The position numbers and the translations under genes are program-made. This document shows, in pieces, positions 1 to 34,033 of a DNA stretch of 34,033 bases. Numbering within the stretch: position 1 is the stretch's first letter; every line of letters starts with the position of its first letter. Where the stretch lies: the NCBI GenBank assembly GCA_900316355.1, contig ONCQ01000027.1, positions 1 through 34,033 on the forward strand, in the 5' to 3' direction. A model generated the notes under the pieces. That model was not told where the DNA came from. It worked only from the letters and a program-made list of their open reading frames with translations, and made no database searches. Source of the stretch: an uncultured Prevotellaceae bacterium (lineage in GTDB: Bacteria; Bacteroidota; Bacteroidia; Bacteroidales; Bacteroidaceae).

Positions 1-210
1 TAGAGAATTTTCTATCTTTTGCAAAGCAAAAGACATTCTATTCATTCTCATCAATTCATAAGACAGCGTATTGCATATTGAGAAAAATTCTCCAATTCTT
101 CAAGTGTGAAGCGTCCCTGTGGGCCGAGCGCTCTAATTCTTGATAGAAATAAATTACTTGACAGACAATAAGTTGCCTACACACGAAACTTATATTATAA
201 CCTAAATCCC

Positions 211-321
211 ATGAAAGAATCGACAAAGAAGACACTGAAGAAGATTGGTGAGATTGTCATCACCATCCTCACGGCCCTGCTCACCACGCTGAGCGCACAT
301 GCCGCCGGCATTGTGCAGTAA
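211..321 (+). CDS. Smalltalk-family micro-protein (36 aa)
   Basis: A 36-residue frame with a Lys-rich start (MKESTKKTLKKIGE), one hydrophobic stretch (IVITILTALLTTLSA) and a short polar end. Length, basic start and the ILTALLT core match the 'smalltalk protein' family of Bacteroidales, whose function is unknown to me. Members are often found next to an HU-like DNA-binding gene or an N-acetylmuramoyl-L-alanine amidase; neither lies downstream here, and upstream sequence is cut off by the window. The hydrophobic stretch could be a membrane segment (inference). The frame is followed by three 31-bp repeats and a strong hairpin terminator. It is too short for statistical gene finding, so the call rests on family resemblance. 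Confidence 0.7.
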   Translation: MKESTKKTLKKIGEIVITILTALLTTLSAHAAGIVQ

Positions 322-412
322 AGCCCCCGAGCCCCCTAAAGGGGAGCGTAAAAGCCCCCGAGCCCCCTAAAGGGGAGCGTAAAAGCCCCCGAGCCCCCTA
401 AAGGGGAGCGTA
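321..412. repeat. Three tandem 31-bp repeats with palindromic core
   Basis: Three near-identical copies with period 31; the GCCCCC blocks begin at about 323, 354 and 385. Each copy contains CCCCCTAAAGGGG, able to fold into a small GC hairpin. The array starts at the stop codon of the smalltalk frame and ends just before a terminator. Confidence 0.9.
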
Positions 413-427
413 AGGAGTGAAAAGTGA

Positions 428-470
428 AACGAGGCTGTGTCAAATACATAACACAGCCTCGTTATTGTTT
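428..470 (+). terminator. Hairpin terminator after smalltalk gene
   Basis: A perfect 13-bp stem (428-440 with 451-463, AACGAGGCTGTGT) around a 10-base loop, followed by ATTGTTTT. It is the first strong hairpin after the smalltalk frame. The stem core GGCTGTGT recurs in the rpiB terminator. Confidence 0.75.
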
Positions 471-726
471 TCCACAACGAATTATGCGCGCTCGGCATCC
501 CGAAGGGTGACGCTTGACACTTCAAGAATTTTACGAATTGTCGAGGGGCCTCTTAGACAGCCATTTAAAGAATTCGTCTAATTAACTTTGTTGACTTTTG
601 TCACGACTCGGCAATTCAAGCAAGCTTGATTGCTCTCGCTGCTCCAAAAGTTCGTTGTCTGAAAAATCTGTTTAATCCGTTTAATCTGTAGAGAAAAATT
701 CGTCTAATTCGTCTAATTCGTTGTAA

Positions 727-770
727 AAACGAAACCGGGGCTGTGTCGTTCATTTTGACACAGCCCCGTG
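727..770 (-). terminator. Hairpin terminator of tkt-rpiB operon
   Basis: A perfect 12-bp stem (736-747 with 757-768, CGGGGCTGTGTC) with a 9-base loop. On the minus strand it is followed by GGTTTCGTTTTT. It lies about 35 bases past the rpiB stop. Confidence 0.85.
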
Positions 771-802
771 TTGTGTGAGAATGAAGAAGCTTTGTGAGCC
801 GC

Positions 803-1243
803 TCACGCTACGGGAATCTTGTCGATGCGCTTCTGATGGCGCCCGCCCTCGAAGTCGGTGGCGAAGAACTCGTCCATGATCTTGGCGGCCATGTCGGTGT
901 CGATGAAGCGGCCGGGCATGACGAGGACGTTGGCGTTGTTGTGCTGGCGAATCAGATGGGCTATCTCGGGAATCCAGCAGAGGCCTGCGCGGATGCTCTG
1001 GTGCTTGTTGAGCGTCATGTTGATGCCCTCGCCGCTGCCGCAGATGGCGATGCCGGGATACACCTCGCCCGCCTCGATGCCGCGCGCCAGGGCGTGACCG
1101 AAGTCGCTGTAGTCGCACGACTCCTCAGAGTAGGTGCCGTAGTCCTTGTAGGCGTAGCCCTTCGCGTCGAGGTACTGCTTGACGAACTGTTTAAGGGCAT
1201 AGCCAGCATGGTCGCTGGCTAACCCTATTACTTTAACGTCCAT
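803..1243 (-). CDS. rpiB: Ribose-5-phosphate isomerase B
   Basis: Interconverts ribose-5-phosphate and ribulose-5-phosphate in the non-oxidative pentose phosphate pathway. The 146-residue length is normal for RpiB/LacAB. The N-terminal ASDHAG (residues 9-14) and CGSGEGINMTLNKH, with the expected catalytic Cys68, are clearly visible. The start ATG shares one base with the tkt stop (TAATG at 1241-1245), so translation is probably coupled and both proteins serve the same pathway. A hairpin terminator follows. The function is well supported by the motifs; allose-6-phosphate activity, known for some RpiB proteins, cannot be judged here. Confidence 0.96.
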   Translation of the reverse strand: MDVKVIGLASDHAGYALKQFVKQYLDAKGYAYKDYGTYSEESCDYSDFGHALARGIEAGEVYPGIAICGSGEGINMTLNKHQSIRAGLCWIPEIAHLIRQHNNANVLVMPGRFIDTDMAAKIMDEFFATDFEGGRHQKRIDKIPVA

Positions 1244-3258
1244 TACAGAATCGCTTTTACTTGCTTATACACATTCTCTGCGGTGAAGCCCAGCTTCTCG
1301 TCGAGCACCTTGTAGGGAGCGCTGAAGCCGAAGCTCTGGAGGCCCCAGACGGTGCCGTCGGCGCCAACGAGACCTTCGAGGTTCACGGGCAGACCGGCAG
1401 TGAGGCCGAACTTCTTCACGCCGCAGGGCAGGATAGCCTGCTGGTAGTCCTTGCTCTGGCTGCGGAACAGGCCTTCGGAGGGCACGCTGACGATGCGCAC
1501 CTTGATGCCGTCCTTGCGCAGGAGCTCGGTGCCGGCCACGAGGGTCGAGACCTCAGAGCCGCTGGCGAGGAGGATGACATCGGGGTTCTCGTCGGAGCCA
1601 GCCACGATGTAAGCGCCTTTCTCGGCCTGGCGGTAGTCGTTGCCTGCGGGCAGGTCGGCGATGTTCTGACGGCTGAGGATGAGGGCTGTGGGGCTGTCGG
1701 TGTTCTCCATTGCCAGGCGCCATGCTTCGGTGGTCTCAGCGGCATCGGCGGGACGCAGCACGAGGGTGGAGTTCTTGCCGTGGTGGTTCTTCAGCTTCTC
1801 CATGAGGCGGATCTGTGCTTCCTGCTCCACGGGCTCGTGGGTAGGACCGTCCTCGCCGACGCGGAAGGCGTCGTGGGTCCAGATGAACTTCACGGGCAGC
1901 TCCATGAGGGCTGCCATGCGCACGGCGGGCTTCATGTAGTCGGAGAATACGAAGAAGGTGCCGCAGGCGGGGATGACGCCGCCGTGGAGGGCCATGCCGA
2001 TGCAGCAGCAGGCCATCGTCAGCTCAGCCACGCCAGCCTGGAAGAAGGCGCCGCTGAAGTCGCCGGCCTTGAGGGCGTGGGTCTTCTTCAGGAAGCCGTC
2101 GGTCTTATCGGAGTTGCTGAGGTCGGCAGAGGCGCAGATCATGTTGGGCACCTGCTCGGCGAGGACGCTGAGGACGGCAGCGCTGGCGTTGCGCGTGGCG
2201 TCGCCGCTCTTCTGCTGCACCTTGCTCCAGTCCACCTTCGGGGCCTTGCCGCTGAACCATTCGGCCTGTGCGGCAGCGCACTCGGGATTGGCCTTTGCCC
2301 AGGCAGCCTCTTCGGCCTTGCGCTCGGCCACAATCTTCTTCAGCTCTTCGGCGCGACGGGCATAGAGCTCCTTGACATCGTCGAAGATAACGAACGGATT
2401 CTCAGCGTCTCCGCCAAGGTTGGTTATAGTTTTCTTGTAAGCGTCTCCGCCGAGGGGAGCACCGTGGGTCTTGCAGTTGCGCTCGTAGCTGGAACCGTCC
2501 TCCTTGAGGGCGCCCTTGCCCATGATGCACTTGCCGATGATGAGGGCGGGCTTGCCCTTCACGGCCTTGGCCTGCTCGATGGCCTTGCGGATCTGGGCGG
2601 CATCGTTGCCGTTGATCTCGAAGACCTCCCAGCCGAGGGCGCGGTACTTGGCAGCGGTGTCCTCGTTCATGACTTCCTTGGTCTCTGTGGAGAGCTGGAT
2701 ATCGTTGCTGTCATAGAACATCACCACGTTGTCCAGACCCAGCGAGCCTGCGATGCGGGCTGCGCCCTGAGAGATCTCTTCCTGCACGCCGCCGTCGGAG
2801 ATGTAGATGTAGATGGTCTCCTTCGCGAAGGTCGGGTTGCCGGTGTGGGCGGCCAGGAACTTGGCTGCGATGGCAGCGCCGATGCCGAAGGTGTGGCCCT
2901 GGCCGAGAGGGCCGCTGGTGTTCTCGATGCCGCGCTTGGGGTCAGCCTCGGGGTGGCCGGGGGTGGGAGAGCCCCACTGGCGGAGCTGCTGCAGCTCGTC
3001 GAGGGAGAACTTGCCGATGAGGGCCAGCTGGCTGTAGAGCATAGGCGCCATGTGGCCGGGGTCGAGGAAGAAGCGGTCGCGACCTACCCAGCAGGGATCG
3101 GAGGGGTTGTAGTTGAGGTACTCGCTGTAGAGCACGTTGATGAAATCTGCGCCACCCATAGCGCCGCCCGGGTGACCGCTCTTGGCCTTTTCGACCATGG
3201 ACGCAGCCAGAATACGGATGTTGTCTGCTGCGTGGTTCAAAACCTTAATGTCGTTCAT
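1243..3258 (-). CDS. tkt: Transketolase
   Basis: Thiamine-diphosphate enzyme moving two-carbon units between sugar phosphates. The 671 residues match full-length bacterial transketolases. Visible motifs are GHPGG (28-32), the TPP/Mg-binding SDGGVQEEISQG (from residue 154) with Asn185 in YDSND, and a C-terminal pyrimidine-binding and transketolase_C region. The frame is open upstream to 3357, but that extension is translated from a heptamer repeat array and begins upstream of a -7 box at 3347-3354, so the ATG at 3258 (MNDIKVLNHA) is chosen. It overlaps rpiB by one base. Confidence 0.97.
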   Translation of the reverse strand: MNDIKVLNHAADNIRILAASMVEKAKSGHPGGAMGGADFINVLYSEYLNYNPSDPCWVGRDRFFLDPGHMAPMLYSQLALIGKFSLDELQQLRQWGSPTPGHPEADPKRGIENTSGPLGQGHTFGIGAAIAAKFLAAHTGNPTFAKETIYIYISDGGVQEEISQGAARIAGSLGLDNVVMFYDSNDIQLSTETKEVMNEDTAAKYRALGWEVFEINGNDAAQIRKAIEQAKAVKGKPALIIGKCIMGKGALKEDGSSYERNCKTHGAPLGGDAYKKTITNLGGDAENPFVIFDDVKELYARRAEELKKIVAERKAEEAAWAKANPECAAAQAEWFSGKAPKVDWSKVQQKSGDATRNASAAVLSVLAEQVPNMICASADLSNSDKTDGFLKKTHALKAGDFSGAFFQAGVAELTMACCCIGMALHGGVIPACGTFFVFSDYMKPAVRMAALMELPVKFIWTHDAFRVGEDGPTHEPVEQEAQIRLMEKLKNHHGKNSTLVLRPADAAETTEAWRLAMENTDSPTALILSRQNIADLPAGNDYRQAEKGAYIVAGSDENPDVILLASGSEVSTLVAGTELLRKDGIKVRIVSVPSEGLFRSQSKDYQQAILPCGVKKFGLTAGLPVNLEGLVGADGTVWGLQSFGFSAPYKVLDEKLGFTAENVYKQVKAIL

Positions 3259-3293
3259 GTTTTTTGTTAGAGAATATATGAATTGTAAATGAT

Positions 3294-3335
3294 GAATGAC
3301 GAATGACGAATGACGAATGACGAATGACGAATGAC
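3294..3335. repeat. Six tandem GAATGAC heptamers in tkt leader
   Basis: Six perfect 7-bp copies, with degenerate flanking half-units. They lie between the predicted tkt transcription start and its ATG, so they would be transcribed as GUCAUUC repeats in the 5' leader. The same heptamer, in the opposite orientation relative to transcription, lies ahead of ruvC. Confidence 0.95.
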
Positions 3336-3346
3336 GAATTGGGTGG

Positions 3347-3354
3347 CAAATATA
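3347..3354 (-). promoter_or_regulatory. Bacteroidota -7 box for tkt-rpiB
   Basis: On the minus strand this reads TATATTTG, an exact match to TAnnTTTG. It is about 90 bases upstream of the tkt ATG. I see no good -33 TTG at 19-21 bases. Confidence 0.55.
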
Positions 3355-3459
3355 CACAAAGATTCTGAATCTGCATCGTCATCCTCGTTTTTTTGCTAAA
3401 AAAGCTCCATATTATGCATTTTTTTGCTGCCGTTGAGCGTGTGAATGAAGAAATATGTT

Positions 3460-3467
3460 TAAGTTTG
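3460..3467 (+). promoter_or_regulatory. Bacteroidota -7 box for the kinase-STAS-NRPS operon
   Basis: TAAGTTTG matches TAnnTTTG. It implies transcription starting near 3473, which rules out an ATG at 3455 and favours starts at 3494 or 3512. The nearest upstream TTG has a spacer of about 24 bases, longer than usual. Confidence 0.5.
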
Positions 3468-3511
3468 TAGCCAAAACTATCCCAATAACACCTATGAAGG
3501 GACCTTTAGAT

Positions 3512-3943
3512 ATGAAAAATGCTTCTGATCCGACGTGTGATGTGCTGGTCATCCGGAACGATGTTCATGAGGTGACGGCGCTCAGCGCGTTCCTGAAGGC
3601 AGCGTTCGAGCGGATGCAGCTCAACCCGTCTGTGGCGCGCCAGTTCCGGCTGGCGGTGGAGGAGTCTGTGGTGAATGTGATAGACTATGCTTACCCCATC
3701 GGCACAGAGGGCCAAATAGAGGTGCGCATGCGGGCGTGCGACGGCGCCGTGGTGGCCACCATCATCGACAGCGGCACACCCTTCGACCCCACGGCACAGG
3801 CGTCAGCCGATGTCTCGCTTGCTGCCGATGACCGTCAGATAGGCGGTCTGGGTATCCATCTGATGCGCGAAATCGTGGATGACATCCGCTATCAGCGCAT
3901 CGACGGACAGAATGTGCTGACATTAACGAAGATGTTAAACTAA
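3512..3943 (+). CDS. RsbW/SpoIIAB-like ATP-binding anti-sigma kinase
   Basis: A small GHKL-type ATP-binding protein (143 aa from this start). The N-box EESVVNVIDYAYP (about 50-62), the G1 motif IIDSGTPFDP (84-93) and the glycine lid GGLGIHLM (111-118) are those of HATPase_c_2 proteins, which bind sigma factors or other partners and phosphorylate STAS antagonists on Ser. The next gene is such a STAS protein, so this looks like a partner-switching pair. ATGs at 3455 and 3494 are alternatives; 3455 precedes the likely transcript start. 3512 has AAGGGA about 9 bases upstream. No sigma factor or SpoIIE phosphatase lies in the window, so the target is unknown. Confidence 0.88.
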   Translation: MKNASDPTCDVLVIRNDVHEVTALSAFLKAAFERMQLNPSVARQFRLAVEESVVNVIDYAYPIGTEGQIEVRMRACDGAVVATIIDSGTPFDPTAQASADVSLAADDRQIGGLGIHLMREIVDDIRYQRIDGQNVLTLTKMLN

Positions 3944-3974
3944 TATTCATTAAATAAATAAAATACAAGTAATT

Positions 3975-4277
3975 ATGAAAACAAACATTGAAGAGAAAGA
4001 TGGCAAGTTCATTGCCACATTGGACGGAGAAATGGACACTGCAGCTGCGCTGGAAGCTGAAGAGGTGCTGAAGCCTCTGTACAAGACCGACGGCAAAGAT
4101 GTCATCGTGGACTGCACGAAACTGGAGTATATCGCTTCCAGCGGTCTGCGCATCCTGCTGAGCATCCTGAAGGGCGCGAAAGCCGGTGGCAGCCGCGTGG
4201 TGATGAAGGGCGTGAACGAGGACATCCAAACCGTCTTCAAGATGACCGGCTTCATCAGCCTCTTTGATTTCGAATAA
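3975..4277 (+). CDS. STAS-domain anti-sigma factor antagonist
   Basis: A 100-residue single STAS domain. The phosphorylation loop reads EYIASSGLRILLSI (51-64). Ser55/Ser56 align with the Ser that RsbW/SpoIIAB-type kinases phosphorylate; Ala54 replaces the common Asp before it. It starts 31 bases after the kinase gene, whose product is its expected partner: the dephosphorylated form would capture the kinase and free the kinase's target. The NRPS begins 45 bases later on the same strand with no terminator between, suggesting one transcript. Regulation of the NRPS by this pair is inference from position. Confidence 0.92.
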   Translation: MKTNIEEKDGKFIATLDGEMDTAAALEAEEVLKPLYKTDGKDVIVDCTKLEYIASSGLRILLSILKGAKAGGSRVVMKGVNEDIQTVFKMTGFISLFDFE

Positions 4278-4322
4278 GACTCCGGCCTACTGGAGTAGTG
4301 ACAGATACCGATAACGACCTTT

Positions 4323-7300
4323 ATGAACCTATCATCCATGACAATCCCACCTATCATCCATCTCATACAGCGTCAGGCATTGCAGACGCCTAACAATATA
4401 GCATTAGTTTATCATTCTGCCAGTTACACCTATCGTGAGGTGATGTTACAGGCTGGCAGTATTGCTCGGCAGCTTGGCCAATGCGGATTAAGCAAAGAGG
4501 CTGTCGTGGGCATTCTGATTCCGCGCAATCAGTGGATGGCGATGGCGCCTTTGGGCGTCTTGGCCGCCGGTTGTGCCTATATGCCCTTAGACCCGACCTA
4601 TCCTGCCGAGCGCCTGAACTTCATGCTCAGCGACAGCGGCGCCAAGCTGCTCATTGCCGACCGCGAAGTGCTGGCCAGCAGCGGGCTGACGGTTGAGGGG
4701 GGATGTGTGATGACAAAGGTCGGCACAGTGCCTGTCCTCTACACTGATGAGTTGGAACAGCTGAAGACCCCCGCGCCCCCCTCTCCCGAAGAGAACATCA
4801 GCGCGGCATCGCTGGCCCTGCTCATCTACACCAGCGGCTCCACGGGCCAGCCCAAGGGCTGCATGATAGAACAGCGCAACATCACCTGCAATGCGGAAGA
4901 GACGAGAAGCACCATGGGCCTCGACAGCGACTGCCGCGTGGCCTCGTATGCCAGCTTCTCGTTTGTGCCCACCGTGCATGATATTTTCGGCACGCTCTCG
5001 GCAGGCGCCACACTCTATATCATTCCCGAGGAGGTGAGGTTCGACTTCGAACGGCTGGCGCAGTTCATCAACGACAACGCCATCACGCACATCATCATGA
5101 GCACGATGACGGGCCGCCAGTTCGTGACGATGTACGACTGCCCGTCGCTGCGCTTCCTCTCTGTCGGAGGTGAGAAGCTGGAACCGGTGACGCCGACGGC
5201 AGGACTGACCTTCTTGAACATCTACGGTTCGTCGGAGGCTTGCGGCATGATTACGTGCCACGCCGTCAGAGGCGACGAGGAGAACATCCCTATTGGCCAG
5301 GCGCCAGGAACATACCGCCTATATATTGTCGGCGAAGACGGCCAGCCCGTGGCCGACGGCGAGGCGGGCGAGCTGTGGATCAGCGGTCCGCAGCTGTGCC
5401 GAGGCTATCTGAACCATCCCGAGCTGACGGCCAATGTCTTCATCCCGAATCCCTTCAACGACAAGCATGAGGCAGGCTATGAGCGCGCATTCCGCACGGG
5501 CGACTTCGTGCGCCGCGATGCCGAGGGAAGGCTGCTGTTTGCAGGCCGCCGCGACGGGTTGGTGAAGGTACGTGGCTTCCGCGTGGAGCTGCGCGAGGTG
5601 GAGGCGGCAGTCCTCACCTGCCCGGGTGTCACGGGTGCCACCCTCCAGTCGGCCAGCGACACGCTGAACGGCACCTATATCGTGGCCTATGTCACGGGCG
5701 AGAAGACGCTTGACGCAGATGCCATCAGACAGCATGTGGCAGCGCTGAAGCCCGAGTACATGGTGCCGGAGGTGGTGATGCAGCTGGACGAGATTCCCCG
5801 CAATGCCAACGGCAAGGTGGACCGTGCGCGTCTGCCCAAGCCCGCCAGAAGCGAGAAGAGGAGAGGGGAGGGCGAAGCCTTTGTTCCCGAGAACGACCTG
5901 CAGCGCGACCTGCATGAGCTGATAGCCACGGAGATAGGCTCCGAGGCGTTTGGCCTCAACACGCCATTGCTGTATGCTGGCATGACATCGGTGACGGCTA
6001 TCAAGGTGGCCAGCCTCATCCACCGGAAGTACGGCGTGAGCCTCAACGCGCAGGCTATCACGAAAGACTTCTCGCTGAGGGATATCGAAGAGGCCGTAGC
6101 GGGCAGTGGGAAACCTGCCGCAGAGCGCCCTCAGCCCTCAGCCTTCAGCCATCCTACATCAGTGCCGCTCTCGAATCCCCAGATAGGCGTCTATATCGAT
6201 TGCCTCAACAATCCTGAGTCCACCATCTATAACATCCCGATGAAGGCTGGCTTGCCACTCTCATGCGACACGGAGGTGCTCGCCAAGGCGGTGACGGACA
6301 TCATCAAGGCACATCCGGCGCTCAGCGTTCATTTTGAAAACGACGGCACTGACACCCTGCAGGTCACTGACCCCGAGCAGAAGGTGGAGATTCCCGTGCG
6401 CACGATGTCAGAGGCCGAGCTCGCTTCCTACAAGTACGCTTTCGTGAAGCCCTTCGACCTGGAGGCAGGGCCTGTTTACAGGGCGGAAATCGTCAAGACA
6501 GAAAAACAGGTGTATCTCCTCACCGATTTCCACCATCTCGTGGCCGACGGAGGTTCCTATGATTTGTTCTACCGTCAGCTCTGCAGCGTCCTCGAGGGTA
6601 ACGCCATAGACCTCGAAGACCTCAGCTATGCCGACTATGTCACGGCCGAGAAAGAGGCCGTCGGCGGCGAAGACTATGCCGCTGCACAGGCCTACTTCGC
6701 CCGGCGCCTGGACGGCGTGGAGGGGATGACAGAAATCTTCCCCGACCTCACGAATCCCAGCCCCGAAGGTGTCGTTGCAGAAGTCGCGGCCCCCTTGGAT
6801 TTCGATGCCGTCAACAGCTTCTGCAGGCAGTATGCGCCGCTGGGCATCACTCCCGCCCACCTCGCGCTGGCGGGCGTGTACTACACGCTTTCGCGCTTCG
6901 CCAACAGCGAGCGTGTCTGCATGATGACCGTCAGCAGCGGCCGCAGCAACGTGCGCATTGCCGACACGATGGGAATGTTCGTCAACACGCTCGTGCTCAG
7001 CAGCCTGATAGGCGCACAGAAAGTCATCGACTTCATCCGCGAGACAAGCGAGGATTTCAGAGAGACGCTCAGCCATGAGAACTATCCCTTTGCGCAGATT
7101 GTCAGCGACTATGGCCTCACGGCCGAAATCATGTTCGCCTATCAAATGGGCGTCATCAATCACTATCACTGCAAAGACGCGGAGCTGCAACTCGAGAATC
7201 TCGAACAGAATAATGTGCCCAAGTTCCCCCTCGCCATCTTCGTGAGAGAGCATGACGGCACGCCCAGCGTGTGTCTTGAGTACAACAACGGGCGCTATTC

Positions 7301-10300
7301 CCAGGGCATGATGCAGAGCCTGGCCGACAGCATCTGCCAGGCGATAGCAGCCTTCATCCGCGAGCCGGAGAGTAGCCTGCTCAGCGTGTCACTCGTGGGC
7401 GGAGAGCAGGAAACGCTGTTGGATAGCTTCAACCAGACGGATGTGGACTACGATACGACGCAGACCGTAGTATCACTCTTCCGCCGTCAGGCGAAGGCCA
7501 CGCCGGATGCTGAAGCTGTGGTCTTCGAAGACCATCGCTACACTTACGCACAGGTTGACGATATCAGCGACCGCATCGCAGGCTATATCCTGTCCAAAGG
7601 ACTGGGCGTGGGTGATGCCGTGTCTGTCATCATCCCTCGTTGCGAGTGGATGGCGATTGCCTCACTCGGTATTCTGAAGGCAGGATGTGCCTATCAGCCA
7701 CTTGACCCCAGCTACCCGAAGGAGCGCCTGAACTTCATGATGCAGGATGCCAGTGCCAAGCTGCTCATCGCCGACGAACAGCTGCGTGACCTCGCTGATG
7801 AATATCAGGGCGAGGTGCTGCTGACGAAGGATATCCCCCAACTCTCAACAGCCAACTCTCAACAGCCAATAGCCAACTGCCTCAAGCCCTCCGACCGTTT
7901 CATCCTCCTCTACACCAGCGGTTCCACGGGTGTGCCTAAGGGCTGCCAGCTGACACACGGCAATCTCGTCTGTTTCTGCCATTGGTATCAGCGTTACTAC
8001 AGTCTGAAGCCTGGGCATAACGTGGCCGCTTACGCAAGTTACGGCTTCGACGCATGTATGATGGATCTGTATCCTGCCTTGACCTGTGGTGCTTCGGTAT
8101 ATATCATCCCCGAGGAACTGCGTCTCGACCTCATAGCCCTCAATGACTACTTCGAACAGAACAAGATTACTCATTCGTTTATGACCACGCAGGTGGGCTA
8201 TCAGTTTGGCACAAGCATTGAGAACCACTCGCTGCTTCACCTCTCAACGGGTGGTGAGAAGTTGGCATCTCTGGCTCCGCCAACCGGCTATGAATTCCAT
8301 AATGCATACGGACCGACAGAATGTACTATCTTCACGACCACCTATACAGTAGATAAGAAGTTGAAGGAGATACCTATCGGCAAGCCTCTCGACAACATGC
8401 GTCTGTATATTGTCGATCAGCAGGGACACCGTCTGCCTATAGGTGCTGCCGGAGAATTGTGGATTAGCGGTCCACAGGTGTCTCTCGGTTATCTGAACCG
8501 TCCGGAAAAGACGGCAGAGGTGTTTATCGACAACCCCTTCGTAACTGATGATCATAAATATTCTCGCTGCTACCGCACCGGTGACATTGTGCGCTACCTG
8601 CCCTCGGGCGACATCCAGTTCGTAGGCCGTCAGGACGGGCAGGTGAAAATCCGCGGCTTCCGCATCGAACTCAAGGAAGTCGAGGCCATCATCCGTGAGT
8701 TCCCCGGCATCAAGGACGCCACCGTGCAGGCCTTCGACGAGGATGGCGGAGGCAAGTTCATCGCGGCCTACATCGTCAGTGACGAGCAAGTAGATATCGA
8801 GGCCCTGAACAACTTCATCCTCGACCAGAAGCCACCCTACATGGTGCCTGCCGTGACGATGCAGATTGACGCTATCCCGCTGAACCAGAACCAGAAGGTG
8901 AACAAGCGGGCCCTGCCGAAGCCCGTTCTGTCGGTTGCGACTGAGTCGCAACAAGCAGTACAAGCTCCTCTCAATGTGCTGGAGCAGGAAATCCACGGCA
9001 TCATCGCCAAGATCATCAACACCGAGGACTTCGGCCTGACGACGGTGCTGGGCTATGTCGGCCTGACATCCATCATGGCCATCAAGCTGGCTATCCAGAT
9101 CAACAAGCGCTTCGGCGTTGCCCTGGAGTCGAAGTCCCTGGCCAAGACGGGGACACTGCAGAGCATCGAGAACGAGATTCTCAACCATCTCCTCAATGCC
9201 CCCGCGACGGCAGCAGGGGCTACCGCTGCCGCTCTGCCGTTAGGCACCGGTCAGGTTACAGACGTTCCGCTCTCCTACGCACAAATCGGCGTCTATGTCG
9301 ATTGCGTGAAGCAACCCACATCCACGGTGTACAATATCCCGGCGCTCATCCGCTTCCCGAAAGACACCGACGTGGAGCTGCTGGCCCGCTCCATTGAAAC
9401 GCTCATCAACGCGCATCCGCAGTTCAAGGTGCACTTTGACACGCGAGGCAGTGAGATTGTGCAAATCATGGATCCCAACCAGCCCGTTGACATCAGACAG
9501 AGTCGCCTAAGCAGCGCCGAAATGGAGAAATACAAGGTGGATTTTGTCAAGCCCTTTAACCTGAGACAAGGACCCCTGTATCGCATGGAGATTGTCACCA
9601 CCGAACAGGATATCTGCCTCTTGGCCGACGTTCATCACCTGATTTTCGACGGCGGCTCACTAGATGTGTTCATGAACCAGCTGTGCGACCTCATGAACGC
9701 TCGTGAGATAGAACCCGAGGCCTTCAGCTACGCCGACTTCGTCGCCGATGAGAAAGCCGCTGAGAACTCGCCGAGCTACCAGGAGGCCAAGGATTTCTTC
9801 AACGAAAGACTGGGGAAGGTAGAGGGCGTCACCGAGGTGCCCTCAGACCTGACCAATCCCATGGAGCAGGGCACCACCAGCGAGGTCTTCTGCAGGATGA
9901 ACTTCGCTGCTGTCGAGGACTTCTGCAAGAAGAACAATCTTGCGCCCTCGCATCTCACGCTCGCTGCCGTTTTCTACACGCTGTCGCGCTTCACCAACAA
10001 CGAGCAGATCTGCATCACCACCATCTCCGGAGGCCGCAGCGACCTGCGCATAAGCAATACCACAGGAATGTTCGTCAACACGCTGGCATTGAGCGCACAG
10101 ATTGACGACCAGAGCGTGATGGACTTCCTGAAAGAGACCGGCAAGAACTTCGACGATACGCTCAGCCACGAGAAATATCCCTTCTCGCAGATTGCCAATG
10201 ACTACGACCTCTCGGCCGAGATTATGTTTGCCTATCAGATGGGCGTCATTGACCACTATATCGTCAATGGCAAGGAGCTGGAGATAGAGTCGCTGGAGCT

Positions 10301-13300
10301 GAACACACCCAAGTTCCGCATAGCCTTCTATATCCAAGAGAAAAACGGCGTGCCCGGCGTGCTCGTGGAGTACGACAACGGGCGCTACAGCCCGCAGCTG
10401 ATGGAGAGCATGGCGCAGTCGGTCTGCAATGCCGTCGAGGCCTTCATCCGTCAGCCGGAAGTGGCTCTGAAGAGCGTTTCGCTGCTCGATGCACAGCAGA
10501 CGACGTTGCTTGACAGCTTCAACGATACCGAGGTGCCCTACGACGACACCCAGACAGTCGTATCGCTGTTCCGTCGTCAGGTACAGTTGACACCAGACAA
10601 CATGGCTGTTGTCTATCACGACAACAAATACACCTATCGCGAGGCGGACGACCTGTCGGAGCGCATCGCATCACTTCTCGTTGGCAAGGGGCTTGGCAAA
10701 GAGGATGTGGTATCAATTATCATTCCTCGTTGCGAATGGATGCCCATTGCAGCACTTGGTGTGATGAAGGCAGGATGTGCTTACCAGCCACTCGACCCAA
10801 GCTATCCGCAGGAGCGCTTGAACTTCATGATTAAGGACGCAGCCGCCAAACTGCTCATCGCTGACGAGTCATTGCGCGACCTGGTGAGCGAATACGACGG
10901 CGAGGTGCTGCTGACGAAGGACATCAAGCAGTTGCCGGTAGCCAGCAAGCCCGTAGATGTCACACCTGACCCCGCTGACCTGTACATCCTCCTCTATACT
11001 TCGGGATCAACAGGGCTGCCAAAGGGCTGCCAGCTGGAGCATCACAACCTGGCAGCGTTCTGCCATTGGTATCAGCGTCGCTTTGAGCTGAAAGCAGAAC
11101 ATCATGTATCATGCTATGCAAGCTACGGCTTCGACTGCTGCATGATGGACCTTTACCCTGCACTGACCTGTGGCGCCTGCGTATATATCATAGGTGACGA
11201 CATCCGCTTGACCTTGCCTGAGGTGAATGCTTACTTCGAGGAGAACCACATCACCCACTCATTTATGACTACGCAGGTGGCATATCAGTTCGCTACCAAC
11301 TATGACAACCACTCGCTGTTGCACTTGATTGCAGCAGGTGAGAAGCTGGCATCGCTGGCGCCTCCAAAGAACTTCAAGATGCACAACGGCTATGGACCGA
11401 CGGAGGGGACTATCCTCATCACAGAGTATGAAGTGGATAAGGAACTGAAGGATATTCCAGTGGGCAAACCGTTGGACAACTCGCGCCTGTATATCGTTGA
11501 CAAGCAGTTCAACCGTCTGCCACTGGGTGCATTAGGCGAGCTGTGGATTAGCGGTCCTCACGTCACCAGAAGCTACCTCAACCGTCCGGAAAAGACTGCT
11601 GAAGTATATATCAATAATCCGTTCAGTGACGATCCTAAGTTCTCGCGTATCTATCGCACCGGTGACATCGTACGCTATCAGCCCGACGGGAACATCCAGT
11701 TCGTGGGGCGTAAGGACGGACAGGTGAAGATACGCGGATTCCGCATCGAGATGAAGGAGGTGGAGGCTGTCATACGACAGTATCCTGGCATCAAGGATGC
11801 CACCGTTCAGGCCTTCGACTACGAGAACGGCGGCAAGTTCATCGCGGCCTACATCGTCAGCGATGAGTCCGTGGACATCAAGGACCTGAACGCCTTCATA
11901 GGCAAGCAGAAACCGCCTTATATGATTCCGGCGGCTACGATGCAGATTGATGCTATCCCGCTGAACCAGAACCAGAAGGTGAACCGCAAGGCGCTGCCGG
12001 CTCCCGTGATTCAGGCTGCCGACCACGAATATGTGGAGCCTGCTAACGACACCGAGAAGCTTTTCTGTAAGATTTTCAGTGATGTCCTGTCATTGGACAA
12101 GATTGGCGCCACTGACAACTTCTTCGAGCTGGGCGGCACATCGCTGATGGTGACAAAGGTCATCATAGAGGCCGACAAGGCCGGGCATCATGTGGCTTAC
12201 GGCGATGTCTTCCCGCATCCTACACCGCGTCTGCTGGCACAGTTTGTGACGGGCGAGGCACCTGTGGAGATAACCGACGAGGAGGTGACGAACTTCGACT
12301 ACAGCGGCATCGATGCCATCCTGCAGAGGAACACCGTGGACACGTTCCTCAAGGGTGAGCGCCAGCCGCTGGGCAATGTCCTTCTCACCGGCGCTACCGG
12401 CTACCTCGGCATCCATGTGCTGCGCGAACTCATTGAGTCCGATGCGACCACCATCACCTGCTTCGTCCGCGGCAAGGACCAGGCTGCTGCCGAGCATCGC
12501 CTGAAGAACTTGCTGTTCTACTACTTCGAGACATCGTACAAGGAACTCTTCGGCAGCCGTCTCTTCGTGGTGAATGGCGATGTGACGCAGGACATGACAA
12601 GCATCCTGCCGGAGGGACATCCCGCCATCGACACAGTCTTCAACTGTGCTGCCAACGTGAAACACTTCTCCAAGGGCACAGACATCGAAGACGTGAACAT
12701 CGGCGGCGCACAGCGCTGTGTGGAATTCTGCCTGAAGGCCGGCGCCCGACTCGTGCACGTCTCCACCACCTCCGTGGGCGATATATGGATTGACCGTGGC
12801 GACGGGAAGCAAGTACCCAACCTCGACGAGCGCAAGCTGTGGTTCGGACAGTTCCTCGACAACCGTTACATCCACTCCAAGTTCCTCGCAGAGCGTGTGG
12901 TGCTGGACGCTGTCGCACACCACGGCCTCAGTGCCAAGGTGATGCGCGTGGGGAATCTCGCACCGCGCAGCTACGATGGTGAGTTCCAGGTTAACTTCAA
13001 CAGCAACAGCTACATGGGCCGCCTCAAGGTGTTCTACACCCTCGGTTGCTGCCCCTACAACAGCTACGACGAGCTGACCGAGCTGTCGCCCATCGACGAG
13101 ACCGCCAAGGCCGTCGTGCTCCTCGCTTCTTCGCCCAAGGACTGCACGGTGTTCCAACCCTTCAATAACCATACCGAGTTGTTGGGCGACGTGCTACGCC
13201 TCATGAGCAAAGTCGGCAATGAGATTCGCTTTGTGGAAGCAGACCAGTTCGAGCAGACCATCGCCGTAGCCGGACAAGACCCTGAGAAGGCTAAACTGCT

Positions 13301-13478
13301 CTCGGCCATGCTCGCCTATCAAGACATGGTGCACGGCCAGAAGGCTGTCTTCGTGGAGCGCGACAACCGCTACACCTGCTCCGTACTCCACCGCCTTGGC
13401 TTCCGCTGGAGCGACACCTCGTGGGACTATGTAGAACGTATGCTAACCGCCATCGCTGGATTCGGATTCTTTGAGTAA
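4323..13478 (+). CDS. Three-module NRPS with terminal reductase (A-T-C-A-T-C-A-T-R)
   Basis: A 3,051-residue cytoplasmic assembly line. A1: YTSGSTG near 168, NIYGSSE near 299, catalytic Lys498. T1: Ser556 in GMTSVTA. C1: HHLVADG at 737-743. A2: TSGSTG near 1198, FDACMM with Asp1243, NAYGPTE near 1327. T2: Ser1583 in GLTSIMA. C2: HHLIFDG at 1771-1777. A3: TSGSTG near 2226, FDCCMM with Asp2271, NGYGPTE near 2355. T3: Ser2607 in GGTSLMV. Reductase: TGATGYLG near 2690 and the YIHSK active site at 2849-2853. Colinearity predicts a tripeptide released by NAD(P)H reduction as an aldehyde. By alignment to GrsA positions I read pocket residues V-P-H-I-S-G-I-G-M (A1), D-A-M-F-S-G-A-I-F (A2) and D-C-M-F-I-A-G-I-L (A3); I cannot assign substrates. 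A1 lacks the usual Asp (Val215). A2 and A3 are very alike, suggesting module duplication. Linkers near 6120-6160 and 7837-7890 contain repeat-like DNA. ATG 4338 is an alternative start. Confidence 0.95.
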   Translation: MNLSSMTIPPIIHLIQRQALQTPNNIALVYHSASYTYREVMLQAGSIARQLGQCGLSKEAVVGILIPRNQWMAMAPLGVLAAGCAYMPLDPTYPAERLNFMLSDSGAKLLIADREVLASSGLTVEGGCVMTKVGTVPVLYTDELEQLKTPAPPSPEENISAASLALLIYTSGSTGQPKGCMIEQRNITCNAEETRSTMGLDSDCRVASYASFSFVPTVHDIFGTLSAGATLYIIPEEVRFDFERLAQFINDNAITHIIMSTMTGRQFVTMYDCPSLRFLSVGGEKLEPVTPTAGLTFLNIYGSSEACGMITCHAVRGDEENIPIGQAPGTYRLYIVGEDGQPVADGEAGELWISGPQLCRGYLNHPELTANVFIPNPFNDKHEAGYERAFRTGDFVRRDAEGRLLFAGRRDGLVKVRGFRVELREVEAAVLTCPGVTGATLQSASDTLNGTYIVAYVTGEKTLDADAIRQHVAALKPEYMVPEVVMQLDEIPRNANGKVDRARLPKPARSEKRRGEGEAFVPENDLQRDLHELIATEIGSEAFGLNTPLLYAGMTSVTAIKVASLIHRKYGVSLNAQAITKDFSLRDIEEAVAGSGKPAAERPQPSAFSHPTSVPLSNPQIGVYIDCLNNPESTIYNIPMKAGLPLSCDTEVLAKAVTDIIKAHPALSVHFENDGTDTLQVTDPEQKVEIPVRTMSEAELASYKYAFVKPFDLEAGPVYRAEIVKTEKQVYLLTDFHHLVADGGSYDLFYRQLCSVLEGNAIDLEDLSYADYVTAEKEAVGGEDYAAAQAYFARRLDGVEGMTEIFPDLTNPSPEGVVAEVAAPLDFDAVNSFCRQYAPLGITPAHLALAGVYYTLSRFANSERVCMMTVSSGRSNVRIADTMGMFVNTLVLSSLIGAQKVIDFIRETSEDFRETLSHENYPFAQIVSDYGLTAEIMFAYQMGVINHYHCKDAELQLENLEQNNVPKFPLAIFVREHDGTPSVCLEYNNGRYSQGMMQSLADSICQAIAAFIREPESSLLSVSLVGGEQETLLDSFNQTDVDYDTTQTVVSLFRRQAKATPDAEAVVFEDHRYTYAQVDDISDRIAGYILSKGLGVGDAVSVIIPRCEWMAIASLGILKAGCAYQPLDPSYPKERLNFMMQDASAKLLIADEQLRDLADEYQGEVLLTKDIPQLSTANSQQPIANCLKPSDRFILLYTSGSTGVPKGCQLTHGNLVCFCHWYQRYYSLKPGHNVAAYASYGFDACMMDLYPALTCGASVYIIPEELRLDLIALNDYFEQNKITHSFMTTQVGYQFGTSIENHSLLHLSTGGEKLASLAPPTGYEFHNAYGPTECTIFTTTYTVDKKLKEIPIGKPLDNMRLYIVDQQGHRLPIGAAGELWISGPQVSLGYLNRPEKTAEVFIDNPFVTDDHKYSRCYRTGDIVRYLPSGDIQFVGRQDGQVKIRGFRIELKEVEAIIREFPGIKDATVQAFDEDGGGKFIAAYIVSDEQVDIEALNNFILDQKPPYMVPAVTMQIDAIPLNQNQKVNKRALPKPVLSVATESQQAVQAPLNVLEQEIHGIIAKIINTEDFGLTTVLGYVGLTSIMAIKLAIQINKRFGVALESKSLAKTGTLQSIENEILNHLLNAPATAAGATAAALPLGTGQVTDVPLSYAQIGVYVDCVKQPTSTVYNIPALIRFPKDTDVELLARSIETLINAHPQFKVHFDTRGSEIVQIMDPNQPVDIRQSRLSSAEMEKYKVDFVKPFNLRQGPLYRMEIVTTEQDICLLADVHHLIFDGGSLDVFMNQLCDLMNAREIEPEAFSYADFVADEKAAENSPSYQEAKDFFNERLGKVEGVTEVPSDLTNPMEQGTTSEVFCRMNFAAVEDFCKKNNLAPSHLTLAAVFYTLSRFTNNEQICITTISGGRSDLRISNTTGMFVNTLALSAQIDDQSVMDFLKETGKNFDDTLSHEKYPFSQIANDYDLSAEIMFAYQMGVIDHYIVNGKELEIESLELNTPKFRIAFYIQEKNGVPGVLVEYDNGRYSPQLMESMAQSVCNAVEAFIRQPEVALKSVSLLDAQQTTLLDSFNDTEVPYDDTQTVVSLFRRQVQLTPDNMAVVYHDNKYTYREADDLSERIASLLVGKGLGKEDVVSIIIPRCEWMPIAALGVMKAGCAYQPLDPSYPQERLNFMIKDAAAKLLIADESLRDLVSEYDGEVLLTKDIKQLPVASKPVDVTPDPADLYILLYTSGSTGLPKGCQLEHHNLAAFCHWYQRRFELKAEHHVSCYASYGFDCCMMDLYPALTCGACVYIIGDDIRLTLPEVNAYFEENHITHSFMTTQVAYQFATNYDNHSLLHLIAAGEKLASLAPPKNFKMHNGYGPTEGTILITEYEVDKELKDIPVGKPLDNSRLYIVDKQFNRLPLGALGELWISGPHVTRSYLNRPEKTAEVYINNPFSDDPKFSRIYRTGDIVRYQPDGNIQFVGRKDGQVKIRGFRIEMKEVEAVIRQYPGIKDATVQAFDYENGGKFIAAYIVSDESVDIKDLNAFIGKQKPPYMIPAATMQIDAIPLNQNQKVNRKALPAPVIQAADHEYVEPANDTEKLFCKIFSDVLSLDKIGATDNFFELGGTSLMVTKVIIEADKAGHHVAYGDVFPHPTPRLLAQFVTGEAPVEITDEEVTNFDYSGIDAILQRNTVDTFLKGERQPLGNVLLTGATGYLGIHVLRELIESDATTITCFVRGKDQAAAEHRLKNLLFYYFETSYKELFGSRLFVVNGDVTQDMTSILPEGHPAIDTVFNCAANVKHFSKGTDIEDVNIGGAQRCVEFCLKAGARLVHVSTTSVGDIWIDRGDGKQVPNLDERKLWFGQFLDNRYIHSKFLAERVVLDAVAHHGLSAKVMRVGNLAPRSYDGEFQVNFNSNSYMGRLKVFYTLGCCPYNSYDELTELSPIDETAKAVVLLASSPKDCTVFQPFNNHTELLGDVLRLMSKVGNEIRFVEADQFEQTIAVAGQDPEKAKLLSAMLAYQDMVHGQKAVFVERDNRYTCSVLHRLGFRWSDTSWDYVERMLTAIAGFGFFE
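7839..7866 (+). repeat. 14-bp tandem duplication inside NRPS A2 domain
   Basis: CAACTCTCAACAGC occurs twice back to back, followed by a degenerate part. It encodes a Gln/Ser/Asn-rich insertion just before the A3 core motif of adenylation domain 2. The equivalent part of the third adenylation domain has an unrelated sequence of similar length. The unit resembles the spacer repeats seen elsewhere in this window. Confidence 0.85.
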
Positions 13479-13488
13479 TCACAAAAAA

Positions 13489-13721
13489 ATGACTATAGAA
13501 GAGAAAAAAGGATTTAACATCCAGTTCTGGCGTTTCTTGTGGGCTGCCATCCTCATTGGGCTGTCTGGCTGTTTGGGGAAACCACGCGCTGGATAGAATC
13601 GACCAACGACTACACCACACAAGTCCTCTATCGCCTCGGCTTCCAGTGGCCGCCCACTGCTGCCGACTACGTCCACCGCTTCGTAGATACCATCGTGGGC
13701 TTCGACTTCTTCAAGGTTTAA
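13489..13721 (+). pseudogene. Frameshifted remnant with duplicated reductase C-terminus
   Basis: Starting 10 bases after the NRPS stop, an ATG opens a 35-residue frame (MTIEEKKGFNIQFWRFLWAA..., one hydrophobic stretch, stop at 13594). A second frame, ending at 13721, encodes DYTTQVLYRLGFQW then DYVHRFVDTIVGFDFFKV. This aligns throughout with the NRPS C-terminus (RYTCSVLHRLGFRW, DYVERMLTAIAGFGFFE). The similarity also holds at DNA level, so I read this as the tail of a second NRPS/reductase gene left after recombination or deletion and fused out of frame to the start of another gene. The 35-residue frame alone could be a real small membrane protein; I do not recognise it. Confidence 0.65.
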
Positions 13722-13738
13722 GTTGCGTTTCTGACGAA

Positions 13739-13834
13739 GCATGGTCTTATGGCATTTGCCACATGTGGCAAAAACCATAAGACCATGCTCTTACGGACGT
13801 AAGACTGCATCCTTATGGCTGTAAGGATGCAGTC
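13739..13834. repeat. Cluster of three palindromes between NRPS remnant and prs
   Basis: First, a 50-bp palindrome: 14-bp arms 13739-13752 and 13775-13788 enclose an inner palindrome TTTGCCACATGTGGCAAA (13755-13772) with the same centre, 13763.5. Second, TCTTACG/CGTAAGA (13789-13804, centre 13796.5). Third, a 13-bp stem GACTGCATCCTTA (13803-13815 with 13822-13834, centre 13818.5), followed by a T-rich run. Centres are 33 and 22 bp apart. They lie between convergent transcription units and may also terminate transcription both ways. Confidence 0.85.
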
Positions 13835-13884
13835 GTCTTTTCATTCTTTTGCAAGATTTATTTTCGCGACAGTATTTCTGAGAC

Positions 13885-14814
13885 TTAGATCAGATACTGA
13901 CTGCTGATGCTCTCGTTGTCCACGACGCGGCGGATGGTTTCTGCGATGAGGTCGGCAATGGAGATTTGCTTGACCTTGGCGCAGCGGTTGCTGTAGGGGA
14001 TGGAGTCGGTGAAGACAATTTCCTCGAGCTGGCTGTTCTGCACGCGCTCGCTGGCGGAACCGCTCATGACACAGTGGCTGGCGACAGCGCGGACGCTGCG
14101 GGCACCGTTCTCAATCATCAGGTCGGCAGCCTTGGTGATGGTGCCGGCGGTATCGACCATGTCATCGACGAGGACCACGTCGGCATCGGTGACATCACCG
14201 ATGATTTGCATGGAGGCGACGACATTGGGACGGGGACGCGTCTTGTTGCAGAGCACAAGCGGACAACCGAAATACTTGGAATAGGCGGAGGCGCGCTTGG
14301 AACCGCCCACGTCGGGGGTGGCGATGACGAGGTTCTTGAGCTTGAGGCTCTCGATATAAGGGAGCAGTACGCTTGAGGCGTAGAGATGGTCCACGGGGAC
14401 ATTGAAGAAGCCTTGTTCCTGATCAGCGTGCAAGTCCATGGTGATGAGGCGGTTGATGCCGGCCACGGAGAGCATGTCGGCCACGAGCTTGGCACCGATG
14501 GCCACGCGGGGCTTGTCCTTGCGGTCTTGACGTGCCCATCCGAAGTAGGGGATGACAGCGTTGATGCTGCGTGCGGAGGCGCGCTTGGCAGCGTCAATCA
14601 TCAGGAGCAGTTCCATGAGGTTGTCGCTGTTGGGGAAGGTGCTCTGCACGAGGAAGACGTCGCGGCCGCGGATGCTTTCTTCGTAGCTCACGCTGAACTC
14701 GCCGTCGGCGAAACGTGTGATGTTAATCTGGCCTTGGGGCACGCCGAGACTGTTGCAGATTTTTTCGGTGAGGTACTGGGTGGCGGTGCCGGAGAAGACG
14801 AGGAAGGATGACAT
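13885..14814 (-). CDS. prs: Ribose-phosphate diphosphokinase (PRPP synthetase)
   Basis: Makes PRPP from ribose-5-phosphate and ATP for nucleotide, NAD, His and Trp synthesis. The 309 residues match class I PRPP synthetases. Motifs: the flexible-loop/ATP region YFGWARQDRKDKPR (90-103), the Mg-binding DLHADQEQGFF (127-137), and the PRPP-binding loop VDDMVDTAGT (216-225), where DTAGT replaces the common DTGGT. It lies downstream of the thiE-like gene on the same strand, after a spacer of about 90 bases made of short tandem repeats. I see no -7 box in that spacer, so cotranscription is likely. Confidence 0.97.
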   Translation of the reverse strand: MSSFLVFSGTATQYLTEKICNSLGVPQGQINITRFADGEFSVSYEESIRGRDVFLVQSTFPNSDNLMELLLMIDAAKRASARSINAVIPYFGWARQDRKDKPRVAIGAKLVADMLSVAGINRLITMDLHADQEQGFFNVPVDHLYASSVLLPYIESLKLKNLVIATPDVGGSKRASAYSKYFGCPLVLCNKTRPRPNVVASMQIIGDVTDADVVLVDDMVDTAGTITKAADLMIENGARSVRAVASHCVMSGSASERVQNSQLEEIVFTDSIPYSNRCAKVKQISIADLIAETIRRVVDNESISSQYLI

Positions 14815-14821
14815 GGGGGAG

Positions 14822-14898
14822 GAGGTTTATGGTTGAGGGTTTATGGTTGAGGGTTCTTTTTATTCGTTCAAAAGTTCAAGAGTTCAAGAGTTCAAGAT
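14822..14898. repeat. Two short tandem repeats in the thiE-prs spacer
   Basis: GGTTTATGGTTGAG occurs twice in tandem (about 14825-14855), and the octamer/nonamer AGTTCAAG is repeated about four times (14872-14896). Together they fill nearly the whole spacer between the thiE-like gene and prs. Confidence 0.85.
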
Positions 14899-14905
14899 GT
14901 TGAAC

Positions 14906-15511
14906 TTACTCGGCGGCTTTGCGGAGTTTGCGGAAGTGTGCGATGACCTCTTTGTAGTCGAGGCCGGAGTGGATGTTGAAGCGCGTCCAAAGGTCGCCGA
15001 GGATGACGGCACCGCCGAAGCCGTAGTCGGAGAGCAACGGGAGTGTATCGCTGTTGACGCCGCCGGCAGCCATCACCTTGCGGTCGATGAGTCCTGCGCG
15101 CGTGGCATCGTGCAGCTGCACTGGGGTGTAGGCGGCGTGGCGGTTGGGGTAGGTGATGCTGTCGAAGATGGGGGAGAGGAACACGTAGTCAAGGTCGCGC
15201 CGCTGTTGCAGTTCTTCCAGAGAGTGGCAGGAGCGGCTGCGGGTGCCGTGGTAGTTCTGCGGCAGGTTGTTGTGTTTCTCGGAGAGGTGAACGCCGCGGA
15301 GGTTGAACTCATCGACGAGGTAGAAATGGTCGTGCACCACGATGCGGTTGTGCCATTGCTGCGGGATGAGCGTGAGCAGGCGTTCGGAGTATATCGGTTC
15401 GGTATCGGGCTTGCGCAGATGGAACAGGTCAAGTCCTTCCTCGAAAAGGGCTGAGATGATGGTGTCTTCTTCAACGAAGAAGTCGGGGGTAGAAAGCAAG
15501 ATGAGTTTCAT
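14906..15511 (-). CDS. Thiamine phosphate synthase-like (ThiE/TenI fold) protein
   Basis: A 201-residue TIM-barrel protein of the ThiE/TenI type. ThiE couples HMP pyrophosphate and thiazole phosphate to thiamine phosphate. Matching signatures in order: LFHLRKPD (29-36, as QLR-K), VVHDHFYLVDEFNLRGVHLSE (near 58-78), YVFLSPIFDSITYPN (near 109-123), VMAAGGVNSD, and the phosphate-site GFGGAVILGDLW. The loops are divergent: HDH replaces the usual NDR. It may therefore be an atypical ThiE or a TenI-like homologue. The frame opens to 15556, but a -7 box at 15532-15539 puts the transcript start inside that extension, so ATG 15511 (MKLILLSTPDFF) is chosen. Confidence 0.8.
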   Translation of the reverse strand: MKLILLSTPDFFVEEDTIISALFEEGLDLFHLRKPDTEPIYSERLLTLIPQQWHNRIVVHDHFYLVDEFNLRGVHLSEKHNNLPQNYHGTRSRSCHSLEELQQRRDLDYVFLSPIFDSITYPNRHAAYTPVQLHDATRAGLIDRKVMAAGGVNSDTLPLLSDYGFGGAVILGDLWTRFNIHSGLDYKEVIAHFRKLRKAAE

Positions 15512-15531
15512 GACTCTTTGTTTTTCGAGGG

Positions 15532-15539
15532 CAAATGTA
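15532..15539 (-). promoter_or_regulatory. Bacteroidota -7 box for thiE-like/prs
   Basis: On the minus strand TACATTTG matches TAnnTTTG exactly. It is about 20 bases upstream of ATG 15511, implying a leader of only about 15 bases, and it decides the start of the thiE-like gene. Confidence 0.55.
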
Positions 15540-15563
15540 CGGCTTTTTATTGACATAAACGAA

Positions 15564-15591
15564 GAAAAGCGCGAAAGAATGCGCGCTTTTC
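15564..15591 (-). terminator. Hairpin terminator after M16 peptidase gene
   Basis: A perfect 10-bp GC-rich stem GAAAAGCGCG (15564-15573 with 15582-15591) and an 8-base loop, about 30 bases past the M16 stop. On the minus strand it is followed by TTCGTTTAT, a weak U-run. Confidence 0.7.
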
Positions 15592-15623
15592 TCCTTTTTT
15601 AATAACCTTTAATAAGTGTTTGT

Positions 15624-18533
15624 CTAATAGCCGAAGATGTCCTCGAGAGTGACGCGGCGTACGGGGCCTATCTGTTGGAGGGCTGCTATGTCGAGCTCTT
15701 TCTCATTTCCGAGGATGGCGATGCGGCGCGGTTTGCGGGCCATACGCTCATTGGCGAAGCGCACGACATCGTCGAGGGTGATGTTGGGCAGAGCGTTGTA
15801 TATGCGCTCGTTGATGTCGTAGTCGATGCCGCGCTCCTGTGCTGCCAGCCAGGCGTTGAGGACGCCGGCGCGCGTGGTGCGCTGTGCTGCGAGCTGCTTC
15901 GTGAGGCTCTGCTTGGCGATGTCGAAGGCGCTTTGGCTCTGCGGGATGCTGTCGAGGATGAGGTTGAAGGTGTGGATGCAGTCCATCATCTTGTCGTTCT
16001 GCGTGATGATGAAGGTGTAGCTGGTCTCCGGATGTCCCTTGCGATCGGGCGCTTCGTCGTAGTAGGCACCGGCGCTGTAGGCGAGGGCACGGCTCTCACG
16101 CAGCTCCTGGAAGACGATGCCGTTCATGCCGCTGCCGAAGTACTCGTTGTAGAGCGCTGCCACAGGCATCTGATCCACCTGCCATGGCATGAGGTCGTTG
16201 TGGATGGCGGTCATATAGATGTTCTTGGCGTCATAGGGCGCGATGATAATCTCGGGAGCTACGGTCTGCTGCTCCTGATAGTCCTCAAAGGCGGGAGCCG
16301 GCAGCAGGGTGGCGGGCAGGGTGTGGTCTTCGGCAAGGAGTGCCGTGAGGTCGCTTTGGCTGCGCGGGCCGTAGTAGAGGACGGTGTGCTGGTAGGAGGT
16401 GAGCGTGTGGATGAGGTCGATGAGCGTCTGAGGATTGGTGGTGGCGAGTTGTGCGGCGGTGGGGAGGTTGCGCTGGGCATTGCGCTCACCATAACTATTA
16501 TATGCGCGCAGGCGCGAGAAGCATACTTGCTGCTCCAGCTTGGCGTCGGCCTGAGCCTTGGCGACGTTCATGACATAGGCCTGATAGGCATCGGAATCCG
16601 CCTGCACATGGGCCAGCACTTTCTCTGCGAGGGCGAGGGCTTCGGGCAGGTTCTCGTCGAGGCCGGAGAGGAGAATGGAGGTCTGATAGGGACCTGTGTA
16701 GATTCCGAAGTTGCAGGCGAGACTGTAGAAGCGCTGCTGCACTTGCTCGGCAGTGAGGCTGTCGGTGCCGAGAAGGTCGATATAGTCGCTGGCAGCATCG
16801 AGCAGCGGGTTGGCACAGGTGCCGAAGGGCAAGCGGAATGTGAGGTTGAAGATACCGTTCTCGGTGTTCTGCTTATAGGCCAGTGGTAGGTCGTGTGCTG
16901 TGGTGCCTACGGTGAGGTCTGTGTTGAAATCCACGAAGCGCGGTTGGATGGGTTCCACTTCGGTGTTCTGTATCTCCTCCACGAAGGCGCTCATCTCGTT
17001 GCGGTTAGCAGGGATGGGGGTGATGGCGGGCTTGTCGATTTTCTTGATGTTGGGATCTTCGCCCTGGCGCTTGAAGACGGTGACGAAGTTGTCGGTCAGG
17101 TGGCGCTGTGCGAAGGCTACGATGTCTTCCTTGGTGAGAGCAGCGATGCGGTCTATACGGCCTACGCACTCTTTCCAGTCGATGCCGTTGATGAACGAGC
17201 GTTCAAACATAGATGTGCGTGCGCGGTTATTCTCGAGTGAGCGCATCTCGTTGAGCTTCATGTTATTGATGATAGCTTGCAGGATGTCATCGGGGAAGTC
17301 GCCGCTCTTCAGCTTGTTGAGCTCAGCCACAAGCAGGTCGCGGCACTCTTCGAGCGTCTGACCCTCGCGTGGCGAACCGCCCATGAAGAAGATGCTGTGG
17401 TCACAGAGCTGGTAGTCGCCGGCCCAAGCTTCGAGCATCGTCATCTTCTGGTTGATGTCGAGGTCGATGAGGCCCGCACGGCCGTTGGAGAGCACTTCGC
17501 TGATGAGTGAGAGGGTGTCGCAGGCGGCATCCTTGGCACCGGGGAAGGCCCAGCCGAGATAGAGAGATTCTGCGTTGAGACCTACGACGGTGGTGTCCAC
17601 AGGAACTGTTAACGCGGGTACAGCGTCGTACTCAGGACGCTTGCAGTCGGGGTTCGGCTGCCAGTCGCCAAAGTATTTCTCGAGGATGGCGATGGTCTTG
17701 TCGGGGTCGAAATCGCCCGACATGAAGATGGCGACATTGTTCGGGCAGTAGTAGTTCTTGAAATAGTTCTTGATGTTCGTGATGCTCGGGTTCTTCAGGT
17801 GCTCCTGTGTGCCGATGGTGGTCTGTGTGCCGTAGGGGTGGTTGGGGAAGAGCTTGTAGAGCAGGGCGTTGAGCATCTTCTCGCTGTCATCGCTCAGGTA
17901 AAGGTTATACTCCTCATACACGGCCTCCAGTTCAGTGTGGAAGCCGCGGATGACCATGTTCTGGAAGCGGTCGGCCTGGATGCGGGCCCAGTTCTCAATC
18001 TCGTTGGACGGGATATTCTCTACATAGACCGTTTGGTCGAAGCTCGTGTAGGCGTTGGTGCCGTCGGAGCCGATGAGGGCCATCAGCTTGTCATACTCGT
18101 TGGGGATGTTGTACTTCGCAGCGAGCTGGCTGACGCTGTCAATCTCATGGTAGGCCGCGCGGCGTGCTTCGGGATCGGTCAGCTGGCGGTAAGCCTCGAA
18201 GCGCTGCTCGATCTCGTCGAGCAGGGGGGCCTCGGCTGTGCTGTCGGTGGTGCCGAACTGTTTGGTACCCTTGAACATCAGGTGTTCAAGATAGTGTGCC
18301 AGACCAGTGGTCTCGGCGGGGTCGTTGCGTGAGCCGGTGCGCACAGCGATGTTAGCCTGGATGCGCGGCTCGTCTTGGTTCACGGAGAGATAGACCTTGA
18401 GTCCGTTCTTGAGCGTGTAAATGCGTGTCTGCATGGGGTCGCCCTTCACGCTCTCATAGTCGTGGCCCTTGCAGCCTGCAAGGCTCAGCACAATGATAGC
18501 CGCCGCGGCGGCAATGAGATAGAATCGTTTCAT
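15624..18533 (-). CDS. M16 (insulinase/pitrilysin) zinc protease lipoprotein
   Basis: A 969-residue two-half M16 metallopeptidase. The inverted zinc motif HYLEH is at 80-84 (His80, catalytic Glu83, His84), with the third zinc ligand expected in ELEAVYEEYN. The C-terminal half carries the conserved GSGMNGIVFQELRESRALAYSAGAYY-type Arg/Tyr region and no second zinc motif, as in one-chain M16 enzymes. The N-terminus has a basic start, a hydrophobic core and the lipobox SLAGC with Cys21, so it is probably a lipoprotein in the cell envelope. Family members degrade peptides; the substrate here is unknown. It has its own -7 box and terminator, so it is probably monocistronic. Confidence 0.95.
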   Translation of the reverse strand: MKRFYLIAAAAAIIVLSLAGCKGHDYESVKGDPMQTRIYTLKNGLKVYLSVNQDEPRIQANIAVRTGSRNDPAETTGLAHYLEHLMFKGTKQFGTTDSTAEAPLLDEIEQRFEAYRQLTDPEARRAAYHEIDSVSQLAAKYNIPNEYDKLMALIGSDGTNAYTSFDQTVYVENIPSNEIENWARIQADRFQNMVIRGFHTELEAVYEEYNLYLSDDSEKMLNALLYKLFPNHPYGTQTTIGTQEHLKNPSITNIKNYFKNYYCPNNVAIFMSGDFDPDKTIAILEKYFGDWQPNPDCKRPEYDAVPALTVPVDTTVVGLNAESLYLGWAFPGAKDAACDTLSLISEVLSNGRAGLIDLDINQKMTMLEAWAGDYQLCDHSIFFMGGSPREGQTLEECRDLLVAELNKLKSGDFPDDILQAIINNMKLNEMRSLENNRARTSMFERSFINGIDWKECVGRIDRIAALTKEDIVAFAQRHLTDNFVTVFKRQGEDPNIKKIDKPAITPIPANRNEMSAFVEEIQNTEVEPIQPRFVDFNTDLTVGTTAHDLPLAYKQNTENGIFNLTFRLPFGTCANPLLDAASDYIDLLGTDSLTAEQVQQRFYSLACNFGIYTGPYQTSILLSGLDENLPEALALAEKVLAHVQADSDAYQAYVMNVAKAQADAKLEQQVCFSRLRAYNSYGERNAQRNLPTAAQLATTNPQTLIDLIHTLTSYQHTVLYYGPRSQSDLTALLAEDHTLPATLLPAPAFEDYQEQQTVAPEIIIAPYDAKNIYMTAIHNDLMPWQVDQMPVAALYNEYFGSGMNGIVFQELRESRALAYSAGAYYDEAPDRKGHPETSYTFIITQNDKMMDCIHTFNLILDSIPQSQSAFDIAKQSLTKQLAAQRTTRAGVLNAWLAAQERGIDYDINERIYNALPNITLDDVVRFANERMARKPRRIAILGNEKELDIAALQQIGPVRRVTLEDIFGY

Positions 18534-18571
18534 GATGGATGAATGGTTATTTGGTGTAGTATTATTCTCGG

Positions 18572-18579
18572 CAAAGGTA
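18572..18579 (-). promoter_or_regulatory. Bacteroidota -7 box for M16 peptidase
   Basis: TACCTTTG on the minus strand matches TAnnTTTG, about 40 bases upstream of the ATG. No clear -33 element. Confidence 0.5.
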
Positions 18580-18686
18580 GTGATAATCTGTATAAAGTGT
18601 CACGACGAAGGGGCATACTATACAAAGAAGAGAAGCTTTTAATCCTTTTTAACTAACACAGAGCAAGTCGTTTCGCGATAAAGCAG

Positions 18687-18694
18687 TATTTTTG
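18687..18694 (+). promoter_or_regulatory. Bacteroidota -7 box for ABC transporter
   Basis: TATTTTTG matches TAnnTTTG and ends 17 bases before the ATG at 18712, so the leader would be very short. Confidence 0.5.
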
Positions 18695-18711
18695 CAAACA
18701 AAACGTACGAG

Positions 18712-21606
18712 ATGACAGACATTATTCTATCCACATTCCTGAGCCTTTTTGCCCTCTTCGGCAAGGAGGAACAGGTCGATGAGACACGGGCTAAGCGGAT
18801 GCTCGTGAGCTATCTGCGCCACCACCTCGGCATCCGCAACGTAGATTTCTACCTGGATTTCTACAGCGATATGCGTAGCGCCTATGAGATGACCGAAGGA
18901 TTGGATACACAAGCCGTGGCAGCTACCATCTGCGAGAACTTGCACGGAAAGATACGAGCTGCCGAGGAGGCGCTGCTGCTGCTGCGACTCATGGAGTTCT
19001 GCGGCACTGAAGGCGGAAGCGTGGAGGCCATATTCCGCGTGGTGGCTGACAAGTTCGGTGTCAGCGATGACGTGTTCCGTGACTTCACAGATTTTGTGCG
19101 TGGAACCCCCACGGAGCACGTTCTCATCCATAAGCTCCCTGGCTATCAGGGGGCGCTGAAGACGCTGCTGAATCCAGAGACGGGTTCCTTGCTCTTCACG
19201 TATCTGGGTGATGACACGGTGCTGTTGAATGATGTCCCTGTGCTTGCGGGTTCCTATCAAGTGTGGCTACAGAGCAGCGTGCTGAAGGCCCACGACGGCC
19301 ATCCTGTATATTACTCCACGATACTTGAAGCCCACCATCGTCGCATCGGAAAGAAGGGCGAGAGTGTGCACCAGGTGGAGTTCTGCGGGCGCGACCTGAA
19401 TTTCCGCTTCCCGGGTAGCGACAATGGTCTCCACGACCTCAGCTTCACCCTTCGCAGCGGCGAGCTATTGGCTATCATGGGCGGCTCGGGAACCGGTAAG
19501 ACGACATTACTCTCCATTCTGAACGGCACGCTTATGCCGCAGGAAGGAACCCTCACAATCAATGGTCACGATATCACGGAGCCTGCTGCCAAAAGCCTCA
19601 TCGGCTATGTGCCGCAGGACGACCTGCTCATTGAGGAGCTCACCGTGTACCAGAACCTGTGGTACACCGCCAAGCTCTGTTTCGAGGGCATGACGGACGA
19701 GGAACTTGACAAACGCGTGATGAAGACTCTCAAGGATTTGGGCCTTGATGCATCGCGCGACTTAAAAGTCGGTTCCGCCATCAACAAGTTTATCTCAGGT
19801 GGTCAGCGCAAACGCCTGAACATCGCCTTGGAGCTGATTCGTGAGCCGGCGGTGCTGTTCCTGGATGAGCCCACTTCGGGACTCTCTTCGGCCGACACTG
19901 AGAAAGTCATCAACCTGCTCAAGGAGCAGACGTTCAAGGGCAAGCTCATCGTGGTGAATATCCACCAACCGTCGAGCGATGTATATAAGCTTTTCGACCG
20001 TCTCTGGCTGCTCGACCGCGGCGGGTACCCTGTCTTTGACGGTAACCCCATCGACGCCATCACCTATTTCAAGGAGGCTGCCGACTATGCGGATGCCGAG
20101 ACGAGCGCTTGCCCCACGTGCGGCAATGTCAACCCCGAAATCGTGCTGAATATCATTGATGAGAAATCGCTCACGAGTAGCGGTGAGATTTCCGACGAAC
20201 GCAAGATGACACCGCAGGAATGGCATGAGCTGTACCTGCGACACCGTCCTGAACAGCCGAAGGTGGCTGTGGGAACTGTGCCGCCGTCGGATCAGAAGAA
20301 GCCGGGCGTGGTGAAGCAGTTCCTTATCTTCCTCAGGCGTAATCTGCGCACGAAGGCCACCAACCTGCAGTACCTGCTTATCACGCTGTTGGAGGCTCCG
20401 CTACTTGCGCTCGTCTGTGCCTTCCTCACACGATATGCACCTCCGGAAGGCTACAGTGTGATGAACAACAAGAACCTCGTCAGCTACTTCTTCATGGCCG
20501 TCATCGTGGCCACGTTCATCGGCATGAGTGGCAGCGCTGAGGAGATTTTCAAAGACCGTGCATTGCTGAAGCGTGAGAAGTTCCTGCACCTGTCCTACGG
20601 TAGCTACATCTGGTCGAAGATAGTCTATATGGCGGGCGTCTCGCTGTTGCAGACATTCCTGTTCGTACTCATCGGCAATGCCATCATGGGATTGCACGGG
20701 CTGTTCTGGGTGTGGTGGCTTATCCTCTTCGTGACGGCATTCTTGTCGAACCTCATCGGCCTCTTGCTGTCGCAGACCTTGAACTCCATCGTGGCTATCT
20801 ACATCACGATTCCGATGCTGCTGATACCGCAGATACTGCTGTGCGGACTGGTCGTCAGCTTCTCTGACCTGACACCGCGTAGCCATACGGGTAATGTGCC
20901 CATCGTGGGTGATGTTATCCCTTCGCGTTGGGCCTATGAAGCACTGGCCGTGACGCAGTTTTCAGATAATGACTACGAACAGCCGTTTTTCGCCACCGAC
21001 CGCGAGAAGTATGAGGCGCAGTTCTATAATCTGGGCTTCCTCAATGAGATGCAGTCGCAGCTGGAGACGCTGAAAGACGAGCGCAAGCGCGGCGTGGAGG
21101 AGAATCCACAGCATATCGCAGTGATACGTCGCAACTTGCCCATCATCACAGCTTACTGCGAGATGGAACCTTACGCTGGCGATTACGACGTCGTCTCGCT
21201 TTATGATTACATGAAGGATGCCGAGCGAATCCTCGTTAAGCGTGCCAACAAGGCGACGCTGGCCTGCGACCGCATGATGTCTGCGTTCTTGCGCGACAAT
21301 GGCAAGGAGGCAATGCTCGAACTCAAACGACAGAACTACAACATCAAGTTAGAGGAGTTCGTAGTTGGGGCTGACAACGGACAATTCGTTGATGTCATCG
21401 ACGATGCCATTGTGCCGCGTGTCGGACAAGTCTATCTCACACCTAGAAACCGTTGCGGCCGTACTCCCTTCTACAGCTGCGAAAAGCGCCTTGGCGACTG
21501 GCATATCAAGACGTTGTGGTTCAACGTGGGCGTGCTCCTGCTCATGAGCATCTTCCTGACAGTCATCCTGCTCCTTGATGTGCCGGAACGGCTGCGGAAA
21601 TCATGA
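18712..21606 (+). CDS. ABCG-like ABC transporter, fused ATPase and permease
   Basis: A 964-residue half-transporter with the domain order of the ABCG (White) type: ATPase first, permease second. A helical N-terminal region (about 1-220) has no domain I can name with confidence; it loosely resembles TerB-like domains. The ATPase carries Walker A GGSGTGKTT (near 257), signature ISGGQRKR (near 361) and Walker B LFLDEPTSG (near 380). The linker contains CPTCG (near 467). An ABC2-type membrane region with about five hydrophobic segments follows (roughly 560-730), then a long charged insert and a last membrane segment near the C-terminus (about 935-957). Substrate unknown. It probably works as a homodimer. 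Confidence 0.9.
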   Translation: MTDIILSTFLSLFALFGKEEQVDETRAKRMLVSYLRHHLGIRNVDFYLDFYSDMRSAYEMTEGLDTQAVAATICENLHGKIRAAEEALLLLRLMEFCGTEGGSVEAIFRVVADKFGVSDDVFRDFTDFVRGTPTEHVLIHKLPGYQGALKTLLNPETGSLLFTYLGDDTVLLNDVPVLAGSYQVWLQSSVLKAHDGHPVYYSTILEAHHRRIGKKGESVHQVEFCGRDLNFRFPGSDNGLHDLSFTLRSGELLAIMGGSGTGKTTLLSILNGTLMPQEGTLTINGHDITEPAAKSLIGYVPQDDLLIEELTVYQNLWYTAKLCFEGMTDEELDKRVMKTLKDLGLDASRDLKVGSAINKFISGGQRKRLNIALELIREPAVLFLDEPTSGLSSADTEKVINLLKEQTFKGKLIVVNIHQPSSDVYKLFDRLWLLDRGGYPVFDGNPIDAITYFKEAADYADAETSACPTCGNVNPEIVLNIIDEKSLTSSGEISDERKMTPQEWHELYLRHRPEQPKVAVGTVPPSDQKKPGVVKQFLIFLRRNLRTKATNLQYLLITLLEAPLLALVCAFLTRYAPPEGYSVMNNKNLVSYFFMAVIVATFIGMSGSAEEIFKDRALLKREKFLHLSYGSYIWSKIVYMAGVSLLQTFLFVLIGNAIMGLHGLFWVWWLILFVTAFLSNLIGLLLSQTLNSIVAIYITIPMLLIPQILLCGLVVSFSDLTPRSHTGNVPIVGDVIPSRWAYEALAVTQFSDNDYEQPFFATDREKYEAQFYNLGFLNEMQSQLETLKDERKRGVEENPQHIAVIRRNLPIITAYCEMEPYAGDYDVVSLYDYMKDAERILVKRANKATLACDRMMSAFLRDNGKEAMLELKRQNYNIKLEEFVVGADNGQFVDVIDDAIVPRVGQVYLTPRNRCGRTPFYSCEKRLGDWHIKTLWFNVGVLLLMSIFLTVILLLDVPERLRKS

Positions 21607-21662
21607 GTGTAAGCACACATCCCAGCAAAATTGATTGGCGATATGGAAAAAAATCCCCTCAG

Positions 21663-21695
21663 TTTTGGCTGAATGAGTAGAATGCACTACCTTTG
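21663..21695 (+). promoter_or_regulatory. Bacteroidota promoter (-33/-7) for lipoprotein gene
   Basis: TTTTG at 21663-21667 and TACCTTTG at 21688-21695, with a 20-base spacer, match both elements of the Bacteroidota housekeeping promoter. This is the clearest complete promoter in the window. Transcription would start near 21702, so the gene must start at ATG 21739, not at 21673. Confidence 0.75.
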
Positions 21696-21738
21696 CATAA
21701 AATACAAGGACATATCATCTTCAAACATCAAAAAAACA

Positions 21739-22548
21739 ATGAAGAAATTATCATTTTTCGCTGTGGCTTTGGCCGCAATGGCTTTCGCAGCTTGCGGAGG
21801 CAACAAGAGTGCTCAGACAGAGGAGAACTCAGACTCTCTCGTCGTCTTTGAGCAGCAGCAGATTGAGGCTGCCATCAAGATGAACTTCGACAGCCTTGCC
21901 GCTGAGGTGGCACGCCTGAAGCAGCTCCCTGTGGTGCAGAAGAACGGCATGATTGTGCTGACCGACGAGGAGAAGCAGGTGCGTCCACACTATCTGTTGG
22001 ACCTCTCCGTAGCCGAAGAGGCAATGACATTGGCTGAGGAGTACCGCGTACTCAGCGCTCTCGAAGTGGACAAGGAAGTAGCTGCACTCTATGACCTCCC
22101 CATGGAAGGCTACGACAAGGCTATTGCCAAGTTGGTGGCTGACATCAACGACCCCTCTTTCAAGGTTCTCGACAGCGAGTATAGCATCTATGAGTCTTCG
22201 CAGATGTTGTATGACGCCATGAACGAAAATGGTCGCATCAACTTCTACTGGCAGATTGTTTCCGCCTCTCTCGTGGAGCAGCTTTACATCATCTCCCAGA
22301 ATGCTGACAAGTTCTTGGCTTCCTTCGACGATGATGCCGCTAGCAACGTCTCGCTTCGCATCATCCTTATCCAGGACGCCATCAACCGTCTGACAGAGTA
22401 CGACCCCGAACTCCTGCCCGTGGCTGAGGCTATCGATCCTCTGGTGGTCATCAACGCTACCACTGTTGATGAGTTCAAGAAGCAGATTGTTGAGGCTGGC
22501 GACCAGATCGCACAGGCCCGTCAGGCTCTCATCGAGCTGGTTTACTAA
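21739..22548 (+). CDS. Lipoprotein of unknown function
   Basis: A 269-residue protein with a lipoprotein signal: MKKLSFFAVALAAMAFAAC has a basic start, an Ala-rich core and a lipobox ending at Cys19, followed by GGNKSAQ and an acidic stretch. The mature part is acidic and predicted mostly helical, with repeated Ala/Glu/Leu runs and no motif I recognise. It ends in a strong bidirectional terminator and has its own promoter, so it is transcribed alone. I infer anchoring in the envelope. No function can be given. Confidence 0.85.
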   Translation: MKKLSFFAVALAAMAFAACGGNKSAQTEENSDSLVVFEQQQIEAAIKMNFDSLAAEVARLKQLPVVQKNGMIVLTDEEKQVRPHYLLDLSVAEEAMTLAEEYRVLSALEVDKEVAALYDLPMEGYDKAIAKLVADINDPSFKVLDSEYSIYESSQMLYDAMNENGRINFYWQIVSASLVEQLYIISQNADKFLASFDDDAASNVSLRIILIQDAINRLTEYDPELLPVAEAIDPLVVINATTVDEFKKQIVEAGDQIAQARQALIELVY

Positions 22549-22600
22549 GCATCGCTTTTCGAAGCAATTCGGCTAAAGATAATTTTCAGTAAACAACATG

Positions 22601-22640
22601 AAGAAAGCCCTTCCGCCATGCGGAAGGGCTTTCTTATTGG
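22601..22640. terminator. Bidirectional hairpin terminator (lipoprotein / gap)
   Basis: A perfect 15-bp stem AAGAAAGCCCTTCCG (22601-22615 with 22621-22635) and a 5-base loop. The arms supply A/T runs on both sides, so it serves the convergent lipoprotein gene and gap. Confidence 0.9.
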
Positions 22641-22661
22641 ACGTGCCTGATTGGCTGATGA

Positions 22662-23687
22662 TTACTTCAGCTCAGCGAGGTACTTGATGGTGCGAACCAT
22701 CTGGCTGGTGTAGCTGTTCTCATTGTCGTACCATGCAACAACCTGTACGAGGGAGTTGCCGTCGCCAATCTTGCTAACCATGGTCTGGTTGGCATCGAAG
22801 AGAGAACCGAACTTCATGCCGATGATGTCGCTGGAAACCAGCTTCTCCTCGGTGTAGCCGAAGCTCTCGTTCTGAGCAGCCTTCATAGCAGCGTTGATGC
22901 CCTCAACAGTAACCTCACCCTTCACAACAGCGTGCAGGATAGTGGTGGAACCGGTGGGAGTCGGAACGCGCTGAGCAGCGCCGATGAGCTTGCCGTTGAG
23001 CTCGGGGATAACAAGACCGATAGCCTTAGCAGCACCGGTGCTGTTGGGAACGATGTTCTGGGCACCGGCACGGGCACGCTGAACATCACCCTTGCGCTGA
23101 GGACCGTCGAGAATCATCTGGTCGCCAGTGTAAGCGTGAACGGTGGTCATGATACCGCTCTGGATGGGAGCGAAGTCGTTCAGAGCCTTGGTCATGGGAG
23201 CCAGGCAGTTGGTGGTGCAAGAAGCTGCGCTGATCACGGTGTCAGCGGGAGTCAGGGTCTTGTGGTTCACGTTGTAAACGATGGTGGGGAGGTCATTGCC
23301 TGCGGGAGCAGAGATAACCACCTTCTTGGCACCAGCGGTCAGGTGAGCAGAAGCCTTCTCCTTGGAAGTATAGAAACCAGTGCACTCCAGAACGACATCA
23401 ACGTCCAGCTTGCCCCAGGGCAGCTCGGCAGCGTTAGGAATAGCATAGATGGTAATCTTCTTGCCATCGACGCAGATGAAGTCTTCGCCGGCCTCTACAG
23501 TGTGCTTGTTCTCGCCGAACTTGCCGCAGAAACCACCCTGAGCGGTGTCATACTTCAGCAGGTGAGCCAGCATCTTGGGGCTGGTGAGGTCGTTGATAGC
23601 AACTACTTCATAACCTTCAGCCTCGAACATCTGACGGAAAGCGAGGCGACCAATACGACCGAAGCCGTTAATAGCAACTTTTGTCAT
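22662..23687 (-). CDS. gap: Glyceraldehyde-3-phosphate dehydrogenase
   Basis: Phosphorylating GAPDH of glycolysis/gluconeogenesis. The 341 residues show the Rossmann motif INGFGRIGR (6-14), Asp33 after the second strand (typical of NAD preference), and the active site [12 protein letters not shown] with catalytic Cys157. The C-terminal [13 protein letters not shown] is the family's conserved end. The gene is monocistronic, between a bidirectional terminator and a 257-base divergent spacer shared with mscL. A TAATTTTG box on the minus strand (23887-23894) could be its promoter and would give a leader of about 190 bases. Confidence 0.98.
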
Positions 23688-23886
23688 TTTCTGTTTTGTT
23701 GTTTAATGATTAAAAGAATTTAAAAGAATGGTTGAACAATAGATTTCTTTTTGGATTTTCGGAGCGGTGTCATTTTACCCACAATTACAGTATTCTGCGC
23801 TCTTACAAGCGGCAAAAAGCAGTGTCAGGAGCACTAAAAACAGATATTTTAAGGGCTTTTTTGACATTTTCGCTCGTTTTACGCGG

Positions 23887-23894
23887 CAAAATTA
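23887..23894 (-). promoter_or_regulatory. Possible -7 box for gap
   Basis: TAATTTTG on the minus strand fits TAnnTTTG but is about 200 bases from the gap ATG, and no -33 element is clear. The box TATATTCG at 23907-23914 on the plus strand could serve mscL. Confidence 0.3.
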
Positions 23895-23944
23895 CAAAAT
23901 AAGTTTTATATTCGCGCCATGAAACCCCTAAAATAATCATAAAT

Positions 23945-24346
23945 ATGGCAAATTTTATTCAAGAATTCAAGGACTTCGCAATGCGAGGTAACGTGATGGA
24001 CATGGCAGTCGGTGTTATCATCGGCGGCGCGTTTGGTAAAATCGTTTCTTCTCTGGTGGACGATGTGCTGATGCCACTTGTGGGAATGGTGACGGGCAAT
24101 GTGGATTTCACGACTCTGGCATTCCAAATTGGCGAAGGGGAAGGAGCTGCTGTGCTGAAGTATGGTAACTTCATCCAGAACACCATCGACTTCCTAATTG
24201 TGGCTTTCTGCATCTTCTGCATGATTAAGGCCATCAATGCAGCTACGAAGAAGAAGGAAGCTGCTCCCGAAGAGCCTGCAGCACCCGCTGGCCCGACACA
24301 GGAAGAATTGCTTGCTGAAATCCGCGACTTGCTGGCTAAGAAGTAA
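23945..24346 (+). CDS. mscL: Large-conductance mechanosensitive channel
   Basis: A 133-residue inner-membrane channel that opens under hypo-osmotic shock. The N-terminal helix [20 protein letters not shown] leads into TM1 ([22 protein letters not shown]), followed by a short periplasmic loop and TM2 ([18 protein letters not shown]). An Ala/Pro-rich linker (about 105-118) and the C-terminal helix [14 protein letters not shown] complete the usual pentamer architecture. Length and sequence are typical. Divergent from gap and convergent with the double ABC ATPase gene. Confidence 0.97.
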
Positions 24347-24396
24347 GCAAGGGTAGGAGAGCGATGCCCTCGCGCGCGTTCCTATTTATATTATAG

Positions 24397-24427
24397 AACC
24401 CTGTTGACAATGTGTCAGCAGGGTTTT
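24397..24427. terminator. Hairpin terminator overlapping the ABC ATPase stop
   Basis: A 13-bp stem AACCCTGTTGACA (24397-24409 with 24413-24425, one G-T pair) and a 3-base loop, followed by TT on the plus strand after mscL. It includes the last codons and stop (24415-24417) of the convergent ABC ATPase gene. Confidence 0.7.
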
Positions 24428-25782
24428 CTCAATTCCAGTCGGTGGGTGATGCCGTGGGGCAGCTCATCATCGTAGTGTGAGACGATGATGAGCGTCACTT
24501 CCGGCGATGAGCAATAGTCCTCGATGATGCGCGTGGCGAGCAGGCGTCGGTAGTCGTCGAGGCCGTGGAAAGGCTCATCGAGGATGAGCAAGTCGGGCGA
24601 TTTCACGAAGGCGCGTGCGAGCAGACACATGCGTTGTTCACCGCTGCTGATCTGCAAGAAGGGGCGGTCGGCAAGTGTCTCGATGCCGAAGCGGCGCATC
24701 CATTCGATGCACACCTCGCGCTGTTCGGGGCGGGGCCTTACATAGAGCCCGACGCTGTCATGGAGTCCGCTGGCGACGATGTCGATGGAGGGTAGGTTCT
24801 TCTGATAAGCTCGATGCATCTCGGGACTGACATAGCCGATGTGCCGCTTGATATCCCAAATGCTCTCGCCTGTGCCGCGCCGACGGCCGAAGATTTCGAT
24901 GTCGCAGGCGTATGCTTGTGGGTTATCGGCGCAGACAAGGCTCAGAAGCGTTGATTTGCCTGAACCGTTCTTGCCCGTAAGAGCCCAGTGTTCACCTCGA
25001 TGTACAGTCCATGAAAGGTCGTTAAGGATGGTGTGCGAGCCGTAGCTGATGGTGACGTGGGAGAAGCGAAGGATTGTATGAGTGAAAAGTGAAGGAGTGA
25101 AAAGTGAAAAATTCGTTTTACTATTGCCGGTCGAAGATGATTGCTCTTCAGCGGATTCCGGTAATGTGTATTTTTCATTTTCCAATTTCCCATTTTTCAT
25201 TTCTATCACATTCGTGATAAAGTTGGGAATGTCTTTCTTGCGGCTTACTACCAGGATGACTTGCAGCCCTTCTTCGCGAATCAGCTGTTCGAGCGTGTCG
25301 CGTAGCTGCTGGCGTGCTTCTGTGTCGAGCCCGATGAAAGGGTTGTCGAGAATGAGCAGACGGGGCTTAGAGGCTAGAGCCTGTTGAAGCTGGTACTTGC
25401 GTAGCTCGCCGCTGGAGAGGCTGATGAGTGGCTGGCCGTTGACCATCGGCGTGTCCTCGTCGATGTCATGCTGGTTCCAGCGTTGTTGCAGGTAGTAGCT
25501 GACATCGCTGTCACCATAGCTGTCTCGGAAAGATAGAATCTTGATGTTCTCGCTGACGAGACGATGGTTGGCATCGCCAAAGTCGTAGCGTACCTCATTG
25601 CCGTAGAGCAGTGGCCAACGTCCTGTGAGGATTTCCACTAAGCGTGTCTTTCCCGAACCGTTAGGCCCAAGAATGGCCACTTGCTCACCCTCGTAGATAT
25701 CGAGCGTGACGGGCTCCGCCATCCTGTGCTCTGGATGGCGTGGTACTCCGTTTTCTATATGTATTACTGATCGTTTCACCAC
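24415..25782 (-). CDS. ModF-like protein with two ABC ATPase domains
   Basis: About 455 residues with two ATP-binding cassettes and no membrane segments. ABC1: Walker A GPNGSGKT (39-46), signature LSSGE, Walker B LLILDNPFIGLD. ABC2: Walker A GKNGSGKS (near 269), signature ISSGEQR, Walker B LLILDEPFHGLD. This pairing resembles ModF/PhrA-type proteins. The true partner and role are unknown. The frame is open to 25953 inside ruvC, but homology starts only after about 60 residues, so I choose the GTG pair at 25782/25779, 15 bases after the ruvC stop, giving an operon with ruvC. The linker between cassettes (about residues 194-236) is encoded by repeat-like DNA. Confidence 0.82.
   Translation of the reverse strand: MVKRSVIHIENGVPRHPEHRMAEPVTLDIYEGEQVAILGPNGSGKTRLVEILTGRWPLLYGNEVRYDFGDANHRLVSENIKILSFRDSYGDSDVSYYLQQRWNQHDIDEDTPMVNGQPLISLSSGELRKYQLQQALASKPRLLILDNPFIGLDTEARQQLRDTLEQLIREEGLQVILVVSRKKDIPNFITNVIEMKNGKLENEKYTLPESAEEQSSSTGNSKTNFSLFTPSLFTHTILRFSHVTISYGSHTILNDLSWTVHRGEHWALTGKNGSGKSTLLSLVCADNPQAYACDIEIFGRRRGTGESIWDIKRHIGYVSPEMHRAYQKNLPSIDIVASGLHDSVGLYVRPRPEQREVCIEWMRRFGIETLADRPFLQISSGEQRMCLLARAFVKSPDLLILDEPFHGLDDYRRLLATRIIEDYCSSPEVTLIIVSHYDDELPHGITHRLELRKPC
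25079..25200. repeat. Spacer-type short repeats inside ABC ATPase linker
   Basis: GAGTGAAAAGTGAA occurs twice in tandem (about 25079-25108), followed further on by AAATTGG/AAATGGG-type runs (25170-25200). These resemble intergenic repeats of the window (compare 414-428), yet are translated here as a low-complexity linker. Confidence 0.7.
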
Positions 25783-25798
25783 TTCGTTGTCTGACCTT

Positions 25799-26377
25799 TC
25801 AGCCTTCCAGGCCGTGAATCTTATCTTTGTTTTTGCGTGCGAACTCCTTCCATGATTTGGCACCTCCGGCAACTGTCGGACGGGAACTCTCAATGAAATG
25901 GCAGTAGGCGGCAGCGAGTCCGTCGGTGGCGTCGAGCCACGGGAGCATCGCATCCTCAGGAATCTTCAGCATCTGCTTGAGCATATAGGCCACCTGTTCC
26001 TTGGAGGCTCCCCCCTGACCTGTGATGGCCATCTTGATCTGCATTGGGGCATATTCGTGGATGGGCACCTGCCGGCTGATGGCTGCGGCCATAGCTACGC
26101 CCTGGGCGCGCCCCAACTTCAGCATCGACTGCACATTCTTTCCAAAAAATGGGGCCTCAATGGCCACCTCGTCAGGAAGATAACTCTCGATGATACCTGT
26201 AATGCGCTCGAAGATACGTCCTAATTTCAGGTAGTGGTCGGCGTACTTGCGCAGGTCGATGACACCCATAGTCACCATCTCCGCTTTGCGGCCGGTGACC
26301 TTGATGACACCGTAGCCCATAATCGTCGTGCCAGGGTCAATACCTAATATGATGCGTTCGGACGGCTTATTCTCCAT
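25799..26377 (-). CDS. ruvC: Holliday junction endonuclease RuvC
   Basis: The resolvase that cuts Holliday junctions with RuvAB. All four acidic catalytic residues are visible: Asp14 in [12 protein letters not shown], Glu74 in AIEAPFFG, and Asp149 and Asp152 in [13 protein letters not shown]. The [15 protein letters not shown] helix is also conserved. 192 residues, slightly longer than E. coli RuvC at the C-terminus. The start codon is the ATG of the last heptamer of a tandem repeat array, and the first residues (MENK) are encoded at the edge of that array. It sits between a DUF4286 gene and the double ABC ATPase, apparently in one operon. Confidence 0.97.
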
Positions 26378-26426
26378 TCGTCATTCTCCATTCTCCATTC
26401 GTCATTCGTCATTCGTCATTCGTCAT
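26371..26426. repeat. Eight tandem heptamers spanning the ruvC start codon
   Basis: Eight 7-bp units alternating between TCGTCAT and TCTCCAT, ending 4 bases from the DUF4286 stop and including the ruvC ATG. On the coding strand each unit reads ATGACGA or ATGGAGA, giving an ATG every seven bases. Confidence 0.95.
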
Positions 26427-26429
26427 TCT

Positions 26430-26741
26430 TTACTCCTCCGTAATCACTTCCATCATCGTGGAGAAACCAATGATGCGGTTGTCGAAAGTCTTCAACAACT
26501 CTTCGCCCAGTCGCTTGCCCTGCTTGACGAACCAATAATGGAGGCGGGCGGTGCTTTCGACCTCAAACTGCAGGGCGAAGCATTCCGTGCCCTCCTCCTT
26601 ATGTGAGAGGATTCGGGAGAGGCGCCCGTTGTTCATGTGTCCGAATTCGCGCACCTGAGGTAGCATCACCTCATGCACCCAGATGACGAAGTTGCGTGCA
26701 TCTGTTTCGGGCATCTGATAAGTGGTATTGTAAAGTATCAT
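26430..26741 (-). CDS. DUF4286 family protein
   Basis: A 103-residue cytoplasmic protein (MILYNTTYQMPETDARNF...) resembling the DUF4286 family, which is widespread in Bacteroidota and often next to ruvC. It looks like a small alpha/beta (ferredoxin-like) fold; the function is unknown. First gene of the DUF4286-ruvC-ABC ATPase operon, with only the heptamer array separating it from ruvC. A TAATTTTG box ends 4 bases before the ATG, so its message may be nearly leaderless. Confidence 0.88.
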   Translation of the reverse strand: MILYNTTYQMPETDARNFVIWVHEVMLPQVREFGHMNNGRLSRILSHKEEGTECFALQFEVESTARLHYWFVKQGKRLGEELLKTFDNRIIGFSTMMEVITEE

Positions 26742-26745
26742 GGTG

Positions 26746-26753
26746 CAAAATTA
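26746..26753 (-). promoter_or_regulatory. -7 box directly at the DUF4286 start codon
   Basis: TAATTTTG on the minus strand fits TAnnTTTG and is followed by CACCATG. Transcription starting the usual 5-7 bases downstream would begin at or next to the start codon. Confidence 0.4.
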
Positions 26754-26818
26754 GATATTTCTGCGCACAAAAGGGCGCTTTTCATGCTTTTTTTGATGAA
26801 TAATTCACGAAAACATAT

Positions 26819-26826
26819 TAAATTTG
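26819..26826 (+). promoter_or_regulatory. Bacteroidota -7 box for DUF1573 gene
   Basis: TAAATTTG matches TAnnTTTG. A T-run ending TTTG lies 23 bases upstream (26788-26795). It supports ATG 26872 over an open frame starting at 26824. Confidence 0.5.
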
Positions 26827-26871
26827 CACCTGAATAGCGACATAAACTCTCTAAAAACGATAAAAACAATC

Positions 26872-27303
26872 ATGAAGAAAAGCATTCTTGTCCTGCTTTT
26901 GATGGCAGGTGTGATGAGTCTCAGCGCTGCTGAACCTCAGAAGACTACCGTGAATGTGGCTGTACAGCAGAACGAAAAACATGCTGACATCAAGTTTGAG
27001 ACCCTGACCCATGACTTCGGCACGTTCTCTGAAGCAAATCCTGTCGTGAAGTGTGTCTTCACTTTCACTAACGTCGGTGATGCTCCTCTCATCCTCCATC
27101 AGGCCATCGCCAGCTGTGGCTGCACGGTTCCCACCTACACGAAAGAGCCTATCAATCCCGGTGCAAGCGGGCAGATTGAAGTGACCTACAACGGAAAGGG
27201 TAAGTTCCCTGGACGTTTCACGAAGAAAATCACAGTGCGTTCCAATGCACGAGAGAACAGCGTCGTCAACCTGACTATTACGGGTGAAATGACGAAAGAG
27301 TAA
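26872..27303 (+). CDS. DUF1573 exported protein
   Basis: A 143-residue secreted protein. A signal peptide (MKKSILVLLLMAGVMSLSA, probable cleavage before AEPQK) is followed by one DUF1573 Ig-like domain with the family's landmarks: KFETLTHDFGTFSE, VFTFTNVGDAPLIL, and the ASCGCTVP motif with two Cys, then GQIEVTYNGKGKFPGRFTKKITV. Such domains are abundant in the Bacteroidota envelope; their role is unclear. The start follows from the -7 box and the signal peptide. The DUF2264 gene begins 44 bases later on the same strand. Confidence 0.93.
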   Translation: MKKSILVLLLMAGVMSLSAAEPQKTTVNVAVQQNEKHADIKFETLTHDFGTFSEANPVVKCVFTFTNVGDAPLILHQAIASCGCTVPTYTKEPINPGASGQIEVTYNGKGKFPGRFTKKITVRSNARENSVVNLTITGEMTKE

Positions 27304-27347
27304 TGATAGGATATTCCTGGTAACACATATATAATAAGGTGTACATG

Positions 27348-28667
27348 ATGAAACGGTTATTGTTGACATTCGCCGCTGCCCTGTTCGTCATGGGTGCGAC
27401 GGCTGGATCGAAGGCAAAGAAACAACCAGCGAATCCGTTGGGTGACGGTCAAAGCGACCGAGCCTATTGGGTGGAGTTGGCCTACACAATGGCAGCTCCC
27501 GTTCTGGAGAATATGGCCAATGGCACACTCCAGCAGAATATGAAGTTGGAGCTGTCACCCACGTGGGACAACCGTGACAAAAAGGTGGCATACATGGAGT
27601 GCTTCGGGCGCCTCATGGCTGGCATCGCACCTTGGTTGACACTGCCCGACGATGATACCCCTGAAGGGTTGAAGCGTAAGCAGCTGCGCGAGTGGGCGTT
27701 GAAGGCCTACAAGAACGCCGTCGATCCTGAGAGCCCCGACTATCTCGGTTGGACAAGCGGTGGTCAGACCCTTGTCGATGCCGCCTATGTGGTTGAGAGC
27801 TTGTTCCGCGGTTACAAGGCCTTGTGGGAACCCCTTGATTCGCTCACGAAAGCACGTTACATCAAAGAGCTGCAGGGCCTGCGTCGCTATGACCCGCCCT
27901 ATACCAACTGGCTGCTGTTCTGCGGCATGGAAGAGAGCTTCCTGATGTATGCCGGTGGTCAGTACGATGCCTTCCGCATCAAAATGGCCATGAGCAAGGT
28001 GGAGGAGTGGTACATTGGCGATGGCCTTTACAGCGACGGTCCTTCTTTCGCCTTTGACTACTACAATGCCTTTGTCATCCAGCCGATGTATGTGGAGTGC
28101 CTGCAGATGGTAGCTGCCAAGCAACCCAACAACACCTATCTGATTCGCTCGCATGGCGACAAGCGCAATGGTGCCAAGAGCCGCTTGGGCGTCGTCACGG
28201 AGCGAATGCAGAAGTATGCCGTCATCCTGGAGCGCTTTATCTCTCCCGAAGGCACGTTCCCCGTTGTAGGTCGCTCGATTCCTTATCGTCTCGCTGTGCT
28301 GCAACCTTTGGCACAGCTGGCATGGATGAAGCAACTTCCCAAGGAACTCACCAACGGACAGGTGCGCGCCGGCATCACCGCCGTCATGAAACGTATGTTC
28401 GAGGGTAAGGGAAAAACCAATTTCACCGAGGATGGCTATCTGACCATCGGTTTCGTGGGTTCACACCCGAATGTGGCTGATTGGTACACCAACAACGGCT
28501 CGCTCTACATGACCAGCCTCGCCTTCATGCCCCTTGGCTTGCCCGCCGACGATCCTTTCTGGACGGATGCTCCTGAGAAGTGGACTTCCAAGAAAGCATG
28601 GGAAGGTGACGACTTCCCCAAGGACCACAAGTGGAACATCAATCGTCAGCAGTTGTACTGGGAATAA
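27348..28667 (+). CDS. DUF2264 family exported protein
   Basis: About 439 residues with a signal peptide (MKRLLLTFAAALFVMGATAG) followed by a DUF2264 domain over most of its length: RAYWVELAYTMAAPVLENMANGTL near the start, then ECFGRLMAGIAPWL and a Trp/Tyr-rich all-helical region (FCGMEESFLMYAGGQYD, DGLYSDGPSFAFDYYN, VVGRSIPYR). The fold is probably an alpha/alpha barrel as in several polysaccharide-active families; some relatives have been linked to glycoside hydrolysis, but I cannot assign a substrate. ATG 27345 is an equally possible start. It ends at a strong bidirectional terminator and may be cotranscribed with the DUF1573 gene. Confidence 0.9.
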   Translation: MKRLLLTFAAALFVMGATAGSKAKKQPANPLGDGQSDRAYWVELAYTMAAPVLENMANGTLQQNMKLELSPTWDNRDKKVAYMECFGRLMAGIAPWLTLPDDDTPEGLKRKQLREWALKAYKNAVDPESPDYLGWTSGGQTLVDAAYVVESLFRGYKALWEPLDSLTKARYIKELQGLRRYDPPYTNWLLFCGMEESFLMYAGGQYDAFRIKMAMSKVEEWYIGDGLYSDGPSFAFDYYNAFVIQPMYVECLQMVAAKQPNNTYLIRSHGDKRNGAKSRLGVVTERMQKYAVILERFISPEGTFPVVGRSIPYRLAVLQPLAQLAWMKQLPKELTNGQVRAGITAVMKRMFEGKGKTNFTEDGYLTIGFVGSHPNVADWYTNNGSLYMTSLAFMPLGLPADDPFWTDAPEKWTSKKAWEGDDFPKDHKWNINRQQLYWE

Positions 28668-28679
28668 TTGCGAGATAAA

Positions 28680-28720
28680 AAAATCGGGGCGGCTCACATA
28701 GGGGCCGCCCCGATTTTGTT
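28680..28720. terminator. Bidirectional hairpin terminator (DUF2264 / holin-like)
   Basis: A perfect 14-bp stem AAAATCGGGGCGGC (28680-28693 with 28704-28717) and a 10-base loop, between the ends of two convergent genes. A/T runs flank both arms. Confidence 0.9.
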
Positions 28721-28733
28721 TGTTTTCGATGGA

Positions 28734-29342
28734 TTATCTACGCCGTTTCCGTCCCAGACCAAAGACGCTGCGGATAGCAGCTACAGCGCTGAGCCCCATT
28801 TGCAGACCGCGATAGATGTTCCATCCGTTCTGCAGCAGGTTGGCGGCGCTTTCCCAGCGGTTACGCGCGGCGGGAATCGGTGCCATAAGCTGGTTGGCCG
28901 TCTCCTTGATTTCATTCTGGTTCTCTTCCAGTTTCTGCGTCACGCGTTCTTTCTCCTGTGCAAGGCCTTCCTCAGTGGGTTGGGTGAGGGAAGAGGCCAG
29001 CAGCGAGACGATGAACTGGGCCGTGGGAACCACCACCCAAGCCTTACGGTTGACATAGAAGATGAAGGACACGAGCAACAACCCCCCGGCGACGATGGCG
29101 AAGCCCAGTACCTCGTTATTCAACAAGGTTCCCAGCCAGTAGGCCAAGGCAAAGCCGGCGAAGAGCAGCACCATGGATCCAACGAGAAGGAGAACTGTAC
29201 AGAGCAGGATGGCAGAGAACAGGCGCGTCAACACCTGCGCACTGTTGAGGCTTAACAATTCCTTCTGCAGCGTGAGATGGTCCTTCACCTGTTGGAAGAG
29301 GTGCGTGAACTGCGAGGTGGTCTGTTCGTTGGTGAGACCCAT
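28734..29342 (-). CDS. Phage-holin-superfamily membrane protein
   Basis: 202 residues. An amphipathic N-terminal helix (TSQFTHLFQQVKDHLTLQKELLSLNSAQ) precedes two adjacent membrane segments (about 41-70 and 77-98). A Glu/Gln-rich helical part and a basic C-terminus (GLGRKRRR) follow. This layout is that of the 'phage holin family' (holin superfamily III) proteins, which in Bacteroidota are usually chromosomal envelope proteins unrelated to phage. Its start shares one base with the ytxH stop (TAATG). Role unknown; envelope stress is a guess from the YtxH neighbour. Confidence 0.85.
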   Translation of the reverse strand: MGLTNEQTTSQFTHLFQQVKDHLTLQKELLSLNSAQVLTRLFSAILLCTVLLLVGSMVLLFAGFALAYWLGTLLNNEVLGFAIVAGGLLLVSFIFYVNRKAWVVVPTAQFIVSLLASSLTQPTEEGLAQEKERVTQKLEENQNEIKETANQLMAPIPAARNRWESAANLLQNGWNIYRGLQMGLSAVAAIRSVFGLGRKRRR

Positions 29343-29554
29343 TATTCAGCGTCTTCAGTGTTGCTGAGTTCCTCGGTGATGTCGCTTACGAGCGCGTCCA
29401 TTTCCTTGCGGTTGAGGCGGATGCCGCGCTTGCGGAGAGCTTCAGCGATACGTTCGCGGGTGTCAGCACCCTTCTCAGGAGCCAAAAGAATACCGGCAGC
29501 AGCTCCTACCAGAGCACCACCGATGAAAGTGATGAAATAGTTGAGTGTTTTCAT
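29342..29554 (-). CDS. YtxH domain protein
   Basis: A 70-residue protein with one N-terminal membrane segment (YFITFIGGALVGAAAGILLAP) followed directly by EKGADTRERIAEALRKRGI, the classic YtxH pattern GAxxGxLxAPxxGxxTR. Related Gram-positive proteins respond to general stress. It is the first gene of a two-gene unit with the holin-superfamily protein, overlapping it by one base. A -7 box lies about 50 bases upstream. Confidence 0.92.
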   Translation of the reverse strand: MKTLNYFITFIGGALVGAAAGILLAPEKGADTRERIAEALRKRGIRLNRKEMDALVSDITEELSNTEDAE

Positions 29555-29600
29555 TGTGATAAATATTTTAAAGGGTTAGTAAATTTGTCATTCGACAGTG

Positions 29601-29608
29601 CAAATATA
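29601..29608 (-). promoter_or_regulatory. Bacteroidota -7 box for ytxH-holin pair
   Basis: TATATTTG on the minus strand matches TAnnTTTG, about 47 bases upstream of the ytxH ATG. No clear -33 element. Confidence 0.5.
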
Positions 29609-29725
29609 GTGTTTTTTTCTTCTAATTCAGCGTTTTTATGCGAGAAAAATGAAAAAATGAGGAATAAACGCTTGATTTTAACATTTTTTTTGTATCAAAG
29701 TCCATTATGTATTACACTTTTGTTG

Positions 29726-29733
29726 TATCTTTG
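29726..29733 (+). promoter_or_regulatory. Bacteroidota -7 box for SPOR lipoprotein
   Basis: TATCTTTG matches TAnnTTTG. A start near 29740 gives a leader of about 35 bases to ATG 29776 and disfavours the in-frame ATG at 29746. Confidence 0.5.
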
Positions 29734-29775
29734 TCGCGAAAATAATTGTTCAATTTAAAAAGGAGTATAAAAGTA

Positions 29776-30252
29776 ATGAAAAACTATTTTCTTTTGGGCG
29801 CTGCCGTATGTGTAGCCGTTTCTATGGTTTCCTGCAAGAGCAGTGAAAGCGCATACAAGAAAGCCTATGAGAAGGCTAAACAACAGCAGACAACAACCGA
29901 AGCCCCCGTACAGCAGAGCACCGTCGTGGCTCCCACCACTACCGTGGCTCCTGTTCAGACCGTGACCACTACTCCCGTGGCAAATGAAAGCACTCGCACC
30001 GAGAGCCTCACGCTTGTCAGCGGTACTGGCATCAAGGCTTTCAGCGTCGTCGTAGGTAGCTTCAGCATCAAGGCCAATGCAGAGAATCTGCAGAAGAAGC
30101 TTAACGGCGAAGGTTATGCCGCACAGTTGGCCATGAATCCCCAAGGCATGTATCGCGTGATTGCATCGACCTTCGATGACCTCAACAGCGCCGTACAGAG
30201 CCGCAACGCACTCCGTGCTCAGTATGCTGACGCATGGTTGCTCCGCAAATAA
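29776..30252 (+). CDS. SPOR-domain lipoprotein
   Basis: 158 residues in three parts. The lipoprotein signal ends in SMVSC (Cys20). A Gln/Thr/Pro/Val-rich linker (about 40-80) follows. The C-terminal SPOR domain (about 93-158) has FSVVVGSFSIKANAENLQKKL, GMYRVIASTFDDLNSA and a final DAWLLRK. SPOR domains bind glycan strands stripped of stem peptides at division sites, so the protein is probably envelope-anchored and peptidoglycan-binding. It has its own -7 box and a terminator, so is monocistronic. The start is chosen from the -7 box and signal peptide. Confidence 0.93.
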   Translation: MKNYFLLGAAVCVAVSMVSCKSSESAYKKAYEKAKQQQTTTEAPVQQSTVVAPTTTVAPVQTVTTTPVANESTRTESLTLVSGTGIKAFSVVVGSFSIKANAENLQKKLNGEGYAAQLAMNPQGMYRVIASTFDDLNSAVQSRNALRAQYADAWLLRK

Positions 30253-30295
30253 CAAAGGCATTTCTTTTTGGTAAAGTGAATATATGTAAGATTTT

Positions 30296-30332
30296 AGCAA
30301 GGGTGGGCTGTGAAGCTAACCCTTGCTTTTTT
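30296..30332 (+). terminator. Intrinsic terminator after SPOR gene
   Basis: A 9-bp stem AGCAAGGGT (30296-30304 with 30319-30327) followed by TTTTT. It separates the SPOR gene from ruvX. Confidence 0.85.
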
Positions 30333-30343
30333 ATTCCTTCACC

Positions 30344-30382
30344 TCTTAAACCCTTTAAACTCTAAACTTTAAACTCTAAACT
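30344..30382. repeat. Degenerate TAAACTCTAAACTT repeats ahead of ruvX
   Basis: About three imperfect copies of TTTAAACTCTAAAC directly before the ruvX ATG at 30388. Similar short repeats (AAATCGTAAATCG) fill the 21-base gap between ruvX and def (about 30792-30815). Confidence 0.7.
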
Positions 30383-30387
30383 AATAA

Positions 30388-30807
30388 ATGCGTATCCTCG
30401 CCATTGATTACGGACAGAAGCGTACAGGCATAGCGGTCACAGACCCCCTGCAGCTCATTGCCAATGGGCTGACAACCGTGGCCACGAAAGACTTGGAAAC
30501 TTTCGTGACGAGCTATGTCCAGAGTGAACCCGTAGAGCGCATCATCGTGGGTCACCCTCGCCAGATGAATGGCGAGGATAGCGAGAATATGCGTCGCATC
30601 ACACCTTTTGTGAACCGGCTGCGTAAACTTTTGCCCACAATTCCTGTCGAATTATACGACGAGCGTTTCACCAGCGTCCTGGCCCATCGCGCGATGCTCG
30701 ACAGCGGCATCGGCCGCAAGGCGCGTCAGAACAAAGCCCTCGTCGATGAGATATCCGCCACCATCATCCTCCAAGGATGGATGGAACAGTTAAATCGTAA
30801 ATCGTAA
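30388..30807 (+). CDS. ruvX: RuvX/YqgF putative pre-16S rRNA nuclease
   Basis: 139 residues with the RNase H-like YqgF fold: ILAIDYGQKRTGIAVTD with Asp7 at the N-terminus, IIVGHPRQMNG, ELYDERFTS, and the C-terminal VDEISATIILQGWME carrying the last acidic residues. In E. coli YqgF matures the 5' end of 16S rRNA; the Holliday-junction role in the name is by fold similarity. First gene of a ruvX-def-TPR unit on the plus strand, 21 bases from def. Confidence 0.95.
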   Translation: MRILAIDYGQKRTGIAVTDPLQLIANGLTTVATKDLETFVTSYVQSEPVERIIVGHPRQMNGEDSENMRRITPFVNRLRKLLPTIPVELYDERFTSVLAHRAMLDSGIGRKARQNKALVDEISATIILQGWMEQLNRKS

Positions 30808-30828
30808 ATTGTCAAATTGTAAAATAAT

Positions 30829-31386
30829 ATGGTTCTTCCCATCTACACACTCGGTCAGCCTGTCCTTCGCAAAGTAGCAGAGGAAGTTGATCCCAATGAC
30901 CCTGAACTGGCACAGTTTGTTCAGGATATGTTTGACACTTTAGACCGCAGCAGCGGCATCGGCCTGGCTGCCCCGCAGGTGGGTCGTTCGCAACGCGTGG
31001 TCATCATCGATCTGAATCCCATCAAGGATGACTACCCTCAGTACGACGGCTATCGCCACGTGTTCTACAACCCCTACATCGAAGAATACGACAAATCACA
31101 CCAGGAGTCGATGGACGAAGGCTGCCTCTCATTGCCTGGCATGAGTGAGACCGTGAAGCGTCCCACGCGTATCCGTGTCAGCTACCTCGATGAGAACTTC
31201 CAGGAACACGATGAATGGGTTGACGGTTATCTCGCCCGTGTCATGCAACATGAGTTTGACCACCTCGACGGCAAGGTCTATACCGACCATATCGTTGGCT
31301 TGCGCAAGCAGATGATCAAGGGCAAACTGAATGACATCATGAAGGGGCGCTTCTCCTGTGACTACAAGGTCAAGGTGAAACGATAA
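30829..31386 (+). CDS. def: Peptide deformylase
   Basis: Removes the formyl group from N-terminal Met of new proteins. 185 residues with all three motifs: GIGLAAPQVG (43-52), EGCLSLP with metal ligand Cys99, and QHEFDH with His141, catalytic Glu142 and His145. A 13-residue insertion-like stretch between motifs 1 and 2 (IKDDYPQYDGYRH) is common in Bacteroidota enzymes. It is followed by a large inverted repeat that reaches into the next gene. Confidence 0.98.
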   Translation: MVLPIYTLGQPVLRKVAEEVDPNDPELAQFVQDMFDTLDRSSGIGLAAPQVGRSQRVVIIDLNPIKDDYPQYDGYRHVFYNPYIEEYDKSHQESMDEGCLSLPGMSETVKRPTRIRVSYLDENFQEHDEWVDGYLARVMQHEFDHLDGKVYTDHIVGLRKQMIKGKLNDIMKGRFSCDYKVKVKR

Positions 31387-31390
31387 AAAG

Positions 31391-31507
31391 ACCCACCCCC
31401 TGCCCCTCCCTTGTAAGGAGGGGAGTAGCTACCATACATGATGAGAAAATTAAACCTTGCCAACATTTTACTCCCCTCCTTACAAGGGAGGGGCAGGGGG
31501 GTGGGTC
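31391..31507. repeat. 35-bp inverted repeat flanking and entering the TPR gene start
   Basis: Left arm 31391-31425 and right arm 31471-31506 are reverse complements except for one extra G in the right arm. Each arm also contains its own smaller palindrome (CCCCTCC...GGAGGGG). The left arm is intergenic; the right arm is translated within the TPR protein's signal peptide. The start codon lies in the 45-base loop. Confidence 0.95.
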
Positions 31508-33444
31508 TGCTTCTTTTATTATTCCTCCCATCTTTCCTGTTTGCCCAAATCAACACCGACCGCGTGATGATGATGGGGCGCAACGCACTCTACTACGAGG
31601 ACTATGTCCTGTCCATCCAGCGTTTCAACATGGTCATCGCAGCCAAGCCATACCTTCATGAACCCTATTTCTTTCGCGGACTGGCCAAGTTCTATCTCGA
31701 GGATTTCACAGGTGCCGAGCAGGACTGCACAGAGAGCATCGACCGCAACCCCTATGTGGCCGACAGCTATCAGCTGCGTGGCCTCTGCCGCGTCAACATG
31801 AAAGACTACGAGGGCGCCATCGCCGACTATCTCAAAGTCATCGACATGGAGCCCAAGAACAAGCCCAGTTGGCATAATCTCGTGCTCTGTTATTTCGAGC
31901 GAAAGGACTATGCTCGCGCCGACTCTGCCCTTGACCAGATGATACGCTATTGGCCTCGTGAGTCGGAGAACCTCACAATGAAGGCGCAGGTGGCCATTCA
32001 ACAGAACGATACCGTCCGCGGCCTCGCTCTCGTTGACTCGGCACTTGTCCTTGATGCGTTCGATGCCCAGGCATGGACGATGCGTTCCATGATCAGCTTA
32101 CAACGTGGCGAGTATGCCCAGGCAGAGAGCGAGATTGACAAGGCCATCCTCCAACGCCCTCGCATCGCCGGCAACTTCATCAACCGTGCCCTCGCCCGTT
32201 TCCATCAGAACAACTTGCGTGGTGCTATGGCCGACTATGACCAGGCTCTGGACATAGATCCCCGCAACTATCTCGGTCATTTCAATCGTGGTCTGCTCCG
32301 TGCTCAGGTGGGCGAGGACAACGCTGCTATCGAGGACTTCAACTATCTCCTCTCCGTGGAGCCTGACAATATGATAGCCCTGTTCAACCGTGCTTTGCTG
32401 TTAGATCAGACGGGTGACTATCGTGGCGCTATCCGAGACATCTCGCAGGTGCTCAGCGAATATCCTGACTTCCTTGTCGGTTATCAACAGCGCGCAGCCA
32501 TCCGTCGGAAGATAGGTGACACCTACGGTGCCGAGCGCGATGAATTCCGAGTGCTGAAATCCCGTCTCGATGCCAAGGCTGGCATCAAGCATCAGCCCGC
32601 CAAGACCCGTAAACAGAGTCAGCGCGATATCAACGATTACTCCAGTCTTGTGGAAGCAGATACCAACGAACCAGAACGCGAGTATTCAAGCGTTTACCGT
32701 GGTAAGGTGCAGGATCACCGTGTCGATCTGATGCCGCAGCCCATCTTCGTGCTCAGCCATCATCGCATCGTCAGTCCCACGAACCGTTATATTCCCTTCC
32801 ACCGCTTGTTGGAACAGCTGAACGGTCGAGCCAAGTGGGGACTTCCCGTTTATTTAACCAATACCGAGGCTTCGTTGGACAGCGATGCCCTGAAGATGCA
32901 TTTTGCCGTCATCACACGTCTTACGACGCTGTTGGAATCCAGCTCACGTCATATGACGATTCTTTACATCGCGCGTGCTTTGTCGTACTATCATGTGCGT
33001 GACTTCGAGGCTGCCTCTGCCGACCTTGACAGCGCTGCGGTTCTCGATGCGAAGGATGCCGTGATACCCTTCTTACAGGCTCAGGTACACTGTCGCCAGA
33101 TGGAGGCACAGAGCGGTGAAGCCTCAGTGATGACTACGCAAATTGGTTATAACCGTGCGTTGACAGAGCTGCAGCGCGTCGTAGCGCTTGAGCCCACCTT
33201 TGCTTATGCCTGGTACAATATGGGTAACATTTACATGGCAGTGCAGGACTACAAGAGTGCCTATGATGCCTATAGCCGTGCCCTGAACATAGACCCGCGT
33301 CTCCCCGATGCCTACTACAACCGAGGCCTCGCCTCCATCCTCGACGGTCAGGTCCAGCGCGGCCTCTCGGACCTCTCGCAAGCCGGCGAGTACGGCCTCT
33401 ATGGCGCTTACAACTTGATTAAGCGCTACTCCAAGCAAAAGTAA
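31438..33444 (+). CDS. Secreted tetratricopeptide-repeat protein
   Basis: About 668 residues with an unusual signal peptide: a basic start, LPSLQGRGRGVG encoded by the inverted repeat, then the hydrophobic core LLLLLFLPSFLFAQ with likely cleavage after FAQ. The rest holds about ten TPR units, e.g. PYFFRGLAKFYLEDFTGAEQDC, SYQLRGLCRVNMKDYEGAIADY, NFINRALARFHQNNLRGAMADY, and a second group near the C-terminus (AWYNMGNIYMAVQDYKSAYDAY). A non-TPR stretch (about 375-480, Lys/Arg/Gln-rich start) separates the groups. TPRs mediate protein contacts; partners are unknown. Third gene of ruvX-def-TPR. ATG 31441 is an alternative start. Confidence 0.92.
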   Translation: MMRKLNLANILLPSLQGRGRGVGLLLLLFLPSFLFAQINTDRVMMMGRNALYYEDYVLSIQRFNMVIAAKPYLHEPYFFRGLAKFYLEDFTGAEQDCTESIDRNPYVADSYQLRGLCRVNMKDYEGAIADYLKVIDMEPKNKPSWHNLVLCYFERKDYARADSALDQMIRYWPRESENLTMKAQVAIQQNDTVRGLALVDSALVLDAFDAQAWTMRSMISLQRGEYAQAESEIDKAILQRPRIAGNFINRALARFHQNNLRGAMADYDQALDIDPRNYLGHFNRGLLRAQVGEDNAAIEDFNYLLSVEPDNMIALFNRALLLDQTGDYRGAIRDISQVLSEYPDFLVGYQQRAAIRRKIGDTYGAERDEFRVLKSRLDAKAGIKHQPAKTRKQSQRDINDYSSLVEADTNEPEREYSSVYRGKVQDHRVDLMPQPIFVLSHHRIVSPTNRYIPFHRLLEQLNGRAKWGLPVYLTNTEASLDSDALKMHFAVITRLTTLLESSSRHMTILYIARALSYYHVRDFEAASADLDSAAVLDAKDAVIPFLQAQVHCRQMEAQSGEASVMTTQIGYNRALTELQRVVALEPTFAYAWYNMGNIYMAVQDYKSAYDAYSRALNIDPRLPDAYYNRGLASILDGQVQRGLSDLSQAGEYGLYGAYNLIKRYSKQK

Positions 33445-33515
33445 ATAAGATGTTTCATAGTCATTTATTTAGTTCGTGTGTTATCTTCGGGTAGGCACTC
33501 CATGACGACTTGCTT

Positions 33516-33600
33516 TTTCTCACTTGTGAGAAACATTTTTCTCACCTGTGAGAAAACATTTTCTCACCTATGAGAAAACCTTTTGCCACCAGTGGCAAAA
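33516..33600. repeat. Four palindromes at exact 22-bp period
   Basis: Three are versions of TTTTCTCAC..GTGAGAAAA (33516-33533, 33537-33556, 33559-33578) and the fourth is TTTTGCCACCAGTGGCAAAA (33581-33600). Their centres (33524.5, 33546.5, 33568.5, 33590.5) are exactly 22 bp apart. Confidence 0.92.
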
Positions 33601-33820
33601 ACGACAGGATAGTATCGTGTTTGGTAGAAGTCCATGAATGTTCGCTATCTTGTTATTGTTGGAACCATATACTTTCGTGTCCTTTCACGGCACAAAGATA
33701 GCGATTATTTCTTTACGCCACGCAGAAAATGGAAAAAGTTTGTTGAAAAAACGGTTCTCACGGCAAGCAGACCATGACATTCTCCCAGTACCATTTCGTC
33801 TGAACGGCCAAAAAAATGTT

Positions 33821-33923
33821 AAAACCTACACCTTTTCAGCTTGCCTACACCCGAACCTACACCAACTTATCCGCTTTATTTACTGCTGATTAACTACCAT
33901 TGGTGTAGGTATGTAGGTTTTTT
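33821..33923. repeat. Clustered CCTACAC motifs in both orientations
   Basis: CCTACAC occurs three times on the plus strand (33825, 33844, 33856) and its reverse complement GTGTAGG once (33903), followed by ATGTAGG. The outermost AAAACCTACA (33821-33830) and TGTAGGTTTT (33912-33921) form a 10-bp inverted repeat. Confidence 0.75.
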
Positions 33924-34033
33924 CGGGCAAAATCGGTTCTGCGTCAATTTGGGTGGTAATTCCAGTTGCATTTCAGGCCTCCATATATCATCTTCGCCCT
34001 TAGGACTTCCGGCCTTGCCCTGTTGAACATGCT

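Follow-up and report, generated by a model that had tools for sequence, protein, structure and literature searches.

Genes at the locus

The window, the whole stretch of 34,033 nucleotides from an uncultured Prevotellaceae bacterium, carries on its plus strand the genes for an RsbW-like kinase (3512-3943), a STAS protein (3975-4277) and a nonribosomal peptide synthetase (NRPS; 4323-13478), separated by intergenic gaps of 31 and 45 bases. Coordinates, direction and gaps were re-derived from the letters and agree with an earlier note on this DNA. The same note had seen no terminator between the genes, and our scan of 3240-4500 found zero terminator-like sites on the plus strand, the sole site lying on the minus strand. 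This generic scan also gave one plus-strand sigma-70-like match, at 3917-3946 ahead of the STAS gene, and no such match on that strand in the 45-base gap between STAS and NRPS. The kinase open reading frame spans 3455-3943, and the earlier note had placed the start at an internal ATG, 3512. By pattern match alone, TAAGTTTG (3460-3467, plus strand) is a candidate -7 box of a Bacteroidetes-type operon promoter; we take TANNTTTG to be the -7 consensus of that type, and it occurs 20 times across the window versus 9.5 expected. Since the box falls within the longer frame, ATG 3512 is the likelier kinase start. There is no -33 TTTG 17-24 bases from this box, and the two-box Bacteroidetes promoter pattern has zero matches near the operon. 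Neither an RNA family above its gathering score nor a tRNA was found in the whole window.

The kinase, here a lone version of an RsbW/SpoIIAB-like serine kinase, scores 94.6 bits with Pfam HATPase_c_2 and has the boxes that we take to be N, G1 and G2-like, a feature of partner-switching kinases. The anti-sigma-antagonist-like protein beside it consists of a STAS domain only (57.3 bits with Pfam STAS; 69.8 bits with ant_ant_sig, above the cut-off of 53.45). Its SSGL motif at residue 55, which contains the conserved serine and is presumably the phospho-site, by SpoIIAA, is near-invariant across 55 aligned STAS rows. Solved relatives are RsbW (6m36, E 1e-8) for the kinase and SpoIIAA (1auz, E 3e-6) for the STAS protein. 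The RsbW and SpoIIAA/SpoIIAB equivalog scores do not indicate a SigB/SigF-type switch: the kinase is far below the RsbW cut-off (44.4 of 145 bits), as is the STAS protein for SpoIIAA (43.4 of 114.75 bits).

The synthetase, of 3051 residues, reads A-T-C-A-T-C-A-T-R from its open frame, Pfam matches (three AMP-binding stretches, two Condensation, three PP-binding, one NAD_binding_4) and motifs. On the plus strand, with nine-letter adenylation codes some positions of which are our assumption, the domains are A1 (4380-5837, VPHISGIGM), T1 (5880-6098), C1 (6216-7457, HHLVADG), A2 (7479-8927, DAMFSGAIF), T2 (8976-9188), C2 (9258-10514, HHLIFDG), A3 (10560-12008, DCMFIAGIL), T3 (12054-12272, GGTS) and a thioester reductase (12372-13475). 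Both condensation domains thus hold an HHxxxDG motif, and the reductase, already proposed in the earlier note, has the NAD(P) motif GATGYLG and a YxxxK motif, YIHSK. The note's 'tripeptide aldehyde' fares less well. An Asp of the LgrA type in an adenylation domain marks alpha-amino-acid substrates, and A1 has Val at that position, so its starter is likely something other than an alpha-amino acid, and we favour an N-acyl dipeptide aldehyde over a tripeptide aldehyde as the predicted product.

Conservation of the linkage and its usual form

Is the STAS-NRPS linkage kept in relatives? The earlier note had suggested looking for the kinase-STAS-NRPS order, an unconserved order being what would count against its reading. 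The relatives sampled were the best 80 of 137, giving 79 loci; 66 of 80 loci were usable, the other 14 lacking the NRPS plus 3.5 kb of upstream DNA. A co-directional STAS gene lies within 3 kb of the NRPS in 49 of the 66 (window counted), one of them (L030) on a 62-residue STAS-like frame. The switch pair and the reductase-ended NRPS are conserved, so that objection falls.

A survey of 101 genomes of the genus found an NRPS linked to 26 of 33 STAS proteins that share at least 57% identity with the window's, versus 0 of 47 paralogues of 43-57% identity in the same genomes, with the 57% cut picked once the STAS list was in view and 19 of 145 STAS rows dropped from the paralogue comparison for an open frame above 300 residues. 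This control rules out chance neighbours. The counts of 49/66 and 26/33 are interdependent, because the relatives' loci overlap the genus set; some genomes contribute two loci, and three pairs (L084/L105, L051/L104, L067/L107) look, by their length, like identical contigs across the two sets. The intervening genes vary: among the 49 linked loci we found F2 in 20, none in 17, PPT/F2 in six, SNF in four, SDH in one and SDH/SNF in one.

Linkage is absent from 17 of the 66 loci. In two of these (L017, L085) the module is present at a greater distance and in two others (L059, L079) on the opposite strand; L039 has a kinase alone, with no adjoining STAS and no F2 in the genome, and L073 has the sensor-phosphatase with STAS undetected. 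Three genomes (G041, G081, G107) have modules without an NRPS within the retrieved stretches, and a fourth (G040) has a STAS protein 82% identical with neither kinase nor NRPS close by and no condensation match genome-wide. The second NRPS of the window's own genome, on contig C56, is without STAS. No STAS-NRPS or kinase-NRPS fusion protein occurs at the examined loci. Outside the genus, 13 more genomes of the order tested positive for an NRPS, and in none of them does a STAS match (E up to 1e-8) lie on an NRPS contig.

In 41 of the 49 linked loci, the kinase forms the C-terminal end of a fusion protein with the order dCache-SpoIIE-kinase, and a gene for an AlgE-like barrel of the outer membrane (F2) often comes after it. 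Four linked loci were labelled as lacking a kinase; one of them (L047) has a kinase frame overlapping STAS, and two (L029, L036) have the fusion elsewhere in their genomes. In the genome of L025 the cassette is spread over three places. The pairing of kinase and STAS with an NRPS, as first described, is thus conserved and at the same time too narrow, since the usual unit has sensor, phosphatase and kinase in one protein, plus STAS. The usual cassette often adds the barrel and sometimes a PPTase.

F2 is predicted to form a barrel of about 18 strands (mean pLDDT 73) whose best Foldseek matches are to AlgE (E 6e-15, 12% identity). The F2 of the window's genome scores 45.2 bits with Pfam Alginate_exp, over the cut-off of 25.2, and this profile matches 23 of 26 F2 members at E 0.01. 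Profile and predicted fold thus agree on an AlgE-like barrel; against PDB sequences at E 0.1 F2 has no match, the likeness being through fold only.

The earlier note had proposed checking for a SpoIIE phosphatase elsewhere in the genome, and there are three, on contigs C20, C28 and C37. The likely cognate one lies on C20, in trans to the window, where a kinase-less dCache-SpoIIE protein, F2 and a PPTase stand together. The genomes of L010 and L014 show the same split, again with F2 and PPTase beside the detached sensor half, and the SpoIIE domains of all three form one clade (100/97). Lone SpoIIE sensors of about 590 residues were also seen, among the matches listed, in genomes with fused cassettes, so a lone SpoIIE by itself proves nothing. 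The window looks like a split form of the cassette with its sensor half elsewhere in the genome, and the C20 SpoIIE is likely the partner of the window's kinase and STAS.

C20 belongs to a 22-row SpoIIE group (96/93). The C28 and C37 proteins fall outside it, and C28 carries a kinase and a STAS gene of its own, which makes these two less likely as the cognate phosphatase. The SpoIIE domains of the NRPS-linked L008 and L011 fall outside this group as well. NRPS-linked switches are not monophyletic: SpoIIE and STAS of the L008/L011 type stand apart from those of the window's type, and in midpoint-rooted trees it is not separable which of the two types C28 and C37 are closer to. Resolution is poor in the kinase and STAS trees, and in the former the kinases of the window and of C28 are not told apart; in the SpoIIE tree the L079 row has a very long, meaningless branch.

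What the switch may control

We consider it probable that the sensory cassette controls NRPS output, through transcription or direct contact. The three window genes would make up the half of a sensory partner-switching cassette that holds the NRPS, and the extracytoplasmic dCache sensor of this cassette would perceive a small molecule. On sensing it, the SpoIIE phosphatase of the sensor protein would dephosphorylate the STAS protein, the RsbW-like kinase would re-phosphorylate it, and the resulting phosphorylation state would determine the amount of product from the adjoining NRPS. The PPTase would prime the carrier domains, and the AlgE-like barrel, together with variable inner-membrane transporters, would perhaps let the product out.

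For the final step, we lean tentatively, at somewhat less than an even chance, towards action of the STAS protein, or of the kinase that it frees, on the NRPS itself, as SiaC acts on SiaD. A fuller version, in which an outer-sensor switch gates the NRPS by STAS or kinase docking and the product may be sensed or exported by the cassette, appears rather unlikely.

An undiscovered transcriptional target ranks below direct action and is to us a doubtful endpoint. Kinase or STAS would then control a sigma factor, ECF sigma factor or regulator that is encoded elsewhere and drives the NRPS operon together with other genes. Partner switches are known mainly as sigma-factor controls, the endpoint of the majority of those studied, with few other outputs. 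The window's genome has 12 Sigma70_r2 matches (11 over the cut-off), mostly ECF-sized, and a cassette can stand away from the NRPS, as would be possible for a trans-acting regulator. Against this, none of the six SigB/F/G-type matches in this genome (91% complete) reaches the cut-off, the best scoring 108.9 of 234.35 bits in a 377-residue frame in which the best Sigma70_r2 match lies as well, and none of 20 Pfam-scanned cassette or neighbour proteins is a sigma factor. With these two profiles, we therefore reject control of the SigB type.

It is improbable, in our estimate, that the cassette is instead a loop for signalling between cells, in which the NRPS aldehyde or pyrazinone is an autoinducer, exported by the barrel and sensed by dCache, with output genes elsewhere. 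The cassette does encode a synthase together with an outer-membrane barrel and an extracytoplasmic receptor for small molecules, and in Klebsiella oxytoca pyrazinones derived from leupeptin have been described as autoinducers (PMC11480411). Sensor divergence, however, is not significantly tied to the A-domain codes (partial Mantel r 0.10, p 0.10, 40 loci, with phosphatase-kinase and reductase divergence removed), and we discarded co-evolution of sensor and codes. This analysis counted five genomes with only partial or weak condensation matches as NRPS-positive, and its F2 count leaves aside partial matches in G042 (50%) and G067 (49%), both without a condensation match. That the genes adjoin by descent within one genus while the pair controls something else is very unlikely: linkage is confined to one genus in the searched genomes, kinship inflates all counts and some modules are NRPS-free, but the closest paralogue group of the same genomes is never linked, linkage persists though the intervening genes differ, and in the three split genomes F2 and PPTase stay beside the sensor half.

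Our targeted search, with subscription papers and preprints outside its scope, yielded no description of a partner switch with an NRPS or in Bacteroidetes, and a word search of a review of STAS-only proteins (PMC8256260) gave nothing for nonribosomal, secondary metabolite or Bacteroid. Partner switches would gain a new class of output from a conserved switch that carries a sensor and stands next to an NRPS, and control of a megasynthase by phosphorylation would become testable. For Prevotella-type bacteria of gut and rumen, the cassette would offer a way to switch on clusters predicted to make peptide aldehydes, its dCache sensor setting what to screen as elicitor, and the split that occurs naturally in three genomes leads to the testable prediction of a trans partner.

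Comparison with known systems

Gut peptide-aldehyde and pyrazinone synthetases are reductase-ended NRPSs. The aureusimine synthetase AusA likewise consists of modules ending in a thioester reductase; it has two A domains, whereas the window's NRPS has three, stands beside a partner switch and falls below the NCBIfam AusA equivalog cut-off (1408.3 of 2500 bits). F2 resembles the alginate exporter AlgE in barrel fold and Alginate_exp profile and differs from it at 12% identity.

The Bacillus switches RsbU/RsbW/RsbV and SpoIIE/SpoIIAB/SpoIIAA are alike in having a HATPase_c_2 kinase, a serine-bearing STAS protein and a SpoIIE phosphatase; unlike them, the present switch is NRPS-linked, with no SigB/F/G factor over the cut-off in its genome and with kinase and STAS scores below the equivalog level. 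Rv1364c has its own sensor, a STAS part and a sigma target. It is the best PDB sequence match of the C20 sensor-phosphatase (3ke6, E 6e-16), and the solved piece, named RsbU and RsbW domains, joins phosphatase and kinase in one chain as in the fused relatives; the cassette described here has a free-standing STAS protein and a dCache sensor.

The partner switch SiaABCD of Pseudomonas aeruginosa has another kind of output, its target being an enzyme, the diguanylate cyclase SiaD; its kinase SiaB is termed unusual, and the phosphorylated residue of SiaC is Thr-68 (PMC7278518; available part of PMC8457831). Here the kinase is of the HATPase_c_2 type, the STAS protein bears SSGL, and a single protein usually combines sensor, phosphatase and kinase. 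Co-encoding of sensor-phosphatase, kinase, partner and enzyme as in SiaABCD is found in the fused relatives and is split in the window's genome; by this analogy, an NRPS would take the place of the diguanylate cyclase as the enzyme that the switch gates.

A conserved link between a switch and a reductase-ended NRPS

The linkage between the switch (dCache sensor, SpoIIE phosphatase, RsbW-like kinase and STAS protein) and the NRPS is real and conserved. The kinase gene (start at 3512 or 3455, stop at 3943), the STAS gene (3975-4277) and the NRPS gene (4323-13478) all lie on the plus strand of the window, separated by 31 and 45 bases, respectively. Open reading frames together with Pfam and motif scans bore out the earlier note on this unit, identifying the kinase, the STAS, three adenylation, two condensation and three carrier domains, and one reductase. 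The unit is bounded upstream by an opposite-running gene (1243-3357) that we take to be transketolase-like, and downstream by a short minus-strand ORF and a presumably PRPP-synthetase-like gene. The window also contains seven-base tandem repeats in two apparently intergenic stretches (AATGACG, 3288-3339; CATTCGT, 26369-26429) and a 31-base unit in three perfect copies (320-413).

A genome collection of 84,980 species, by its own description, was scanned for NRPS relatives, and the best 80 of the 137 encoded relatives gave 79 loci, which their record titles place mainly among ruminant-gut Prevotella or Bacteroidales MAGs. For annotation, profiles were derived from both the window and the loci themselves, and cassette and neighbour proteins were identified by Pfam on representatives (on 26 members for F2, an AlgE-like outer-membrane barrel protein). 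The gene order proved conserved. With the window counted, 66 loci have at least 3.5 kb of stored DNA ahead of the NRPS start, and in 49 of them a co-directional STAS lies within 3 kb of the NRPS; at one of the 49 (L030) it is only a 62-aa STAS-like frame. Ahead of the STAS, 41 of these 49 have a sensor-SpoIIE-kinase fusion, four a lone kinase (the window, L010, L014 and L026) and four no kinase by our script's rule. The STAS/NRPS interval contains F2 in 20 loci, nothing recognised in 17, F2 with a PPTase (which primes NRPS carriers) in six, an SNF symporter in four, a serine-dehydratase-like gene in one and both of the latter in one. Clustering placed F2 in 31 loci; the PPTase is present in 10 of 79. 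At L039, a lone kinase lies immediately 5' of the NRPS with no STAS in between; in this 4.2-Mb genome the SpoIIE sensor query matched 24 times.

The 101 genomes of the genus that were examined contain 52 NRPS genes, and for 32 of these a STAS running the same way lies less than 6 kb upstream of the first condensation domain. STAS proteins at least 57% identical to that of the window, a cut chosen after the list was inspected, are NRPS-linked in 26 of 33 cases, against 0 of 47 at 43-57% and 6 of 46 below 43%. The seven unlinked cases at 57% or more comprise two on short contigs (G025, 5.4 kb; G042, 4.1 kb), a cassette in pieces (G067), a STAS alone (G040) and three modules without an NRPS in the fetched stretch (one in G041, two in G081). 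The G067 cassette (contig C138, 1646-5742) is seemingly split into short ORFs, with pieces of kinase, sensor, SpoIIE, F2 and adenylation domain. Near full-length F2 (at least 49% identity) occurs in 30 genus genomes, 29 of them with condensation matches. Two more genomes, neither with a condensation match, contain F2 in part, at identities of 50% (G042) and 49% (G067). Fisher values here ignore kinship. In the order, 198 genomes were covered; apart from the window's own, 13 have condensation domains, none with a STAS match (E 1e-8) on the same contig. The association was seen in this genus only; a more diverged STAS would escape a search at this threshold.

A phosphatase probably acting in trans

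The earlier note had looked to a SpoIIE phosphatase elsewhere in the genome, and the source assembly holds three such genes. One, on contig C20, encodes a 593-aa dCache-SpoIIE protein without a kinase; F2 (455 aa) comes next, then a PPTase gene in convergent orientation. L010 and L014, where a lone kinase-STAS pair lies 5' of the NRPS, belong to genomes that also hold a C20-like block (64% identity for the sensor-phosphatase, 68% for F2). The L026 genome has a SpoIIE-STAS-F2 arrangement, and that of L025 has F2-kinase-STAS at one site and SpoIIE at another. In the SpoIIE tree, the C20 protein and those of the L010 and L014 genomes form one clade (100/97), nested in a 22-row group (96/93) that leaves the SpoIIE of contigs C28 and C37 outside. 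The window STAS belongs to a group of 22 rows (90/93) that includes neither C28 nor C37. In the kinase tree, the window kinase and that of C28 are not resolved from each other. Since lone SpoIIE proteins of the C20 size occur too in genomes with fused cassettes, the case for a split cassette leans on the F2-PPTase neighbourhood, identity and clade. On the simplest reading, the window kinase and STAS would answer in trans to the C20 phosphatase.

The C28 switch (2945-5659 of the fetched stretch, minus strand) is a paralog with another neighbour set: a dCache-HAMP-SpoIIE-kinase fusion and a STAS adjoin presumably RND-efflux-like genes. On C37 (7396-9689 of its stretch), the 3' end of the SpoIIE gene overlaps a STAS frame, and no adjoining kinase was found. 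A second, different partner-switch pair, on C24 (stretch 182000-198000; 7443-10396 within it, minus strand), consists of a STAS and an RsbW-like kinase flanking a gene that we take to be glycogen-debranching-like.

Predicted product

Most NRPS relatives have the domain order C-A-T-C-A-T-R, and HHxxxDG is kept in the first C domain of 64 of 72 such ORFs. Read at the positions that we assume for A-domain codes, those of the final module are strongly conserved (DAMFSGGIF, DAMFAGGIF, DCMFIAGIL and similar, others being a minority), which suggests that the residue released as the C-terminal aldehyde is hydrophobic. In the window's first A domain, Val stands at the site of the LgrA Asp, and the code of this domain recurs in the first A domain of a second NRPS of the same genome, on contig C56, and of that at L084; the extra A-T-C of the window therefore likely loads an acid, taking the role of the relatives' starter C domains. 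For window and relatives alike, the products are likely to be N-acyl dipeptide aldehydes. The C56 NRPS (7328-13444 of its stretch, minus strand) is also reductase-ended (A-T-C-A-T-R) and has no STAS in the fetched stretch; L084 and L105 are apparently on the same contig.

Lineages and likely target

Judging from our trees, NRPS-linked switches fall into more than one clade. In the trees of SpoIIE, kinase and STAS alike, the linked loci L008 and L011 lie outside the type to which the window belongs, and a larger SpoIIE tree separates about 20 linked loci from those of the window type and puts C28 and C37 closer to these 20. L008, L011 and these related loci represent a second lineage of NRPS-linked switch, more diverged in STAS, kinase and SpoIIE. 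As the trees are midpoint-rooted, they fit an old association with losses as well as repeated association; the latter, if true, would argue for a functional tie. That the switch gates the NRPS directly at the protein level, through docking of the dephosphorylated STAS, or of the kinase freed by STAS, on the NRPS protein, seems to us somewhat less likely than not. We found no description of the switch-NRPS combination in the searchable literature: the component families are already known, and it is their combination and its likely target that are new to the literature searched.
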